A stretch of 64,000 nucleotides of DNA from Brevibacterium casei CIP 102111 (GTDB lineage: Bacteria; Actinomycetota; Actinomycetes; Actinomycetales; Brevibacteriaceae): positions 310,001-374,000 of the forward strand of contig NZ_FXZC01000001.1 in the NCBI RefSeq assembly GCF_900169275.1. The letters are read 5' to 3'. Position 1 is the first letter of the stretch; each line of letters begins with the position of its first letter. The position numbers were made by a program, and so were the translations under genes. Below the pieces are notes generated by a model that saw nothing but the letters and a program-made list of their open reading frames with translations, ran no database searches and was not told the origin of the DNA. Of this stretch, positions 1 to 64,000 are shown one piece after another.

Positions 1-1671
1 ATGATGCCGGACACTCGTCGGCTGAGCCGACATTCGATGCTCAGCGACGAGGAATGGTCGGCGCTCTCGCGGTTCGCGCCAGAGGTGCTCGACGGGATCA
101 CGGGTCTGACCACGCTCAACGATGAGCTGCGGTCCTTCGAACGGCCCATGGGCCCGGAGGAGGCCGTGATGCTCACCGACGCCCTCGAAGCCCTCGACCG
201 GGTCAACAGGTCGCTGTTCGCAGTGACCCTGGCCGTCTTCGAACGCGTCGGAACGCCCACCGACTTCGGGGCGAAGACGACGAAGTCCCTCATCCAGAAC
301 CGGCTCGGTCTGACAGGGGCGGAAGCGAACCGTCGCACCGAACTCGCACGGAACTTCGGCGGCCGTGTCGACATCACCGGCCAGGCGATGCCGCCCCTCA
401 ACCCGGCGGCCGCGAGCGGACTGCACGACGGCACCCTCTCCGAAGGACAGGCCTCGGTCATCGCCGAGTGCATGAAGCGTCTGCCGACATGGGTGAGTGC
501 CGAACTGCGCGAGGAGACCGAGGCGAAACTCGTCAGCGAGGCGAGAAGGGTCCGCGTCTCGGACATCAGGGAGATCTTCCAGCGGATGCTCGACATCATC
601 GACCCCGACGGACAGGAGCCGTCGCAGTCGCGGGACCGAGCGGACTATTCGGTCCACCTCAGGGCCCGACGCAACGGTGACTGGGATCTGACCGGCCGTC
701 TCGACCCGATCACCGGAGGACTCCTCAACGGTCTTCTCACCTCGAGGATCGAATCGTGCCGCAGAGGTGGCGCTGCCGCATCGACCTCGGTGGGGCCAGA
801 CTCATCGAGCCCTGGCAGGCCATACTCATCGAGCGCTGGCAATGCCGACAGTGCTGGACTTGGAGGCGGGGTCGCTGGCGACTGCGGTACGGGCAGCGAC
901 GTCGACGACGACGCCTTCGCGGTACTCGACGCGGTGCTCTCGGGGCAGCGCCATGATGCCCCGATGTTCGCGCAGGACGGCAGCGGTGCCGCATTGGACG
1001 GAAGCGGACGGCCCTGTGAGGGCGAGACGTCCGGTGCCTACGGAGTCCGTGAGGACGGCACCCAGATCAGCACCCTTGAGGCCCAGCCGACCGTGCGCCG
1101 GTGGATCTACGAACGCTTCGCCACTCTGATCGGCAAGATCGAGATGACCCGACCCACGTCGGGCGCACGGTACTCCCTCGTTGTGACGGCCAAGGCCGAA
1201 GACCTCGCCGCGAACACCGGTTCGGGTCGGACGGGAACCGAGAACCCCGTGCCCATCGAGGAACTCACCGCGTCGGGACTCAATGGACGAGTCTTCTTCC
1301 ACCTCATGAGTGATCAGGCGACGACCGTGCAGGTCGCCACCGAGAAGCGCTTCGCCGACGAGAAGCAGACGGCGATCATCACCGCCCGTGATCAGGGGTG
1401 TTCGTTCCCCGGATGCGACTCCCCACCGGGGTGGTGCGAAGTGCACCACATCGTCCCGTGGGCGGAGGAGGGTCGCACAGACATCAACAACCTCACGCTC
1501 GCATGCGGCGCCCACCACCACCTCATCGACAAATCCGACTGGCACGCGATCATGCTCACCGATGGACGACCGGCGTGGGTGCCACCTGCGTCGATCGACC
1601 CGGCGCGACAACCCATCCTTCACGCGAGATTCATCGCCAAGCAGATCATCGACACGCTCTTCGACACGTGA
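1..1671 (+). CDS. HNH endonuclease of the DUF222 (13E12-repeat) family
   Basis: A 556-residue protein with an N-terminal helical DUF222-type region (about 20-240), a Gly/Ser/Ala-rich linker (about 255-310) and a C-terminal HNH nuclease (about 460-530). The HNH region shows two Cys residues (CSFPGC), the HH pair of EVHHIVPW, an Asn in NNLTL and a terminal HHHLI, matching the zinc-finger HNH fold. Such proteins are multicopy in actinobacterial genomes; proposed as DNA endonucleases, physiological role unknown. The window opens exactly on ATGATG, so an upstream start cannot be excluded; residue 13 is also Met. The linker codes for low-complexity sequence and is probably disordered. No operon partner is visible; the next gene starts 233 bases on. 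Confidence 0.85.
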   Translation: MMPDTRRLSRHSMLSDEEWSALSRFAPEVLDGITGLTTLNDELRSFERPMGPEEAVMLTDALEALDRVNRSLFAVTLAVFERVGTPTDFGAKTTKSLIQNRLGLTGAEANRRTELARNFGGRVDITGQAMPPLNPAAASGLHDGTLSEGQASVIAECMKRLPTWVSAELREETEAKLVSEARRVRVSDIREIFQRMLDIIDPDGQEPSQSRDRADYSVHLRARRNGDWDLTGRLDPITGGLLNGLLTSRIESCRRGGAAASTSVGPDSSSPGRPYSSSAGNADSAGLGGGVAGDCGTGSDVDDDAFAVLDAVLSGQRHDAPMFAQDGSGAALDGSGRPCEGETSGAYGVREDGTQISTLEAQPTVRRWIYERFATLIGKIEMTRPTSGARYSLVVTAKAEDLAANTGSGRTGTENPVPIEELTASGLNGRVFFHLMSDQATTVQVATEKRFADEKQTAIITARDQGCSFPGCDSPPGWCEVHHIVPWAEEGRTDINNLTLACGAHHHLIDKSDWHAIMLTDGRPAWVPPASIDPARQPILHARFIAKQIIDTLFDT

Positions 1672-1719
1672 ACCCGACACGGTCTTCGCCCCCCCTGAAC
1701 GTGACGAGCGCCGACTGCT

Positions 1720-1760
1720 GGGGCCGACTGTCTGCGGGGCCGACTGTCTGCGGGGCCGAC
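1720..1760. repeat. 16-bp tandem repeat, 2.5 copies
   Basis: Unit GGGGCCGACTGTCTGC occurs at 1720-1735 and 1736-1751 with a partial third copy to 1760. It lies about 50 bp after the HNH gene stop. No function is evident. Confidence 0.85.
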
Positions 1761-1891
1761 CACTGGGGCGGACCACCACGGCCGGGTGTCCCCAACACCA
1801 TGACCGAGCATCCCCGCTGCCGGTCGCCACGACAGAGCAAGGAGCGCTGTTCGAGGCACGGAACGGTTTGAGCTCGGCACCGGTGCGGGCA

Positions 1892-1897
1892 TAGCGT
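1892..1897 (+). promoter_or_regulatory. -10 box (TAGCGT) for a leaderless MFS transcript
   Basis: TAGCGT ends 7 nt before the ATG at 1905, the spacing expected when transcription starts on the A of the start codon. No Shine-Dalgarno sequence precedes this ATG. No convincing -35 hexamer is seen. Confidence 0.45.
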
Positions 1898-1904
1898 GAC
1901 GAGC

Positions 1905-3122
1905 ATGAGCACTGGGGAGCCGAATCCGACGAGCGACCGGCGCACCGTCGTCGCCGTCTTCCTCGCCGGTGTCGCGGTGTTCCTCGTCCTCTACGAGACG
2001 CAGGGGCTCATCCCCGCGATCCGCGAGGCCTACGGGATCGACGCCCCCACCGCGAGCCTCACCGTCTCAGCGACGAACGTCGCCATGGCCTGCTTCCTCA
2101 TCCCGTTCTCCCTGCTCGCCTCCCGCATCGGGCATGCGCGGCAGATCGCCGGCGGCGTCATCCTCGCCGCCGCGCTCGCCCTCGTCCTGCCGTTCATGCC
2201 GAATCCCGAGCTCCTCATCGCCGTTCGCTTCCTCCAGGGGGTGGCGATCGCCTCGGTCCCGGCCACCGCGATGGCCTACCTCTCGCTGCGCCTACCTCCG
2301 GCCGTGCTGCCCGGGGCGATCGGGGTCTACATCGCCGGCAACACGATCGGCGGTCTGAGCTCCCGCCTCCTCACGGGCCTCGCCGCCGAAGTCCTCGGCT
2401 GGCACGGCGGGCTCGCCTTCACCGCCGCCGTCTCGCTCGTCCTCGGCCTCATCGTCGTGTGGCTGCTGCGCCGCGACCTCACAGCGCCAGCGCGCCAGCA
2501 CGCCGTCCCCGACCCGGCAGCCGCAACCGTTCCCGGCGCCGATGATGGGGCCCGGCCGCCTCGGCGCTCCCCGATCCCGCTCGGGAACGGACTCTGGCGG
2601 ATCTACCTCACCGGCTTCCTCTGCATGATCGTCTTCGGGGGATCGTTCACCATGCTCGGCTCCCGCCTGCAGCGTGAGCCCTGGCACCTGAGCGAGGGCG
2701 CGGTCGCTCTCTTCTTCCTCATCTACCTCGTCGGCACCGTCGTCACGACGTACTACGGTCGTCTCGCTCAGCGCTTCACCCGCACCCGGCTCACCCTCGT
2801 CGGCATGGTCACTGCGATCGTCGGCGCAGGCCTCACCCTCGTCGACTCCCTGCCCGTCATCGTCCTCGGCATGTCGCTGCTCACCGGCGGATTCTTCCTC
2901 GGCCACACCGGCGCCTCGGCGGCAGCCAGCGCCGCCCGACCCGGGGTCGATACGACGCGCTCGGCCGCCATCTACCTCACCGTCTACTACCTCGGCACGA
3001 GCCTCGGAGCATGGCTGTCGGCCGTCCTCTTCACCGACTTCGCGTGGCCGGGTGTCGTGGGCATGTGCGTGACCTCGCTCGTGGCAGTCATCGTCGTTAT
3101 AGGGTTCAGGAAACGCCACTGA
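1905..3122 (+). CDS. Major facilitator superfamily transporter (drug/metabolite exporter type)
   Basis: A 405-residue integral membrane protein with about 12 predicted hydrophobic segments and a longer polar loop near residues 200-230, between the two six-helix halves. The overall pattern fits the DHA1/YnfM-like branch of MFS proton-coupled exporters; substrate unknown. I chose ATG 1905 over the in-frame GTG 1896 because a TAGCGT -10 box sits 7 nt upstream of the ATG (leaderless arrangement) and neither start has a ribosome binding site. The enoyl-CoA hydratase gene follows after 15 bases on the same strand, so the two are probably cotranscribed. Confidence 0.85.
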   Translation: MSTGEPNPTSDRRTVVAVFLAGVAVFLVLYETQGLIPAIREAYGIDAPTASLTVSATNVAMACFLIPFSLLASRIGHARQIAGGVILAAALALVLPFMPNPELLIAVRFLQGVAIASVPATAMAYLSLRLPPAVLPGAIGVYIAGNTIGGLSSRLLTGLAAEVLGWHGGLAFTAAVSLVLGLIVVWLLRRDLTAPARQHAVPDPAAATVPGADDGARPPRRSPIPLGNGLWRIYLTGFLCMIVFGGSFTMLGSRLQREPWHLSEGAVALFFLIYLVGTVVTTYYGRLAQRFTRTRLTLVGMVTAIVGAGLTLVDSLPVIVLGMSLLTGGFFLGHTGASAAASAARPGVDTTRSAAIYLTVYYLGTSLGAWLSAVLFTDFAWPGVVGMCVTSLVAVIVVIGFRKRH

Positions 3123-3137
3123 ACGCGAGGAGCACCG

Positions 3138-3941
3138 ATGCCCCAGACCGCCCACGGCACCGTCGTCTGCACGAGCAGGGACGGCGTCGCCCACGTCGAG
3201 ATCGACCGTGCCGAGAAGCTCAATTCGCTCACCCGGGAGGTGTTCGAGGACCTCGTCGAGGTCGGTCTCGGGCTCTCTGCGGATCCCGAGGTCAGGGCCG
3301 TCGTCCTCTCCGGTCGGGGGCGGGCCTTCAGCGCGGGCCTCGATCTCACCGAGATGGCTCGGATCGCCGAGGCGGGTGCCGGCGTCGTCGACGTCGGGGA
3401 CCGGCTCGGCGCGGCCCGCGCGCTCGCCCAGAAGGCCGTGCACGTGTGGTCGCTCGTCGAGGTCCCCGTCATCGCCGCGGTCCTCGGTCCCGCCCTCGGC
3501 GGCGGCATGCAGATCGCGCTCGGAGCCGACATCAGGGTGGCGAGCCCCGATTCGCAGTTCTCACTCATGGAGATCAAGTGGGGCATCATCCCCGACATGG
3601 GCGGCACCCAGCTGCTGCCGCGCTTCGTCGGACCGGGCATGGCGAAGAAGCTCATCGTCACCGGTGAGGCGATCGGCGGAGTCGAAGCGCAGCGGATCGG
3701 ACTCGTCGAGGAGCTCGCCGACGACCCCGTCGCCCGCGCTCTCGACCTCGCCGCCGACATCGCCGGGAAGTCCCGCGCCTCGCTCGTGTGGTCGAAGCGC
3801 CTCGTCGACCTCTCCTACGCAGCACCTCTCGAGGTCGGACTCGACGCCGAGCAGGAGGCGCTCTCCGAACTCCTCGGCTCCGACGAGCAGCGCCAGGTCG
3901 TCGAGGCCCGACTCGCGCAGCTGCGCGCCGCACGAGGCTGA
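3138..3941 (+). CDS. Enoyl-CoA hydratase/isomerase (crotonase family)
   Basis: A 267-residue crotonase-fold enzyme acting on acyl-CoA thioesters, probably hydrating enoyl-CoA in fatty-acid or related catabolism in the cytoplasm. It shows the oxyanion-hole segments (GRGRAFSAGLDL near 56 and ALGGGMQIALGAD near 118) and the MEIKWGIIPDMGG stretch carrying a candidate catalytic Glu. Length is typical of the family. It lies 15 bases after the MFS gene with GAGGAGC before its ATG, so it is likely in that operon. Exact substrate cannot be read from sequence. Confidence 0.9.
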   Translation: MPQTAHGTVVCTSRDGVAHVEIDRAEKLNSLTREVFEDLVEVGLGLSADPEVRAVVLSGRGRAFSAGLDLTEMARIAEAGAGVVDVGDRLGAARALAQKAVHVWSLVEVPVIAAVLGPALGGGMQIALGADIRVASPDSQFSLMEIKWGIIPDMGGTQLLPRFVGPGMAKKLIVTGEAIGGVEAQRIGLVEELADDPVARALDLAADIAGKSRASLVWSKRLVDLSYAAPLEVGLDAEQEALSELLGSDEQRQVVEARLAQLRAARG

Positions 3942-3950
3942 GCGCCGGTC

Positions 3951-4577
3951 TCAGTCGTCGCTGTGCCCCGGATGCTCGGGGCGGACGACCTCGATGCTCC
4001 GAGGCCCTGCGGTCACTGCCTCGACGGAACCGAGCTGGGCGAGCTCGCGGAGCAGAACGAAGGTGGGGCGCATGAGCTCGAGCTCTCCCGCCTCAGCTGA
4101 GGCGAGGATCGCCGCGACGGGCAGCCACTCGCTCCGATGCGCCTCCGTTGTGAGGTGGCGCGGAGCGGCGTCGGCGGAGACGACGTAGAAGTAGGTGTCG
4201 AAGCGCTTGGGCTGCCCGAGCGGGGTCACCCAGTTCGCCCACGGCCGCAGCAGTGCCGGGTCGAGCACGGCGCCGGTCTCCTCGGCGACCTCGCGCACAG
4301 CGGTGGCGAGGAGGACCCGCCAGCCGTCGGCCGCCTCGGCGATCGTCGAATCACTCCACGCCTCGAGGTGGAGGTCGGGATCGTCGACCTCGATGCTCTC
4401 AGCCCCCTGCCGGTCGATGGGGTCGACGCGCCCGCCGGGGAAGACGACGACGCCGGCGGCGAAGTCCATCGTCGTCACCCGGTGCTGGACGAAGGCCTCG
4501 AGCCCGGAGTCGCCGTCGCGGACCATGATCACGCTCACGGCGGGGCGGATGGGGACGGCGGTCGGATCGAAGCTCAT
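3951..4577 (-). CDS. Nudix hydrolase (CoA pyrophosphatase/NUDT19-like)
   Basis: A 208-residue Nudix protein. The core REVAEETG motif is separated from the preceding FPGGRVDP by an insertion of about 50 residues, a layout known from the NUDT7/NUDT19-like and related actinobacterial subfamily that cleaves CoA or similar nucleoside diphosphates. I chose ATG 4577 (MSFDPTAV) over ATG 4616 because AAGG lies 8 nt upstream and a GATAAT-like -10 box (4621-4616) would place the transcription start between the two codons. It ends 9 bases from the stop of the convergent enoyl-CoA hydratase, which would fit a CoA-related role, though this is only positional. Confidence 0.85.
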   Translation of the reverse strand: MSFDPTAVPIRPAVSVIMVRDGDSGLEAFVQHRVTTMDFAAGVVVFPGGRVDPIDRQGAESIEVDDPDLHLEAWSDSTIAEAADGWRVLLATAVREVAEETGAVLDPALLRPWANWVTPLGQPKRFDTYFYVVSADAAPRHLTTEAHRSEWLPVAAILASAEAGELELMRPTFVLLRELAQLGSVEAVTAGPRSIEVVRPEHPGHSDD

Positions 4578-4831
4578 GAGGACACCTTCGCACAGCGGTC
4601 GGACGGGTTTCCCCATTATCGCGGAACCGCCTCGGCGAGGGTGCGAGGGGCACCGCCACGGCGAAGGTGCAGGGCGGACATGTTGGGCACCGCCTCGGCG
4701 GCGGATCCTCCCGCGCCGACGGACCCGGCGGGGCCCGACACCGGGTGTGGCCGGGCGCGATACGATGAGGACGAACAGCGGTATCCCGGCTCCGACACCC
4801 GCGGAGGGCCGGAGGGACGAAAGCGAGCGGC

Positions 4832-6319
4832 GTGGAGATCTATCCCCTCTTCGCGATCGATCAGGGCTGGCCGGGCTGGCTGATCATCACCCTGATCCTG
4901 GTCGATCTGGTCATCCGCCTCGTCGCGCTCGGGTGGCTGCCGCACAACCGCCGACCGTCTGTGGCTCTGGGCTGGCTGCTCGCGATCTTCTTCATCCCCT
5001 ACATCGGTCTCCTCGTCTTCCTCCTCCTCGGCTCGTCGAAGCTGCCCAAGCGCAGGCGGGACAAGCAGGCGCTCGTCAACGACATCATCCGCGAGGAGAC
5101 GAACGACCAGGCGATCATCGGCGACCACGGCCACCTCTCCGAACCCCTCCTCACCTCCGCCCTGCTCAACTTCGACCTCGGCGCGCTGCCGATGACGCAC
5201 GGGAACGCGTTCGAGCTCCACACGGACAACCACGAGTGCATGGATGCGATGGCCGATGCTGTCGATGCCGCGCGCTCGTTCGTCCACTTCGAGTTCTACA
5301 TCGTCGCCATCGACGACACGACGAGGCGGCTCTTCGAATCGCTGCTCGCCGCCCACGCGCGCGGGGTGCGGGTGCGGATCCTCATCGACCACCTCGGGTC
5401 GATCGGCTATCCCGGGTACTCGGAACTCGTCAAACGTCTCGACTCCTCGGGGATCCCGTGGCGCCGCGCCCTGCCCATCCGCCCGTGGAGGGGCGAATAC
5501 CAGCGCCCTGACCTCCGCAATCACCGCAAGATCCTCGTCGTCGACGGCACCGTCGCCTTCACCGGGTCGCAGAACATCATCGACCGCTCGTACAACAAGG
5601 CCCGCAACCTCCGCAAGGGCTTCCAGTGGAAGGACCTCATGCTCGAGTGCACGGGTCCCGTCGTCGACGAGCTCGATGCGGTGTTCACCACCGACTGGTA
5701 CTCGGAGACGGACGAGCTCTTCGAGGAGGCGGCCCGGCTCGAGCTGCGGGCGCCTCAGCGCGGGGGAGCGCTCGCCCAGGTGGTGCCGTCGGGGCCGGGC
5801 TTCGACGACGAGAACAACCTGCGGCTGTTCAACCACCTCATCTACAACGCCAACCGCACCGTCGTCGTCTGCTCCCCGTATTTCGTGCCCGACGAATCGC
5901 TCCTCCATGCGCTGACGACCGAGTCGCGCTCAGGCGTCGACGTCCGCCTCTACGTCGGGGAGACGAGCGACCACTGGCTCACGCACCGCGCACAGCAGTC
6001 GTACTACGAGGAGCTCGTGCGCGCGGGGGTGCGGATCTTCATGTACCACGCCCCGACGGTGCTCCATTCGAAGTTCCTCCTCATCGACGACGACGTCTCG
6101 ATCGTCGGGTCCTCGAACATGGACGAGCGGTCGTTCGCGATGAACCTCGAGGTGACGATGTTCATCGTCGATCGGGAGTTCACGTCCCGGATGTACGCGC
6201 TCGAGGCCGAGGAGTACGCCCCGAACTCCGTCGAACTCGATGCCGAGGAATGGAGCAGGCGGCCCCTGCGACGCAAGTACGCGGAGAACGTCGCGCGGCT
6301 GACGAGCTCCCTGCTCTGA
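4832..6319 (+). CDS. cls: Cardiolipin synthase (phospholipase D family)
   Basis: A 495-residue membrane enzyme that joins phosphatidylglycerol units (or CDP-diacylglycerol and phosphatidylglycerol) into cardiolipin. Two N-terminal membrane segments (about 12-32 and 42-62) are followed by two PLD HKD motifs: HRKILVVDG near residue 230 and HSKFLLIDD near 410, the latter continuing into GSSNMDERSF, a hallmark of bacterial cardiolipin synthases. The GTG start at 4832 has GGAGGG about 15 nt upstream. A TACGAT -10-like box at 4761-4766 would give a leader of about 65 nt. It is a single-gene unit ending in a strong hairpin. Confidence 0.92.
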   Translation: MEIYPLFAIDQGWPGWLIITLILVDLVIRLVALGWLPHNRRPSVALGWLLAIFFIPYIGLLVFLLLGSSKLPKRRRDKQALVNDIIREETNDQAIIGDHGHLSEPLLTSALLNFDLGALPMTHGNAFELHTDNHECMDAMADAVDAARSFVHFEFYIVAIDDTTRRLFESLLAAHARGVRVRILIDHLGSIGYPGYSELVKRLDSSGIPWRRALPIRPWRGEYQRPDLRNHRKILVVDGTVAFTGSQNIIDRSYNKARNLRKGFQWKDLMLECTGPVVDELDAVFTTDWYSETDELFEEAARLELRAPQRGGALAQVVPSGPGFDDENNLRLFNHLIYNANRTVVVCSPYFVPDESLLHALTTESRSGVDVRLYVGETSDHWLTHRAQQSYYEELVRAGVRIFMYHAPTVLHSKFLLIDDDVSIVGSSNMDERSFAMNLEVTMFIVDREFTSRMYALEAEEYAPNSVELDAEEWSRRPLRRKYAENVARLTSSLL

Positions 6320-6402
6320 GGGTCGGCGGACACTCACCGAGGAGCGGGTCCTCACCGAATGCGGTGCGGTCGGTCCTGCGGCCGGCACAGCCCCTGGACG
6401 AC

Positions 6403-6437
6403 GACAGCGCCCGCCCCGTTCGGAGGCGGGCGCTGTC
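6403..6437. terminator. Bidirectional hairpin terminator between convergent genes
   Basis: Perfect 13-bp arms GACAGCGCCCGCC (6403-6415) and GGCGGGCGCTGTC (6425-6437) with a 9-nt loop. It sits between the stops of cardiolipin synthase and the YtxH-like gene. No T-run follows, as is common for actinobacterial terminators. Confidence 0.8.
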
Positions 6438-6452
6438 AGCGGCGGTGGGGAC

Positions 6453-7142
6453 TCAGCGATTCGCCGAGGCGGCCGGCCCTTCGTCCTCGATCGACCGTGA
6501 GGGGTCGGTGATGACGTCCTCGGCCCGCTTCGGCGTCGGAGTCGGCTTGGGGCCCGGGGTGGGCGTGGGTGTCCCTGCCCGCGATGCGCCGGTCGCCGGT
6601 CCCGAGCCCGCGGTCGAACCGGGACCCGTCTTAGAACCGGTCGAACCGGGACCCGTCTTAGAACCGGTCGAACCGGGGCCCGTCGTCGAACTGGTCGAAC
6701 CGGGACCCGCCGTCGAACCGGTCGAACCGGGACCCGTCGTCGAACGCGACGCTGCCGCACCGGTCGAGCCTGCTGCTGACCGGTTCGGTCCCGCGCTCGT
6801 CGCAGAACCGGTCGAACCGGAACCCGTCGCGGACCCGGTCGAGGCCGGCCCGGACCCGGTCGACCGCGGCCCGGTGCCCTGCGTGGCGTTCGCATCCTCG
6901 TCGCCGTCGAGCTCCTGCGCGGCGGCGGTGACCTTGTCGGTGGCCGTCTGGACGGCATCGGCGACAGCAGGAGCCTTCTCGCGGATCGACTGGTTGGCCT
7001 TCTCCACGGTCTCCTGGACCTTCGGGTCGGTCCACAGCTCCTGCAGCTGTGCCTTGAGCTTCTCGTAGCTCTGACGGCCGGTGCGTGAGCCGAGGATGTA
7101 CCCGACTCCCAATCCGGCCAGGAGAATCAATCGCTTCTTCAT
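6453..7142 (-). CDS. YtxH-like membrane-anchored protein with repetitive Gly/Ser/Thr tail
   Basis: A 229-residue protein. Residues 3-18 form a short hydrophobic anchor followed by GSRTGRQSYEKL, characteristic of YtxH-type proteins; residues 20-75 are charged and helical; residues 95-215 are low-complexity and dominated by a nine-residue repeat GPGSTGSKT and variants. The tail is likely disordered and its start-proximal part is probably the only folded region. Function of YtxH proteins is not defined; envelope stress roles have been suggested. ATG 7142 has GAGGAG upstream. It converges on the cardiolipin synthase gene. Confidence 0.75.
   Translation of the reverse strand: MKKRLILLAGLGVGYILGSRTGRQSYEKLKAQLQELWTDPKVQETVEKANQSIREKAPAVADAVQTATDKVTAAAQELDGDEDANATQGTGPRSTGSGPASTGSATGSGSTGSATSAGPNRSAAGSTGAAASRSTTGPGSTGSTAGPGSTSSTTGPGSTGSKTGPGSTGSKTGPGSTAGSGPATGASRAGTPTPTPGPKPTPTPKRAEDVITDPSRSIEDEGPAASANR
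6610..6760 (-). repeat. 27-bp coding repeats (nine-residue GPGSTGSxT units)
   Basis: At least five consecutive in-frame units of 27 bp encode GPGSTGSTA, GPGSTSSTT, GPGSTGSKT, GPGSTGSKT and a last partial copy. Two adjacent units are nearly identical in DNA, which suggests recent slippage or unequal recombination. Confidence 0.8.
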
Positions 7143-7338
7143 GGTCGTGCTCTCCTCTGCTGCGTCGACTGCTGTGAGGGACGGAATGTGTCCTGGGACA
7201 CCACCCTATACCGAGATTCTGGGCGAACGGTGATGTTCGACGACACCTCCCGACGAATTCGCCGTCGGCAAGTCACCTGATCGGAATCTCGGTGCCGCAC
7301 GGACGTGTCTGGCCCGCCTCAGACTCGGCACCGAACCG

Positions 7339-7361
7339 CCCGGACGGCGCGAACGTCCGGG
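7339..7361 (-). terminator. Hairpin downstream of agmatine deiminase
   Basis: Arms CCCGGACG (7339-7346) and CGTCCGGG (7354-7361) lie 36 bases past the agmatine deiminase stop on the minus strand. There is no U-run; a terminator role is inferred from position. Confidence 0.4.
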
Positions 7362-7396
7362 TTCTCAGTCTGCCGGGTCCTCAGCCCTCCGGCTAC

Positions 7397-8416
7397 TCAG
7401 AGGCTCGGCTGCTGCTGAGTGATGCAGTGGATCCCACCGCCGCGGGCGTAGAGCTCGCGGGCGTCGACGCCGACGACGGTGCGACCGGGGTAGACGGTCT
7501 CGAGGATCGCCTTCGCCTCGGCGTCCATCGGGTCGTCGAACGTGCACGCGATGACCCCGCCGTTCGTGACGAGGTGGTTGACGTAGGAGTAGTCGACCCA
7601 GCCCTCGTCGTCCTTGAGGATCTCCGGCGCCGGGATCGGGACGACTTCGAAGGGCCGCCCATCGGCGGTCGTCTCGTTCGCGAACAGGGCCTTGACCTCT
7701 TCGCTGAGCGCATGGTCGGGATGCTCGGGATTGCGCTGGTCGTGGACGAGGACGACGCCGGGGCTCGGCATCGTCGCGACGATGTCGACATGCCCGCGGG
7801 TTCCGAAGGTCTGATTGTCCCGGTGGAGGCCGCGCTCGAGCCAGATGACCTTCTTCGCCCCGATCGTGCGAGCGAACTCGGCTTCGACGTCGGCCTCGGT
7901 GAGGCCGGGGTTGCGGCCCGGATCGAGCTGGACGCTGCGGGTGGCGAGCACCGTGCCCTGCCCGTCGACGTGGATCCCGCCGCCCTCGTTGCGCAGCGTC
8001 GAGGAGACGACGGGAACGTCGACCTGCTCGGCGACGAAGCGGCCGATGTGCTCATCGTTGTCCCACTTCGCCCAGTCCTGTCCGCCCCAGCCGTTGAACA
8101 CCCAGTCGACGGCGGCGAGCCGGCCCTCGTCGTCGACGACGAAGGTCGGACCGATGTCGCGCATCCACGCATCGTCGAGTTGGGCGGTGACGATGTCGAT
8201 GCCCTCGCCGAGGTGGCGGCGGGCGTGGTCGACCTGGTCCGGGGAGACGACGACGGTGACCGGGGTGAACTCGCTGGCCGCCTTCGCCACGGCCGCCCAC
8301 GTGCTCCGCGCCGCCTCGGCGTCCTCCTCCGAGGCGCCCAAGGCGTAGCCGGAGGACGGGAACGCCATCCAGATGCGGTCGTGGGCGGCGGTCTCCGCCG
8401 GCATGTGGAACGTCAT
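7397..8416 (-). CDS. aguA: Agmatine deiminase (peptidyl-arginine deiminase family)
   Basis: A 339-residue guanidino-modifying enzyme converting agmatine to N-carbamoylputrescine and ammonia, a step in putrescine synthesis or agmatine use. The C-terminal GGGIHCITQQ carries the nucleophilic Cys (residue 331); internal segments such as DDAWMRDIGPTF and GGIHVDGQGT are typical active-site regions of the family. I chose ATG 8416 (MTFHMPAET) because AAGGGG precedes it and homology-like sequence begins there; the reading frame is open further upstream but that part is not protein-like. No aguB amidohydrolase is adjacent. It is divergent from the CoA-transferase gene. Confidence 0.88.
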   Translation of the reverse strand: MTFHMPAETAAHDRIWMAFPSSGYALGASEEDAEAARSTWAAVAKAASEFTPVTVVVSPDQVDHARRHLGEGIDIVTAQLDDAWMRDIGPTFVVDDEGRLAAVDWVFNGWGGQDWAKWDNDEHIGRFVAEQVDVPVVSSTLRNEGGGIHVDGQGTVLATRSVQLDPGRNPGLTEADVEAEFARTIGAKKVIWLERGLHRDNQTFGTRGHVDIVATMPSPGVVLVHDQRNPEHPDHALSEEVKALFANETTADGRPFEVVPIPAPEILKDDEGWVDYSYVNHLVTNGGVIACTFDDPMDAEAKAILETVYPGRTVVGVDARELYARGGGIHCITQQQPSL

Positions 8417-8650
8417 CGTCTGCCCCTTCGGTGGTGCTGGGATCCCCGCAGAGCGGCGGGGACCGGTGCTGGTCGTGCTCCTGAGTGTAACGAGCCGCGG
8501 GCGCGCCGGGGCAACGGATTCCGCACCGCAGGAAGGCCGCGACCTTCCGTATAGTCGGGGGAGGCAGGACGTCAGAGAGATCACACGATGGACGTGCGGG
8601 CCGCAGCGGGCAGCGAGGTCCGCTGCCTCCCGCACCGAAGGGAGTCACAG

Positions 8651-9838
8651 GTGGACGCCGAGGATCACGGGAGCACAGAGGGCGCCGAGGAGCTCTTCGC
8701 GCGGAGCGGGACCGGACCTCTGTCCGGGGTCCTCGTCGCCGACTTCTCCCGCGTGCTGGCCGGACCGTACGCGACGATGATGCTCGCCGACCTCGGCGCC
8801 ACGGTCGTCAAGGTCGAGGGCAGGACTGGCGACGACACCCGGCACTGGGCACCGCCTCGGCGAGGGGAGGATGCGACGTACTTCCTCACGGCGAACCGGA
8901 ACAAGCACTCCGTCGTCCTCGACTTCAAGGATCCCGAGGACCTCGCGCTCGCCCAGGAGCTCGCTCGGCGGGCCGACGTCCTCGTCGAGAACTTCAAGGC
9001 CGGAGGGCTGGCGAAGTACGGCCTCGACTACGAGACGGTGAGCGCGGAGAACCCGGGCGTCGTCTACGCCTCGGTCACCGGCTTCGGCCGGGACAACCCG
9101 CAGCCCGGCTACGACCTGCTCATCCAAGGGCTCTCAGGTTTCATGAGCGTCACCGGCACCGAGGAATCGGGCCCGGTCAAAGCCGGTGTCGCGATCGTCG
9201 ACGTGTTCACCGGACTGCACACGACCGTCGGGATCCTCGCCGCCCTCGTCCACCGGCAGAACACGGGGCAGGGCCAGCTCGTCGAGACGAACCTGCTCTC
9301 CTCGGCGCTCTCGGGTCTGGCGAACCAGACCTCGGCCTACGTCGCCGGCGGGGTCACCCCGCGGGCGATGGGCAACGCCCATCCCAGCCTCTACCCGTAC
9401 CAGCCGATGCCGACGAAGCAGGGCCAGATCATCATCGCGATCGGCAACGACGCCCAGTTCGCCCGCCTCGCCGAGGTGCTCGGCCACCCCGAATGGGCCG
9501 CCGACGACCGCTTCGCCCGGGCCGCGAACCGCAACGAGAACCGCAGCGAACTCGAGCCCCTCCTCGTCTCAGCACTCGCGGAGCGCACGAACCAGGAGTG
9601 GTTCGAGACGCTGACGGCGGCCGGGCTGCCGTGCGCGCCGATCAACACGATCGCTCAGGGCGTCGAGTTGGCCGCCCGGCTCGGCCTCGACCCCGTCGCC
9701 GACGCGGGGGCGGGGGAGCGGGTCATCCCCACCGTGGCCAACCCGATCCGGCTCTCGCAGACCCCGCCGAGCTACGATCTCGCCCCGCCGACGCTGGGGC
9801 AGAGCACCGATCTCGTCAAGGAGTGGCTGCGCGGCTGA
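8651..9838 (+). CDS. CaiB/BaiF class III CoA-transferase
   Basis: A 395-residue family III CoA-transferase that moves CoA between organic acids. It opens with LSGVLVADFSRVLAGPYATM, typical of the family, and carries GYDLLIQGLSG, whose Asp is the catalytic position in formyl-CoA transferase. I chose GTG 8651 because GGAG (8641-8644) lies 6 nt upstream; an alternative ATG at 8588 adds 21 non-conserved residues and has a poor ribosome site. A TATAGT box at 8550-8555 is a candidate -10. The substrate is unknown and no dedicated catabolic partner is adjacent. Confidence 0.88.
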   Translation: MDAEDHGSTEGAEELFARSGTGPLSGVLVADFSRVLAGPYATMMLADLGATVVKVEGRTGDDTRHWAPPRRGEDATYFLTANRNKHSVVLDFKDPEDLALAQELARRADVLVENFKAGGLAKYGLDYETVSAENPGVVYASVTGFGRDNPQPGYDLLIQGLSGFMSVTGTEESGPVKAGVAIVDVFTGLHTTVGILAALVHRQNTGQGQLVETNLLSSALSGLANQTSAYVAGGVTPRAMGNAHPSLYPYQPMPTKQGQIIIAIGNDAQFARLAEVLGHPEWAADDRFARAANRNENRSELEPLLVSALAERTNQEWFETLTAAGLPCAPINTIAQGVELAARLGLDPVADAGAGERVIPTVANPIRLSQTPPSYDLAPPTLGQSTDLVKEWLRG

Positions 9839-9983
9839 GCCGTCCTTCCACGGTGATCGGCCGGTGCGTATCGGGCGAACTCGAGTAGCCTGGAGTCTGT
9901 GCGATTCCTGAATCGGAGGGCGCAGAGTCGCGCCCGGACGGCGATCGCACAACCGAACCTGTTGCCGACGACCCGGAACTGAG

Positions 9984-10757
9984 ATGGACGAGAAGAAGAC
10001 TCATCCCGCGCTCAAGCGGACGATCATGGTCATCGCCATGGCGCTGACCGGATTCCACCTGTTCGCCACCTTCCTCTGGATCGCTCCGTCCTCGGCCCTG
10101 CGCGAGGTCATCCCCGGGGACCTCCTCTCGAAGTACATGATCCCGATGTGGGGGCAGTCGTGGAGCGTCTTCGCCCCCGAGCCGATCAACGGCGACTACT
10201 ACTTCGATGTCCGTGCCGTCGTCTCCACCCCCGACGGCGGCGAGGAGACGACCGACTGGGTCCGCGCCACCGATGTCGAACTCGACCATTCGACGTACAA
10301 GCTCTTCCCTCCGCGCTCGGCCGGTCTCGCGATCGGGGTGGCCTCGGACCTCAAGGGGTCGTGGGAGGAGCTCAGCGACGACCACAAGTCGATCGTCGCG
10401 CTCGACTACTTCAAGGGCGACGACTCCGTCGATCGTCTCGAGGCCAAGCTGTCGGAGTACGACGACCCCGACGGTGCGGTCTCGAGCTACCTCGAGGACG
10501 AAGAGGTCGCCACCCGGTACGCGACACAAGTCGCGCTCGCCGTCTGGGGAGAGGACGTCCAGCGGGTGCAGTACCAGGCCGCCCGGCAGAATGTCGTGCC
10601 CTTCGCCAAACGCAACGACAAGGACGCAGAGCGACCCGCGATCCAGCCGGTGCCCGTCGGCTGGAGGGCCCTGTCGTTCGCCGAGAACCAGTCGAACGAG
10701 GAGTTCGCGCAGTACTTCTGCGCCTCGGACACAGTGAGGTGCGTCAGTGAGCAGTGA
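9984..10757 (+). CDS. DUF5819 family membrane protein
   Basis: A 257-residue protein with one N-terminal membrane segment (about 12-35) and a mostly extracytoplasmic remainder. The stretch MWGQSWSVFAPEPINGDYYF is characteristic of DUF5819. No enzymatic motif is visible. It overlaps the HTTM-domain gene by 11 bases, so the two products are very likely made together and may form a complex. A TAGCCT box at 9886-9891 could be the -10 element, giving a leader of about 85 nt. Function is unknown. Confidence 0.8.
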   Translation: MDEKKTHPALKRTIMVIAMALTGFHLFATFLWIAPSSALREVIPGDLLSKYMIPMWGQSWSVFAPEPINGDYYFDVRAVVSTPDGGEETTDWVRATDVELDHSTYKLFPPRSAGLAIGVASDLKGSWEELSDDHKSIVALDYFKGDDSVDRLEAKLSEYDDPDGAVSSYLEDEEVATRYATQVALAVWGEDVQRVQYQAARQNVVPFAKRNDKDAERPAIQPVPVGWRALSFAENQSNEEFAQYFCASDTVRCVSEQ

Positions 10758-11964
10758 GAAGGACATGACGGTCTCCGCGCGGGTCGTCGCGGCACTCGGA
10801 CGCGGCTGGAACCGCCTCGAGGAGCTGCTCACCGGCCGCTACCACGCGACCTACGGGCTCGCGGTCACCCGCATCCTCATGGGGATCACGGGGCTCGGGC
10901 TGCTGCTGACGAACTTCGCGGCCCGCAACTACGCCTTCGGAGTCGGAGCGGCGTGGAACGGGGAGATCGCCCAGCCGAAGAGCGACTTCCCGAACATCTG
11001 GCTCTTCTCCCTCTTCCACCGGGCGGTGACGAACCCGCCGCTCTACACGGCGATGATCATCGGGCTGGCGATCCTCGCCGTCACCGTCATCCTCGGGTGG
11101 CGCACGCGCATCATCCTGCCGTTCTACCTCATCCTCTGGGTGAGCTTCATCGAACTCAACGACAGCGCCGGCGACCAGGGCGACAACGCGTACCGGATGT
11201 TCCTCATCGCCCTCCTCTTCGCCGACACGACCAGGCGCTGGTCGCTCGATGCGCGCAGGCGCCGGAGGCACGGGACCGACCTCGGACCCGAGGACGGACC
11301 GTGGTACCTCATCATGGCCAACAACCTCGCGATCGTCGTCCTCGCCTTCCAGGTGTGCGCGATCTACATGTCCGGTGCCCTCTACAAGGCGGGCGGCACC
11401 GCATGGCAGCACGGCTTCGCCGTCTACAATCCGCTCCAGACCCAGCAGTTCGGCACCTGGCCCGTGCTCTCCGACCTCGTCACCGCATGGGGGCCGGGAG
11501 TCGTCGTCATCTCGTGGGGGTCGATCCTCTTCCAGAGCGCGTTCCCGTTCATGCTCTTCAACCGGTGGACGCGGGCGATCGCGCTCGTCGGCATCCTCTC
11601 CTTCCACCTCGGCATCGCGCTGCTCATGGGCCTGCCGTGGTTCTCTCTGACGATGATCGCCGTCGACGCGATCTTCATCAAAGATCGCAGCTTCGAACGA
11701 TTCAGCGCATTCCTCCGCCGCTGGTGGTCCTCGACCCGCGGAGGTGCCGCGCAAGCCGACGGTGCCGCACGCGAGTCCGTTTCCGCCGGGGTCGGTGCTG
11801 GGGCTGGTGCTCGTGCTGGGGTCGGCAGTGGGGCCGCCGACGGTGCGGGCGGTGCCGGCGGTGCGGGGACGGGCGGTGCCGACAGCGCTGGGACGAGTCG
11901 GGATCAGGTTCCCGAGGCGCCGCGGCCCGACGCCGCTTCGAAGGCCGATCGCGCCACCGACTGA
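10747..11964 (+). CDS. HTTM-domain (vitamin K carboxylase-like) membrane protein
   Basis: A 405-residue polytopic protein matching the HTTM domain, the horizontally transferred membrane domain related to vitamin K-dependent gamma-carboxylase and Bacillus SdpB. Residues 30-315 contain several hydrophobic helices with the family-like start ATYGLAVTRILMGITGLGLL; residues 335-385 are a Gly/Ala/Val low-complexity tail. Start GTG 10747 has GAGG 7 nt upstream and lies inside the end of the DUF5819 gene, implying translational coupling; ATG 10765 is an alternative. The soluble carboxylase part of true carboxylases is absent. Role unknown. Confidence 0.8.
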   Translation: MSSEKDMTVSARVVAALGRGWNRLEELLTGRYHATYGLAVTRILMGITGLGLLLTNFAARNYAFGVGAAWNGEIAQPKSDFPNIWLFSLFHRAVTNPPLYTAMIIGLAILAVTVILGWRTRIILPFYLILWVSFIELNDSAGDQGDNAYRMFLIALLFADTTRRWSLDARRRRRHGTDLGPEDGPWYLIMANNLAIVVLAFQVCAIYMSGALYKAGGTAWQHGFAVYNPLQTQQFGTWPVLSDLVTAWGPGVVVISWGSILFQSAFPFMLFNRWTRAIALVGILSFHLGIALLMGLPWFSLTMIAVDAIFIKDRSFERFSAFLRRWWSSTRGGAAQADGAARESVSAGVGAGAGARAGVGSGAADGAGGAGGAGTGGADSAGTSRDQVPEAPRPDAASKADRATD

Positions 11965-12158
11965 CCGGCCACGGCGCTCCCGGAGGAGGATCCGGTGCGA
12001 ATGCAGGCCGGATTTCGCACCGGATCCGCCTCGGGGAGGCACCCGCCGCAGGCAGGCACGCGTCTCACGAGGCACCCGTCTCGGTCGGGCTCGTGCTCGC
12101 CCCACCTGCCGGCCCTCGACACGCACTCACCCGAGCCGCTCACGTCCCCGGACACACT

Positions 12159-12193
12159 GAAGGAGGGGCGACCATGATGGTCGCCCCTCCTTC
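12159..12193. terminator. Strong bidirectional hairpin between HTTM gene and clpB
   Basis: Arms AAGGAGGGGCGACC (12160-12173) and GGTCGCCCCTCCTT (12179-12192) are perfectly complementary, extended by one further pair. It lies between two convergent genes and ends 65 bases from the clpB stop. Confidence 0.8.
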
Positions 12194-12240
12194 GGATGAG
12201 CAGTCTGCCGGATGAGCAGTCGGCTTGATGAGCAGTCGGC
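12193..12240. repeat. Three copies of a 16-bp tandem repeat
   Basis: Units CGGATGAGCAGTCTGC, CGGATGAGCAGTCGGC and TTGATGAGCAGTCGGC follow each other directly after the terminator hairpin and reach to 18 bp from the clpB stop. Confidence 0.8.
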
Positions 12241-12257
12241 CGCTCAGCCCGGATGCC

Positions 12258-14864
<2,607 letters not shown>

Positions 14865-14915
14865 GCGCATCTCCTTCAACTGGTGTGTGTGACTTCTCTT
14901 CGTTCCAACACCTCA

Positions 14916-14942
14916 AAAGTTGAGTCTATTCCACTCAACTTT
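14916..14942. promoter_or_regulatory. HAIR-type HspR operator
   Basis: Perfect 10-bp arms AAAGTTGAGT (14916-14925) and ACTCAACTTT (14933-14942) separated by 7 nt. The HspR consensus is CTTGAGT-N7-ACTCAAG; the core TTGAGT-N7-ACTCAA is fully kept. Its place 52-78 bp before the clpB start fits repression of clpB by HspR with DnaK as co-repressor. Confidence 0.88.
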
Positions 14943-15026
14943 GGTTTTCGAGGGGGAATTGTCGCCGAGATCAGGGTTGCACCACCGCCTCGACGCCGAG
15001 GCGGTGGATGGTCGCGGGGTCCGCCC

Positions 15027-15122
15027 GGGCGGAGATGGCGGCGCCAGGTTGGGCGGTGATGGCGGGGCCCGGCCGGGCGGTGAAGGCAACGTCCGGCTGG
15101 GCGGTGAGGGCGGAGGGGGAGA
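15027..15122. repeat. 24-bp tandem repeat, four copies
   Basis: Units begin with GGGCGG at 15027, 15051, 15075 and 15099 at a strict 24-bp period with moderate divergence. The plus strand would code for Gly-rich repeats if translated, but no convincing start and ribosome site accompany it. Confidence 0.75.
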
Positions 15123-15340
15123 GAGGGTGCCGGCGCGGTGGTCCGGGCCGCGCGTGGATCCCGGCGGCCTTCGTCGCAGCCCCGTGGCCGATGGTCGTGT
15201 GCGGCGGCGTCATCGGCGGCTCCTGATTCCAGGCGACTGGGGACAAGGGCGGTTACAGCTGAGGCAATTGTATTCTCACGATGAGGTCTTGTGGGGAACG
15301 ATTTCTGCGGGCCCGACGCGGCCGAGTCCGTGTGGTCGGT

Positions 15341-15358
15341 TACAGTTGCCTTAGGCAA
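15341..15358 (+). promoter_or_regulatory. Candidate promoter (TACAGT) with overlapping palindrome
   Basis: TACAGT at 15341-15346 resembles a -10 box. Immediately over the expected transcription start lies TTGCCTTAGGCAA (15346-15358), 6-bp arms around one base, suitable for a dimeric repressor. It is 120 bp before the SDR start. The regulator is unknown. Confidence 0.4.
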
Positions 15359-15478
15359 GGCAGTGTTCCGTGTGCAGCGGACTCCCCCTGACCGATGCCG
15401 ATCCGGCCATGCTCGACATGCCGCAGGGGGATGCGCGCACCCGGGATCGGTGAGAGCGGGAAAGAGCGAGGAGCGGCC

Positions 15479-16480
15479 GTGGCGATAGTGGTGACCGGGG
15501 CGAGCGGCTTCATCGGCGGTGCCATCGCCCGTGCCCTGGCGACCCGTGATGAACCGGTCTACGCCCTGTGCCGACGGGATCCGCAGATCCCGGGCGTGAA
15601 CTTCCACGAATGGGACATCCGGCAGGAGGCGCCGGCCCCGATCCGCTCTCTGGCGAAGAAGGTCACCGCCGTCTTCCACTGTGCCGGCATCCACGACGTC
15701 ACCGCAGCCTACGACGACTTCTACGACGTGCGTGTCACCGGCACCCGCAACGTCCTCGACGCCTTCGAGGACGCGAGGATCGTTCACCTGTCCTCGACGA
15801 CCGTCTACTCACCGACGGCCCCGCACACCGACCTCTGGGAGGAAGCGGGTCCGAAGGACCCGAGCGAGTACCACGACGACTACGCGAAGACCCATGTGCT
15901 CGCCGAGCAGCTGGTCACCCGCATCCGTCCCGACGCCGCGATCCTCCGCCCCGCCGCCGTCTACGGCCCGAACGAGACGATGTTCATGCCCAGCCTGCGC
16001 TGCTTCGCACGCAAAGGGGTCCTCACCCTGCCCGGCGGCGGTCGGCAGAAAATGACCCTGACGGCGATCGACAACCTCGTCCGGGCCGCACTCGCGTGTC
16101 TCGACGTGCCCAAGGCCTCGGGGCCGTTCAACATCGGCGACCCGATCCCCTACCGCCTCAAGGACGCGGTGGCCACACATTTCGCCCGCATGGGCTACGA
16201 CCCCGTCGTCATCGAGGCGATCGCCAAGGACAAGGCGCTCGTGGCCGCGAAGGTGGGACTCAAGGTGAAGTCGCTGTTCCGGCGCGGAGACAGCGCCCGG
16301 CTGTTCCTCGTCGAATACCTCCAGCACGACCGCACGTACAACCTCACCCGCCAGCAGCGGGTGCTCGGGATCTCGACGACCCAGTACCTCACCCCGTCGC
16401 GCCTCCAGCGCCCCGCCGGACCCGTCTCGGGCGCCGAGGCGACCGCTCCCGACGCGGAGAACCCCGGCCCCGCCGCCTGA
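15479..16480 (+). CDS. NAD-dependent epimerase/dehydratase family protein (extended SDR), catalytic Lys replaced
   Basis: A 333-residue extended short-chain dehydrogenase. The N-terminal VVTGASGFIGG is the Rossmann dinucleotide motif and STTVYSP provides a candidate Ser/Thr. The active-site helix reads DYAKTHVLAEQL where relatives have Y-x-x-x-K, so His occupies the position of the usual catalytic Lys. The family includes sugar epimerases and 3-beta-hydroxysteroid dehydrogenase-like enzymes; substrate unknown and activity uncertain. GTG 15479 is chosen because GAGGAG lies 5 nt upstream and the Rossmann motif starts right after it. The upstream part of the open frame is not protein-like. Confidence 0.8.
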   Translation: MAIVVTGASGFIGGAIARALATRDEPVYALCRRDPQIPGVNFHEWDIRQEAPAPIRSLAKKVTAVFHCAGIHDVTAAYDDFYDVRVTGTRNVLDAFEDARIVHLSSTTVYSPTAPHTDLWEEAGPKDPSEYHDDYAKTHVLAEQLVTRIRPDAAILRPAAVYGPNETMFMPSLRCFARKGVLTLPGGGRQKMTLTAIDNLVRAALACLDVPKASGPFNIGDPIPYRLKDAVATHFARMGYDPVVIEAIAKDKALVAAKVGLKVKSLFRRGDSARLFLVEYLQHDRTYNLTRQQRVLGISTTQYLTPSRLQRPAGPVSGAEATAPDAENPGPAA

Positions 16481-16512
16481 GCCGACGCCTCCCGGCCCCG
16501 CCGCCTGAGCCG
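16463..16512. repeat. 22-bp direct repeat spanning the SDR stop codon
   Basis: An identical 22-bp segment occurs at 16463-16484 and 16491-16512. The first copy contains the SDR TGA stop; the second repeats it in the short gap before the convergent FAD dehydrogenase gene. Confidence 0.8.
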
Positions 16513-16545
16513 CACACTGTCATCCAGCCTGAGGCCGCCGAAGCC

Positions 16546-18234
16546 CTACCGCGGCCGTGCGGCCACGGCACGACCGGCGCGGAGTCCCGAGAAGATGCAC
16601 CCGCCGAGGAACGTCCCCTCGAGCGCGTTGTACCCGTGCATTCCGCCGCCGCCGAACCCGGCGACCTCACCGGCGGCGAAGAGACCCGGGATCGGCTCAC
16701 CGCCGGAGTCGAGGACCTGGGCGTCGAGGTCCGTCTCGAGCCCTCCGAGGGTCTTGCGCGAGAGGATTCCCAACCGGACGGCGATGAGCGGTCCGTGCGC
16801 GGGGTCGAGGATCGCATGCGGGCGCTGGACCCGCACGATCCGATCGCCGAGGTAGCGCCGGGCCCGGTGGATCGCCTGCACCTGCGGATCCCGGGGGTCG
16901 GCGTCCCCGATCTCCCGGTCCCGGGCTGCGATCTGCGCGACGAGGTCATCGTGGTCGATGACCGGGCCCCGGGAGCGGGCATTCATCCCCGCGACGAGCT
17001 CCTCGGTGGTCTCGGCGACGACGAAGTCGGACCCGAACCGGGTGAACGCCTCGACGGGGGCGGGAGCATCGGAGGAGCGCACGCGGTCGAGGGTGACCCG
17101 GATGTCCTTGAGCGTGAGGTCGGGGTTCTGCTCGGAGCCCGAGAGCGCGAACTCCTTGCGGATGATCGAGGCGTTGAGGACGAACCACGAGTAGTCGTGC
17201 CTGGTGCTCAGGATCGCGGCCATCGTCCGGTTCGTGTCGAATCCCGGGTAGTTCGGGGCGGGCAGACGCTGCCCGGCGGCGTCGAACCACAGCGAGGAGG
17301 GGCCGGGGATGATGCGGATCCCGTGGCCCGGCCAGATCGGGTTCCAGTTCTCGATGCCCTCGGTGTACGCCCAGATCCGGTCCCGGTTGATCAGACTCGC
17401 CCCCGCCGCCTCGGCGATGCCGAGCATCCGCCCGTCGACATGGGCGGGCACGCCCGCGAGCATCCGGTCGGGGAACGGGCCGAGGCGCTCGGTCGGCCAG
17501 AACCTGCGCATCGTCTCGAAGCTGTGCCCGATCCCGCCGCTGGTGACGATGACGGCCGGGGCACGGAACTCGAAGTCGTCGACCTCCTCCCGGTTCGAGG
17601 CGATCCCGCGCGCCGTCGGGCTCGGTGCGAGCACCCGTCCGCGCACGCCGACGACGCCGCGGTCGTCGGTGAGCAGCTCATCGACCCGGTGACGGAAGCG
17701 GAAGTCGACCCGGCCGGCCGCCTCGGCGGCTTCGACGGGCTCCCGGAAGATCCGCACGACCTCGGGACCGGTGCCCCACGTGAGGTGGAAGCGGGGCACG
17801 GAGTTCCCGTGGTCGGTGGGGTCTGTGCCGCCGCGTTCGGCCCACCCGACGATCGGGGTCAGCCGCAGCCCGAGGCCGTGGAGGTAGTCCCGCTTCTCCC
17901 CGGCTGCGAAGTCGAGGTAGGCATCGGCCCACTTCCGCGGCCAGCGGTCCTCCTCCCGGTCGAACCCCGCCGAGGCGGCCCAGTCGGAGCGGGCGAGGTC
18001 GAGGGAGTCCCGCACTCCCAGGCGACGCTGTTCGGGGGAGTCGACGAGGAAGAGCCCGCCGAGGGACCAGAACGCCTGCCCGCCGAGGCAGGCCCGGTTC
18101 TCCTGGTCGACGATGAGGACGCTCCTGCCCGCACGGGTGAGCTCAAAGGCGGCGACGAGGCCGGCCAGTCCCGCCCCGACGATGATCGCGTCGGGGGCAG
18201 GGGGCGTGCCGGTGCCGGCAGGGGCGGTGTCCAT
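16546..18234 (-). CDS. FAD-binding dehydrogenase (KstD/fumarate reductase superfamily)
   Basis: A 562-residue flavoprotein. The start IIVGAGLAGLVAAFELTRAG is a GxGxxG FAD-binding motif with the acidic end VLIVDQE, and GGQAFWSLGGLFLVDSP matches the conserved actinobacterial FAD-binding dehydrogenase group that includes M. tuberculosis Rv0785. A C-terminal GEVAGFGGGGMHGYNALEG closes the FAD site. It probably oxidises or reduces a C-C bond in a lipid- or steroid-like substrate; this is family-level inference. It lies 28 bases after pheA on the same strand, so it is likely the last gene of that operon. Confidence 0.85.
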   Translation of the reverse strand: MDTAPAGTGTPPAPDAIIVGAGLAGLVAAFELTRAGRSVLIVDQENRACLGGQAFWSLGGLFLVDSPEQRRLGVRDSLDLARSDWAASAGFDREEDRWPRKWADAYLDFAAGEKRDYLHGLGLRLTPIVGWAERGGTDPTDHGNSVPRFHLTWGTGPEVVRIFREPVEAAEAAGRVDFRFRHRVDELLTDDRGVVGVRGRVLAPSPTARGIASNREEVDDFEFRAPAVIVTSGGIGHSFETMRRFWPTERLGPFPDRMLAGVPAHVDGRMLGIAEAAGASLINRDRIWAYTEGIENWNPIWPGHGIRIIPGPSSLWFDAAGQRLPAPNYPGFDTNRTMAAILSTRHDYSWFVLNASIIRKEFALSGSEQNPDLTLKDIRVTLDRVRSSDAPAPVEAFTRFGSDFVVAETTEELVAGMNARSRGPVIDHDDLVAQIAARDREIGDADPRDPQVQAIHRARRYLGDRIVRVQRPHAILDPAHGPLIAVRLGILSRKTLGGLETDLDAQVLDSGGEPIPGLFAAGEVAGFGGGGMHGYNALEGTFLGGCIFSGLRAGRAVAARPR

Positions 18235-18262
18235 CGTCGACTCCTTCGTCGCAGGGGTGGGA

Positions 18263-19198
18263 TCAGTCGTCGCGGTCGAGGACTCCGGTCAGCCACGCGG
18301 TCGCCTCGGCGAACGCGGAGTCCGTCGTCGTCGGATCGATGATCGGACGGGTGGCGTCGGCACTCGGGTAGCTGCCGAGGAACTTCACGCTCATCGCGAC
18401 CCGGTGGACCCCGACGAGGGCGTCGGAGACCCTGGCCTCCCTGATGTGGCCGAGGAGGTCGATGGAGAACTGGTAGAGGCCGAGCCGGTCACCGGTGGGG
18501 CGTGACTCGATCCGCGACATCGTGATCCCGCGGGTCGAGAACTGCTCGAGGAGTTCGAGGAGGGCACCGGGCCGGTCGGAGCGCAGGGCCGCCACCAGTG
18601 TCGTCTTGTCCGCCCCGGTCTGCGCGGGGATCCGACCGGGCAGGGTGACGACGACGAAGCGGGTGACCGCGTCCTGGCGGTCCCCGATGTCGGTGGCGAT
18701 GACCTCGAGGCCGTAGCGTTCGGCAGCGAGCGCCGGACACACCGCGGCGACGTGGTCGGCGGCGTCGCCCGCGAGGTCGCGGGCGGCGGCGGCCGTCGAC
18801 GACGTCGGGATGTAGACGGCGTCGGGGTAGTGCTCGGCCATGTAGCCGCGCACCTGGGCCTCCCCGTGCGGGTGGGTGCCGAACGAGGTGATCGCCGAGG
18901 CGGCGGTGCCCGGACGCACGGCGAGGACGAAGCGGACGGGCACGACGACCTCGGCGATGATCTGGAGGTCGCCGTGCTCGGTGAGCGCATCGATCGTCGC
19001 CGGCACCCCGCCCTCGACGGAGTTCTCGATCGGGACGACCGCGGCGAGGCAGTCGCCGTCGAGGACGGCGTCGAGGGCGGCCGCGGCACCGCGCATCGGC
19101 TGGGTCGTCGCCTGCTCCCGCAGGTCGTGGGCGTCGAGGTAGCGCAGCAGCGCCGCCTCGGTGAACGTCGCTTCGGGGCCGAGGTACGCGTACCTCAC
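18263..19198 (-). CDS. pheA: Prephenate dehydratase
   Basis: A 311-residue monofunctional enzyme converting prephenate to phenylpyruvate in phenylalanine synthesis. It begins YLGPEATFTEAALLR, contains PIENSVEGGVPATID and the catalytic TRFVVV motif, and ends with an ACT domain bearing ESRPTGDRLG, which binds phenylalanine for feedback inhibition. I place the start at GTG 19198, which overlaps the stop of the upstream glycosyltransferase in a GTGA junction; the much longer open frame upstream is the shadow of that gene. Length is typical. Confidence 0.94.
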   Translation of the reverse strand: MRYAYLGPEATFTEAALLRYLDAHDLREQATTQPMRGAAAALDAVLDGDCLAAVVPIENSVEGGVPATIDALTEHGDLQIIAEVVVPVRFVLAVRPGTAASAITSFGTHPHGEAQVRGYMAEHYPDAVYIPTSSTAAAARDLAGDAADHVAAVCPALAAERYGLEVIATDIGDRQDAVTRFVVVTLPGRIPAQTGADKTTLVAALRSDRPGALLELLEQFSTRGITMSRIESRPTGDRLGLYQFSIDLLGHIREARVSDALVGVHRVAMSVKFLGSYPSADATRPIIDPTTTDSAFAEATAWLTGVLDRDD

Positions 19199-19935
19199 TT
19201 CCGGCCCTTCAGTCGACGCGCCAGCAGGGCCCGGGCGACGTCGCGGTACTGGGCTGCGCGGTGGAGCTGAGCCTTGAGGTCGCGGCCGGTGACCCGGTGG
19301 TGGAGGTCGCATTCGACCTCCTCGACGCGCAGGCCCGCGTTGACGACGTCGATCGTCATCGCCGTCTCCACCCCCCAACCGGCGGCGAACGGCAGGGCCG
19401 CATCGAAGGCCTCCCGGCTCAGGCACCGCATGCCCGAGAGCGGCTGGGTCGCCTCGAATCCTGAGAGTTCGGCGATGCCCTTCTTCGCGAGCCCGACGAC
19501 GAAGCCGAAGCCCCCGCCCTTGCGCTTCTGGGCGGGGAGGATCGCGATCGTCATATCGGCCTCGCCGGCGAGCACGGGGGCCGCGAGCGGTGCGGTGTTG
19601 ACCGCGGAGTCCTCGAGGTCGCCGTCGATGAAGAGCAGAGCGCGGTGCTGCGGGGGCTGCCCGGGAGCGGCCTCGGAGATCTCGCGATTGCGGATCGCGA
19701 ACGCCCCGGTCATCATCGCCGCGGCCTTGCCCTTGTTCTTCCGGTGGGTGACGACTTCGGCGCCGGCCCGCCGGGCGACGGTGCCGGTGTCATCGCTCGA
19801 TCCGTCGTCGACGACCATGACGATGTCGACGCCGGGGATGAGCTTCGTGCTCGCGACGGTCGCTGCGATCCGCTCCGCCTCGTCCATGGCGGGGATGACG
19901 GCGGCGATTCCGCTCGGTGTCTGGTGCTCGGGCAA
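19195..19935 (-). CDS. Family 2 glycosyltransferase (GpgS/dolichol-P-mannose synthase-like)
   Basis: A 246-residue GT2 protein. It opens GIAAVIPAMDEAERI and carries MVVDDGSSDDTG (nucleotide-sugar site) and a DGDLE acidic motif for metal binding. Length and sequence resemble soluble glucosyl-3-phosphoglycerate synthase-like or small GT2 enzymes; no membrane helix is present. The start is TTG 19935, with GGAGAGG about 8-11 nt upstream; the fold begins almost at once, which leaves little choice. It overlaps pheA by 4 bases and heads the operon with pheA and the FAD dehydrogenase. Acceptor unknown. Confidence 0.82.
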   Translation of the reverse strand: MPEHQTPSGIAAVIPAMDEAERIAATVASTKLIPGVDIVMVVDDGSSDDTGTVARRAGAEVVTHRKNKGKAAAMMTGAFAIRNREISEAAPGQPPQHRALLFIDGDLEDSAVNTAPLAAPVLAGEADMTIAILPAQKRKGGGFGFVVGLAKKGIAELSGFEATQPLSGMRCLSREAFDAALPFAAGWGVETAMTIDVVNAGLRVEEVECDLHHRVTGRDLKAQLHRAAQYRDVARALLARRLKGRK

Positions 19936-19998
19936 GGACGGTTCCTCTCCTTCATCCCCTCGCCGAGGCGGTGGCCCCGGGCTGCAGGCGGGCGGCGG

Positions 19999-20871
19999 TC
20001 AGTGGATGGTGAGCTGGCGGGCGACGATGCCCGAGCGGAGCCGGCGGGCCTCCGTGCTCAGCGGCTCCTCGGAGCTCAGCGCTGCGTCGAGGCGGGCGGC
20101 GAATTCCGCGATCGGCTCCTCGACGTCATCGGCCTGCGTGCCGAACTCGAGCTCCCAGACGGGGATGATGATCCCGTGCGCGCGGAAGTAGCCGAGGAAG
20201 GTGCCGGGACCGCCGAGGTCGTTGCCGCCCTCGGCAGCGAGCCTGGCGAGAGCGTCGACGACGGCGTCCTCACCTTCGCTGCGGGCCCAGCGCACGTAGG
20301 TGCGGCCCGACATCTCCGTCCAGTACGCGGAGTCAACGGAGGCGAGCTTCTCGGTCGGGGTGATCGAATCGTTCGCCTGTTCGAGGGCGGCGGCCACCTC
20401 GTCGTCGTCGCCGGGCAGGTCCCAGTACTCGAAGGTCTCGAGGACGCGGACGGAGAACGGGTGGTCGGTGTCGAGGATGTCCTGGAGCTTCGGACCCTCA
20501 CCGGGTTCGGTCGTCGCCTCGATCGTCGTGCCGGGGGCCGCCTCGGCGGCGGCGAGGATGCCGCGGGCCACGTCGCGGGAGGCATCGGTCGAGGACACGG
20601 GGACCTGCATGCCGGCGTAGAGCGCGCCGTCCTCCCGGTGCCAGGCCTGCCATGCGGCAGGTAGCAGGGAGGCGATCGTCACTTCGTGGCCGCCGTACTC
20701 CTCGCTCAGGCGCACCTGCGCGGTGGCGGCGGGGACGAGCTCGCGGAGGCAGATGAGGTCGGCTTCGAACGGCAGCCCCTCGAAGGGGCGGGCGACGAAC
20801 GCCGTGGCCTGAGCGCGGGCCAGCCGCTTGGCGATGAGGTCTTCCTTGGAGCGCTTCGACTTCTTTCCCAT
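19999..20871 (-). CDS. DUF5926 family protein
   Basis: A 290-residue cytoplasmic protein found widely in actinobacteria. It begins with a very basic segment MGKKSKRSKEDLIAKRLARAQ, then PFEGLPFEADLICLRELVPA, typical of DUF5926. No catalytic motif is recognised. I chose ATG 20871 rather than a TTG three codons upstream; a TAGACT box ends 8 nt before the ATG and there is no ribosome site, so the mRNA is probably leaderless. Function unknown. Confidence 0.8.
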   Translation of the reverse strand: MGKKSKRSKEDLIAKRLARAQATAFVARPFEGLPFEADLICLRELVPAATAQVRLSEEYGGHEVTIASLLPAAWQAWHREDGALYAGMQVPVSSTDASRDVARGILAAAEAAPGTTIEATTEPGEGPKLQDILDTDHPFSVRVLETFEYWDLPGDDDEVAAALEQANDSITPTEKLASVDSAYWTEMSGRTYVRWARSEGEDAVVDALARLAAEGGNDLGGPGTFLGYFRAHGIIIPVWELEFGTQADDVEEPIAEFAARLDAALSSEEPLSTEARRLRSGIVARQLTIH

Positions 20872-20879
20872 GGGACGCA

Positions 20880-20885
20880 AGTCTA
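20880..20885 (-). promoter_or_regulatory. -10 box (TAGACT) for a leaderless DUF5926 transcript
   Basis: TAGACT on the minus strand ends 8 nt before ATG 20871, with no Shine-Dalgarno sequence in between. Confidence 0.45.
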
Positions 20886-20923
20886 GTCGGTGCCCACGAC
20901 CGCACCGTGCACGCCGATCCGGA

Positions 20924-20969
20924 CCTCGCCGAGGCGGTGGCTCAGCCCTCGCCGAGGTGGCGGCTCAGC
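20924..20969. repeat. 23-bp tandem duplication at the 3' end of the RelA-like gene
   Basis: Two 23-bp copies (20924-20946 and 20947-20969) differ at two positions; the second contains the stop codon of the minus-strand RelA/SpoT-like gene. Confidence 0.75.
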
Positions 20970-21876
20970 CCTCCCCGGAGACGGGGATGAAGTACCGGGT
21001 CGAGTGGGACTCGTCCATCCGCACCCGCAGGGTGTCCCCAGGCGAGGGCAGTCCCGCGCGGTCGGGGTTGTCGGGGGTGAGGCCGAGCGTCTCGAAGCGG
21101 ATGATGCCGTGGCGGCCCACCTCGTCGGCGGCGAGGACGTAGGAGTGGTTGAGCTCGCGGATCGTCACCTCGATCGAGGGATCCTCCTCGGCGGGGTCGG
21201 TCATCGTCCGCGGCGGTGCGGAGTTGCCGAGACCGAGGGAGGCCCCGACGTCGTCGGCGATGAATCCGGCCACGGAGTCCGCCTGAGCGAAGAGGCCGGC
21301 GAGGACGAGGGAGAGCCGCTCCTGCTGCGAGTCCGAAGTGAGAACCTGGCCGGGTTTGAACAGGTGCTCCTCGGAGAGCACGCACCACGCGTCCTGGAGG
21401 ATCGTGCGGATCTGGAGTTCGACGAGGACGGAGGGTTCGGAGTCGAAGGGGACTTCGACGATGAGGTGGCGGCCGCGGTAGCCGGACGGCTTCGGGTGCG
21501 CGGAGTAGTCGCGCACCTCGGCGATGGTGAGCGCGGAATCGTCGTTCGGGTCGGTGAGGATGTCCCAGAGGACCGACTGCTCGCGTTCCGTGCGGCACAC
21601 GGCGCGGGCCCCGACGACGTCGATGACCTGGTTCTCGACCTCGACGGCCTCATGGATCTCATCGTTGGCATCGGCGAGCTTGCGCCGCAGCTTCTCGCCC
21701 GTGCGCAGGGGGTCCTTGATCCGGCCCGGAACCACCTGCATCCGGTCCTCGGTGAGCTGGGGTGATCTCGCCCGTGCCGCGTCGACCCAATCCTCGACCG
21801 TCTCGAGCGCTGCCCTCCACGTGGACTCACGCCGCTCGTAGGCCTCTCCGACAAGCTCACGGACTGTTGCTGACAT
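20965..21876 (-). CDS. RelA/SpoT-domain protein, probable small alarmone synthetase
   Basis: A 303-residue protein with a single RelA/SpoT nucleotidyltransferase domain and no HD hydrolase, TGS or ACT domain. Motifs expected for (p)ppGpp synthesis are present: GRIKDPLRTGEKLRRK (ATP binding), DVVGARAV with the metal-binding Asp, the substrate loop PKPSGYRGRHL, and ELQIRT with the catalytic Glu. It would transfer pyrophosphate from ATP to GDP or GTP under stress. AGGAGG lies upstream of both ATG 21876 and GTG 21885; I chose the ATG for better spacing. No toxin or antitoxin partner is adjacent. Confidence 0.82.
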   Translation of the reverse strand: MSATVRELVGEAYERRESTWRAALETVEDWVDAARARSPQLTEDRMQVVPGRIKDPLRTGEKLRRKLADANDEIHEAVEVENQVIDVVGARAVCRTEREQSVLWDILTDPNDDSALTIAEVRDYSAHPKPSGYRGRHLIVEVPFDSEPSVLVELQIRTILQDAWCVLSEEHLFKPGQVLTSDSQQERLSLVLAGLFAQADSVAGFIADDVGASLGLGNSAPPRTMTDPAEEDPSIEVTIRELNHSYVLAADEVGRHGIIRFETLGLTPDNPDRAGLPSPGDTLRVRMDESHSTRYFIPVSGEG

Positions 21877-21968
21877 CGTCGTCACCTTCCTCCTGCTCCA
21901 ACTTCACCAGATGAGAGGGGCGATGTCCATGCTTTCGTCGGCTTTGGTCCGAAGCTGTGCCCGGTCGC

Positions 21969-22754
21969 TCAGAGGTCGAAGTCGACGATGACCGGGGCGT
22001 GGTCGGAGGCTCCCTTGCCCTTGCGCTCCTCGCGGTCGATCATCGCCGCCGAGGCTGTGGCGGCGAGCGCCTGCGAGGCGAGTTCGAAGTCGATGCGCAT
22101 GCCCTGCTTCTTCGGGAAGCGCAGCTGCTGGTAGTCCCAGTACGTGTAGACGCCGGGGCCGGGGGTGAATTGGCGGGTGACCTCGGTCAGGCCGGCGCCG
22201 AGGAGGTCGGAGAAGGCCTGCCGCTCCGGTGGGGAGACGTGGGTGGCGCCTTCGAAGGCGGCCATGTCCCAGACGTCCTCGTCGAGCGGGGCGACGTTGA
22301 AGTCACCGCAGAGGACGAGCTTCTCCTCCGGGTCCGCGGCGAGTCGATCGGCGACGACCGAGGTCAGCGCCCGGTACCACTCGAGCTTGTAGTCGAGGTG
22401 GGGATGGCCGAGCTCACGGCCGTTGGGGACGTAGAGGGAATGGACCCGGACCCCTCCACACGTGGCAGAGATCGCCCGCGCCTCGTCGGCGTCGTTGTAG
22501 GCGGGCATGCCGGCGAAGCCGATCTGCGGGTCCTCGAGGCCGACTCGGGAGGCGATCGCGACCCCGTTCCACTGGTTGAGTCCATGGAAGGCGACCTCGT
22601 AGCCGCGGGAGTCGAAGACCTCCCGGGGGAACTGGTCGTCCCGGCACTTGAGCTCCTGGATCGCGAGCACATCGGCGTCGGAGCGGTCGAGCCACGCGCC
22701 GATCCGCTCGGCACGGGCACGGATCGAGTTGACGTTCCACGTTGCGATTCTCAC
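21969..22754 (-). CDS. xthA: Exodeoxyribonuclease III
   Basis: A 261-residue exonuclease/AP endonuclease of the EEP superfamily for base-excision repair. Motifs follow in order: RIATWNVNSIRAR, LAIQELKCRDDQFP with the metal-binding Glu, GDFNVAPLD, RIDFELAS and the C-terminal SDHAPVIVDF catalytic His. Length is normal. Start is GTG 22754; a TAGGGT box on the minus strand ends 6 nt before it, so a leaderless start is possible although GGAGGG in the gap could also serve as a ribosome site. It is divergent from the thioesterase gene across only 51 bp. Confidence 0.94.
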   Translation of the reverse strand: MRIATWNVNSIRARAERIGAWLDRSDADVLAIQELKCRDDQFPREVFDSRGYEVAFHGLNQWNGVAIASRVGLEDPQIGFAGMPAYNDADEARAISATCGGVRVHSLYVPNGRELGHPHLDYKLEWYRALTSVVADRLAADPEEKLVLCGDFNVAPLDEDVWDMAAFEGATHVSPPERQAFSDLLGAGLTEVTRQFTPGPGVYTYWDYQQLRFPKKQGMRIDFELASQALAATASAAMIDREERKGKGASDHAPVIVDFDL

Positions 22755-22760
22755 CCCTCC

Positions 22761-22766
22761 ACCCTA
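22761..22766 (-). promoter_or_regulatory. -10 box (TAGGGT) before xthA
   Basis: TAGGGT on the minus strand lies 6 nt before GTG 22754. It pairs with a similar box on the plus strand 28 bp away in the same 51-bp divergent spacer. Confidence 0.4.
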
Positions 22767-22793
22767 GACGGTGTTCGCTCGTCAGGCACCCGA

Positions 22794-22799
22794 TAGTCT
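22794..22799 (+). promoter_or_regulatory. -10 box (TAGTCT) for a leaderless thioesterase transcript
   Basis: TAGTCT ends 6 nt before ATG 22806 with no ribosome site between them. Confidence 0.5.
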
Positions 22800-22805
22800 G
22801 ACGGC

Positions 22806-23630
22806 ATGCCTGATGCCTCCAACCAGCACCTCGGCCACGACGGTGCGACCGTGCCCGACTCCTACTACGTCCGCCTCGGGGAGGACCGGTTCGCCTCGAC
22901 CCTGCACAGTCAGGGTGCCTGGCAGCCGGGCGAGCAGCATCTCGCTCCCGCCTCCGGGCTCGTCCTCGCCGAGGTGGAACGCCGCCTGCCGAGTGACAAA
23001 ATCGTCTCGCGGGTGAGCTTCGACGTCCTCGGCGTCATCCACTCCGGAGAGTTCACCGTCGACGTCGACGTCGTCCGCCCCGGGCGGACCATCGAACTCG
23101 TCGAGGCGACGATGCGCCACGGTGAGAGGGTGAGCATCCGGGCGCGGGTGTGGCGGCTGCTCGGAAGCGACACCTCGGCGGTGGCAGGCGACGAATGGAC
23201 CCCGCTGCCCGCTCCGGAGGACATGCCCGAGCAGGGGCTGAGCGAGCGGTGGGGCGGCGGCTACATCGCCTCTCTGCGGGGACGGCAGGCCGATGACGCG
23301 CGTCCCGGGCGCGCCCGCAGCTGGATCACCTCCGACCTCCCGCTCGTCGACGGTGAGGTCGACCCGCCGGCCGCGGCGCTCGTCAAGTACGTCGACACCG
23401 CCAACGGGCTCGCCGTGCGCGTCGACCCGCGCACGACCTTCTTCCCCAACGTCGACCTCACCATCCACCTCATCCGCACTCCGACACCCGGCTGGGTCGG
23501 CCTCGAGACCCGGGTCGCCTTCGGGCCGACCGGGGTGGGGGAGACGGCGAGCGTGCTCAGCGACGTCGACGGGCCGATCGGCACCGCCGCCCAGTCGCTG
23601 ACCGTGCGGATGGGCCAGGGCGCGCGATGA
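22806..23630 (+). CDS. Acyl-CoA thioesterase-like (double hot-dog) protein
   Basis: A 274-residue protein matching the thioesterase superfamily with two hot-dog repeats (about 15-115 and 165-270). The N-terminal part RVSFDVLGVIHSGEFTVDVDVVRPGRTIELVEA resembles the TesB/PaaI-like acyl-CoA thioesterase domain of actinobacterial proteins. It probably hydrolyses or binds acyl-CoA in the cytoplasm. The start is a likely leaderless ATG. It overlaps the following SDR gene by 4 bases (ATGA), so the two are cotranslated. Confidence 0.8.
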   Translation: MPDASNQHLGHDGATVPDSYYVRLGEDRFASTLHSQGAWQPGEQHLAPASGLVLAEVERRLPSDKIVSRVSFDVLGVIHSGEFTVDVDVVRPGRTIELVEATMRHGERVSIRARVWRLLGSDTSAVAGDEWTPLPAPEDMPEQGLSERWGGGYIASLRGRQADDARPGRARSWITSDLPLVDGEVDPPAAALVKYVDTANGLAVRVDPRTTFFPNVDLTIHLIRTPTPGWVGLETRVAFGPTGVGETASVLSDVDGPIGTAAQSLTVRMGQGAR

Positions 23631-24502
23631 CCACGGCGCTCGTCACCGGGGCGAGCCGATCCCGACCCCGGGCGCTCGTCACCGGGGCGAGCGCCGGCCT
23701 CGGCCGCGGCTACGCCCGTGCGCTCGCCGCCGACGGCTTCGATCTCGTCCTCGTCGCCCGCAGTGCTGAGCGTCTGCGGCAGGTCGCCGGGGAGGCGGAG
23801 TCCGAGTTCGGCATCCGCGCCGAGGTGGTCCCCGCCGACCTCTCGAATCCTGAGGACATCGGCCGCCTCGTCGACCTCATCGGGACCCGGCGCATCGATG
23901 TGCTGATCAACAACGCGGGCTACGGACTGCTTGAGGGACTCCTCGACTCGGATCCCGCAGACGTCGCGGCCCTCGACACCGTGCTCCAGGCAGCCGTGCG
24001 CGACCTCTCCCTGGCCGCAGCGGCCGGGATGCGCGAACGCGGACGCGGAGGCATCATCACCGTCTCCTCCCTTGCCGCGCTGACGACGATGGGCCAGTAC
24101 GCCGCGTCGAAGGCGTCGAGTCTCGTCTTCACCGAGGCGCTCGCCGGGGAGCTGCGTGACACCCCGGTGACGGTCACTGCGGTGCTGCCCGGATTCGTCC
24201 ACACGGAGTTCCACGAACGCCTCGGCGCACGCCGACCGGGACCGGGGTGGATCTGGCTGAGCGTCGATGACGTCGTGCGCACATCCCTGCGCGATGCCCG
24301 ACGCGGCAGGGTCGTCTCGGTCCCTGGGGCGCAGTACCGGCTGGCAGCGGGGCTCGCCCGCTTCCTTCCGCGGGGGCTCATCCGCCGCGGCTCTGCGGGC
24401 TTCGCCTTCGACCGGCAGCACGGACGCGACAGGGGAGGGGAGAGCGAAGACGGGCAGGGCCTGACGGTATCGACATCCGAGAAGTTTTTCGGCCCTGAAT
24501 AA
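23627..24502 (+). CDS. Short-chain dehydrogenase/reductase
   Basis: A 291-residue classical SDR. The functional cofactor motif TGASAGLGRGYA lies near residue 22, NNAGYG near 90, the catalytic Ser in TVSSLAA and YAASK as the Tyr/Lys pair; a basic C-terminal extension from about 225 is hydrophilic. It would reduce or oxidise a carbonyl/alcohol with NAD(P)H. The N-terminus is unusual: ALVTGAS appears twice, 12 residues apart, from a partial 36-bp in-frame duplication, and only the second copy continues into the glycine motif. ATG 23627 overlaps the thioesterase stop. Confidence 0.87.
   Translation: MTTALVTGASRSRPRALVTGASAGLGRGYARALAADGFDLVLVARSAERLRQVAGEAESEFGIRAEVVPADLSNPEDIGRLVDLIGTRRIDVLINNAGYGLLEGLLDSDPADVAALDTVLQAAVRDLSLAAAAGMRERGRGGIITVSSLAALTTMGQYAASKASSLVFTEALAGELRDTPVTVTAVLPGFVHTEFHERLGARRPGPGWIWLSVDDVVRTSLRDARRGRVVSVPGAQYRLAAGLARFLPRGLIRRGSAGFAFDRQHGRDRGGESEDGQGLTVSTSEKFFGPE
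23635..23692 (+). repeat. In-frame 22-bp direct repeat at the SDR start
   Basis: Identical 22-bp segments at 23635-23656 and 23671-23692 (offset 36 bp) code for ALVTGAS twice. The 14 bp between them is unrelated to the flank, consistent with an old or imprecise 36-bp duplication. Confidence 0.85.
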
Positions 24503-24575
24503 CGAGGGAAGTTGAGGCTTGAATGATCTCGACCAGCCCTCTCATCTGCGGGTTCTCGCTGACGAAACACTGATT

Positions 24576-24592
24576 CTCTCATTCAATGAGAG
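24576..24592. promoter_or_regulatory. 17-bp palindrome, candidate operator
   Basis: CTCTCATTCAATGAGAG has perfect 8-bp arms around one base. It lies about 20 bp upstream of TTTACAAC and 57 bp before the first hairpin of the candidate RNA, a suitable place for a dimeric transcription factor. Confidence 0.5.
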
Positions 24593-24613
24593 CAAATAAG
24601 TGTGAGATCAACC

Positions 24614-24643
24614 TTTACAACTGTGCGGAAGGTGTGGTGGAAT
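24614..24643 (+). promoter_or_regulatory. Weak candidate promoter of the small RNA
   Basis: TTTACA (24614-24619) and TGGAAT (24638-24643) are spaced by 18 nt and would start transcription near 24650. Alternatively TACAAC (24616-24621) is itself a -10 box. Both readings are tentative. Confidence 0.3.
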
Positions 24644-24648
24644 TGTGA

Positions 24649-24766
24649 TGTCCGCCCGGTGGGGATCGGGTGGACATAACGGACGTATGGGGATGCGTCC
24701 GGGTACTCGAGGGGAGTGCTGCGAGGACCCCGGGATGACGCGATTACGCGCCCCGGGGTCTTTGTC
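24649..24766 (+). ncRNA. Candidate small RNA with four hairpins and G-rich loops
   Basis: Four hairpins follow one another with almost no spacer. Hairpin 1: TGTCCGCCCG (24649-24658) with CGGGTGGACA (24667-24676), loop GTGGGGAT. Hairpin 2: CGGACGTA (24680-24687) with TGCGTCCG (24694-24701), loop TGGGGA. Hairpin 3: GTACTC (24703-24708) with GAGTGC (24714-24719), loop GAGGG. Hairpin 4: GACCCCGGG (24726-24734) with CCCGGGGTC (24752-24760), followed by TTTGTC, like an intrinsic terminator. The T-run and the G-rather-than-C loops favour the plus strand. I do not recognise a known family; 6C RNA has C-rich loops instead. A riboswitch for the hydrolase is less likely because 366 bp separate them. Confidence 0.55.
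24726..24766 (+). terminator. Intrinsic terminator of the candidate RNA
   Basis: Nine-base-pair stem GACCCCGGG/CCCGGGGTC with a nested GCG-ATTA-CGC inner stem in the loop, followed by TTTGTCATT. Confidence 0.65.
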
Positions 24767-24830
24767 ATTCACCATCATTCGCTCATTCTGGTGACATGCG
24801 GTGCCGAACACTGTTCAGTCGGAGGCCCTT

Positions 24831-24848
24831 CTGATCAGTATTGATCAG
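24831..24848. promoter_or_regulatory. 18-bp palindrome, candidate operator
   Basis: CTGATCA (24831-24837) and TGATCAG (24842-24848) flank GTAT. It lies 65 bp after the candidate RNA terminator and 283 bp before the hydrolase start. Confidence 0.4.
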
Positions 24849-24946
24849 GGATTGCGCGCTTTCCGATCGATGCCGGCAGTCATTCCCCGGTCATCATCTC
24901 CGTCATCCGAAGTCACCACGACAGTCATTGACGCGCCGGATCGGTA

Positions 24947-24962
24947 GACCGTCGAGACGGTC
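24947..24962. repeat. 16-bp palindrome
   Basis: GACCGTC (24947-24953) and GACGGTC (24956-24962) flank GA. Could be an operator or a small hairpin; nothing else supports a role. Confidence 0.35.
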
Positions 24963-25131
24963 GCCGATCCGACCGCAGGAGGGTGGTCGAGAGGTCTTCG
25001 ATGCCACCTCGGCGGTGCGGGTCCGGCACTCGCGAAAAGTGCCGTCGAAGCACCCGATCTGCGCAATCTCGCCGGTAGGCTGGTGTGAGTTTGATCACGC
25101 ATCCGCATCGCGCCGACTGAGAGGCACCCCT

Positions 25132-26082
25132 ATGGCCGTCTTCGATCTCACGTTCCCCTCGAGCAACGGCCGCGACGACGTGCGCGCCTGGGTGCACACG
25201 CCGGTGGCGGAGAGGCCGCGGGGACTCGTCCAGATCGTCCACGGGTTCGGCGAACATGCGCGTCGTTACCTGCCGCTCGTCTCGGCGCTCCTCGACGCCG
25301 GCTACGCGGTCGCGCTCGACGACCATCTCGGGCACGGCACCACAGCGGTGGCCAATGACTCCTGGGGTGACTCCGGTGGTGCCGACCCCGGGGTCTTCGT
25401 CTCCGACGAGGCCGAACTCGCCCTCCGGGCGCGGGCCATCGTCCCCGACGTGCCCTTCCTCGTCTTCGGCCACAGCTGGGGGTCGATGATCATGCGGGCC
25501 TACCTCGCCGAGTGCTGCGGCGACGTGGCCGGGGCGGTGCTCTGCGGCACCCCGGCCGGGATGCTCGGAATCGCAGAGGGCCGCGATCACGCTCTCGCAC
25601 AGATCCACGACGAGGGCGCCGGCGCCGTCGACTCGGGCGCGCTCGCGCTCATGCTCGGTCCCCTCAACCGACGGTACGGCTCCGACGCGACGCCGATCGA
25701 CTGGGTCTCGGGATCGCCCGCCGTCCTCGCCGACTACGTCTCCGATCCGCTCAACCTCGGGCAGCGTCCCGTCACCGCGGGCTTCGCCGCCTCCTTCGCC
25801 GCACTCTACGAGCGGGTCGACGGAGCCGGCTGGGCCTCCCGCGTCCCCCACGAGGTGCCGGTGCTCCTCATCGCCGGGGAGGAGGATCCCGTCGGCGACT
25901 GGGGAGAGGGTGTCCGCAGCGTCGCCGACGATCTCGTCGCGGCGGGCCATCCGGCCGTGACGACTCGGCTGTGGGCAGGGGTCCGGCACGAAGTCCACAA
26001 CGAACCCGACGTCCGCGACGAGGTCTTCGCCGTCGTCATCGAGTTCTTCGACGAGGTCACCGCGGCGCGGCCGCTGCCCTGA
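25132..26082 (+). CDS. Alpha/beta hydrolase, monoacylglycerol lipase-like
   Basis: A 316-residue serine hydrolase. VQIVHGFGEHARRYLPL is the oxyanion segment typical of monoglyceride lipase-like enzymes, DDHLGHG follows, and FGHSWGS holds the nucleophilic Ser near residue 117; IAGEEDPVGDW supplies the Asp and GVRHEVHNE the His. No signal peptide, so cytoplasmic; likely acts on monoacylglycerols or lysophospholipids. ATG 25132 has GAGAGG 6 nt upstream, and TAGGCT (25077-25082) is a candidate -10 box. It is a single-gene unit ended by a strong hairpin. Confidence 0.87.
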   Translation: MAVFDLTFPSSNGRDDVRAWVHTPVAERPRGLVQIVHGFGEHARRYLPLVSALLDAGYAVALDDHLGHGTTAVANDSWGDSGGADPGVFVSDEAELALRARAIVPDVPFLVFGHSWGSMIMRAYLAECCGDVAGAVLCGTPAGMLGIAEGRDHALAQIHDEGAGAVDSGALALMLGPLNRRYGSDATPIDWVSGSPAVLADYVSDPLNLGQRPVTAGFAASFAALYERVDGAGWASRVPHEVPVLLIAGEEDPVGDWGEGVRSVADDLVAAGHPAVTTRLWAGVRHEVHNEPDVRDEVFAVVIEFFDEVTAARPLP

Positions 26083-26221
26083 GGTTCAGCCGTCCACGCG
26101 CGTGTTCGAGCGCAGCCCGGCGCCGAGGCGTGGGGACTCGACCGCGCGGCCGTGGGCTGAGTGCCCCGGACGGTGCCGGGCGGAGCCGGATCGGACCGTC
26201 CTCGCGGCAGTGACGCACGAC

Positions 26222-26263
26222 GACGGAGCGGCGCCCCCTCCGCTGAGGGGGCGCCGCTCCGTC
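26222..26263. terminator. Strong bidirectional hairpin terminator
   Basis: Perfect 19-bp arms (26222-26240 and 26245-26263) with loop CGCT lie between the hydrolase stop and the convergent AmaP-like gene, ending 19 bp from the latter. Confidence 0.85.
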
Positions 26264-26281
26264 ATGTCATCGTTCGGCGGC

Positions 26282-26878
26282 CTATGCGAGGGTGACCTCG
26301 CGCTGCTTCCGATTCGACGACCGGGCGATGCCGATCTCGAGTCCCATCGCCGCGATCGGCACTCCGAGCGCTCGGCTGGCATTGCCGGCGACCCGGTGGG
26401 CGATGTCGGCGACGACGGCATCGATGTCCGCGCGTTCGTCGACGTCGACGTGCACGATGAGCTCCGGTCGCTTCGCGGTGCCGCGGAGGATGACCTGGGA
26501 GTCCTCGACGCCGTCGGTGGCCTCGAGGTCGTCGGAGACCGCCTCGGCGACGACTGCCGCTGTCACCGAGGTGATGCCGGTGCGAGCGTCCTGCTGGAGG
26601 CGCAGCGGCTTCGCCGCGTCCTTGCGCGGGATCTGCAACGACAGCCACCAGATTCCGATGATCGCGAGCACCACCGCGATGACGACGGCGACGATCGCTG
26701 AGAACGGGAGCGCGAACTTGTCCGCGATCGGGGCGAGACTCGCCGAAGGATCGAGGCCGGGCAGGATGCCGGCCAGGAGCCCGAGCCCGAAGAGGGCGAC
26801 GAACGCTCCGCCGAGGAGGAGGATGAGTCCGATGATGAACAGACCGGTCCGGTTCGCGCCTGCTGCCATGCGTCGCAT
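26282..26878 (-). CDS. AmaP-like alkaline shock membrane anchor protein
   Basis: A 198-residue protein with two membrane helices (about 10-35 and 58-82) separated by a short loop, followed by a cytoplasmic domain of about 110 residues containing RPELIVHVDVDERADIDAVVADIAHRV. This layout matches AmaP, which tethers Asp23 to the membrane in firmicutes. The ATG at 26878 overlaps the preceding stop as TGATG with GGAGG 5 nt upstream; GTG 26881 is an alternative. It is the last gene of the leftward Asp23 operon. Confidence 0.78.
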   Translation of the reverse strand: MRRMAAGANRTGLFIIGLILLLGGAFVALFGLGLLAGILPGLDPSASLAPIADKFALPFSAIVAVVIAVVLAIIGIWWLSLQIPRKDAAKPLRLQQDARTGITSVTAAVVAEAVSDDLEATDGVEDSQVILRGTAKRPELIVHVDVDERADIDAVVADIAHRVAGNASRALGVPIAAMGLEIGIARSSNRKQREVTLA

Positions 26879-27444
26879 CACTGCCTCCTGACCGCGTGCA
26901 CGCGCACGCTCGGTTGCCGGACGAAATCGATCGAGCTCAGCCGACGCGAGACCGAATCGGCGACCTCGCTGCGGATCTCGGCGGTGTCACGCACCGGGGT
27001 GGTGAACGTGACGATCGACGAGCGGGTGTTCGATGAGGCGCGCACCCGGGCGACCCCGTCGACGGCATCCGCAGCCGAGGCGGCGAGGTCGGAGAGCGCC
27101 GACGTCGGCATGGCGACCTCGAGGCGCTCGACGTGCTCGGCTGCAGGGGCCTGCAGGCCGAGGATGCGGCGGGCTCCCGGCGAGATCGCGAGGATGACGA
27201 GCACCAGGCCGATGAGGCCGAGCACGATGCCCGCAGCGATCACCGCGGGGGTGGCCCACTGGAGAGATTCGGCGCCGGCGATGCCGGGCAGAACCGTCTC
27301 CAGAGAGGCGTCCGCGGAGTTCGCCTGCGCGATCGCGGCGATGCCCGCCCACCCCAGGGCCACTGCGATGAGCAGAAGGACCACGGCGACGATGACGGAT
27401 GGCACGACCCGCGCGGGGCGGGCGCGCAGAAGCTGTGCACTCAT
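26878..27444 (-). CDS. DUF6286 membrane protein of the Asp23 operon
   Basis: A 188-residue protein matching the actinobacterial DUF6286 family. Two membrane helices (about 14-36 and 63-87) flank an outside segment, and the C-terminal 90 residues form a soluble domain with VRVRASSNTRSSIVTF-like beta strands, resembling the AmaP soluble domain. It overlaps its neighbours on both sides (ATGA with the Asp23 gene, TGATG with the AmaP-like gene) and has GAGGAG before its ATG. Probably part of a membrane assembly with the Asp23 proteins. Confidence 0.8.
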   Translation of the reverse strand: MSAQLLRARPARVVPSVIVAVVLLLIAVALGWAGIAAIAQANSADASLETVLPGIAGAESLQWATPAVIAAGIVLGLIGLVLVILAISPGARRILGLQAPAAEHVERLEVAMPTSALSDLAASAADAVDGVARVRASSNTRSSIVTFTTPVRDTAEIRSEVADSVSRRLSSIDFVRQPSVRVHAVRRQ

Positions 27445-27809
27445 GCCAGACTCCTCACTTCGGCTGAGCGGCCCGTACCTTCGGGCCGGAGCCAGGTCAC
27501 GTCGATGTCGACCTGGCGGACAGCGACCCCCGTGAGCGATTCGACTTCGGTGCGCAGGGTCTCACGCACCGATTCGGTCGTCTGGGAGATCGGGAGCGGA
27601 TAGCGGAGGCCGAGCCGGACGTCGAGGACGCAGCTGCGGCCGGAGAGGGTCACCGACACGCTCGGACGGGCGTCGAGGCTGTCATTGCCGCCGATGCCGA
27701 GGAAGCCCGAGGTGGTGCCGCCGACTCCGGGGATGCCCTTGAGGATCTCGGAGGCCGTCTTCTCGACGACTCTGTCCGCGATCGTGAGGCTACCGCGTGA
27801 TGCAGCCAC
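27441..27809 (-). CDS. Asp23/Gls24 family protein (second copy in operon)
   Basis: A 122-residue Asp23-domain protein (ASRGSLTIADRVVEKTASEIL at its start; VRQVDIDVTWL at its end). Asp23 proteins are abundant, membrane-associated through AmaP and linked to cell-envelope homeostasis. I chose GTG 27809: GGAGGTGATC, complementary to the conserved 16S rRNA 3' end over ten bases, lies 8 nt upstream. The in-frame GTG 27818 overlaps the DUF2273 stop but lies inside that ribosome site. This strong site suggests high translation. Confidence 0.82.
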   Translation of the reverse strand: MAASRGSLTIADRVVEKTASEILKGIPGVGGTTSGFLGIGGNDSLDARPSVSVTLSGRSCVLDVRLGLRYPLPISQTTESVRETLRTEVESLTGVAVRQVDIDVTWLRPEGTGRSAEVRSLA

Positions 27810-27814
27810 GCCGA

Positions 27815-27997
27815 TCACCTCCGCGTCGTCGAACGCGAGCTCAGGGCTCCGAGGTCGAGTCGACCGTCGAGGACGAGACCGATGGTGAGGCCGAGCCCAC
27901 CGCAGATCGCGACGACGAGGAATGCGACGAATCCTCCGAAGTACGCGACGATGCCGAGGGTGAGTCCGACAAGCAGTCCTACGTAAGTTTTCGACAT
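27815..27997 (-). CDS. DUF2273 small membrane protein
   Basis: A 60-residue protein with two hydrophobic helices (about 5-22 and 25-43) and a basic C-terminus, matching DUF2273. Such proteins are regular members of asp23-amaP operons and are proposed membrane partners of Asp23. AAGGA lies 7 nt before the ATG. A long inverted repeat separates it from the upstream asp23 gene. Confidence 0.82.
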   Translation of the reverse strand: MSKTYVGLLVGLTLGIVAYFGGFVAFLVVAICGGLGLTIGLVLDGRLDLGALSSRSTTRR

Positions 27998-28026
27998 GGC
28001 TGTCCTTCCGGGGCTGTCGCTGCGCT

Positions 28027-28052
28027 CCCCGAGGCGAGTGCTCGCCTCGGGG
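28027..28052 (-). terminator. Intercistronic hairpin between asp23 and DUF2273
   Basis: Perfect 12-bp arms CCCCGAGGCGAG (28027-28038) and CTCGCCTCGGGG (28041-28052) around TG. It lies 23 bp after the first asp23 stop and 30 bp before DUF2273. It could attenuate readthrough or protect the asp23 mRNA end. Confidence 0.6.
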
Positions 28053-28074
28053 GCGTCAGCGAGGGGTGGGTGTG

Positions 28075-28557
28075 TCAGGAGAGGTTGTTCTGATCGTCCG
28101 ACTTCTTCTGATCGTCGTTGTCCTCGTCGGGGAGGTGGACGTCGGTGACGTCGATGTTGACCTCGACGACCTGGAGTCCGGTGCCCTGCTCGACGGCGCG
28201 GATGACGTTGCGACGGATCGCCTCGGCGACGTCGACGATCGAGGTGCCGTACTCGACGACGATCGTGAGATCGATCGCGGTCTGCTTCTCGCCCTTCTCC
28301 ACGGAGACTCCGCCCGAGACGTTCGTCTGCGAGCCGGGGATCCGGTCGGTGAGGGTGTCGAAGGCGCGACGAGCGGCGTTGCCCATACCGAAGACGCCGG
28401 GGACCTCGCGCGCCGCGATGCCGGCGAGCTTGGCGACGACGTTCTCAGCGATGGTCGTGTTGCCCTTGTCGGTGACCAGGGGGCTGTTGACGTCGGCGCC
28501 GGCCGAAGCGGTCGAACCAGCGGTCTTGGTGGTGGAGGGAGCGTTGGTCTCAGGCAT
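28075..28557 (-). CDS. Asp23/Gls24 family protein (first gene of operon)
   Basis: A 160-residue Asp23 protein. Residues 1-25 are a Thr/Ser/Ala-rich disordered tail; the domain runs from LVTDKGNTTIAENVVAKLAGIAAREVPGVFGMG to VVEVNIDVTDVHLP with GVSVEKGEKQTAIDLTIVVEYG in the middle, a close match to the family; the acidic/polar end is disordered. In firmicutes Asp23 forms a membrane-proximal scaffold induced by alkaline stress. The long hairpin after its stop suggests it is made in excess over the downstream membrane genes. Confidence 0.9.
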   Translation of the reverse strand: MPETNAPSTTKTAGSTASAGADVNSPLVTDKGNTTIAENVVAKLAGIAAREVPGVFGMGNAARRAFDTLTDRIPGSQTNVSGGVSVEKGEKQTAIDLTIVVEYGTSIVDVAEAIRRNVIRAVEQGTGLQVVEVNIDVTDVHLPDEDNDDQKKSDDQNNLS

Positions 28558-28753
28558 GATTGTTCATTCCTTTTCGTGTCGGAGGTGCTGACATAGGTAC
28601 AGACGCAGCCGGTGGCGAATCCTCACGCACGAATCGCAAGAATTTCTCCGCATCGCCCGAAACCTGTGCGCGCACCGGCGGCCGCGGAGTCTCGATTCGG
28701 TGAACTTTCCTCCGAATATCCGGCAAGGCATGTTCCCAGGTCGGAGGCTCGCC

Positions 28754-28759
28754 TATGAT
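28754..28759 (+). promoter_or_regulatory. -10 box (TATGAT) for a leaderless sigma factor transcript
   Basis: TATGAT, one base from TATAAT, ends 7 nt before ATG 28767, so transcription should begin on the start codon. No -35 hexamer is clear. This suggests housekeeping-sigma transcription and not pure autoregulation. Confidence 0.6.
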
Positions 28760-28766
28760 CTGAGAC

Positions 28767-29330
28767 ATGGCAAGAGGTGATGATCGATTCGACGTCGTGA
28801 CCCTCGTCGTGCGGGCCCGTGAAGGCGATGTCGACGCCTTCGCCGCCCTCGTCGACCGGTACGAGGTCAGACTGCTGCGCTTCGCGATGCGCACACTCGG
28901 GGACAGGCAGGACGCCGAGGACGTCGTCCAGGACACGCTCGTGCAGGCGTGGAAGTCCCTCAATGCGCTCGCTTCCCCCGAGGCATTCGGCACGTGGGTC
29001 TATCGGATGGCGTCGAACCGGTGCACCGACGTCCTGCGCAAGCGGGTCTCCCGGCCCGCCGATCCGGTCGACCCCGAGGACATGGGCGTCCACGCCGACG
29101 ATCGGGCCTCGGTGGAGAAGCGGGTCGAGGCCCGCAGCGCGCTCGAGCGCTTCGCCGAGGTGTTCTCGACGCTGTCCACCGAGCAGCGCATCACGTGGGT
29201 CCTCCATCAGATGGAAGGGCTCAGCTACGCTGAGGTGGCCGACACCTTGGGCATCACCGAAGGCAGTGTGCGCGGCCGGATCCATCGGGCCCGAGCCGCC
29301 ATCGTCGAAGGGATGAAGGGATGGACATGA
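28767..29330 (+). CDS. RNA polymerase sigma-70 family factor (ECF type)
   Basis: A 187-residue ECF-like sigma factor. Region 2 is DAFAALVDRYEVRLLRFAMRTLGDRQDAEDVVQDTLVQAW (residues about 21-60) and region 4 is LSTEQRITWVLHQMEGLSYAEVADTLGITEGSVRGRIHRARA (about 137-180). No extra C-terminal domain. It starts as a probable leaderless ATG and overlaps the next gene by 4 bases (ATGA). It is divergent from the Asp23 operon, whose promoter is the obvious candidate target. No transmembrane anti-sigma factor is present nearby. Confidence 0.9.
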   Translation: MARGDDRFDVVTLVVRAREGDVDAFAALVDRYEVRLLRFAMRTLGDRQDAEDVVQDTLVQAWKSLNALASPEAFGTWVYRMASNRCTDVLRKRVSRPADPVDPEDMGVHADDRASVEKRVEARSALERFAEVFSTLSTEQRITWVLHQMEGLSYAEVADTLGITEGSVRGRIHRARAAIVEGMKGWT

Positions 29331-29806
29331 GTGATGATCGCAGGCGGGCCGAGGACGAGCGCGCCGCTCCCGACCTCGACGCCGAGCTGCGCGACGTCAT
29401 CGACGACTACATGGGCCACTACGTCCCCGACCCCGAGCAGACCGCCGGGATCCGCGAACGGATCCTCCAGCTCGTCCGCAACGACCTCTACCGGGGTCCG
29501 TCGACGAAGCTGCGCACGGATGCGGGGCACGAGTACTCGATCGCCTCGGCGGCGGTGCGGACGATCGTCCGCGATGCCGTCGACTCGGTCGACGGGATCC
29601 GCTCCCGCAGCGTCGGCATCGCCCCGTCCGGGGAACCGGCAGGCAGCGCCGCCGAGGTGCGACTGACCGTGACCATGCGCGCGGACGTCCGCTTCGTCGC
29701 CGCCGCGGATCTCATCAGGACGGCCGTCTCCGAGGCGCTCGTACGCGAGCTCGGAGTGCCGGCAGCACGGATCGATATCGAAGTCGAGGATGCCTATGTC
29801 GAATGA
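29327..29806 (+). CDS. Soluble Asp23-like protein in anti-sigma position
   Basis: A 159-residue protein of no firmly recognised family. Residues 1-50 are charged and helical (DAELRDVIDDYMGHYVPDPEQ), residues 65-155 read like an Asp23-type alpha/beta domain: IASAAVRTIVRDAVDSVDGIR, VRLTVTMRADVRF, and VPAARIDIEVEDAYVE at the end. No membrane helix or zinc-binding HxxxCxxC motif. I chose ATG 29327, 6 nt after GAAGGG and in an ATGA overlap with the sigma stop; ATG 29321 is adjacent to the ribosome site and less likely. Its position behind the sigma gene is that of an anti-sigma factor; this role is inference. Confidence 0.7.
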   Translation: MSDDRRRAEDERAAPDLDAELRDVIDDYMGHYVPDPEQTAGIRERILQLVRNDLYRGPSTKLRTDAGHEYSIASAAVRTIVRDAVDSVDGIRSRSVGIAPSGEPAGSAAEVRLTVTMRADVRFVAAADLIRTAVSEALVRELGVPAARIDIEVEDAYVE

Positions 29807-30515
29807 CCCGCATGAGACGCCGACTCCGCTCGAGGTTCGGCACGAGGACCCCATCGTTGCCCCGCACCCGCCCGAGTCGCATCCGGACACGCCCTCAGCG
29901 CCGTTGCCGGGTCACGCACCGACCGCGGCCGGGCGCACCGGCGACACCAGCCCGGTTGACGTGCCGAGGACTGCGACCTCGCCCAAACCCGGCGGGGACG
30001 ACCGCCGGGTCGGCACCGGCAGCAGCGCCGGACGCACCGGCGCGGAGCCGGCGCTTCCCGCCGGGGCCGACGCGGCACCTGAGCCGGAGCTTCCCGCCGG
30101 GACCGACCCTGCTGGCGAACCCGAGCTGCCTGCCGGCACCGACTCTTCCACCGACGTCGCAGCGGCCGGGAGCGACGGCGACGCGGATCCAACGGAGGGC
30201 GGCCCGCTCACGCGCACTGCGCAGCAACTCGCGAACGAGATCGCCGGCATCGGGGGAGTGGCCTCACTCGCACCGGGCATGAAGGATCTCGTCGCCAGCG
30301 CCACTGCGCGGGTGCTGCGGCGCACCGGCGGTGAACCCATGGGCATCGACCTCACCGAGTCCTCCGACGGCTACCGAGTGCGCATCGACGCCCACTTCGA
30401 CGATTCGCGCTCGGTCGCCGCGATCGTCGACGAGATCTTCTCGGTCGTCGACCGCGAGGTCGGCGAGCCCGTCGAGGTCGACCTCAGGGTGATCAGCCGC
30501 GACGACTCGCACTGA
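29796..30515 (+). CDS. Asp23-like protein with long disordered N-terminal region
   Basis: A 239-residue protein. Residues 1-145 are low-complexity (Pro/Gly/Ala/Asp/Thr) with a repeated PELPAGTDPA-type unit and are likely disordered; residues 150-239 form a small domain similar to the preceding protein: MKDLVASATARVLRRTGG, YRVRIDAHFDDSRSVAAIVDEIFSVVDREVG, EVDLRVISRDD. That is the Asp23-like helix-strand pattern. I chose ATG 29796 (MSNDPHET) because GAGG lies 7 nt upstream; it overlaps the previous gene by 11 bases. Function unknown; presumably a further component of the module. Confidence 0.65.
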   Translation: MSNDPHETPTPLEVRHEDPIVAPHPPESHPDTPSAPLPGHAPTAAGRTGDTSPVDVPRTATSPKPGGDDRRVGTGSSAGRTGAEPALPAGADAAPEPELPAGTDPAGEPELPAGTDSSTDVAAAGSDGDADPTEGGPLTRTAQQLANEIAGIGGVASLAPGMKDLVASATARVLRRTGGEPMGIDLTESSDGYRVRIDAHFDDSRSVAAIVDEIFSVVDREVGEPVEVDLRVISRDDSH

Positions 30516-30592
30516 GTCGCGCGCCGAGGCGGATGTCGCCGCGGCAGGGTCGACCCGCCTCGGCGGGGTCAGGGCCGGACCGGAGGGCCACG

Positions 30593-30598
30593 TAGACT
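30593..30598 (+). promoter_or_regulatory. -10 box (TAGACT) for a leaderless pyrE transcript
   Basis: TAGACT ends 6 nt before ATG 30605 with no ribosome site. Confidence 0.5.
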
Positions 30599-30604
30599 GG
30601 GGTC

Positions 30605-31174
30605 ATGACCGACCCCGCAGACACCCGCCGACAGCTGCTCGACCTCATCGACGAACTCGCCGTGGTCCGCGGCCGAGTCACCCTCTCCTCCGGCCGGGAG
30701 GCCGACTACTACCTCGACCTGCGCCGGGTCACGCTCGACCACCGGTCGGCTCCGCTCATCGGCGACGTCCTCCTCGACCTCCTCGAGGCCGAAGGGCTGC
30801 TCGAGGGCATCGATGCGATCGGCGGTCTGACGATGGGCGCCGATCCCGTCGGCACCGCGGTCATGCACCGCTCGGTGCTGCGCGGCACTCCCGTCGACGC
30901 GTTCGTCGTCCGCAAAGAGGCGAAGAAGCACGGCATGTCCCGCCGCGTCGAAGGTCCCGATGTCGCCGGCAGGCGCGTCATCGCCGTCGAGGACACCTCG
31001 ACGACGGGCGGTTCCGTCCTCACCGCCGTCGAGGCGCTGCGGGAAGCCGGCGCCGAGGTGGTCGCCGTGGCCGTGGTCATGGACCGTGACACGGGCGCGA
31101 AGGAGAAGGTCGAAGCCGAAGCGGGGATCCCCTACCTCACGGCGCTGTCGACGAAGGACCTCGGCCTCGAGTGA
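30605..31174 (+). CDS. pyrE: Orotate phosphoribosyltransferase
   Basis: A 189-residue enzyme that adds ribose-5-phosphate from PRPP to orotate, the fifth step of UMP synthesis. It carries VTLSSGREADYYLDLRRVTLD, GGLTMGADPVGTAV, FVVRKEAKKHG and the PRPP loop VIAVEDTSTTGGS, all typical of PyrE. Length is normal. A probable leaderless start. No other pyr gene is adjacent, so it is a stand-alone unit as in several actinobacteria. Confidence 0.95.
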   Translation: MTDPADTRRQLLDLIDELAVVRGRVTLSSGREADYYLDLRRVTLDHRSAPLIGDVLLDLLEAEGLLEGIDAIGGLTMGADPVGTAVMHRSVLRGTPVDAFVVRKEAKKHGMSRRVEGPDVAGRRVIAVEDTSTTGGSVLTAVEALREAGAEVVAVAVVMDRDTGAKEKVEAEAGIPYLTALSTKDLGLE

Positions 31175-31234
31175 CGAGGGCGATCATGAGCTGGGACTCG
31201 ACTGTCAATTCCGTCGAAATCCCTGCCCCGGTTT

Positions 31235-31253
31235 GAATCGCCCTGGGCGATTC
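31235..31253. promoter_or_regulatory. 19-bp palindrome, candidate operator of the ABC exporter
   Basis: GAATCGCCC (31235-31243) and GGGCGATTC (31245-31253) flank a single T, 75 bp before the ABC ATPase start. It overlaps TTGAAT, a candidate -35 element, and is followed by GATAGAT at 31259-31265. A dimeric repressor (for example TetR-like) would fit, but none is encoded adjacent. Confidence 0.55.
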
Positions 31254-31327
31254 ACCACGATAGATGAGAAACTCTCACGGGGCCGCGGTTCCGCGCGGCC
31301 GCCTACGGACGAACGTAAGGATGACGT

Positions 31328-32200
31328 GTGCTCACACTCAACGAGGTCTCCCTCCGCAAGGGGAAGCGAACATATCTGGACGAGGTGAGCTTCACCGCCG
31401 AGGCAGGTCGGATCACCGCCGTCGTCGGCACCCGATCGGCGGGACGCACCGAACTCGTGCGTGTGATCATGGGTCTCATTAGCCCCGATGAGGGAACCGT
31501 CGAACTCGAGGGCCACGAACTCGAATACGGCGACCGACAGAACTTCGGCTACCTGCCCGGTGAGCGCGGCGGCTACCCGAACATGCGGGTCATCGACCAG
31601 ATCGTCTACCTCGCCCGCCTCCACGGGATCACCCTGGGCGCGGCCGAGCGCAACGCACTCACCCTGCTCTCCCGCCTCGAACTCGCCGACCGCGGCTACG
31701 CGCCGCTGAAGAACCTCAGCGGCGCGGAGATCGCCCGCGTCGACATCGCCGCCACACTCGCCGCCGATCCCGACGTCGTCGTCATCGACGACGCGTTCGC
31801 CGGCCTCGACGCGAAGTCGACCGAACTCGTCATGTCCCTGCTGCGGGCCCACGCGTCCTCGGGAGTCCCCGTCATCCTCGCCACCGACGACTGGGAGGCG
31901 GCGGAGAGGCACGCCGATGACATCGTCGCGCTCAGCCAGGGCAAGGTCACCGCGTCAGGCAGCGTCGACGACCTCCTCGGCGAACACCGCTACCGTGTCG
32001 CCCTCGCCGACGCCGAAGCGGCGGCGAAGTCCCTGTCAGGACGGTCGGGGATCACCGAGATCGAGGTCATCGACACCGTCATCACCTTCCGCGCGAACGA
32101 TCCCGGCTCGGCCGCCGCGACCGTGGCGAGGCTCGAGCGAGTCGAGAGCTTCGAACGCATCCGCCCGACGTTGGCCGAGCAGTACAAGGAGGCCCTGTGA
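31328..32200 (+). CDS. ABC transporter ATP-binding protein with degenerate catalytic motifs
   Basis: A 290-residue ABC protein partnered with the ABC-2-type permease downstream. Every catalytic motif deviates: Walker A is GTRSAGRT (Arg for the essential Lys), the signature is NLSGAEIARV in place of LSGGQ, Walker B is VVVIDDAFAGLD with Asp for the catalytic Glu, and the switch region is ATDDWE with Asp for the His. The C-terminal 80 residues form an added domain seen in drug-type NatA proteins. It may bind ATP weakly or work in regulation. GTG 31328 has AAGG 7 nt upstream. It is translationally coupled to the permease. Confidence 0.82.
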   Translation: MLTLNEVSLRKGKRTYLDEVSFTAEAGRITAVVGTRSAGRTELVRVIMGLISPDEGTVELEGHELEYGDRQNFGYLPGERGGYPNMRVIDQIVYLARLHGITLGAAERNALTLLSRLELADRGYAPLKNLSGAEIARVDIAATLAADPDVVVIDDAFAGLDAKSTELVMSLLRAHASSGVPVILATDDWEAAERHADDIVALSQGKVTASGSVDDLLGEHRYRVALADAEAAAKSLSGRSGITEIEVIDTVITFRANDPGSAAATVARLERVESFERIRPTLAEQYKEAL

Positions 32201-33972
32201 TGGCACGCAAGGACGACGCGCAGGACGCGGAGAACAGCAAGGACAAGGCGAAGGCCTCCTCGACGGAGGGGAACTCCGCGGGCGCTGCGCCGACGACGTC
32301 GAAGGGAACGGCTCCCAAGAGCCTCGACGATCTCGACATGGGCGCGACCGGCACCGAGGCGGCTGACTCCGAGTCGACGACCTCGACGTCGAAGTCGGCT
32401 GCCTCCAAGTCGTCGGCTGCCAAGTCGGGCGCCTCCACCTCGGCGGCCTCGACGTCGGCTGCCTCCAAGAAGACGGCCGACACCGAGGCGGATCCGACAG
32501 CCGGCCTCGATGAGGTGCCCTTCGAACTCGCGGAGGACCGGCCGAACCCGGAGGACCTGCCCGAGACCGGGCTTGTCTCCGAGTTCGTCGACGTCGGCCG
32601 GCGTCAGGCATCGTGGCTGGTGTCCAACCGCGAGAGCTCGACCGTCATGCGCTCGCCGTTCTTCCTCGTCCCCGTCGCCGTCGTCATCCTCGGCATCCTC
32701 GCCGTGATCGTCTCCGGCATCGTCCGTGAGGCCCAGGTCGGGTCGGGCACGCCGAGCATGGCCATGGTCGGCGTCGGCGAGCAGGCGGCGATGTACGAAC
32801 AGCAGCTCGGGGTGAAGATCACCGATGCTCCCGACGCGCAGGCGGCGGAGAAGCTCGTCCGCGACGGGAAGGTCGACGCGGCGTTCATCCAGGATCCGAC
32901 GGGTCAGGCGCAGCCGACGATCATCGCCCTCGACAGGCAGCCGACCGCGCTGCTCGAGAAGCTCGCTCCGCAGACCGAGGCGACCCTCCTGCAGACCCCG
33001 GCCGTCGCCGAGGACATCGCCACTCCGCTGCTGTGGGGCATGGTCGTCTTCTCCCTCCTCGTCATCGGCACGCTCGGCACTGCGCTCTATCAGAACCTGC
33101 GTCTGGAGAAGCGGAACCGGATCACCGAGATCATCGCGGCGACGATTCCGCCGCGCGCAGCCGCCTCGGGCCGGATCACGGGCATGCTCACGCTCGTCGT
33201 CATCCACCTCCTCGTTGCGGCCGTCGTCCTCGAGCTCGGACTCTCGATCTCGGGCAAGACGTCGATCGCCTTCGCGATGCTGCCCGGACTCGGCTGGTTC
33301 GCCCTGACTCTGTTCTTCACCGCGTGGGCGGTCTTCGCCCTCCTCGTGTGGGCCTCGACCCTCACCGGTGAACGGGCACGGAGGATCGCCGTGACGATCA
33401 TCGGCGTCCTCGTCGTCGCCGGCGCGATGGCACCGGTCATCGTCGGCGCGAGCGGAACGGTCGGCCGGGTGCTCGCCTGGACCCCGTTCACCTCACCGCT
33501 GGGCATCGCGGGCCGCTTCCTCTCCGCCCAGCCCGAGTGGTGGGAGGGCCTCGTCGCCGCCGCCATCGCCGCGGTCCTCGCTCTCATCGTCCACGCGGTC
33601 GCCGGCGGAGCCTACGTCCGTTCGGTCCTCTCCGGCGGAGGCCGCGGAGGCAAGACGGTGACGATGAGCAAGCGCGCGAAGAAGGTCGCCGCCGCTGACT
33701 CCGAGGCGGACACGGACGAGAAGGCGTCGACCTCCTCGGCGAAGGCGGCCTCGGAGACGACAGACGACGAACCCGTCGACGAGGACTCCGACGACGCGGT
33801 CTCCGACGACGCCGACGAGACGGTGACCGTATCGGAGACCGAGGAGGTCACGACGACGGAGACGGCCACCGCGAAGTCCGCGAAGGGCACGACCGCCTCG
33901 GCGAAGGGTGCCCGCGCGACGAAGACCACGGGTGTCACGAAGGATTCCGGGAAGGACTCCGACGCGAGGTGA
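32200..33972 (+). CDS. ABC-2 type permease (NatB-like) with long disordered ends
   Basis: A 590-residue membrane protein. Residues 1-105 are a Lys/Ser/Ala/Thr-rich cytoplasmic tail with a degenerate SKSAASKSSAAKSG repeat; the first helix is near 150-172; an extracytoplasmic region runs to about 265; further helices between 265 and 480 end the ABC-2 domain; residues 490-590 are a second Ala/Lys/Asp/Thr-rich tail. The helical part resembles NatB sodium or drug exporters. ATG 32200 follows AAGGAGG by 7 nt and touches the ATPase stop (TGATG). Both low-complexity tails are unusual for this family. Confidence 0.8.
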   Translation: MARKDDAQDAENSKDKAKASSTEGNSAGAAPTTSKGTAPKSLDDLDMGATGTEAADSESTTSTSKSAASKSSAAKSGASTSAASTSAASKKTADTEADPTAGLDEVPFELAEDRPNPEDLPETGLVSEFVDVGRRQASWLVSNRESSTVMRSPFFLVPVAVVILGILAVIVSGIVREAQVGSGTPSMAMVGVGEQAAMYEQQLGVKITDAPDAQAAEKLVRDGKVDAAFIQDPTGQAQPTIIALDRQPTALLEKLAPQTEATLLQTPAVAEDIATPLLWGMVVFSLLVIGTLGTALYQNLRLEKRNRITEIIAATIPPRAAASGRITGMLTLVVIHLLVAAVVLELGLSISGKTSIAFAMLPGLGWFALTLFFTAWAVFALLVWASTLTGERARRIAVTIIGVLVVAGAMAPVIVGASGTVGRVLAWTPFTSPLGIAGRFLSAQPEWWEGLVAAAIAAVLALIVHAVAGGAYVRSVLSGGGRGGKTVTMSKRAKKVAAADSEADTDEKASTSSAKAASETTDDEPVDEDSDDAVSDDADETVTVSETEEVTTTETATAKSAKGTTASAKGARATKTTGVTKDSGKDSDAR

Positions 33973-34604
33973 CCGAGGGTCCGGATGCGCAGCAGCAGGT
34001 GGGGGTCGGTCCGTGGACCGGCCCCTGGCCTGTCGGTGAGGAGTACGATCCGGAGCTGCTGCGCGACGGGGATCGGCGAAACGTCGTCGACAGGTACCGC
34101 TACTGGCGCCACGATGCGATCGTCGCCGATCTCGACACGGTGCGGCACGGGTTCCACGTCGGGGTCGAGAACTGGCAGCACGACCTCAACATCGGTTCGG
34201 TCGTGCGCACGGCGAACGCGTTCAACGCCGCCGCCGTGCACATCGTCGGGCGGCGGCGCTGGAACCGGCGCGGGGCGATGGTCACGGACAGGTACCAGCA
34301 CGTCATCCACCACCCGCGCGTCGACGACCTGCTCGTGTGGTGTGCCGACAACGACATGCCGCTCATCGGCATCGACAACTTCCCGGACTCGGTGCCGCTC
34401 GAGACCTTCGAACTGCCCCAGCGGTGCCTGCTGCTCTTCGGCCAGGAGGGGCCGGGTCTGAGCGAGGAGGCGCACCGCGCGAGTTCGGCGGTGCTCTCGA
34501 TCGCCCAGTACGGCTCGACGCGGTCGATGAATGCCGCAGCGGCCGCGGCGATCACGATGCACGCGTGGATCCGCCGCCACGTCTTCGACCAGCCGGTCGG
34601 GTAG
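33969..34604 (+). CDS. TrmH/SpoU family RNA 2'-O-methyltransferase
   Basis: A 211-residue SPOUT methyltransferase that uses S-adenosylmethionine to modify tRNA or rRNA. The three family motifs are present: NIGSVVRTANAF (near 76), LLFGQEGPGLSEE (near 157) and SIAQYGSTRSMNAAAAAAI (near 177), which form the trefoil knot. Start GTG 33969 overlaps the permease stop (GTGA). Its place behind an exporter operon has no obvious functional logic. Confidence 0.9.
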   Translation: MTEGPDAQQQVGVGPWTGPWPVGEEYDPELLRDGDRRNVVDRYRYWRHDAIVADLDTVRHGFHVGVENWQHDLNIGSVVRTANAFNAAAVHIVGRRRWNRRGAMVTDRYQHVIHHPRVDDLLVWCADNDMPLIGIDNFPDSVPLETFELPQRCLLLFGQEGPGLSEEAHRASSAVLSIAQYGSTRSMNAAAAAAITMHAWIRRHVFDQPVG

Positions 34605-34620
34605 CGCGGCGGGGACTGGT

Positions 34621-34643
34621 GCACCCCCGCGAGATGGGGGTGC
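34621..34643 (+). terminator. Hairpin terminator of the TrmH gene
   Basis: GCACCCCC (34621-34628) and GGGGGTGC (34636-34643) lie 17 bp after the stop. Confidence 0.6.
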
Positions 34644-34816
34644 TGGCGGCGCGCGGTGCTGGTGCGTTGGCGGCGCGGTGCCGGTGCGCCGGCGGCACGC
34701 CCCTGGTGACGCGGTGCCGGTGCGCTGGCGGCACGCAGTGCTGGCGACGCGGTGCTGGTGCGCTGGTGGCGCGGTGCTGGCGGCGACGTGCTGGAGGCAC
34801 GCAGTGCTGGCACGCG
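34640..34816. repeat. Degenerate GGTGCTGG/GGCGGC repeat array
   Basis: About 175 bp built from variants of GCGGTGCTGGTGCGCTGG and GGCGGCACGCAGTGCTGG, repeated at least eight times with no strict period. Strongly purine/pyrimidine-biased in short blocks; origin probably replication slippage. Confidence 0.7.
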
Positions 34817-34852
34817 GACCTTGCCGCCCGCCTGACCTCAGCACGCAGTAAA

Positions 34853-34899
34853 GGACGCTCAGTGTCGATTCGCAAGCTCAGAATCGACACTGAGCGTCC
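34853..34899. repeat. Perfect 19-bp inverted repeat (REP-like element)
   Basis: GGACGCTCAGTGTCGATTC (34853-34871) and its exact complement (34881-34899) flank a 9-nt loop. It is more AT-balanced than the region and has no T-run. It could be a terminator for either convergent gene, or a copy of a dispersed palindromic element. Confidence 0.75.
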
Positions 34900-34970
34900 A
34901 CTGCTCGCTCGTACTCACCGAGTGCGCCGGCTCAGCGGGCGGCCGCGTCCCTCAGGTGCGGCCCCACACC

Positions 34971-36116
34971 TTAGGACAGGTCGGCGGCGTGGGGTTCGAT
35001 GAGTCCGCCGATCGAGGCGAGCTCCGCGGTGAGCGAGTCCGCATCATCGAAGGTCTTCGAGATCACCGTGAGGCGCTTGGCATAGTGCCCGATCGGGTAC
35101 TCCATCGTCATCCCGATGCCGCCGTGCATCTGGATCGACTCCTGGCTGATGTGGCGTGCGGTCGAGTCGATGATGATCTTCGCGGCGATGACGTCGCGGT
35201 GCCGGTCCTTCTCCGCGCCCTCGGCCTCCGCGGTGACGGCGAGGCGGGCGAAGAGCGCCATGCTGCGGGCGTACTCGAGATCCGCGTAGAGGTCCGCGGC
35301 GCGATGCTGGAGGGCCTGGTTGGCCCCGATCGGCGCCCCGAACTGCTCACGGGTCTTGAGGTACTCGGCCGTCATCGTCAGTGACGCCTCCATCGCGCCG
35401 ACGGCCTCGGCCATGAGCGCGGCGTTGGCGATGTCGAAGACCTCGGTGAGCACGGTGTGGGCATCCCCGGCGTTCAGGCGCTGAGCCGGCGTCGCCTCGA
35501 AGCGCACACTCGCGCTGCCGAGTCCGTCGGCCTGCCGGTGGGCGACGCGCGTGAGACCCTGCGCGTCGGCGGCGACGAGGTAGAGGCCGAGCTCGCCGTT
35601 CTCGACCGCGGTGACGATGAAGTGGTCGGCGACATCGCCGCCGAGCACACCGTTCTTCTCGCCGGTCAGGCTCACGCCGTCACCCGAGGCCGTCGCCGTG
35701 GTCTGCGGCTGCGCGAGCGCGTAGCGCTGCCCGGGTTCGAGGGCGGCGACGGCGAGGAAGGTCTCGCCCTCGCACACGCCGGGCAGGATCGCCTGCTTCT
35801 GCTCCTCGCTGCCGGCGAGCAGGAGCGCGTTGGTGCCGAGGACGGCGGTCGCGACGAAGGGCTCGAGCACGAGCGAGCGGCCGAACGCCTCGAGGACGAC
35901 GGCCACCTCGGCGAAGGTCATCTCCGCGCCGCCGTAGGCCTCGGGCACGGCGAGGCCGGTCAGGCCCATCTCCGCGAACTGCTGCCACTTCTCACGCGAG
36001 ATGCCCTCGTCGCTGGTGAGGATCGCCTCGCGGGCCGCCGCATCGTATTCGGTGCGCAGGTACTTGCCGAGGGTGCTGGCGAGCTCCTGCTGGATGTCGT
36101 TGAGTTCAAGATCCAT
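34971..36116 (-). CDS. Acyl-CoA dehydrogenase (subunit 2 of a probable pair)
   Basis: A 381-residue FAD-dependent enzyme of the acyl-CoA dehydrogenase family. LAVPEAYGGAEMTFAEVAVV lies in the N-terminal domain and ESIQMHGGIGMTMEYPIGHYAKRLTVI near the C-terminus. The usual catalytic Glu of the YEG motif is not evident, and the FAD-site segments look divergent, as in the second subunit of alpha2beta2 dehydrogenases known from actinobacterial steroid and fatty-acid side-chain degradation. It lies 24 bases after the other dehydrogenase gene on the same strand. Substrate unknown. Confidence 0.85.
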   Translation of the reverse strand: MDLELNDIQQELASTLGKYLRTEYDAAAREAILTSDEGISREKWQQFAEMGLTGLAVPEAYGGAEMTFAEVAVVLEAFGRSLVLEPFVATAVLGTNALLLAGSEEQKQAILPGVCEGETFLAVAALEPGQRYALAQPQTTATASGDGVSLTGEKNGVLGGDVADHFIVTAVENGELGLYLVAADAQGLTRVAHRQADGLGSASVRFEATPAQRLNAGDAHTVLTEVFDIANAALMAEAVGAMEASLTMTAEYLKTREQFGAPIGANQALQHRAADLYADLEYARSMALFARLAVTAEAEGAEKDRHRDVIAAKIIIDSTARHISQESIQMHGGIGMTMEYPIGHYAKRLTVISKTFDDADSLTAELASIGGLIEPHAADLS

Positions 36117-36140
36117 GGTTGTCCACTTCCTTCGTCGGGC

Positions 36141-37334
36141 TCAGAGCCCGAGCAGAGCCTTCGAGATGATTCCACGCTGCACCTCTGACGAACCGCCGTA
36201 GATGGTGACCTTGCGGGTGTTGAAGTATGCGGGCAGGGCGTCGACGGCTCCGAGCGGGAGGTCGCTCAGTCCCTCACCCTGGACCCGGTCGGTGACGAAG
36301 TCGAGTCCCTGCGGGCCGAGCACGTCGACGAGGATCTCGCTGATGTCCTCCTGCAGCTGGGAGCCCTTGAGCTTGAGCACCGAGGAGCGCGGATCCGGCT
36401 TGTCCGATCCTGCCGCCTGCGTCGAGAGGATCCGCAGCTGTGTCATCTCGAGCGCGGTGAGTTCGGCTTCGAGCCGTGTCAGGCGCGCTGAGAACAGAGG
36501 GTCGTCGAGGAGGGTGCCGGTGGCCGTCTTCGTCACCGCGGCGTAGGCCTTGGCACGGGCGAGGTTGACCTTCGAAGCGCCGATCCGCGCGATCCCTGTG
36601 CGTTCGTTGCCGAGGAGGAACTTCGCGTACGTCCAGCCCTTGTTCTCCTCGCCGACGAGGTTGCCCACAGGCACCTCGACGTTGTCGAAGAAGACCTCGT
36701 TGACCTCGTGGCCGCCGTCGATGAGCTGGATCGGGCGCACCGTCACGCCCGGGGACTTCATGTCGATGAGGAGGAACGAGATGCCCGCCTGCTTCTTCAC
36801 GTTCGCATCCGTGCGCACGAGCATGAAGATCCAGTCACCGTACTGGCCCAGCGTCGTCCACGTCTTCTGTCCGTTGACGATGTAGTGATCCCCCGATCGC
36901 ACCGCCGAGGTGGTCAGGGAGGCGAGGTCGGATCCGGCGTTGGGCTCGGAGAAGCCCTGCGACCACCAGATGTCGAGGTTCGCCGTGGCCGGGAGGAAAC
37001 GCTCCTTGAGCTCCTGCGAGCCGAAGGTCGCGATGACGGGGCCGACCATCGAGACGTTGAACGGCAGCGGCGAGGGGACACTGGCCAGCTGCATCTCCTC
37101 GAGCCAGATGTGGCGCTGGACCGGGGTCCAGTCCTGCCCGCCCCACTCGACGGGCCAGTTGGGCACCGCGTACCCGTTGGCATTGAGGATCCGCTGGGAG
37201 GTGACCATGTCCTCCTTGCTCAGCTCCTGGCCGGTGGCGACCTTGAAGCGGAGCTCCTCGGGGATCTCCGTGCGGTAGAACTGCCGCATCTGCTGCGCGA
37301 AATCGCGCTCCTCTGCGCTCAGAAGGGTGTCCAT
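36141..37334 (-). CDS. Acyl-CoA dehydrogenase (subunit 1 of a probable pair)
   Basis: A 397-residue acyl-CoA dehydrogenase. NVSMVGPVIATFGS, QGFSEPNAGSDLASL and NGQKTWTTLGQYGDWIF are typical FAD/substrate segments; the C-terminus reads IYGGSSEVQRGII, with Gly in place of the Glu of the MCAD-type YEG motif, and a candidate base is the Glu of GNERTGIARIG, as in isovaleryl-type and FadE26-like enzymes. ATG 37334 has AGGAG 6 nt upstream; the longer frame above it is not family sequence. Probably forms a heterotetramer with the next gene. Confidence 0.87.
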   Translation of the reverse strand: MDTLLSAEERDFAQQMRQFYRTEIPEELRFKVATGQELSKEDMVTSQRILNANGYAVPNWPVEWGGQDWTPVQRHIWLEEMQLASVPSPLPFNVSMVGPVIATFGSQELKERFLPATANLDIWWSQGFSEPNAGSDLASLTTSAVRSGDHYIVNGQKTWTTLGQYGDWIFMLVRTDANVKKQAGISFLLIDMKSPGVTVRPIQLIDGGHEVNEVFFDNVEVPVGNLVGEENKGWTYAKFLLGNERTGIARIGASKVNLARAKAYAAVTKTATGTLLDDPLFSARLTRLEAELTALEMTQLRILSTQAAGSDKPDPRSSVLKLKGSQLQEDISEILVDVLGPQGLDFVTDRVQGEGLSDLPLGAVDALPAYFNTRKVTIYGGSSEVQRGIISKALLGL

Positions 37335-37639
37335 GAGTGCTCCTGATAGATCGTTCAGTAAGTTTGTGTCCATACTACGTTCGCGTGAAGTGACCCACAA
37401 GTAGCTCGCCGAGGTGGTCGACAGGTGGACAGGGTCGATTGCGAGGAGCGGAATATGCGGTTACAGTGTCCCCACATCCCCAGCTTCGCGGTGGTCAGTG
37501 GTCCCCTCCCGACGGCCTGCGCGTCAGAACCTCCGAGTGCCGTCCCCGGAGGATCCTCTCGAGCATCCGCGAGGCAGACAGCCGTGTGCTGTCCGCGCGA
37601 TCCGCGGGCTGCGCTGCGGCGACACCGAAAGAAGCGCAC
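37335..37639. other. Divergent intergenic region before the first LuxR regulator
   Basis: 305 bp between the acyl-CoA dehydrogenase operon and LuxR regulator 1. GGTTACAGT with a TACAGT -10-like core (37462-37467) is the only promoter-like element I can point to. Nothing else stands out. Confidence 0.4.
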
Positions 37640-40165
37640 ATGTCGGTTACGGTCCCCACCCCGCAGGGTCGTGCTTTCGGCTACGCAGATGAGGTCTCGG
37701 CAGTGCGCCATGCACTCGCCGACCCCGACCTCTGCGGGTGCCTCGTCGTCGGTGCCGCGGGCATCGGACGCACCACCGTGATGAATCGGGCACTCGACCA
37801 CCTCGAGTCCGACACCACGGTGCACCGCCTGCGCGGTTCCGAGCTGCTGCGCGACCGCGAGCTCGGCGTCCTCGAAATCCTCCTCTCCCAGGCCGGTGCG
37901 CAGCGCGAGATCGCTCCCGGGGCCGCGCTGTCGACCCTCGCGCGTGCCTTCGCCGAGGCGAGCGAGGGCACCGTCCCCATCGTCCAGCTCGACAACAGCA
38001 ACCTCATCGACACGACGTCGCTGGCCGTTCTCTGCCGGCTTGCCGATGCGCGTCGCATCCGCCTCGTCGCCGGTGCCGAATCCATCCGGCCGCCGGTCGA
38101 TCTCCTCGCGAAGCTGTGGCTGGGCGGATCGCTCGTGCGCATCGATCTCACCGGTCTCGATGAGAGCGCGATCGCCGCGCTCGTCGACGCGGCGGGGACC
38201 ACGAACCGCTCGGCGGCCGAACTCCTGCGCGACACCGGCGGCAATCCCCGCCTGCTCAACCAGGTGATCTTCGGCCTCGACCAGTCGAGTGCGCACGAAC
38301 GCATCCTGTGGAACGTGCCCGACGCTCTCCGGCCGGTCCTCGAGGTCGTCGCCATGGTCGGCGAGGTTCCCTACGACAGCCTCGCCCTCCTCTGCTCGCC
38401 GGCCGAGATCGACACCTTGGCCGACATCGGCCTCGTCGTCATGGAGCGCGGGCCCGGGGCCGGAGTGCATCTCGCCGAACCGGTCATCGCCGAGACCCTC
38501 AAAGCCCATGTCATGCCCTCCCACAGCCTCCGGCTGTTCCGACTCCTCGCCGACGTCATCGACCTCGACGACCTGCGGGGCAGAGCCCTCTTCGGCTACC
38601 TCAGCTGGGGACTCTCCCTCGGAGTCGCCCAGCCCGAGGACCGGATCTTCGCGGCCGTCGGCGATGCCAACGCCGCCGGGCGCTACTCCGATGCCGCAGA
38701 CCTCATCCTCGCCTCCGGCTGGGAGACCGACCGTGTCGTCCTCGAGCTCGTGCGGGCGGAGAAGGGGCAGGGCAGGATCGCCGAGGCGGAACGGACCTTC
38801 GACCGCCTGCTCGCCCGCGTCGACGAGGACGATGACCCCCAGTACCTCTCCCGCCTCCTGTGCATGGACTACCGTCTCACCGACCCCGCCGCGCCCGACG
38901 AGCTGCGCGTCGCATGGGTGCGCGACCGCCTGAGCGCACGGGCCGACACGGGCCGGGTCGACGTCACCCGGGCCCGGTTCGCGCTGCGGGGAGGCCGGCT
39001 CGACGAGGCCCGCCGCCTGGCGTCGGAGGTCTTCCACGACCATGAGTGCCTCAATCGGCATCGGCTGCGCGCCTGTGCGATCCTCGGCCTGGTCCTCGTC
39101 CTCGAGGGCAGGGTGGAGGAGGGGATCCGGTGCATCGACCAAGCCGAACTGATGTTCTCGCTCCCCGGTCTGACCAGCTACGAACTCGAGGATGCCGCCC
39201 CGCAGATCTTCGTCTCCCGCTACGTGTCCGGCGACTGGGCAGGGGCGCGCCGGTCGGTGCGCGAGGCCCGCTCGGGGGACCGGATGTTCGCACTCGCCGG
39301 GGCCCTGGTCGACCTGCGCACCGGTCACCCCGCCCGGGCCCAATCGACCCTGCAGAGCGTCCTCGAGTCGGTCCAGGAGACCGATCTCATCGATCTCACC
39401 GGTGTGGGCCGGGCCGCGAAGCGCTACGCGGATGCGCTGCTCGGGAGGTCGTCCGATCCGCAGCGACTGCCCGGCGCGACACCGGACGAGGAGCGTGCGG
39501 ACCGCTACTCGTGGTGGGCGGAGGTCGAAGCGCGCTTCTTCGATCTGCAGGCCCTCGCCCTCGCCCATCCCGCCGAGGCGGCCGTCCGCCTCCACGCTCT
39601 CGGCACGACGACCGCCGAGCGTGGGGCGGTGGCGATGGCCGCCGTCGCCTTCATCGAGGCCGCCCGCCTCGGTGAGGACTCGGCAGGCCGCAGTCTCGCC
39701 GCTCTGGGCGGCGAGATCGACGGCGCCCTCGGCCGTCTCGCACGGACCGTCGCCGAGGGTGTCCTCGTCGGGGACGCCGATGCGCTCATCGAGGCGGCGC
39801 GCGCGTCCCTCGAATTCGGCTCGCACCTCACCGCCTCGGACTTCGCGAAGCTCGCGCAGAAGCGGGCCGTTGAGGTCGGCGACCGCGCGGCCGTGAGGGA
39901 GGCACGGATCCTCGTCGGCAACAGCACGCGCACAGCGCGCTCGGGTGCGATGGGATCGCGATTCCACACCGTCCTCTCCGACTTCGAGCGCAGGCTCGTC
40001 GACGGCGTCATGGCCGGATCGAGCAGCCATGAACTCGGTGAGCTCCATCATCTCTCCGCGCGCACCATCGAATGGCACCTCAGTCGGATCTACCGTCGGC
40101 TGCAGGTGGCCAACCGGCGTGAGCTGCGCGAACTCGTCTCCACGTGGGGCAGGGTCCATGTCTGA
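37640..40165 (+). CDS. Large STAND/LuxR regulator 1 with altered P-loop
   Basis: An 841-residue regulator of the LAL (large ATP-binding LuxR) type: N-terminal nucleotide-binding domain (about 1-270), TPR-like helical middle (about 300-750) and C-terminal LuxR HTH (about 780-835; FERRLVDGVMAG, then LHHLSARTIEWHLSRIYRRLQVANRRELRELV). Walker A is GAAGIGRTT with Arg for Lys and the Walker B region IVQLDNSNLIDTTSL has Asn for the second Asp, so ATP hydrolysis is doubtful. ATG 37640 is the first start of protein-like sequence and is preceded by GAAAGAAG. It overlaps the next regulator gene by 8 bases. Confidence 0.85.
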   Translation: MSVTVPTPQGRAFGYADEVSAVRHALADPDLCGCLVVGAAGIGRTTVMNRALDHLESDTTVHRLRGSELLRDRELGVLEILLSQAGAQREIAPGAALSTLARAFAEASEGTVPIVQLDNSNLIDTTSLAVLCRLADARRIRLVAGAESIRPPVDLLAKLWLGGSLVRIDLTGLDESAIAALVDAAGTTNRSAAELLRDTGGNPRLLNQVIFGLDQSSAHERILWNVPDALRPVLEVVAMVGEVPYDSLALLCSPAEIDTLADIGLVVMERGPGAGVHLAEPVIAETLKAHVMPSHSLRLFRLLADVIDLDDLRGRALFGYLSWGLSLGVAQPEDRIFAAVGDANAAGRYSDAADLILASGWETDRVVLELVRAEKGQGRIAEAERTFDRLLARVDEDDDPQYLSRLLCMDYRLTDPAAPDELRVAWVRDRLSARADTGRVDVTRARFALRGGRLDEARRLASEVFHDHECLNRHRLRACAILGLVLVLEGRVEEGIRCIDQAELMFSLPGLTSYELEDAAPQIFVSRYVSGDWAGARRSVREARSGDRMFALAGALVDLRTGHPARAQSTLQSVLESVQETDLIDLTGVGRAAKRYADALLGRSSDPQRLPGATPDEERADRYSWWAEVEARFFDLQALALAHPAEAAVRLHALGTTTAERGAVAMAAVAFIEAARLGEDSAGRSLAALGGEIDGALGRLARTVAEGVLVGDADALIEAARASLEFGSHLTASDFAKLAQKRAVEVGDRAAVREARILVGNSTRTARSGAMGSRFHTVLSDFERRLVDGVMAGSSSHELGELHHLSARTIEWHLSRIYRRLQVANRRELRELVSTWGRVHV

Positions 40166-42716
40166 GGCGGGAGATCGCCGGGACTGCTTCGGTCGCGACG
40201 GCGAGCTCGCCGAGATCTCTGCGGCCCTGGTCGGCCCGGGCGCGGCGGGCGTCGTCGTCGAGGGCGACACCGGGGTGGGGAAGACGAGCCTCATCGAGAC
40301 CGTCCACGCCGAACGCGGCGGCAGAGATCTCTGGGTGCGCGGTGACCGGGTGCTCGCCGAGAGCCCGTTCGGTGCCTTCGGCCTCGCCGTCGACCTCGCC
40401 GACGATGAGGTGACGCTGCTCAACCGCGTCGTCACCCTGCTCACGGCCGGTGAGGAGGCACCCGTCGTCTTCGTCGACGACGCCCACCACCTCGACGACG
40501 CCAGCGTCAGCGTCCTCAGCCAGCTCGCCACGGACGGAGAGATCCGCATCGCTGTGACCGTGCAGCCGGGCCTCGACGGCCGCTCCCCGCACTTCCGGGA
40601 GCTCGTCGCCGACGGCCTGCTCCGCCACGTCCTCCTCGGCCCCCTCCACGAGGACGATGTCACGGCGATGCTCGAGCACCACCTCGGCGGGGTCGTGTCC
40701 CGGGGCGTCATCGATGCGACGATGTTCCTCACCACGGGGGTTCCGGTGCGGGTCCTCGAACTGCTCCGCTACGCCAGGCAGTGGGACCGGTTCCGCCTGC
40801 GGCACGGGGTGTGGCTGCTCGACGGGCTCGACATCGCCTACGATGAGCGGGTCCGCGACGTCATCTCCTATCACCTGGCGCGCTACAGCGAGGAGCAGCG
40901 GAGCGCCCTCGAACTCGTCGTCCTCGCCGGGGAGGTCGAGGTCGGGCTCATGCTCGGCGCGGGATACGGGGAGGCCGCCGACGACCTCGTCGCCGCCGGA
41001 GTCATCGGGCTCGAGTCCCGGGGGTCGCCCGTCTACGTCGCCCTCGAATCCCATTCGACGGAGACGATCCGGGTGACCGTGCCCGTCGGACGCAGCAGGC
41101 GGATGTTCGAACTCGTCGAATCCGCTCCGGGCGCTCCGTCCCAGCGGTCGCGGATGCTCCGCGCCGATTGGGGTCTGAGCTGCGGGGCGAGGATCTCTCT
41201 GCGGGACTCGATCGAGGCGGCTCGGCTCGCGATCGTCCTCGGCGAATGGCACCGGGCGCTGCGGATCCTCCGCGGGGTGCCGTTCGAGGCGATGGACTCA
41301 CAGGAGCTCTTCGACCTCGGTCGCCTCTACTGCGATGTCAACCTCGTCCCCGTCGGCCTCGACATCCTCGCGAAGGCCGTCCGCAGCGCGCAGGCTCCGT
41401 TCCTCGTCCTCGAGGCGTTCATCGTGTGGATCTTCCGCGACGTCGGACGCGAGTCCCCTTCGCTGTCCGTCGACGACTTCCTCACCGCTCTCGACCGCAT
41501 CGAAGACGCAGCGGACGGGGACGGCGACGTCCTGGCGCAGATCGACCTCGCTCGCGTCACCCTCGAACGGGTGAGCCGGCTCACCTGGGCGCGTCTGTCC
41601 GGCGATGACGTCGTCGATGCGCGCTGGCTCTCGGCCGAGGGGGTGTCGGAGACCCTGCGGGCGAGCATCGCCATCGCCTTCGCCTCGAAGGAACTCGAAC
41701 GCGGCCGCGGAGAGGATGTGCTCGCCCTCCTCGAGGAGACCGAGTCGACGATGACGACGGTCGGTACGCCGCTGATCATGCTCGACTGCTTCCGCACCTG
41801 GGCGATGCTCCAGGCCGGCAGGCGGGAGGAGGTCAAGCTCGGGTTGGGTGAGGTGCGCAGTCAGGACCTCGCGTTCCTCGCCGCCTCGAGCGGGCCGCGC
41901 GACCTCCTGCTCGCCCGCATCCTCGGTCAGGAGGGGCGGTGGGCCGAGTCCGCCGGGCGCGCGGCCGCCGCGGTCGAAGCCTTCGAGTACTGGAACCAGC
42001 AGCAGTTCATGGCCTTCGCCCTCGCCCAGGCCGAGTATTCAGCGATGATGAGCGGCAACGCCGAGGCGGCCGACGACTTCGATGCGCGCTTCGTCCGTCT
42101 GCCGGTGGCCAACGTCTACCTCGAGGGCGGTCGGGCACGGGGACTGCGGCTCGTCGCGCGCGCCGTGCTCACGGGAGAGCAGTCCTACCTCGACGCCCTT
42201 GACGGAGTGCTCGCCGAGGCGGAGGCCGACCACGAGATCGCCTTGGCGATGCGGCTGAGACTCGAGCTGCTGCGCCATTTCGGCCTCTACGACGCCGAGG
42301 CGATCCTCTCCCTCGCCGCCGTCGCGGGGGAGAGGGACCGGCGGCGGTTCGGAGCCCTCGGAGCCGCCCTGCGCGATGAGGAACCCGAGGCGCTCATGAC
42401 GGTCGCCGACGATCTCGATGCGATCGGGCCCGATCTCGCGGAGCGCTGTCGCGACATCGCCGAGTCCTGGCGGGCCGAGCCTCCGACGCATACCCAGCGT
42501 GCGCAGGAGCAGGCCGTCGAGCTGACGAATCGAGAGCGTCAGATCTCGCGGCTCATCGTCGCGGGCCACTCGAACGCGGAGATCGCCGAGGAGCTCGGTG
42601 TTGCGGTGCGCACCGTCGAGGGCCACACCTACCGGATGTACCGCAAGCTCGGCATCACCTCCCGGTCGGAGGTGGCTGAGGCGCTCAGTCGCCTGCGCGC
42701 AGAGCGGCCGGCCTGA
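40158..42716 (+). CDS. Large STAND/LuxR regulator 2 with intact ATPase motifs
   Basis: An 852-residue LAL-type regulator. Walker A GDTGVGKTS (near 37) and Walker B VVFVDDAHHLDDASV (near 100) are intact; a winged-helix and TPR-like region follows; the LuxR HTH is LTNRERQISRLIVAGHSNAEIAEELGVAVRTVEGHTYRMYRKLG (about 795-840). It probably switches with ATP binding and an unknown ligand to activate target promoters. ATG 40158 overlaps the end of regulator 1, so both are cotranscribed. Codon use is like the neighbours. Confidence 0.9.
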   Translation: MSEAGDRRDCFGRDGELAEISAALVGPGAAGVVVEGDTGVGKTSLIETVHAERGGRDLWVRGDRVLAESPFGAFGLAVDLADDEVTLLNRVVTLLTAGEEAPVVFVDDAHHLDDASVSVLSQLATDGEIRIAVTVQPGLDGRSPHFRELVADGLLRHVLLGPLHEDDVTAMLEHHLGGVVSRGVIDATMFLTTGVPVRVLELLRYARQWDRFRLRHGVWLLDGLDIAYDERVRDVISYHLARYSEEQRSALELVVLAGEVEVGLMLGAGYGEAADDLVAAGVIGLESRGSPVYVALESHSTETIRVTVPVGRSRRMFELVESAPGAPSQRSRMLRADWGLSCGARISLRDSIEAARLAIVLGEWHRALRILRGVPFEAMDSQELFDLGRLYCDVNLVPVGLDILAKAVRSAQAPFLVLEAFIVWIFRDVGRESPSLSVDDFLTALDRIEDAADGDGDVLAQIDLARVTLERVSRLTWARLSGDDVVDARWLSAEGVSETLRASIAIAFASKELERGRGEDVLALLEETESTMTTVGTPLIMLDCFRTWAMLQAGRREEVKLGLGEVRSQDLAFLAASSGPRDLLLARILGQEGRWAESAGRAAAAVEAFEYWNQQQFMAFALAQAEYSAMMSGNAEAADDFDARFVRLPVANVYLEGGRARGLRLVARAVLTGEQSYLDALDGVLAEAEADHEIALAMRLRLELLRHFGLYDAEAILSLAAVAGERDRRRFGALGAALRDEEPEALMTVADDLDAIGPDLAERCRDIAESWRAEPPTHTQRAQEQAVELTNRERQISRLIVAGHSNAEIAEELGVAVRTVEGHTYRMYRKLGITSRSEVAEALSRLRAERPA

Positions 42717-42756
42717 GGGACGGGCCGGGCGAGGGAATCGCAGATCAGCGGACCCC

Positions 42757-42886
42757 TCGAGTCAGCGCGATCGAGTAGAGGGAAACGACACGCAGGGAAT
42801 TCGAGTAGTCACCGGGGGTCACGCAATCGTCATCGGTGAGTGATCGAGTAGTGACCTTTCGGGAGCCGGCGGGCGCATTCGAGTAT
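42757..42886 (+). promoter_or_regulatory. Cluster of five TCGAGT-core direct repeats
   Basis: TCGAGTAG occurs at 42771, 42801 and 42844, TCGAGTAT at 42879 and TCGAGTCA at 42757, all in the same orientation within 130 bp. Copies 42801 and 42844 share a longer context (TCGAGTAGTSACC). They fill the gap between regulators 2 and 3 and are good candidate binding sites for a LuxR-type protein. Confidence 0.6.
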
Positions 42887-42924
42887 CTGCAGGGAATTAT
42901 CCCGTAATGACCACCTGGTGACCG

Positions 42925-45702
42925 GTGGTGCGGATCACGAAGATGGGGGGCATGCACATCCCCGCATATCCCCAGAATCCCCAGACCCCCCATCCCCTGA
43001 CGACATCCCCACCGCAGCGGATCCGACCCGACGAGGCGGACCCGCGCACAGCACGATCGAGCCGTCCGCGCGAACTCGAGCGGCTGCGGACGCTTATGGA
43101 GCGCCATCGCGCCGCCGCGGTCGTCGGTCGCACGGGCCTCGGCAAGTCCTCCCTGCTCAGAGAGGTCGAGGCCGAATGGCCGGGACCGGTCCGCCGAGTC
43201 CGCTTCAGCCACTCGGAGCCGGGCACGGACTGCTCGGGCATCGACATCCTCCTCACCTCGCTCGGGGCGATCGACAGCCGCACCTCGGTCGCCGACCTGG
43301 CCCGCGACCGCAGCCAGACCGTCGCCGACGCCGCACAGTCAGCGCTGCGCGATGCCGGAATCCCCGACGGCGCGCTCATCGTCATCGCCGGAGCCGACCG
43401 GATGGACGGTCCGTCCCAGGCCGTCCTCGGCCAGATCCTCAGACACGCGCAGTCCGGATGCGTGAGCTTCGCCGTCTCCGCGAACACCCTTCCCGAGGAC
43501 GGACCCCTCTCGCTCGTGCCCACCGTGGAACTGCGCGAACTCACCCGCGCTGAGCTCGTCGCCGAAGCCCGGATGCGCTGCGACGGTCGGCTCTCCGCCG
43601 AGGCGGCGCAGCTGGCGGCAGCCACCGCCTGCGGACGACCGCACGCGCTGAGGAGCATCGTCGCGGAGATGAACCGCAGGGAGCGGCTCGGAGACGGCCC
43701 TCTGACCATCCCCGTGCGCCTCGGCGAGACCGGGGAGTCGATCCTCCGCGAGATCCTCGGAGATCCCGACCCGCAGACCCTCACCCTGCTCAGACTGCTG
43801 TCCCTGGCGCCGACCGCGCTCTGGGGGCCTCTCAGCGCGAGGATCCCGGGTCTGTGGGAGATCGTCGACGACCTTGAGAGCCGAGACGTCATCGAGCGGC
43901 GCGGACCGCACCTGCGCATCACCCACCACCTCGTCCGAGCCTGGGCCCACCAGTCGATGGGGTCGAGTGAGCGCATCGCCGGCCACGAGCAGCTCGCCGC
44001 GGACTCCGCGGGCGTCGATTCCCGTCTCGAACACTGGCATGCCTCCTTCGCGCGGCCGACCGAGCAGACGGCGCGGGCGCTCATCGACGACGGCAGGACG
44101 CTCATCGCCGAGGGATCGATCGCCGCCGGAATCGAGTTCGTCGAGCGGGCGATGCGGGTGAGCACCGACGATGAGTCCTTGGCCCCCGCGCTCATCGACA
44201 TCGCCCGGCAGCTCTACGAGCGCGGCGAGTTCGTCTTCGCGTCCCGCTATGTGCGCATCGCCGGACAGTCGGGGCACCCCGCGCTCGCGGTGCGCGCTCG
44301 CACCCTGGGCATCCGGATCGCCTTCGTCCAGCGCCAGACCCTGCCCTCCCACCTCATCAACACCTGGTCCAAGCGGGAGCGCGCGGAGGCACCGGCCGAT
44401 GTGGCCCTCCTCCAACTCACCCTGAGCATGTGCCGCTGCGAGCGCGGAGAGTACGCGGAGGCCGAAGAGCTGCTCCGCGAGGCGCGCGGGGCCGAGGACC
44501 ACCTCGACGAGGACGGACGCCGGCTGCTCGAGGCGGCGACGATCAGGCTCGAGAGCGCCCGCGGGCAGGACCGGTCGGCGCTGCAGAGCTTCACGGCGCT
44601 GCGCGACCATGACGGCGAGGACCTCGACCCCGAGTTCGTGCTCGCGGTGGCCTCCGGACTCATGCTCACCGAGCACTTCGACTCGGCACAGGCCGCGCTC
44701 TCCCTCCTCCGCCGCAGCAGCGGGGACGGCACGATCTGGCGCCTGCAGGCGAGCTGCCTGCATGCCGAGACCGCCGTGCGGGCGGGTCGCCTCCGCCTCG
44801 CCGACGAGCTCATCCGCGCCGTGGCCGCCGACAGCGTCACCCTGCCCGAGGTCCGGCCCGACCGGGTCCTCGTCCTCCGCGCCTGGACCCTGCTCATGCA
44901 CGGAGCCGCATGCGACGCCGAACCCGTCGAAGCGCAGCTCGCCGCCCTGGCGACGACGTCGGAGAACCGTCGCCTGCTCGCTGAGCTCAACGCCCTGCAG
45001 GGCTCCTGCCTCCTGCGGATGGGCTGCCCGGCCGAGGCGGTTCGTCACCTGCGGCGGTGTGACGAGCTCTCGGCGAACGAGGTCAATCCCAACGTCCGCC
45101 GACACGAAGCGGACCTCATCGAAGCCCTCGTCGAGATCGGACGCAGAGAACACGCCGCACTCCTCGTCCAGCAGCTGCGCAAGCGGGTCGAACGCTGTCC
45201 CTCACGCTGGGCGGAACTCGCCCTGCGCCGCGGCGAGGCCCTCCTCGCGTCAGGGGACAGGGGCAATGAGCTCTTCAACCTCGCGCTGAGGTCGTGGGGG
45301 GCTCAGGACTCCCTCTACGAGAAGGCGCTCACCCATTCCGCCTTCGGCCGGCGTCTCCAGCAGCTCGGGTCCGAATCCCGTGCCCGGGAGCAGTTCCTCG
45401 CCGCCGAGGCGATCCTCACCGAGCTCGGTGTCGAACGCGGCGTGGCATCCTCAGGGCCGCCCGCTCCGCCGCCTGCGGCAGCGCCGGCGCTCCCGCAGCT
45501 CGCCGAGCTCAGCGAGGAGGAGCTCAAAGTCGTCGAGCTCGTCAGGGCAGGTCTGAAGAACAAGGACATCGCCCGTCGGGTCTTCGTCTCCCTGCGCACC
45601 GTCGAGCTCCGTCTCACCGCCGCCTACCGCAAGCTCGGAGTGGGGTCGCGGACCGAACTCGTCTCCCTGCTGGCCGGCAATCCGAGGCTCGCCGCCGTCT
45701 GA
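42925..45702 (+). CDS. Large STAND/LuxR regulator 3
   Basis: A 925-residue LAL-type regulator. Walker A VVGRTGLGKSSLL is intact (near 70); the Walker B region IVIAGADRMDGPSQ is degenerate. A long TPR-like array follows and a C-terminal LuxR HTH: LSEEELKVVELVRAGLKNKDIARRVFVSLRTVELRLTAAYRKLG (about 860-905). A Pro-rich linker (PPAPPPAAAPALPQ) precedes the HTH. The start is uncertain: GTG 42925, ATG 42943 or ATG 42952 all lack a clear ribosome site. The nearest downstream genes are the glycan locus, 215 bp further. Confidence 0.88.
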   Translation: MVRITKMGGMHIPAYPQNPQTPHPLTTSPPQRIRPDEADPRTARSSRPRELERLRTLMERHRAAAVVGRTGLGKSSLLREVEAEWPGPVRRVRFSHSEPGTDCSGIDILLTSLGAIDSRTSVADLARDRSQTVADAAQSALRDAGIPDGALIVIAGADRMDGPSQAVLGQILRHAQSGCVSFAVSANTLPEDGPLSLVPTVELRELTRAELVAEARMRCDGRLSAEAAQLAAATACGRPHALRSIVAEMNRRERLGDGPLTIPVRLGETGESILREILGDPDPQTLTLLRLLSLAPTALWGPLSARIPGLWEIVDDLESRDVIERRGPHLRITHHLVRAWAHQSMGSSERIAGHEQLAADSAGVDSRLEHWHASFARPTEQTARALIDDGRTLIAEGSIAAGIEFVERAMRVSTDDESLAPALIDIARQLYERGEFVFASRYVRIAGQSGHPALAVRARTLGIRIAFVQRQTLPSHLINTWSKRERAEAPADVALLQLTLSMCRCERGEYAEAEELLREARGAEDHLDEDGRRLLEAATIRLESARGQDRSALQSFTALRDHDGEDLDPEFVLAVASGLMLTEHFDSAQAALSLLRRSSGDGTIWRLQASCLHAETAVRAGRLRLADELIRAVAADSVTLPEVRPDRVLVLRAWTLLMHGAACDAEPVEAQLAALATTSENRRLLAELNALQGSCLLRMGCPAEAVRHLRRCDELSANEVNPNVRRHEADLIEALVEIGRREHAALLVQQLRKRVERCPSRWAELALRRGEALLASGDRGNELFNLALRSWGAQDSLYEKALTHSAFGRRLQQLGSESRAREQFLAAEAILTELGVERGVASSGPPAPPPAAAPALPQLAELSEEELKVVELVRAGLKNKDIARRVFVSLRTVELRLTAAYRKLGVGSRTELVSLLAGNPRLAAV

Positions 45703-45917
45703 GGGGACGTCTGGCGGCAGTCCGCACAGCCCGCGCGGATGCCCGCAGATCGGCTCCCGCATCGGGTCCGCCGCCCGGACACCGCAATAGCGTGGTGGCG
45801 ATCGCGAATCCCCCGACCGGCCCGATTCTCCCGGGGTCGACACCGACCATCCGCAGCGGAACCGCCGCCCGAGGGCACGAGCGCACCGCAAGTCCCCACA
45901 GTGCATTGGAGTTCGCA

Positions 45918-47912
45918 ATGACAGCATCGGCACACCCCGAGTCCGCTCCGGCGGGCAGTCGGTCGTCACGCCTGGCGATGGCGATCTGGGAGAACAAGAC
46001 GTGGCTGCAGATCGGCTTCGACACATCAGCGTGGCTCCTCGCCGGTGGTCTGGCCTGGCTCGTCCTCGGCTTCGAGTGGATCAGCGGACCGACGATCGGA
46101 GTGGTCCTCGCCGTGGCCCTGGCCCTGCAGCTGCTCCTCGGTCTCAGCCTCGGCCTCTATCGACGCCGCTACCACTACGGCAGCTTCTCCGAGTTCGGCG
46201 GACTCGTCCTCGTCTGCCTCGCGGTCGCGTGCGTGCTCATGGTGGTCACGGTCGCTGACGCCCCGTTCGTCCTCCTCCTCGTCTTCGCCGCCCTCATCCT
46301 CATGTCGGGCACCCGCTACGTCATCCGCTGGCTGCACCAGTTCGCGACGCGCCCCCGGCAGGGGGAGCGGGTGCTCGTCGTCGGCGCCGGCGACGCCGCA
46401 GAATCCCTCATCCGACAGATGCTCTCGGACCCGCGGGGCGCGTACCTGCCCGTCGGCCTCATCGACGACGATCCGCGCAAACGGCACCTGAGCATCCACG
46501 GGGTGCGGGTGCGGGGCACGAGCGACGACATCGCCGAGGTGGTCGACTGGCTCAACGTCTCCGGCGTCATCGTCGCGATCGCCGATTCCGATGCGGGTTT
46601 CCTCCATGCGTGCCGGAACAGCCTGCAGATGACCGGGCGCTGGCTGCGCACCATCCCGCCTTTGGCCGAACTCGTCGATCGTCGGGTGCAGATCGCCGAC
46701 ATCCGCGACCTCCGGGTCGAGGACCTCATCGGACGCAGCCCCATCCACACCGACCTCACCGAGATCGCAGAGACGATCGCCGGACGGCGGGTCCTCGTCA
46801 CCGGTGCCGGCGGCTCGATCGGCAGCGAACTGTGCCGGCAGCTGTCCTCGCTGGGACCCGAGGCCCTCATCCTCCTCGACCGCGACGAGTCGGCGCTCCA
46901 CGGCGTCGAGCTCACTCTCTTCGGATCGGCACTGCTCACCTCGCCCGACACCGTGCTCGCCGATATCCGCGACCGCGAGGCCCTCGATCGGATCTTCGCC
47001 GCGACGCGTCCGCAGATCGTCTTCCACGCTGCGGCCCTCAAGCACCTGCCGATGCTCCAGAGGTTCCCCCAGGAGGCGTGGAAGACGAACGTCCACGGGA
47101 CGCTCAACGTCCTCGAGGCCGCGGCCGCCGTCGGGGTCGAGACCTTCGTCAACATCTCCACGGACAAGGCGGCGGCGCCGACGAGCGAACTCGGCCGCAG
47201 CAAGCGCGTGGCCGAGCAGCTGGTCAGCGGCTTCGCCGCCCGGTCGTCCGGAACCTACCTGTCCGTGCGGTTCGGCAACGTCCTCGGCTCCCGTGGGTCC
47301 GTCCTCCATGCGTTCCAGGAGCAGATCCGCCGAGGCGGTCCCGTGACCGTGACCGATCCCGAGGTGCGCCGGTTCTTCATGACCATTCCCGAGGCCTGCC
47401 AGCTCGTCCTCCAGGCCGCGGCGATCGGGGAGGACGGGACCATCATGGTCCTCGACATGGGCGAGCCCGTGCGCATCGACGACATCGCCCGCAGCCTCGT
47501 GGCGATGTCCGATCGCTCGGCCGACATCATCTACACCGGACTGCGCGAGGGCGAGAAGCTCGATGAGGAGCTCTTCGGCGACTACGAAGGCGCGGTGGTG
47601 CGGGTCCATGAGCGGATCAGCCGCGTCGAGGCCCCTGCGCTCGATCATCGGATCCTCCCGGGACAGTCGGCATCACGGCAGGTCATCGATCTCTTCTGCG
47701 CGCAGACCTGCACGAACGGGCTCGACCGCCCGACCGGGACGGAGCCGACCTCGCACGCCGAGCCGGTTGCGCTCGCGCGCACGGGCACGGCCCCGGCGGA
47801 CACCGCTGCGGAGAGCACCCGGCCCGACGGTCCCGAGACCGCGGCCGAGGAGCCGCGGGAGCTGCTCGAATCCGTCCGCCGACGGTTCGTCGGAGAACCC
47901 AATGCCGTCTGA
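45918..47912 (+). CDS. PglF/CapD-type UDP-sugar 4,6-dehydratase
   Basis: A 664-residue membrane enzyme. Four N-terminal helices (about 35-135) lead to a first Rossmann domain (RVLVVGAGDAAESLIRQML, near 150) and a second SDR domain (RRVLVTGAGGSIGSELCRQL, near 290) with STDKAAAPTSELGRSKRVAEQL providing the active-site Lys. This is the WbpM/PglF/CapD layout: NAD-dependent conversion of UDP-GlcNAc to the 4-keto-6-deoxy sugar. Residues 600-664 are a disordered tail. ATG 45918 has GGAG 7 nt upstream. It is the first gene of the glycan locus and its product feeds the DegT aminotransferase four genes on. Confidence 0.92.
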   Translation: MTASAHPESAPAGSRSSRLAMAIWENKTWLQIGFDTSAWLLAGGLAWLVLGFEWISGPTIGVVLAVALALQLLLGLSLGLYRRRYHYGSFSEFGGLVLVCLAVACVLMVVTVADAPFVLLLVFAALILMSGTRYVIRWLHQFATRPRQGERVLVVGAGDAAESLIRQMLSDPRGAYLPVGLIDDDPRKRHLSIHGVRVRGTSDDIAEVVDWLNVSGVIVAIADSDAGFLHACRNSLQMTGRWLRTIPPLAELVDRRVQIADIRDLRVEDLIGRSPIHTDLTEIAETIAGRRVLVTGAGGSIGSELCRQLSSLGPEALILLDRDESALHGVELTLFGSALLTSPDTVLADIRDREALDRIFAATRPQIVFHAAALKHLPMLQRFPQEAWKTNVHGTLNVLEAAAAVGVETFVNISTDKAAAPTSELGRSKRVAEQLVSGFAARSSGTYLSVRFGNVLGSRGSVLHAFQEQIRRGGPVTVTDPEVRRFFMTIPEACQLVLQAAAIGEDGTIMVLDMGEPVRIDDIARSLVAMSDRSADIIYTGLREGEKLDEELFGDYEGAVVRVHERISRVEAPALDHRILPGQSASRQVIDLFCAQTCTNGLDRPTGTEPTSHAEPVALARTGTAPADTAAESTRPDGPETAAEEPRELLESVRRRFVGEPNAV

Positions 47913-47981
47913 GCCGAAGCGGAGAACCATGCACGGAACAGGCACCGGAAGGTGCGCGATCGAGACGACGGAGGAGTCGGC

Positions 47982-49130
47982 ATGAATGCTCAGTGGAAGG
48001 TCCTCTGCGCCGAGGCGGCTGCGGACCGGGAGGAGTGGATCGGACTCTGGTCCGCCTCGGCGGAGCGGCACCCCTTCGCCCACCCGGACGTCTGCTCCCT
48101 GCTGCGCGCCGGGGAGGGAGCGCTCACCGCCGCGGTCATGACGGTGGGGGAGGGCCACGTCCTCTACCCCTTCTTCCTCCGCGAGATCGATGCGAGGCTC
48201 ACGGGCGGCGATCGGATGTTCGACATCATCTCCCCCTACGGATACGGGGGCCCGCTGCACTGGGGCATCGCCGACGTCGACGCGGCCTCCGCGCAGTTCT
48301 GGCGCATGTTCGATCTCTGGGCGGAGGAGAATTCCGTCGTCAGCGAGTTCTCACGCCTCACCCTCTTCACCGAGACGATGCTGCCCTACCAGGGTACGAC
48401 CCGCCGGCGCCAGACGAACTACGTCCGCGACCTCAGCGTCCCCGCCGACGACCTCGGTCAGAAGGTCGCCCCGAAGGTCCGCAGCAACGTCCGCCGGGCC
48501 CTGCGCGAGGGCGTCACCCCGGTCATCGACACCGAGGGCGAGTTCGTCGACGACTTCGTGCGGATCTACACCGAGACCATGGAGAGGCGCGACAGCGCCG
48601 ACTGGTACCGCTTCGAACGCCCGTTCTTCGAGGGGATCCACGCAGCGCTGCCGGGCCAGTTCGCCTACGTCTATGCCCAGTATGAGGGGCGCCTCGTCTC
48701 CGCCGACCTCCTCCTCTTCGGCAGCGAGGACGGCTACTACTTCCTCGGCGGCACCGAGGCGGCGGCCTTCGGGGTGCGGCCCAACGACCTCGTCAAGGTG
48801 GAGTCGATGAAGTGGCTGCGGTCGCAGGGCCGACGTCGCTACGTCCTCGGCGGCGGCGTCACCGCCGAGGACAGCCTCGAGCGGTACAAGCGCGGCTTCG
48901 CCCTCGATGGCGCCTTCGACTACTTCACCGGCGAACGCATCCTCTCACCCGGCCGCTACGAGGAGCTGCTCTCGGCCCACCGCCGCCGGCTCGCGGACAA
49001 CGGGCTCGACTTCGACGAGACGAGCGACTTCTTCCCCGCCTACCGGCGCGGTGCCGAGGCGCTGAGCGTGCCGAGCACATCGACGGAGTCGCAGCCTGTG
49101 GTCAGGCAGGCCGCAGAGGCGAGGTCCTGA
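47982..49130 (+). CDS. FemAB/CelD-like aminoacyl- or acetyltransferase
   Basis: A 382-residue protein of the FemAB/GNAT superfamily, with the paired-GNAT layout. YPFFLREID, SPYGYGGPLHW and the second-half stretch RRYVLGGGVTAEDSLERYKRGFA are typical of the FemX/FemAB-like and BcsL-like group that acylates peptidoglycan or glycans. It lacks membrane helices and is likely cytoplasmic at the membrane. ATG 47982 has GAGGAG 5 nt upstream. A role in decorating the locus glycan or in attaching it to peptidoglycan precursors is inference. Confidence 0.8.
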   Translation: MNAQWKVLCAEAAADREEWIGLWSASAERHPFAHPDVCSLLRAGEGALTAAVMTVGEGHVLYPFFLREIDARLTGGDRMFDIISPYGYGGPLHWGIADVDAASAQFWRMFDLWAEENSVVSEFSRLTLFTETMLPYQGTTRRRQTNYVRDLSVPADDLGQKVAPKVRSNVRRALREGVTPVIDTEGEFVDDFVRIYTETMERRDSADWYRFERPFFEGIHAALPGQFAYVYAQYEGRLVSADLLLFGSEDGYYFLGGTEAAAFGVRPNDLVKVESMKWLRSQGRRRYVLGGGVTAEDSLERYKRGFALDGAFDYFTGERILSPGRYEELLSAHRRRLADNGLDFDETSDFFPAYRRGAEALSVPSTSTESQPVVRQAAEARS

Positions 49131-49131
49131 G

Positions 49132-50169
49132 ATGGCCTATCCCCGCCTCAAACGCGCGATCGACGTCGCCGGCGCGGGCTTCGGGCTCCTCGCGCTCGCC
49201 CCGGTCATCGCCGTCGTCGCCGGTCTCGTCCTCGTCGCCCACGGCGCGCCGGTGATCTTCACCCAGGAGAGGGTGACCCAGGGCAACCGGATCTTCCGCC
49301 TGAAGAAGTTCCGCAGCATGCGACCGTTCGATCCGGAACGCGGATGGACGAGCGATTCGGCCCGACTCACCGCTCTCGGTCGCTTCATCCGGGCGACGAG
49401 CCTCGACGAGCTGCCGAGTCTGTGGAACATCCTCGTCGGGGACATGAGCCTCATCGGCCCTCGCCCCCTCACCACCGAGTACCTCCCGCTCTACACACCC
49501 GAGCAGCTGCGACGGCACGCCGTCCGCGGCGGCCTGAGCGGGCTCGCCCAGGTCAGCGGCCGCAACGCACTGTCCTGGGATGAGAGGTTCGACCTCGACG
49601 TCGAGTACGTCGAGACGATGAGCCTGCGCACCGACCTGCGGATCCTGCTGCGCACCGTGCTCACGGTCTTCCGCCGCGAAGGAGTCAGCCATCCCGGCAG
49701 TGCGACGATGATCAGCTTTGGGGGCAGCATGCGCTCCGATCTCGTCGAGTTCGAGCAGATCGCGCGCACGCGGGAGCTCACCCAGTGGATGGCGCGGACC
49801 CGGAACGGCGAGCGCGTGGGGCTGTGCGAGATGGTCGGAACCGGTGAGTCGGCGCGGATCATCCGCTTCCTCCCGCATCCGACCAACCCGGCGTTCGACG
49901 CCGACGAGCACGAGTCGCTGTGCCGTGAGGTCATGCGGCTGCTGCTCAACAGGGTGCGTGCCGCCGATGCCGACTACGCCTTCTGCCCTGCCTCGACGGC
50001 AGCGGGCGCGCCCCATCTCTACCTCGCCTCCGGGTTCCGACCCGTCACCGGTTCCCTCGGCACCGTGCCGCTGCCGACGGCCGGGACCGTCCGCCCGGGT
50101 GAGGAGTACCTCTGCTGTTCCCTGCGGTCCGAGGACCGCCCGACCACCGAACTGAGGATGGCGTCATGA
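49132..50169 (+). CDS. Polyprenyl-phosphate phosphoglycosyltransferase fused to a GNAT-like domain
   Basis: A 345-residue protein. Residues 1-195 are a monotopic phosphoglycosyltransferase: one helix (about 12-35), VIFTQERVTQGNRIFRLKKFRSM, the catalytic LDELPSLWNIL and MSLIGPRPL. It moves a sugar-1-phosphate from UDP-sugar to undecaprenyl phosphate. Residues about 200-345 form an extra domain with features of a GNAT acyltransferase (MARTRNGERVGLCEMV, YLASGFRPVTGSLG). Since PglB of Neisseria is a PglC-PglD fusion, the tail may N-acetylate the amino sugar; the fold assignment is tentative. It starts 1 base after the previous gene and overlaps the aminotransferase by 4. Confidence 0.85.
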   Translation: MAYPRLKRAIDVAGAGFGLLALAPVIAVVAGLVLVAHGAPVIFTQERVTQGNRIFRLKKFRSMRPFDPERGWTSDSARLTALGRFIRATSLDELPSLWNILVGDMSLIGPRPLTTEYLPLYTPEQLRRHAVRGGLSGLAQVSGRNALSWDERFDLDVEYVETMSLRTDLRILLRTVLTVFRREGVSHPGSATMISFGGSMRSDLVEFEQIARTRELTQWMARTRNGERVGLCEMVGTGESARIIRFLPHPTNPAFDADEHESLCREVMRLLLNRVRAADADYAFCPASTAAGAPHLYLASGFRPVTGSLGTVPLPTAGTVRPGEEYLCCSLRSEDRPTTELRMAS

Positions 50170-51350
50170 CGATCTCGGATGCCGAATCGACCACTGAGAC
50201 CCGGGCACCGGAGATCGGGCGGGTCCCGCTGTCGACCCCCGACGTGGGTGCACTCGAGGAGGAGTACCTGCTCAGCGCATTCCGCAGCGGCTGGATCGCC
50301 CCCACGGGACCTGATCTCACCGCCTTCGAGACAGAGCTCGCCGCCGCGGTCGGAGTCCGGCATGCGGTGGGGCTCGCTTCGGGAACGGCAGCCCTGCACC
50401 TCGGTCTCCTCGGACTCGGGGTCCGCCCGGGCGACCGTGTGGTGACTTCGACGATGACGTTCGCGGCGACGGCGAATGCGATCACCTACTGCGGGGCGGA
50501 ACCGGAATTCATCGACTGCCGGGCCGACGGGAACATGGATCCGTCCCTGCTCCACGACGCCCTCCGGACCGCCGCCGAGCAGGGACGTCTGCCGGCAGCC
50601 GTCGTTCCCTTCGACCTGCTCGGACGACCCGCCGACTACGACCGGATACTGCCGATCGCCGCGGAGTTCGGTGTCCCCGTCCTCGTCGACGCCGCCGAAT
50701 CCCTGGGGTCCCTCCACTCAGGTCGCGCAACGGCGAGCATGGGACAGGCGGCCGCAGTGTCGTTCAACGGCAACAAGATCATGACGACCTCGGGCGGGGG
50801 AGCGCTGCTCACCGACGACGGCGACCTCGCCGCCTATGCGTCCTATCTCTCCGCCCAGGCGAGGCAGCCGGTGGCCCACTACGAACATACGGAGATCGGG
50901 TTCAACTACCGCCTGAGCAACCTCCTCGCCGCGATCGGCAGAGCCCAGCTCACCCGCCTCGAAGCGATGATCGCCCGCCGGCACGCGAACCGGGCCGCGT
51001 ACGTCGAACTCTTCGCCGGCTGCGAGGGAGTCGAGCTCTTCGGCGCGGACAATCCGCACCCGGACAACGCGTGGCTGACCGCCGTCCTCATCGACGAAGA
51101 GATGACCGGCTTCAGCGCCGACGAGTTGGGGAAGCATCTGGCCGACCAGGACATCGAGACCCGTCCGCTGTGGAAGCCGATGCACCTGCAGCCCGTGTTC
51201 GACGGCTGCCCCATGCACGGCGGGGAGACGGCGGAGACCCTCTACGCGACCGGTCTCACCCTGCCCAGCGGCTCAGCACTGAGTCCGAACCAGCTCGACC
51301 GGGTCCTCTCCGTCATCGACGAGGTCCTCTGCGGAGGGCCGCACCCGTGA
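50166..51350 (+). CDS. DegT/DnrJ/EryC1-family PLP sugar aminotransferase (PglE-like)
   Basis: A 394-residue PLP-dependent enzyme that aminates a keto-sugar. GLASGTAALHLGLLGLGVRPGDRVVTSTMTFAATANAI binds the cofactor, EDAAESLG-type VDAAESLG follows, and the Schiff-base Lys is in SFNGNKIMTTSGGG (near 204); FNYRLSNLLAAIGRAQL closes the active site. With the upstream dehydratase it should make a 4-amino-4,6-dideoxy-sugar. ATG 50166 overlaps the phosphoglycosyltransferase stop (ATGA). Confidence 0.92.
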   Translation: MTISDAESTTETRAPEIGRVPLSTPDVGALEEEYLLSAFRSGWIAPTGPDLTAFETELAAAVGVRHAVGLASGTAALHLGLLGLGVRPGDRVVTSTMTFAATANAITYCGAEPEFIDCRADGNMDPSLLHDALRTAAEQGRLPAAVVPFDLLGRPADYDRILPIAAEFGVPVLVDAAESLGSLHSGRATASMGQAAAVSFNGNKIMTTSGGGALLTDDGDLAAYASYLSAQARQPVAHYEHTEIGFNYRLSNLLAAIGRAQLTRLEAMIARRHANRAAYVELFAGCEGVELFGADNPHPDNAWLTAVLIDEEMTGFSADELGKHLADQDIETRPLWKPMHLQPVFDGCPMHGGETAETLYATGLTLPSGSALSPNQLDRVLSVIDEVLCGGPHP

Positions 51351-51405
51351 TGCGGCAGCCCGTACCCTCACGGCCGGACGGGGGCGCCGCCCGACCTCAT
51401 CTGCC

Positions 51406-51411
51406 TAGCCT
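51406..51411 (+). promoter_or_regulatory. Candidate internal promoter (TAGCCT)
   Basis: TAGCCT lies in the 136-bp gap after the aminotransferase gene, the largest gap inside the glycan operon after its start, about 75 bp before the kinase start. No clear -35 element. Confidence 0.3.
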
Positions 51412-51486
51412 GGGATCAGGGCGGTCATCGCGCCCCACCCGCGCTGCGATCCCCATCCGCAGACGCCGACCCGAGTGGAACGAGAC

Positions 51487-53076
51487 ATGAGACTCAAGGA
51501 ATTCCTCCGCATCATGAGGCGCAACATCGCCCTCATCATCATCGCGACCCTCCTCGGCGGAGCGGCCGGGCTCGCCTACGCCCTGCTCAGACCGACGACC
51601 TACACCTCGCAGACGGAGATGTTCGCCTCCGTCTCGACCTCCGGCGACCCGTACCAGATGCAGATGGCGTCGAACTTCATCCTCGAGCGGATCCAGACCT
51701 ACGTCGACATGGCGGGCTCGCGTCCCGTGCTCGAACCGGTCATCGACCGCCTCGGCCTCGACGTCACCCCGGAGGAGCTCGGCTCCCAGGTGTCGGCGTA
51801 CAGCGATCCGCGCACGGTGCTCATCACCGTCGAGGCGACCGCGGCCACCCCGCAGGCGGCCGCTGACCTCTCCGACGCCGTGGCGCAGAGCCTCGTCACC
51901 GTCATCGACGATGTCGAGAACCAGGGCGATGACGCGACAGGGCAGATCCAGCTGCGGGTCTCCAATCCCGCGGTGCCCGCAGGACAGCCCGACGGCCTGC
52001 CGCTGTGGATGTGCATCGGACTCGGGCTGCCCGTCGGCCTCGCCATCGGGCTCGGTCTCGCACTGCTGCGGTCGAACCTCGACGGACGGCTGCGGACGAA
52101 GGAGGACCTCGACCCGATCACCTCGGCGCCGGTGCTCGCAGCGGTCCCGACCGATCCCCGGATCGACGACCATCCTCTGCTCACCGATCTCGGTCTCGAC
52201 AGCACCCGCGGCGAGGCGTTCCGTCGACTGCGGACCAACCTCGGGTTCGCCCAGGTCGACGACACGAACTCCGCGGTGCTCGTCACCTCGGCGAAGGCGC
52301 AGGAGGGCAAGTCGTCGACGAGCGTCAATCTCGCCATCGCACTCGCCCAGGCCGGAAGCAGGGTCGCCCTCGTCGACGTCGATCTCCGACAGCCCACGGT
52401 GGCCGACAAACTCGGCCTCGAGAACTCGGCGGGACTGACCACCGCGCTGCTCGGATCGGCCGACGTCTCCGAGCTCCTCCAGCCGTGGGGGCAGGACGAG
52501 CTCTACGTCCTCACCGCCGGCATGATGCCGCCCAACCCCGCCGAGCTCCTCGACTCCCGCGCCATGGGCACCCTCATCACCCGGCTCAACGGAGAGTTCG
52601 ACTTCGTCGTCCTCGACGGTCCCCCGCTCCTGCCGGTCGCCGATTCCCTCTCACTGTCCAAGCACGTCGGGCGGGTGCTCCTCGTCGCCAGCGTCGGCGA
52701 GGTGAGGCTGAGCGATCTGCAGGAGGCCCTGCGCAGCCTCGAAGTGCTCGACGTCCCCGTCAACATCGTGCTCAACCGGGTGCCGCGATCGGGCACCGAG
52801 GTGAGCGGCTACTACCAGCGCTACTCGAGCCGGTCACAGGAGATTCCGCCCCGGCACCGTCGCGGCAGCGACCCTCGGGTGCCCGAGGCCTCCGAGGAGC
52901 CGGGCGGCACCGACTCCGCCGACGCTGCGGAGGGACCTGCCGATCGACGCGGCTCGGACCCCACCGTCCCGACCGTCTGGCCGCTTCCCGAGGACGCGAC
53001 CGAACCCGGACGGTTCGGCCGCTCCGATGCCCTGACGAGGCGCGAGAGTCTGGCGCAGGGAAGAAGGCTGCCGTGA
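51487..53076 (+). CDS. Polysaccharide co-polymerase/tyrosine autokinase (Wzz-BY kinase)
   Basis: A 529-residue chain-length regulator and kinase. Residues 1-195 are a Wzz domain with two membrane helices (about 15-35 and 170-192); the BY-kinase follows with Walker A SAKAQEGKSSTSVN, Walker A' VALVDVDLRQP and Walker B FVVLDGPPLLP. The C-terminus has few Tyr residues (SGYYQRYSS) followed by a disordered acidic tail, so the usual Tyr cluster is small. ATG 51487 follows GGA by 7 nt. It regulates export and polymerisation of the glycan, reversed by the phosphatase three genes on. Confidence 0.92.
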   Translation: MRLKEFLRIMRRNIALIIIATLLGGAAGLAYALLRPTTYTSQTEMFASVSTSGDPYQMQMASNFILERIQTYVDMAGSRPVLEPVIDRLGLDVTPEELGSQVSAYSDPRTVLITVEATAATPQAAADLSDAVAQSLVTVIDDVENQGDDATGQIQLRVSNPAVPAGQPDGLPLWMCIGLGLPVGLAIGLGLALLRSNLDGRLRTKEDLDPITSAPVLAAVPTDPRIDDHPLLTDLGLDSTRGEAFRRLRTNLGFAQVDDTNSAVLVTSAKAQEGKSSTSVNLAIALAQAGSRVALVDVDLRQPTVADKLGLENSAGLTTALLGSADVSELLQPWGQDELYVLTAGMMPPNPAELLDSRAMGTLITRLNGEFDFVVLDGPPLLPVADSLSLSKHVGRVLLVASVGEVRLSDLQEALRSLEVLDVPVNIVLNRVPRSGTEVSGYYQRYSSRSQEIPPRHRRGSDPRVPEASEEPGGTDSADAAEGPADRRGSDPTVPTVWPLPEDATEPGRFGRSDALTRRESLAQGRRLP

Positions 53077-54140
53077 GGATCGGCCTGCTCGCGAGCGTCG
53101 GGCACATGGTCGACTCGTTCTTCACCGAGATCATCGACACCTGGATCGCCGCAGGACACTCCGTGTCCGTCGCCGCGGGCACACCGACGGCGGACGGGAC
53201 CGGCGTCGTCATCGCCGGTCTCGGGCGACGACCGGGCCCCGGCGCCGTGGCGGCGTGGGCGGGACTGCGCAGGTGGGCTCGGAGTCAGCGCCTCGACGTC
53301 GTCGTGACCAACTCCGCCACGGCCTCGGCGCTGGTGCGCACCGCGCGACTCCCGGTCCCCGTCGTCTACTTCTGCCACGGTCTGCACTGGAACAGCGGCA
53401 CCGCACTGAGCGACCGAGTGTGGCAACAGGTGGAGCAGACCCTGCTGCGCCGCACCGACGGGGTCATCGCCATCAACTCCGACGACCATGCCTGGTTCGG
53501 ACAGCGGTTCGACCCGCAGCGGCTGCTGCGGCTGCCTTCGGGCGTCGGCCTCGACCTCGAGAGGTACCGGGCCGGCGATCCGCAGCAGCGCTTGGGCGAC
53601 GACGATCGCCTCGAACTCGTGTGGATCGGTGAGTTCAGCGAGCGGAAGCGACCGAACCGCGCCCTCGACGTCGTCCTCGCGCTGGAGTCGCTGGGCGTCG
53701 ATGTCCGCCTGCGCATGGTCGGAGACGGCCCGCTGCGGTCGGCCGTCGCCGAGCGGATCCGCCGGCTCGGACTCAGCGGACAGGTCACGGCGGACGGGCC
53801 CGACTCCGTCGTCGATGCGCTCACTCGCAGCCACGGCCTGCTCCACACCTCGGCGTGGGAAGGTCTGCCGCGGGTCATGCTCGAGGCCGTCGCCGTGGGC
53901 CGACGCCCCTACGCCTTCGATGTCAAAGGCGTCCGGGACGTCCCCGAAGCCGTGCTCGCGACCGACGGCGACGTCGCCGGGCTCGCCGCGGCGATCCGCT
54001 CCGACTGGGTCTCGGGGCGGATGACGACACCGCTCGTCTTCGACCGGACACGCCTCGACTACCGGCTCACCGGCGACGCGGTGCGCTCCTTCCTCGAAGG
54101 GCTCACCGACCGACGCACCGCGAGTCAGGGTGTGCGATGA
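53073..54140 (+). CDS. Family 4 glycosyltransferase
   Basis: A 355-residue GT-B enzyme. The N-terminal half has IGLLASVGHMVDSFF and VVYFCHGLHWNSG; the C-terminal half has LVWIGEFSERKRPN, RMVGDGPLRSAV and SAWEGLPRVMLEAVAVGRRP, whose Glu residues contact the nucleotide sugar (EX7E-type motif). It probably adds a sugar to the lipid-linked oligosaccharide. GTG 53073 overlaps the kinase stop (GTGA), so the long upstream open frame is ignored. Confidence 0.9.
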   Translation: MRIGLLASVGHMVDSFFTEIIDTWIAAGHSVSVAAGTPTADGTGVVIAGLGRRPGPGAVAAWAGLRRWARSQRLDVVVTNSATASALVRTARLPVPVVYFCHGLHWNSGTALSDRVWQQVEQTLLRRTDGVIAINSDDHAWFGQRFDPQRLLRLPSGVGLDLERYRAGDPQQRLGDDDRLELVWIGEFSERKRPNRALDVVLALESLGVDVRLRMVGDGPLRSAVAERIRRLGLSGQVTADGPDSVVDALTRSHGLLHTSAWEGLPRVMLEAVAVGRRPYAFDVKGVRDVPEAVLATDGDVAGLAAAIRSDWVSGRMTTPLVFDRTRLDYRLTGDAVRSFLEGLTDRRTASQGVR

Positions 54141-55144
54141 CGACGGTCTCGGTCATCGTCCCCGTCTACAACGGCGCGTCGAATCTGCGCTCGACGGTGG
54201 CGTCGGTGCTCGACCAGCGCTACTGCGGCGTCGAACTCATCATCGTCGATGACGGCTCCACCGATTCCTCGGGAGCGCTCGCCGACGCGCTCGCCGAGGC
54301 GGACCCGCGGATCCGCGTCGTGCACCAGGGGAACCGGGGAGTCTCCGCGGCACGCAACCGCGGGCTCGACGAAGCCGGAGGCGAGTGGATCGTCTTCCTC
54401 GACGCCGACGATCAGCTCGTCGACCCTCTGCTCTTCGACGCCGTCGTCCGCGCCGGCGCCGACGACGCCGACATCGTGTGCTTCGGCTCGAGCGACGATC
54501 CGGCACTCGGTGCGGCGCCGGGGTCCCGCGCCCCCGAATCCCGCCTTCGGGCGAGTCTGTCCGAGAGCAGCGACGTGCGCCTCGATCAGCGCACGGTGGC
54601 GAGGATGATCGCCGATGAGAGTGCGAACGCGGTCTGGGACAAGGCCTACCGACGCACGGTCGTCGATGCGGGAGCCGTCCGCTTCGTCGAGGGCATCAGG
54701 ATGGGCGAGGACCTCCTCTTCAACCTCGCCTGCATCGACCGCGCCGAGGTGGTGCGCACGGTGCCGATCCTCGGCCACTGGTACCGCCGTGAGAGCGCAG
54801 GTTCGGCCACAACCCGGTATCTGCCCGACAAGTTCGCCGATCTCACCGAGGTCGGTCGCCGACTCGAGGAATGGGCGCGGAGCACAGGTTCGGCCGAGAT
54901 CATCGCTGCCGTCGAATTCATCAGGGCCAAGAACGTCTTCTCGTGCATGCGCGACCTCCACCGAGCCGACTGCGAGATCCCCCGCGCGCAGAGACTGGCA
55001 GTCGCCAAGGAGTATCGGGTGCAGGTGCCCTCGGTGAGGGTTCGCGGACTGGGAGCCGGCAGGCGCCTGCTCAGCTCCGCCTACAACCTCCTCGGCTACC
55101 GGACGATGTACCGCGTCACCGGTCTCGTGGGCGGCCTGCGATGA
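54137..55144 (+). CDS. Family 2 glycosyltransferase
   Basis: A 335-residue GT-A enzyme. VSVIVPVYNGASNLRSTVASVLDQRY opens the fold, IIVDDGSTDSSG binds the nucleotide and VFLDADDQLVDP is the DxD region. After the catalytic domain a helical C-terminal part (about 210-335) has no membrane helix. ATG 54137 overlaps the GT4 stop (ATGA). It likely adds a further sugar in the same pathway. Confidence 0.9.
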   Translation: MTTVSVIVPVYNGASNLRSTVASVLDQRYCGVELIIVDDGSTDSSGALADALAEADPRIRVVHQGNRGVSAARNRGLDEAGGEWIVFLDADDQLVDPLLFDAVVRAGADDADIVCFGSSDDPALGAAPGSRAPESRLRASLSESSDVRLDQRTVARMIADESANAVWDKAYRRTVVDAGAVRFVEGIRMGEDLLFNLACIDRAEVVRTVPILGHWYRRESAGSATTRYLPDKFADLTEVGRRLEEWARSTGSAEIIAAVEFIRAKNVFSCMRDLHRADCEIPRAQRLAVAKEYRVQVPSVRVRGLGAGRRLLSSAYNLLGYRTMYRVTGLVGGLR

Positions 55145-55743
55145 CCGGCCGGTGGGAGATCGACGTCGCGCCGTTCCGCATCCTCGTCGTGTGCACGGGC
55201 AACATCTGCCGATCGCCGTTGGCGGAGAACTTCCTCCAGCGGGGTCTCGACGAGATCGCTCCGCTGCAGTTCGCGGTCTCGAGCGCGGGGACGAACGCGA
55301 TGGCCGATGACACGGTGACCCCTGAGATCGCCGGGATCGCCGACCGCCATGGTTTCACCCTCGAGGGGTTCCTGGCCGACCGGCTCGCACCGCGGCACCT
55401 CCGCGACGCCGACCTCGTCCTCACGATGGAGCGGGCCCAGAGGGCGAGGGTCGTGCAGATGATGCCCGGTGCGCTCAGGCGCACATTCACGCTGCGGGAG
55501 TTCGCCCGCATCCTTCCCCTTGTGCCGCCCGAGGACGGATCCTCACCGACCGAGCGCTGGCATTCCGTCGCCGCACTCGCCCAGCGGTACCGTCGGCGGG
55601 CTCCCGGAGACGGGGGCGATGACGACGTCGTCGATCCCATCGGCCGCTCCGAGGCCGTCCACCAGACCATGCTCGATGAGATGCTGCCCGCGATCACCAC
55701 CCTCATCGAGTGGGAACGCCGACTCGGCCGGATCGGAACGTGA
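55141..55743 (+). CDS. Low-molecular-weight protein tyrosine phosphatase
   Basis: A 200-residue phosphatase. The P-loop CTGNICRSP places the nucleophilic Cys at 18 and Arg at 24, and DPIGRSEAVH supplies the general-acid Asp near 165. It is the usual partner of BY-kinases (Wzb type) and would dephosphorylate the upstream kinase. The ATG overlaps the GT2 stop (ATGA). Confidence 0.92.
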   Translation: MTGRWEIDVAPFRILVVCTGNICRSPLAENFLQRGLDEIAPLQFAVSSAGTNAMADDTVTPEIAGIADRHGFTLEGFLADRLAPRHLRDADLVLTMERAQRARVVQMMPGALRRTFTLREFARILPLVPPEDGSSPTERWHSVAALAQRYRRRAPGDGGDDDVVDPIGRSEAVHQTMLDEMLPAITTLIEWERRLGRIGT

Positions 55744-55746
55744 GCG

Positions 55747-56841
55747 ATGTTCCTCCTCTCGTGGTTCGCACTCGTCACTCTGTGGGTCGTCGGATTCTGC
55801 GTCGTCGGCGAGGCGTCGAAGTTCCGGCACTGGAGCAATGCCGTGTTCCCGATCGCCTCACTGGCCACGATCATCGTCCTCGCTGCGGCCCCAGCGAACT
55901 ACGACGTCGTCGACAAGACCCGCTACGCCATCGAGTTCGAGGGGCTGAGCTTCGCCGGACCCCGAGAGGTCTTCTCCAGCACGATGACCGACGGAAGGGA
56001 ACCGGCCTACCTTCTGTTCAATTGGATCATCGGCCGCTTCACCCACGATGCCGACGTCTACTTCCTCGTCACCGCGGCGTTCTGTGCGACGATGCTCGCC
56101 GCAGTCCTCTGGATCGTGCTCGGCTCAGGCTGGCAGACGGCGGTGGTCCTCTGGGTGACGTTCTGCTTCGGCTTCTTCATGGACTATTCGAGCTTCCTCC
56201 TCCGCCAGGGCCTGTCCATCTCGTTCCTCTTCCTCGCCCTGGCACTCGTCCTGCGCAGCGCGAGGGTCGTCTGGGTCGTCCTTGCTCTGGGTGCCGGGGT
56301 GCTCTTCCACTGGTCGGCGATCCCTGCGGCGATCATCATCCTCGTCGTCAGACTGGTGCGCCTGCGCACCGACATCCTCCTCGGAGTCTGGGCGCTCCTG
56401 TCGCTGAGCTATCTCACCGGATTCAACGCGCGCCTGGCCGGACCTCTCGGCTCCAGCATCGAACAGGTCGAGGTCTACGCCAACCCCGACCTCGCCTCGA
56501 CCTACGCCGGTGGCACCAATCGGCTGAACTTCTGGCTCTTCAGCGTCGGCCCGCTGTTCGTCGCGTACGCGGCGCACAAGCGATTCTCCTCCCTGCCCGA
56601 CTGGTATCCGAAGCTCCTCAACGCGTTCATCCTCCTCAACGGGTACTTCCTCGTCATGGGGTTCGTCTTCTTCAGTGATCGCCTTGCGGCCTACTCGTGG
56701 ATGCTCGTCCCCGTTCTCGTGGCGCTTCCGTTCCTGCGGTACGAGCGTCGCGCCGGAGCGGTGCTGCGGGTGGGCCTGCTCGTCGGATTCGTCCTGTGGG
56801 CGCTGTACTTCGGTTCGTTCGACGTGCTGGTCCCGCGCTGA
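55747..56841 (+). CDS. EpsG-family membrane protein, probable polysaccharide polymerase
   Basis: A 364-residue polytopic protein with about ten hydrophobic helices and the EpsG-like features KTRYAIEFEGL, YLLFNWIIGRFTHDADVYFLVTAAFC and FLLRQGLSISFLFLALAL. EpsG proteins are Wzy-like and assemble repeat units outside the membrane. It starts 3 bases after the phosphatase gene and is the last plus-strand gene of the operon, facing the flippase gene across 18 bases. Confidence 0.85.
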   Translation: MFLLSWFALVTLWVVGFCVVGEASKFRHWSNAVFPIASLATIIVLAAAPANYDVVDKTRYAIEFEGLSFAGPREVFSSTMTDGREPAYLLFNWIIGRFTHDADVYFLVTAAFCATMLAAVLWIVLGSGWQTAVVLWVTFCFGFFMDYSSFLLRQGLSISFLFLALALVLRSARVVWVVLALGAGVLFHWSAIPAAIIILVVRLVRLRTDILLGVWALLSLSYLTGFNARLAGPLGSSIEQVEVYANPDLASTYAGGTNRLNFWLFSVGPLFVAYAAHKRFSSLPDWYPKLLNAFILLNGYFLVMGFVFFSDRLAAYSWMLVPVLVALPFLRYERRAGAVLRVGLLVGFVLWALYFGSFDVLVPR

Positions 56842-56859
56842 CCCTGCTCGGTGGCGGGC

Positions 56860-58194
56860 TCAGTGACTGTCGGCAACAGAAGAGCGCCGGACCTCCACGG
56901 ACACAGTCTTCGCCGAGCCCGCAGGAAGCGCCGCCAGGATCAGCTCACCCGCATAGCGGCTCAGGGTTCCGCAGAGGAGGGCGAAGCACCCGGCGTCGAC
57001 GGCTGCGGCCCCGAGTGCACCTGCGGCCCACCCGCTGCCGAGGGCGACCGCCACGGACGCCGCGCCCACCGCTGTCGTCGCCCAATAGCGGTTGAGCACA
57101 AGCAGCGTCGCAGACAGCAGATAGGTGGGCACAGTGATGACTGCCGCGAGTGAGAGCATGCCGACGGCAGGCACCGACAGTGCGAAGTCCTCGCCGTAGA
57201 CGAAGGTCAGCAGCGGGTTGCCAACGAACAGGGCAAGGACGATGAGCGGTGAGAGGACCGCCATGATGGTCAGCCCCCGGATCAGCGCAGTCCGCAGCAG
57301 GGACGGGGTGCGGCATTCGTCGACATGCCGCCGATAGGCAGGCAGCATCACCGTCTCGAGCGACGCGCCCACGAGGTTGGCGAAGACCACGAGGTACGCG
57401 GCGGAGGCGTACCGTCCGACGTCTGCAGCGGTGCCGAAGAGTGCGACGACGGCCAAGGGCGTGTAGGACGTGAGCGCATAGATCCCCTGCATCAGTGACA
57501 GCGGCAGTCCCGCGTAGAGGAGGGCGCGGGTGTCGGCGAGGAGCCTCGTTCCCGCGGTCTGCCCGGGGTCGGCGGGGTCAGCGTGCTCATGCGCGGCTGT
57601 CGACCGTGGTGCCGGTGAGGACAGTCCGAGGCGCACCGTCGCGGCAGTGACGACTGCGGCTGTCGCCGCCACGCCCCACAGGGAGGCGACCACAGATCCG
57701 GACGTGCTCATGACGACGGTGACGACAGCGGCAGAGGCGAGCGCCCCGCCGATGAGGAGAAGCCCGAAGGTCACGAGCCGCTCCGCCCTCTGCAGGCGGG
57801 CGAAGAAGAGGTCCGCGACTGTGTCGCAGACTTTGATCGCGAGCACTGCCGCCGCCATCGCCCAGCCTCCCCCGACGCCGAGGACGAGGAGCACGATGAC
57901 GCCGACGATCGTGGCGATGAACGCGGTGCACATCCGCACCCCGAGGTAGGTGCGCCACCTGACGTGTCGTCGCAGGGTGAGGAAGAGGTTGCGCAGGCCC
58001 AGTTGGGAGAGGATGAAGACCGGGGTCAGGGCGGCGATGAGCGTCGAGTACTGTCCGACCGCCACAGCGCCGTCCTGCCGGGCGAAGAGCCAGACGAGGT
58101 ACCACTGGGCCGCTGCGCTCGCGACGTTGCCGACGGTGACGAGCAGGAGTGAGGCTTTCGGCATGGCAGAGGTTCCCTCGTCGGTCGCGCTCAC
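56860..58194 (-). CDS. Polysaccharide flippase (Wzx/MATE-like)
   Basis: A 444-residue polytopic protein with about 12 hydrophobic segments of the MOP (MVF/Wzx) type: VGQYSTLIAALTPVFILSQLGLRN, PLSLMQGIYALTSYTPLAVVALFGTAADVGRYASAAYLVV and NRYWATTAVGAASVAVALG. It would move lipid-linked repeat units to the outside. I chose GTG 58194, which overlaps the preceding FemAB gene stop (GTGA); ATG 58164 is an alternative start with GAGGG 10 nt upstream. It runs against the EpsG gene. Confidence 0.85.
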   Translation of the reverse strand: MSATDEGTSAMPKASLLLVTVGNVASAAAQWYLVWLFARQDGAVAVGQYSTLIAALTPVFILSQLGLRNLFLTLRRHVRWRTYLGVRMCTAFIATIVGVIVLLVLGVGGGWAMAAAVLAIKVCDTVADLFFARLQRAERLVTFGLLLIGGALASAAVVTVVMSTSGSVVASLWGVAATAAVVTAATVRLGLSSPAPRSTAAHEHADPADPGQTAGTRLLADTRALLYAGLPLSLMQGIYALTSYTPLAVVALFGTAADVGRYASAAYLVVFANLVGASLETVMLPAYRRHVDECRTPSLLRTALIRGLTIMAVLSPLIVLALFVGNPLLTFVYGEDFALSVPAVGMLSLAAVITVPTYLLSATLLVLNRYWATTAVGAASVAVALGSGWAAGALGAAAVDAGCFALLCGTLSRYAGELILAALPAGSAKTVSVEVRRSSVADSH

Positions 58195-59393
58195 GGCAGA
58201 GCCGCGGGCGCTGATTCCCCGGGCCGGGGGATTGCGGGAGACCGCAGTGCACGTGCGAGCGGGCGCGCCTGCAGGCGGGCCCGCAGAGGCAGCAGGCGGA
58301 CGAAGGCACCATAGACGAGCGGCTGCAGAGGGCGGTCCCAGACGCCGAGGCTTTCGTGGGCGTCCGCGCCCATGCCGGCTTTGAAGCGGATGAGGCCGGA
58401 GGCGTGATCGGCCTCGTCGAGGGTGTCCTCGACCCCGCCGAGGTCGAGCAGCTCGGCCCCGTCGGCAAGGGCACGACGGATGATCGTCCAGTAGGCGGCG
58501 TTCGATGCGCGGGTCTCCGGCTTCGCCGCGCTCGTCGCGGCGAGGACGCCCTGGACCCTCCGGCCGATGCGGGCCGTGGCGTTCGCGGCGATCGCAGTCC
58601 CCTCGTGGCGGGCGATGTCGAGGGCGAAGCTGCCGGGGAAGTCCCGGCTCATCGACTCCCAGATGGCATCGATGTGGCTGCGCGGCTGCGGTGAGAACCC
58701 GTTCCGCTCGGCCGTTTCGACGAAGAGGCGGTGGACGTCGGCGAGGTCGTCGCGTCCCCCCGGCGTCACCTCCACCCCCTCCCGCGCCGAGCGGCGGATG
58801 TTCTTCCGCCAGGCCTTCGTCATCTTCGCCTGCACGGCCTCCTCGGTGAGACCCTCGAGGCGGAGGTGGAAGTTCAGGTGCGGCTGGCTGGCGTCCGCCT
58901 CGGCGTCGCCGATGAGCTCCCTCCACCCGCCGTCCCGCAGCGCAGACGCGAGATCGAGTGCGGTCTGGGAGACGTCGTCGGGAGGCAGCTGGGAGAACCG
59001 GGTGGTGCCCGGGTCGGCGAGGCCGGCCCTGACGGTCTCGGCGTCCCACCGCCGCAGGGTGAGGGCGGGGGAGATGCGCAGGCCGAAGACGCGCCGCGCA
59101 CGCAGATGCGCTTCGAGCGCCGAGAGCCGGTCGACGGCATCGGGCGCGGACCAGTCGAGGAGCGGCCCCTGCGGGATGTAGGCGAAGCGCAGGTCGATCC
59201 CGGGCAGCCGGCGGTACCGGATCACCGCGGCGGCGACCGGTTCCCTCCCGGTGTCGAACCAGCCGACGATGTCGTGCTCCCAGTCGCCGCTGCGGACTCG
59301 ACTCCATTCGGAGGTCTGCTGGTAGCTGGCGCCGTCTGAGCGATCGAGGAATCGGCGGAACTCGTCCGGGCGGATCGTGCGAACGGTGTGCAT
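58191..59393 (-). CDS. FemAB-family peptidoglycan bridge-type aminoacyltransferase
   Basis: A 400-residue protein of the FemAB/FemX type. SYQQTSEWSRVR, GWFDTGREPVAAAVIRYRRLPGIDLRFAYIPQGPLLDW and KMTKAWRKNIRRSAREGVEV are typical, and the C-terminal DLGGVEDTLDEADHASGLIRFKAG matches the second GNAT-like domain. These enzymes use aminoacyl-tRNA to add residues to lipid II. In this locus it could modify a lipid-linked precursor; the true substrate is not evident. It overlaps the flippase start and shares its promoter region with the divergent regulator 4. Confidence 0.85.
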   Translation of the reverse strand: MHTVRTIRPDEFRRFLDRSDGASYQQTSEWSRVRSGDWEHDIVGWFDTGREPVAAAVIRYRRLPGIDLRFAYIPQGPLLDWSAPDAVDRLSALEAHLRARRVFGLRISPALTLRRWDAETVRAGLADPGTTRFSQLPPDDVSQTALDLASALRDGGWRELIGDAEADASQPHLNFHLRLEGLTEEAVQAKMTKAWRKNIRRSAREGVEVTPGGRDDLADVHRLFVETAERNGFSPQPRSHIDAIWESMSRDFPGSFALDIARHEGTAIAANATARIGRRVQGVLAATSAAKPETRASNAAYWTIIRRALADGAELLDLGGVEDTLDEADHASGLIRFKAGMGADAHESLGVWDRPLQPLVYGAFVRLLPLRARLQARPLARALRSPAIPRPGESAPAALP

Positions 59394-59624
59394 GGTCCTC
59401 AGCGTACGGTCGGGGGCGAGCCCGCTCTACGCCTCCGACCCTCCCTTTCGCCGACCCGCACAACCCTGACGGCTTCCCGCAGGCTGCCGCGGATCGGCGC
59501 TGCGCGCACGCGTGCCTGCCCCAGAATGATTCCACTGCTTCCGGACCGGCGAAGGATCGGTCCGAAGCCGAGACGGGGGGACGCAGGCCCTCGTCCGCGC
59601 TGTGGATCGGAGAGAGGGACCGTG

Positions 59625-61949
59625 ATGTACGTCGATGTGCGCGACGCAGGTTCGCCCCGCCGAGGTGGAGGTCTGGAGAAGATGGACGCGATTGCCGACT
59701 CCGGTCAGGACGAAGGGTCCGACCGGACGACTGCGGACTTCGCCGCCGCCCTCGGGCTCGACGACGAGGCCTTCGCCGCCGCGCTCCTCTCCGCCAGCGG
59801 CGGCGACCTCGTCCTCGGGCGCACCGCGGCCCTGGCGGCGGCGAACGCGGACTTCGCGGTCGACCTCAGCTCGCGCAGCTTCGCCGACTACGTCGCCGCC
59901 CTGGCTCCCGCGCCGGCGCTCGATCTGAGCACGGCCGATGTCTGGGTCGCCACGGTGCTCGCGCACCTGGGCTCCTTCACGGAGCAGACCGCGCTGCTCG
60001 CGCTCTCCTCCGCTCCCGCGAGCGTCGAGCCCGAGCTCTGGGACGCCGAGGGGGTGCTCATGCGCCTGCGCATGGCCGGCGTCATCGCCGCCGACGGGGA
60101 GTCCGACGGCAGGCGGTACCTCCGCGTGCCGCCGCTGCTCGCCGCATCCTTCCGCCGCGCGCTCGATCCCGCCGAGGAGGCCGGCCTCATCAGCCGGCTC
60201 GTGACCGTGCTCAACGACCACCTCGAGGGCACCGAGGCGATCGAACCGGCGATCCTCTCCGACGTCCTCACCCTCGCCCGCCGGGCGGGGCTCTGGCACG
60301 AACTCGTCCGCCTCTCGGAATCGATCGGGCTGCCGATGTTCCTCCTCACCCCCGCCTCCGCGTCCACGGCCTTCGCCGGGATGCCCGCCGAGGCGCTCCG
60401 TGCGGAACCCGAGCTCGGCCTCCTCTCGCGGCTGACCGAGGACGTCCTCAGCCGCCTCGGCGGGGGAGTCGGCGACCGCCCCGGCGGGGCCATCGGGGAG
60501 GAGGAGCTGCGCGACGCCGTCACCGCCGAGACCAGGCAGGGGCGGATGCGTGAGCTCTTCGTCGCCGCTGGGTCGGCTCCGCAGGTGCCCGGAGCAGATG
60601 ATGGGGGCTCGCCGGGGGAGGGGCCGCCGGACTCCGCCCGGGGCGGCGCTGCGGCGGCGACGCCGTTCGAGACGATCCGGGCGATCACCGAGCTCGCGGC
60701 GGCCGGGCGGCATGCCGAGGCCGTCGATCTCGGACTCTCCGCCCGGGTGCGCCCGGGCGCGAAGCGCGCACAGCTGACCATCCGCCTGCTCACGGCGATC
60801 AGCGCCGTCCACGACAGTCGGCTGTCGAAGGCGCTGGCGATCCTCCACGAGGTCGAGGACCAGGCCGGCGCCCGGCACGTCGACGGGGACTTCCTTCTGC
60901 CGGCGGCTCTCGCGTGGTCGGCGCTCGCCGCGGCCACGGGCGCCGACCACGAACGCGCGGACCGGCTCCTCACCCGGCTCGCCGGACAGGCTCCGACGCT
61001 CGTCGACGACATGGTCCATCCGGCGTGGAGCGCGGCCGCTGCGGTGCGTGCCCTCGACCGCCTCGACCTCGAGCGCGCCCGGAGGAACATCGACGATCTC
61101 GCAGCGAGCCCGCAGGACTGGGGGCTGCACGCCGTCGTTCCCGTGCTCGGGCGGATGCTTGCCGTGCTCGCGGCGACGACGGAGTCGGCGCTGCTCTTCG
61201 CCAACGACGACGTCGAGTCCCACGGAGACTTCCCGATCCCCTCGGCGACGGAGAGGGACCTGCTCTGTGCCAGCCGCAGCCTCATCTTCATCGCCCTCGG
61301 CCAGCTGCGATGGGCGGAGCTCGAACTCGACCAGATGTCGTCGGACTCCGCGATCAGGGTGGTCCAGAGCGTGCGCGTCGAACTCGTCGCCGGTCGCGTC
61401 GAGAACGCGATCGCGCTCGCCGACACTTGGTTCTACCACCGGATGCTCACCCCCTCCGGTCGTGCCGAGCTCGCCGCGATCAAGGCGGCAGCGCTGAGCA
61501 GGCTGGGGCGTGACGCCGAGGCGGTGGCTGAGCTGCGCACGGCCATCGGACTCTCCGCGTGGGTGAGTTCTCTGCTGCCCCTGGCGCTGCTGCCGTGGCA
61601 GGACCGGATGAGGCTGCTCGACCTCAGCGCCGAGGACCCGGCGTGGGACGGGGCGCTCGAGACCTTCTCCGGCGACTTCGCGACCCGTCACGCCCTCTTC
61701 GCACGGCTGCGGGAGGTCGGGACGATCACCGTGAGCGAGACGTCGATGCCGCAGCTGAGCGACCCCGAGACGCGGCTGCTCACCCTGCTCGCGTCCGGGC
61801 TGACGATCGCCGAGATCTCGACCGAGCTCCATCAGGTGCCGGGAACGGTGAAGAACCGCCTCTCCGCCCTCTACCGGAAGTTCGGGGTCTCGAGTCGCGC
61901 CGAGGTCGTCGCCCGGGCGAGCTCACTCGGGTTCGTCACCCCGAGCTGA
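59625..61949 (+). CDS. LuxR-type regulator 4, TPR-like and lacking a P-loop
   Basis: A 774-residue regulator. The C-terminus is a LuxR HTH (LSDPETRLLTLLASGLTIAEISTELHQVPGTVKNRLSALYRKFG, about 700-755). Residues 50-700 contain winged-helix-like and TPR-like helical sequence, but I find no Walker A or B motif, so the ATPase core of LAL proteins seems absent. A Gly/Ser/Pro-rich linker lies near 320-350. ATG 59625 has GAGAGGG 6 nt upstream; the open frame above it is not protein-like. It is divergent from the FemAB/flippase pair and is the fourth regulator of this class flanking the glycan locus. Confidence 0.85.
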   Translation: MYVDVRDAGSPRRGGGLEKMDAIADSGQDEGSDRTTADFAAALGLDDEAFAAALLSASGGDLVLGRTAALAAANADFAVDLSSRSFADYVAALAPAPALDLSTADVWVATVLAHLGSFTEQTALLALSSAPASVEPELWDAEGVLMRLRMAGVIAADGESDGRRYLRVPPLLAASFRRALDPAEEAGLISRLVTVLNDHLEGTEAIEPAILSDVLTLARRAGLWHELVRLSESIGLPMFLLTPASASTAFAGMPAEALRAEPELGLLSRLTEDVLSRLGGGVGDRPGGAIGEEELRDAVTAETRQGRMRELFVAAGSAPQVPGADDGGSPGEGPPDSARGGAAAATPFETIRAITELAAAGRHAEAVDLGLSARVRPGAKRAQLTIRLLTAISAVHDSRLSKALAILHEVEDQAGARHVDGDFLLPAALAWSALAAATGADHERADRLLTRLAGQAPTLVDDMVHPAWSAAAAVRALDRLDLERARRNIDDLAASPQDWGLHAVVPVLGRMLAVLAATTESALLFANDDVESHGDFPIPSATERDLLCASRSLIFIALGQLRWAELELDQMSSDSAIRVVQSVRVELVAGRVENAIALADTWFYHRMLTPSGRAELAAIKAAALSRLGRDAEAVAELRTAIGLSAWVSSLLPLALLPWQDRMRLLDLSAEDPAWDGALETFSGDFATRHALFARLREVGTITVSETSMPQLSDPETRLLTLLASGLTIAEISTELHQVPGTVKNRLSALYRKFGVSSRAEVVARASSLGFVTPS

Positions 61950-61950
61950 G

Positions 61951-63657
61951 CTACGCCGTGATGAGGCTGCGGCGGCGGAAGCCCGCCGCCCCGATGACCG
62001 TGAGGACGACGGCGGCCACGGTGAGCCAGGCCATCGCGAGCGGTTCGAGATCGACCGAGGGGTACTGGCCGATGTGGACGAACAGCGAGAGGTCGAGGAT
62101 CGCCTCGTCGAGGTCGAGCATCCCGCCGAAGAGAGCGAGCACGGCACCGAGGGCGAAGACGACCCACACGACGCCCTGCAGCCGCGGGATGATGCCGTAG
62201 AGGGCGAAGACGATCCCTGCGAGCACCCACACGGCCGGGGTCTGTGCGACATGGCCGACGAACGATGGCCAGAGGAGGTCCCAGTCACCGGTCGAGGCCG
62301 CGGCCCCGACACCCTCACCGAGGCCGGCGAGGCCCATGAGCAGCAGCGCGCCGAGGAAGGTCACCGCCGCCCACGCGAGCATCCAGCCGGGACGGCTGAC
62401 CGCGGTCGCGAGCACGGGCTCGGTGCGGTAGGCCTGCTCCTCGCTGCGCAGCCCGGAGGCGGAGAGGATCGCGAAGACGGCGACGATGATCGTGAAGTAG
62501 AGCGCCATGTACCCGAGGTAGCCGTCGACGATGCCGTCGGCCCCGCCCATGATCGCGAGGATCTCCGGCGGCATGCCCTCGGCGCCCTCGGCCATCGGCG
62601 AAGTGAACGAGCCGAAGACGACGCCCATGATGAGGATGCCCACCGACCACCAGATGAGGCTCGAGCGCTGCAGACGCAGGGCGAGGGCGAACGGCGAGCT
62701 CAGCGCCGTCGAGGCCTCCGACCGCCCGAGGCGATCGGGAAGGATGCCGGCGGCGAGGTCGCGCCGCGACTGGAGGGTGAGCGCGAGGGCGACGAGGAGG
62801 ACGAAGAACCCTGCGCTCAGCCACAGCGGCCACCACCGGTCGAGGGTGAATGGCGCGGTCTGCTGTGCCCAGCCGAGCGGGGACAGCCACGAGAGCCAGT
62901 CGAGGTCCCCGTCCTGGACGGCGGACATGTCGCCGAGGCCGCGGACGATGAAGAACGCGGCGAGGACGGCCCCGGCGATCCCCGAGCTGGCCCGGGCGAA
63001 CGCGGAGAGCTGCGCGGTCACTGCCGCGACACCGGCGAAGACGACGCCGACGGAGCCGACGCTGACGCCGAAGAGCAGCGCCGAGGAGAACGGGCGCGGC
63101 TCGGCCTGCGAGAAGTAGAACGCCACGGCCATGCCGAGGCTCGTCAGAGCGCTCATGAGCACGGCGAGGACGAGGGCGGCGATGAGCTGCGTGTGCCGTC
63201 CGGTGACGTTGGCGCGGATGAGCTCGGCACGTCCCGTCTGCTCTTCGCTGCGGGTGTGACGGGAGATCGTGAGGATCCCCATGAGGGCCGCGCCGAGCAT
63301 GAGGAAGACGCCGTACATGCCGACGACGAACCGCGGCACCGTGATGTCGTCGAAGCCGTAGCCGGGGCCGGTGATGATGCCCATAACGGGGTTCTGCGCG
63401 AAGACCATCATCGACTCGAGGGACGATCCCTCGAGGACGACGGCGATGGCATTGGCGAAGTACGCGGTCATCACGGTGAGACCGAGCACCCACAGGGGAA
63501 GGCGGAGGCGGTCGCGACGGAGCATGAAGCGCAGCATCGTGCCCAGGCCCGAGAGGTTCGAGCCCGACTCGGCACGGTGGGCCGGATGGTCGCGGTGCGC
63601 AGGCGCGCGTTGGCCCGCACGAGGGTCGTCGGCGGCGAGCAGACGAGTGGTGGTCAT
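61951..63657 (-). CDS. ABC transporter permease (ABC-2, polyketide-antibiotic exporter type)
   Basis: A 568-residue membrane protein with about 12 hydrophobic segments in two repeats of six. LRFMLRRDRLRLPLWVLGLTVMTAYFANAI and SRHTRSEEQTGRAELIRANVTGRHTQ are typical of actinobacterial antibiotic-exporter permeases (tetronasin-resistance TnrB-like). It forms an exporter with the ATPase encoded just upstream. ATG 63657 has GGAGGAG and overlaps the ATPase stop (ATGA). It is convergent with regulator 4, with 1 base between the stops. Substrate unknown. Confidence 0.85.
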   Translation of the reverse strand: MTTTRLLAADDPRAGQRAPAHRDHPAHRAESGSNLSGLGTMLRFMLRRDRLRLPLWVLGLTVMTAYFANAIAVVLEGSSLESMMVFAQNPVMGIITGPGYGFDDITVPRFVVGMYGVFLMLGAALMGILTISRHTRSEEQTGRAELIRANVTGRHTQLIAALVLAVLMSALTSLGMAVAFYFSQAEPRPFSSALLFGVSVGSVGVVFAGVAAVTAQLSAFARASSGIAGAVLAAFFIVRGLGDMSAVQDGDLDWLSWLSPLGWAQQTAPFTLDRWWPLWLSAGFFVLLVALALTLQSRRDLAAGILPDRLGRSEASTALSSPFALALRLQRSSLIWWSVGILIMGVVFGSFTSPMAEGAEGMPPEILAIMGGADGIVDGYLGYMALYFTIIVAVFAILSASGLRSEEQAYRTEPVLATAVSRPGWMLAWAAVTFLGALLLMGLAGLGEGVGAAASTGDWDLLWPSFVGHVAQTPAVWVLAGIVFALYGIIPRLQGVVWVVFALGAVLALFGGMLDLDEAILDLSLFVHIGQYPSVDLEPLAMAWLTVAAVVLTVIGAAGFRRRSLITA

Positions 63658-64000
63658 GACTCCTCCGTTCCGTAGTGGCGCAGCAGCAGCTGCTCGAGCG
63701 TCGGCGGGGTGGCCGTGAGCGACTCGATGTCGTGGTCGCCGAGCGCCCGCATGATGCCGGGCAGCTGCGCGGTGTCGGCGCTGAAGTGCAGCCGGCGTCC
63801 CTCGCGGACGAGGTCGTGGACGCCGGACATCCTCGTCAGCTCGGGGATGTCCTTGACGACCTGCACGGTCACCGTCGTGCGCGAGAGGTGCCGGAGGTCG
63901 GCGAGCGCACCGCTCTCGACGATCCTGCCCGCCCGGATGATCGAGACCCGGTCGGCGAGCGCCTCGACCTGGGCGAGGATGTGGCTCGAGAGGAGCACGG
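63654..64000 (-). CDS. ABC transporter ATP-binding protein, C-terminal part (runs off window)
   Basis: Only the last 115 residues are in the window. LLSSHILAQVEALADRVSIIRAGRIVESG contains the H-loop His of an ABC ATPase, followed by a C-terminal domain found in drug-exporter ATPases (DrrA-like). The Walker A and B motifs and the start lie beyond base 64000. It overlaps the permease start by 4 bases, so both are one operon. Confidence 0.88.
   Translation of the reverse strand, partial: VLLSSHILAQVEALADRVSIIRAGRIVESGALADLRHLSRTTVTVQVVKDIPELTRMSGVHDLVREGRRLHFSADTAQLPGIMRALGDHDIESLTATPPTLEQLLLRHYGTEES

Follow-up and report, generated by a model that had tools for sequence, protein, structure and literature searches.

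The window analysed here, a stretch of 64,000 nucleotides of Brevibacterium casei CIP 102111, contains at positions 26282-30515 five leftward envelope genes that face three rightward genes, encoding an ECF-type sigma factor and two soluble proteins referred to below as P7 and P8; the positions of these eight genes, as given in the initial annotation, were confirmed. The leftward operon (minus strand) begins with an Asp23 protein (28075-28557; PF03780, 106.2 bits, above the cut-off), followed by a small DUF2273 membrane protein (27815-27997; PF10031, 21.9 bits against a cut-off of 25.4, with orthologs in relatives), a second Asp23 protein (27441-27818; PF03780, 43.1 bits, above the cut-off), a DUF6286 membrane protein (26878-27444; PF19803, 75.3 bits, above the cut-off; hydropathy maximum 3.07), and an AmaP-like membrane anchor (26282-26881; NCBIfam anchor_AmaP, E = 2e-14, 53.7 bits against a cut-off of 55; hydropathy maximum 2.95). 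A putative ECF-type promoter of the Asp23 operon, GTGAGGAT-N13-CGTCTGTA, lies at 28598-28626 on the same strand. On the plus strand, the sigma gene (28767-29330) encodes a protein of 187 amino acids with regions 2 and 4 only (Sigma70_r2, 63.6 bits, and Sigma70_r4_2, 48.8 bits, both above the cut-off; TIGR02937, 101 bits). The start of the P7 gene (29327-29806) overlaps the sigma stop by 4 bp (ATGA), and a gene that overlaps a sigma stop occupies the usual position of an anti-sigma gene. P8 (29796-30515) comprises approximately 130 low-complexity residues followed by a putative Asp23-like domain. An Rfam scan of positions 24000-33000 found no RNA.

Seven nucleotides 5' of the sigma start is a −10-like hexamer, TATGAT (28754-28759, plus strand), with a presumed promoter function, and all 20 Brevibacterium loci have the pattern TA[TC][GC]AT 6-7 nt 5' of the ATG of the sigma gene. 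The sigma gene promoter is apparently of the housekeeping type and leaderless. Many ECF operons carry the element of their own sigma factor 5' of the sigma gene; the Brevibacterium locus differs, and autoregulation via the GTGAGG element described below was not seen in Brevibacterium, there being no exact site 5' of the sigma gene.

P7 and P8 both lack a membrane helix, as first proposed: their maximum 19-residue hydropathy is 1.22 and 1.19, respectively, against 2.5-3.1 in the three membrane proteins of the leftward operon, and P7 was on this ground rejected as a membrane-bound anti-sigma factor. The Asp23-like domain ascribed to both proteins is well established for P7 and tentative for P8. 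Taken alone, window P7 matches Pfam Asp23 weakly and below the cut-off (E = 0.037) and the C-terminus of AmaP at E = 4e-6, whereas all four Rathayibacter homologs tested exceed the Pfam Asp23 cut-off; a P7 profile of 17 relatives, compared with an Asp23 set, scored 96.6% (E = 4.9e-10) over P7 residues 56-159. The corresponding P8 profile reached 40.5% (E = 2.9e-4), and window P8 has no match in Pfam; of four genes at the P8 position in class-level genomes, those of L124 and L125 lie above the Pfam Asp23 cut-off and those of L137 and L143 below it. Residues 59-157 of P7 were modelled as a confident alpha/beta domain, which shows no clearly different fold, although no solved Asp23 structure served as a reference, and the P8 model is of low confidence (pLDDT 57). 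The P7 model also resembles the C-terminal domain of the CDF transporter MamM (3w5y_A; Z 11.6, rmsd 1.8, 76 residues, 12% identity). This common fold shows no function, and a metal-binding CDF-type domain is not favoured, since the sequence profile points to Asp23; no Asp23 structure was among the fold matches listed, which carries no weight either way. Searches of PDB sequences with the P7 and P8 profiles returned nothing useful.

The pairing of the sigma factor with an Asp23-like protein is conserved in relatives. In 20/20 Brevibacterium loci (the window and L052-L070, which overlap the genome set and are not added to it) a P7 start codon coincides with the stop of the sigma gene, and an ECF sigma gene is found just 5' of P7 in 29/29 class-level loci fetched besides the window's own, the sample on which all our class-level statements on P7 rest. 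Sigma and P7 are separate in 28 of these loci and fused in one. Among the separate pairs, 24 have a start codon on the sigma stop and four have one nine bases before it; the codon taken is in each case the one closest to the stop, and it marks where a codon exists and not a measured start. In the seven Rathayibacter loci a start codon falls on the stop in L075 only; the first candidate P7 start lies 14-44 bases 3' of the stop in five, and no candidate start was found in L073. Of four genomes in the genus concerned, two have an intact sigma-P7 fusion (71% identity), which suggests contact between sigma and P7. Asp23 above the cut-off and P7 occur together in the same 18 of 37 genus genomes, and in two genomes (G007 and G008) sigma, P7, and P8 have decayed, leaving P7/P8 fragments only. 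Matches were obtained in 132 of 394 class genomes, a figure that is not a count of P7, many of the matches being weak, confined to the C-terminal part, and probably Asp23 proteins.

Soluble zinc anti-sigma (ZAS) factors of the RsrA type bear the signature HxxxCxxC. The N-terminal part of 17 of the 28 separate class-level P7 homologs carries this motif (four have CxxC only and seven have neither), and the N-terminal domain of these 17 matched 17 RsrA-type sequences at 95.4% (E = 1.8e-8), against E = 0.048 for the best of 100 column shuffles and E = 6.9e-4 after masking of C and H; the match rests largely on the zinc motif. When the RsrA set included one wrongly cut row (L210), masking of C and H gave E = 0.005-0.017 and a reversed control 0.016; that row was taken out for the 95.4% comparison. 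Pfam zf-HC2 was matched in one of ten P7 homologs (E = 0.076). Window P7 has no cysteine and no HxxxCxxC, so that a thiol-redox switch is impossible there, and only the last helix of the core is recognisable: its N-terminus matches the anti-sigma-like domain of the homologs at residues 33-57 only (38%, E = 3.3e-4; best of 60 shuffles, 0.014), and the Brevibacterium N-terminus compared with the RsrA set, L210 included, reached only 13.6% (E = 0.002). Judged from these comparisons, Brevibacterium has lost the zinc core and kept the last helix and the Asp23 domain, as has the sigma-P7 fusion. The initial observation that no classical anti-sigma factor is encoded here is thus correct for the window, because Brevibacterium lacks the zinc core, but does not extend to the 17 class-level homologs with HxxxCxxC. 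These resemble RsrA-type ZAS factors in their C...HxxxCxxC N-terminal domain, gene position, and solubility, and differ from them by the C-terminal Asp23 domain. Position, conservation, the fusion in two genomes, and the zinc anti-sigma-like domain of the homologs together support well the suggestion that an Asp23-type protein is the partner of this sigma factor.

The strict element GTGAGGWT-N13-CGTCTGTA precedes the Asp23 operon and has two exact sites in this genome, and GTGAGG-N15-CGTC is present 5' of the Asp23 operon in 20/20 Brevibacterium loci. The second exact site lies 5' of an unlinked glsB-csbD pair on another contig; linkage therefore does not explain its retention. Five two-mismatch sites of the strict element occur in this genome, against one for the backward control; the loose motif GTGAGG-N14-16-CGTC gave too many sites (157, against 31 backward) and was set aside as a search motif in favour of the strict form. 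The exact element was found in 16/16 genomes with a close P7 (E of 1e-40 or better) and in 0/43 others, a comparison that is not one of independent genomes, as the 16 may be a single clade. Of these 16 genomes, 15 carry an exact Asp23 site and G027 departs from it by one base, while the glsB site has at most one mismatch in 13 and two in G028, which has the sigma factor yet a changed CGTC core; no glsB site was found in G010 and G034. Among 1200 random stretches, 38 had 0-1 mismatches, presumably because they came from element-bearing loci, and the rest had at least four. The genomes with a decayed module, G007 and G008, each have a single change in the glsB site, which falls within GTGAGG in G007 and within CGTC in G008. 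The exact element is absent from genomes with a divergent module (G032, G036, and G053), and among 14 class-level loci whose Asp23 is divergent, two have a related GTGACG/CGTCT form and six a loose version of it. The enterococcal gls24-glsB stress operon places an Asp23/Gls24 protein and GlsB under common control. Brevibacterium would share this joint control; it differs in that glsB mostly has its own copy of the element, adjoining P8 in convergent orientation in 14 of the 16 close genomes and being unlinked in this one.

We consider it probable that, taken as a whole, the module works as follows: P7 would hold sigma inactive until an envelope signal arrives, and sigma, a stress sigma factor, would very probably serve the Asp23 operon and a second membrane stress target, glsB-csbD. 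The three rightward genes would thus form the regulator and the leftward operon its target. Sigma and P7 would be made together from overlapping genes behind the housekeeping-type promoter. P7 would act in the cytoplasm as the anti-sigma factor, being built from a reduced anti-sigma helical segment and an Asp23 domain, and P8 would probably help it to keep sigma inactive. The signal could plausibly be felt where P7 and P8 touch the membrane-anchored Asp23/AmaP/DUF6286/DUF2273 scaffold; sigma, once released, would start transcription at the strict element of both targets, and newly made Asp23 proteins would restore the scaffold and could return the switch to its initial state. The membrane scaffold of Asp23 and AmaP in staphylococci is controlled by SigB with RsbW. 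The Brevibacterium system would resemble it in placing Asp23 and AmaP genes under an alternative sigma factor, whereas its operon is faced by an ECF sigma whose partner itself bears an Asp23 domain. As to what controls the Asp23 envelope scaffold, which is widespread in Actinobacteria, the locus offers named candidates for the sigma factor and its promoter sequence, for an inhibitor from the scaffold's own family, and for a small regulon made up of the Asp23 operon and glsB-csbD.

Alternatively, inhibition might be the work of P7 and P8 as a pair or of P8 by itself, with P7 serving as a scaffold-sensing release partner. P7 and P8 are tightly coupled in most Brevibacterium loci and naturally fused in G036 (locus L039), and some class-level loci have an Asp23-domain gene where P8 would lie; against this, P8 has no anti-sigma-like match, none of the seven Rathayibacter loci showed a detectable P8, and P8 is less conserved than P7 (identity to the window of 33-55% over 15 relatives, versus 49-61% in 15 relatives for P7, the divergent L040 at 24% being left out), and we regard such an arrangement as unlikely. 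It appears quite improbable that P7 instead works in favour of sigma, as a co-activator or as an adaptor by which sigma is stabilised or recruited to the membrane scaffold: a constitutive positive partner would be in keeping with the absence of the zinc core from window P7 and from the sigma-P7 fusion, but the RsrA-like domain of homologs at the same gene position and the overlap typical of anti-sigma genes argue for inhibition. Least of all do we expect P7 and P8 to be extra soluble scaffold subunits, co-transcribed by chance with a sigma factor controlled by its level or by another protein, for although both seem to have Asp23-like domains and Asp23 operons exist without a neighbouring sigma gene (G041, two of the three copies in G042, and the second copy in G012), the place of P7 after sigma in all 29 class-level loci examined, the sigma-P7 fusion, and the anti-sigma-like N-terminus of the homologs all speak against it.

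An anti-sigma factor of the Asp23 type was initially thought to be new, but the same prediction is already in print: in the account of a 2022 review, ECF286 and ECF292, groups taken there from Casas-Pastor et al. 2021, adjoin soluble Asp23-family proteins that are predicted anti-sigma factors without experimental data, with Streptomyces rimosus and Mycolicibacterium cosmeticum as actinobacterial examples (PMC8999054). The Brevibacterium sigma factor is likewise encoded beside a soluble Asp23-family protein; this likeness is one of neighbouring genes, and P7 in Brevibacterium lacks the zinc core. In its passages on the two groups the review mentions neither the promoter element nor the glsB target nor a fusion of sigma with Asp23 (PMC8999054). 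What our analysis would add is regulatory evidence for the sigma/Asp23-protein pairing, indirect as to the sigma dependence of the operon, and the published prediction is now directly testable in Brevibacterium.

It is conceivable, if somewhat doubtful, that the Asp23 domain itself, and not the zinc core, holds sigma and senses for it, with P7 and the true Asp23 proteins as competitors for positions in the scaffold. This idea is based on Brevibacterium P7 and the sigma-P7 fusion, which keep the last helix and the Asp23 domain only. Sigma would then directly measure the completeness of the scaffold: a damaged scaffold would sequester P7 and free sigma, and the operon would be remade until P7 was displaced. 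The P7 homologs, which range from a full zinc anti-sigma domain to none, form a natural series in which the role of the Asp23 domain could be dissected.

All eight genes that the initial annotation had described were found at their coordinates in the window, which comes from a genome of 3.84 Mb: the five leftward genes of the Asp23 operon (26282-28557, minus strand), an extracytoplasmic function (ECF) sigma factor (28767-29330, plus strand), and two Asp23-like proteins, P7 (29327-29806, plus strand), proposed as an anti-sigma factor, and P8 (29796-30515, plus strand). The claimed 4-bp overlap consists of an ATGA common to the sigma stop and the P7 start, and neither P7 nor P8 shows a membrane helix, in agreement with their description as soluble. 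The sigma/Asp23 module is real. The nearest named relative found is Brevibacterium sp. W7.2 (87% identity for P7). Between the AmaP-like gene (26282-26881) and a convergent gene whose end is at 26082 sits a very stable GC-rich hairpin (26222-26263; -51.9 kcal/mol for 26215-26285, z -6.9), which looks like a two-way terminator.

P7 and Asp23 were sought separately in 59 genomes, 37 of them from the genus Brevibacterium, including the source genome. The 18 genus genomes with Asp23 over the cut-off are the same 18 that carry P7. Two genomes lacking Asp23 (G007 and G008) retain fragments of P7/P8 alone, and in a third (G013) a truncated Asp23 operon, below the cut-off, faces a P8 remnant. The joint presence and these remnants indicate that the Asp23 operon and its regulator are retained or lost jointly. 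Beyond the genus, Asp23 was found in 5 of 22 genomes: a sigma-P7 pair adjoins it in G053 and at one of three copies in G042, no such pair lies next to it in G041, and in G045 and G049 the contig end is too close to judge. One genome (G012) has, on contig C7 (L042), a second five-gene Asp23 operon with no adjoining sigma factor and with a two-mismatch version of the promoter element described below; directly upstream of this operon is a GlsB-family match bearing an internal stop.

The conservation of the sigma/P7 pair on which the proposal depended is borne out in wider sets. The named collection yielded 26 loci (19 Brevibacterium and seven Rathayibacter), every one with a sigma gene upstream of P7 and a divergent Asp23 gene. 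Queries with these 26 P7 sequences gave matches in 132 of 394 genomes of the class, many confined to the C-terminal part. At all 29 class-level loci fetched (the window's own left out), an ECF sigma gene lies upstream of P7. The two are separate genes in 28; a P7 start codon falls on the sigma stop in 24 of these and nine bases before the sigma end in four. Rathayibacter P7 mostly starts 14-44 bases past the sigma stop. At the remaining locus, ECF sigma factor and P7-type Asp23 domain are naturally joined in one 326-residue protein (L140:1474-2454, genus g96). This fusion was found again without stops and at 71% identity in a second genome of that genus (L223), and is absent from the other two of four. 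A Trp adjoining the C-terminal residue of the sigma factor (window 29322-29324) is kept in 28/28 separate class-level sigma factors, and is possibly a contact for the partner.

The Asp23-like domain claimed for both soluble proteins held for P7 once a profile of relatives was used. By itself the window P7 is a marginal match; a 17-sequence profile matched the Asp23 set (96.6%, E 4.9e-10) across residues 56-159, and all four Rathayibacter homologs tested passed the Pfam Asp23 cut-off. The predicted P7 structure (mean pLDDT 76.5) has a confident alpha/beta domain at 59-157 and two uncertain N-terminal helices, with MamM-type C-terminal domains as the closest solved folds.

Among the 28 separate P7 proteins, the N-terminal region carries HxxxCxxC in 17, CxxC only in four, and neither in seven. 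This part of the 17 HxxxCxxC homologs matched a set of 17 sequences of RsrA, the zinc anti-sigma type, obtained from a TIGR03988 search (95.4%, E 1.8e-8, against 0.048 for the best of 100 shuffles of the columns). Masking every C and H gave 6.9e-4 with the register unchanged, and ten P7 sequences without the full motif gave 17% and 1.4e-3. Where one bad row was included in the comparison, the match was 95.2% without masking; masking left 0.005-0.017, near the 0.016-0.017 of the reversed control, and the C-terminal half of P7 scored 0.093. Once masked, the signal is therefore modest, and it is the zinc motif that accounts for most of the match. In Brevibacterium P7 the match to the homologs' domain is confined to the last helix (residues 33-57); the fusion protein likewise retains the last helix and Asp23 domain, with the zinc core missing. 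Together with the homologs' RsrA match, this indicates that P7 descends from, or has parts in common with, a zinc anti-sigma factor. Judged from sequence, the Brevibacterium protein is reduced relative to such a factor, and presumably still inhibits the sigma factor; we infer that P7 is likely an anti-sigma factor. The masked control and the Rathayibacter start positions slightly lower our confidence in the overall reading. A 2022 review (PMC8999054) places soluble Asp23-family proteins, predicted there to be anti-sigma factors, beside sigma factors of groups ECF286 and ECF292, with actinobacterial examples in Streptomyces rimosus and Mycolicibacterium cosmeticum. Titles and abstract openings yielded no experimental test of an Asp23-type anti-sigma factor, ECF286 or ECF292, with subscription literature outside this coverage for the promoter/glsB link.

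Between the sigma gene and Asp23, the intergenic sequence shows little conservation apart from a single ECF-type element directed toward Asp23 (28598-28626, minus strand), present as GTGAGG-N15-CGTC in 20/20 Brevibacterium loci. This genome holds two exact copies of the strict form, GTGAGGWT-N13-CGTCTGTA (backward control, 0). Among the 59 genomes that form occurs in 16 of 16 with a close P7 (E 1e-40 or better) and in none of the 43 others, although, as counted without a tree, these 16 may stand for few independent events. Three of the 43 (G032, G036 and G053) hold divergent sigma-P7 pairs, presumably with a different promoter. A related form, GTGACG-N16-CGTCTCAC, is seen by inspection in most of the seven Rathayibacter loci, and among 14 class-level loci with divergent Asp23, two have the GTGACG/CGTCT form and six a looser one. 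Before the sigma gene itself, TA[TC][GC]AT lies 6-7 bases ahead of the ATG in 20/20 Brevibacterium loci, which fits a leaderless promoter of the housekeeping type and an absence of autoregulation.

The second exact site precedes an unlinked gene pair on contig C9 (L108:1598-2138), encoding a GlsB-type protein (PF04226, 32.5 bits) and then a CsbD protein (PF05532, 56.4 bits). In 14 of the 15 other close-P7 genomes, glsB adjoins P8 convergently; its site is exact in nine of these and within one mismatch in twelve, has two mismatches in the CGTC core in G028, and was not found in G034. In G010 glsB lies elsewhere, without an element site. Counting this genome, 13/16 have a site with at most one mismatch. 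GlsB-family proteins occur in 46 of the 59 genomes, including 30 of the 43 without a close P7, where the exact site is absent. Predicted control of both the Asp23 operon and glsB by the sigma factor is strongly supported by the sequence evidence. In the genomes with module remnants, the glsB site has one mismatch, in the GTGAGG part in G007, in the CGTC part in G008, and outside both cores in G013, where the same change also occurs in sigma-bearing genomes; such changes, seen in few genomes, would be expected after loss of the reader.

P8 resembles Asp23 more weakly than P7 does. Genes in its position pass the Pfam Asp23 cut-off in L124 and L125 but not in L137 and L143, and P7 and P8 form a single 349-residue fusion in the divergent Brevibacterium G036 (L039:6103-7152). 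The P8 N-terminus is a long low-complexity region, which in the window contains imperfect ELPAGTD repeats (about 30050-30150), a stretch that none of the other aligned P8 sequences of Brevibacterium has.
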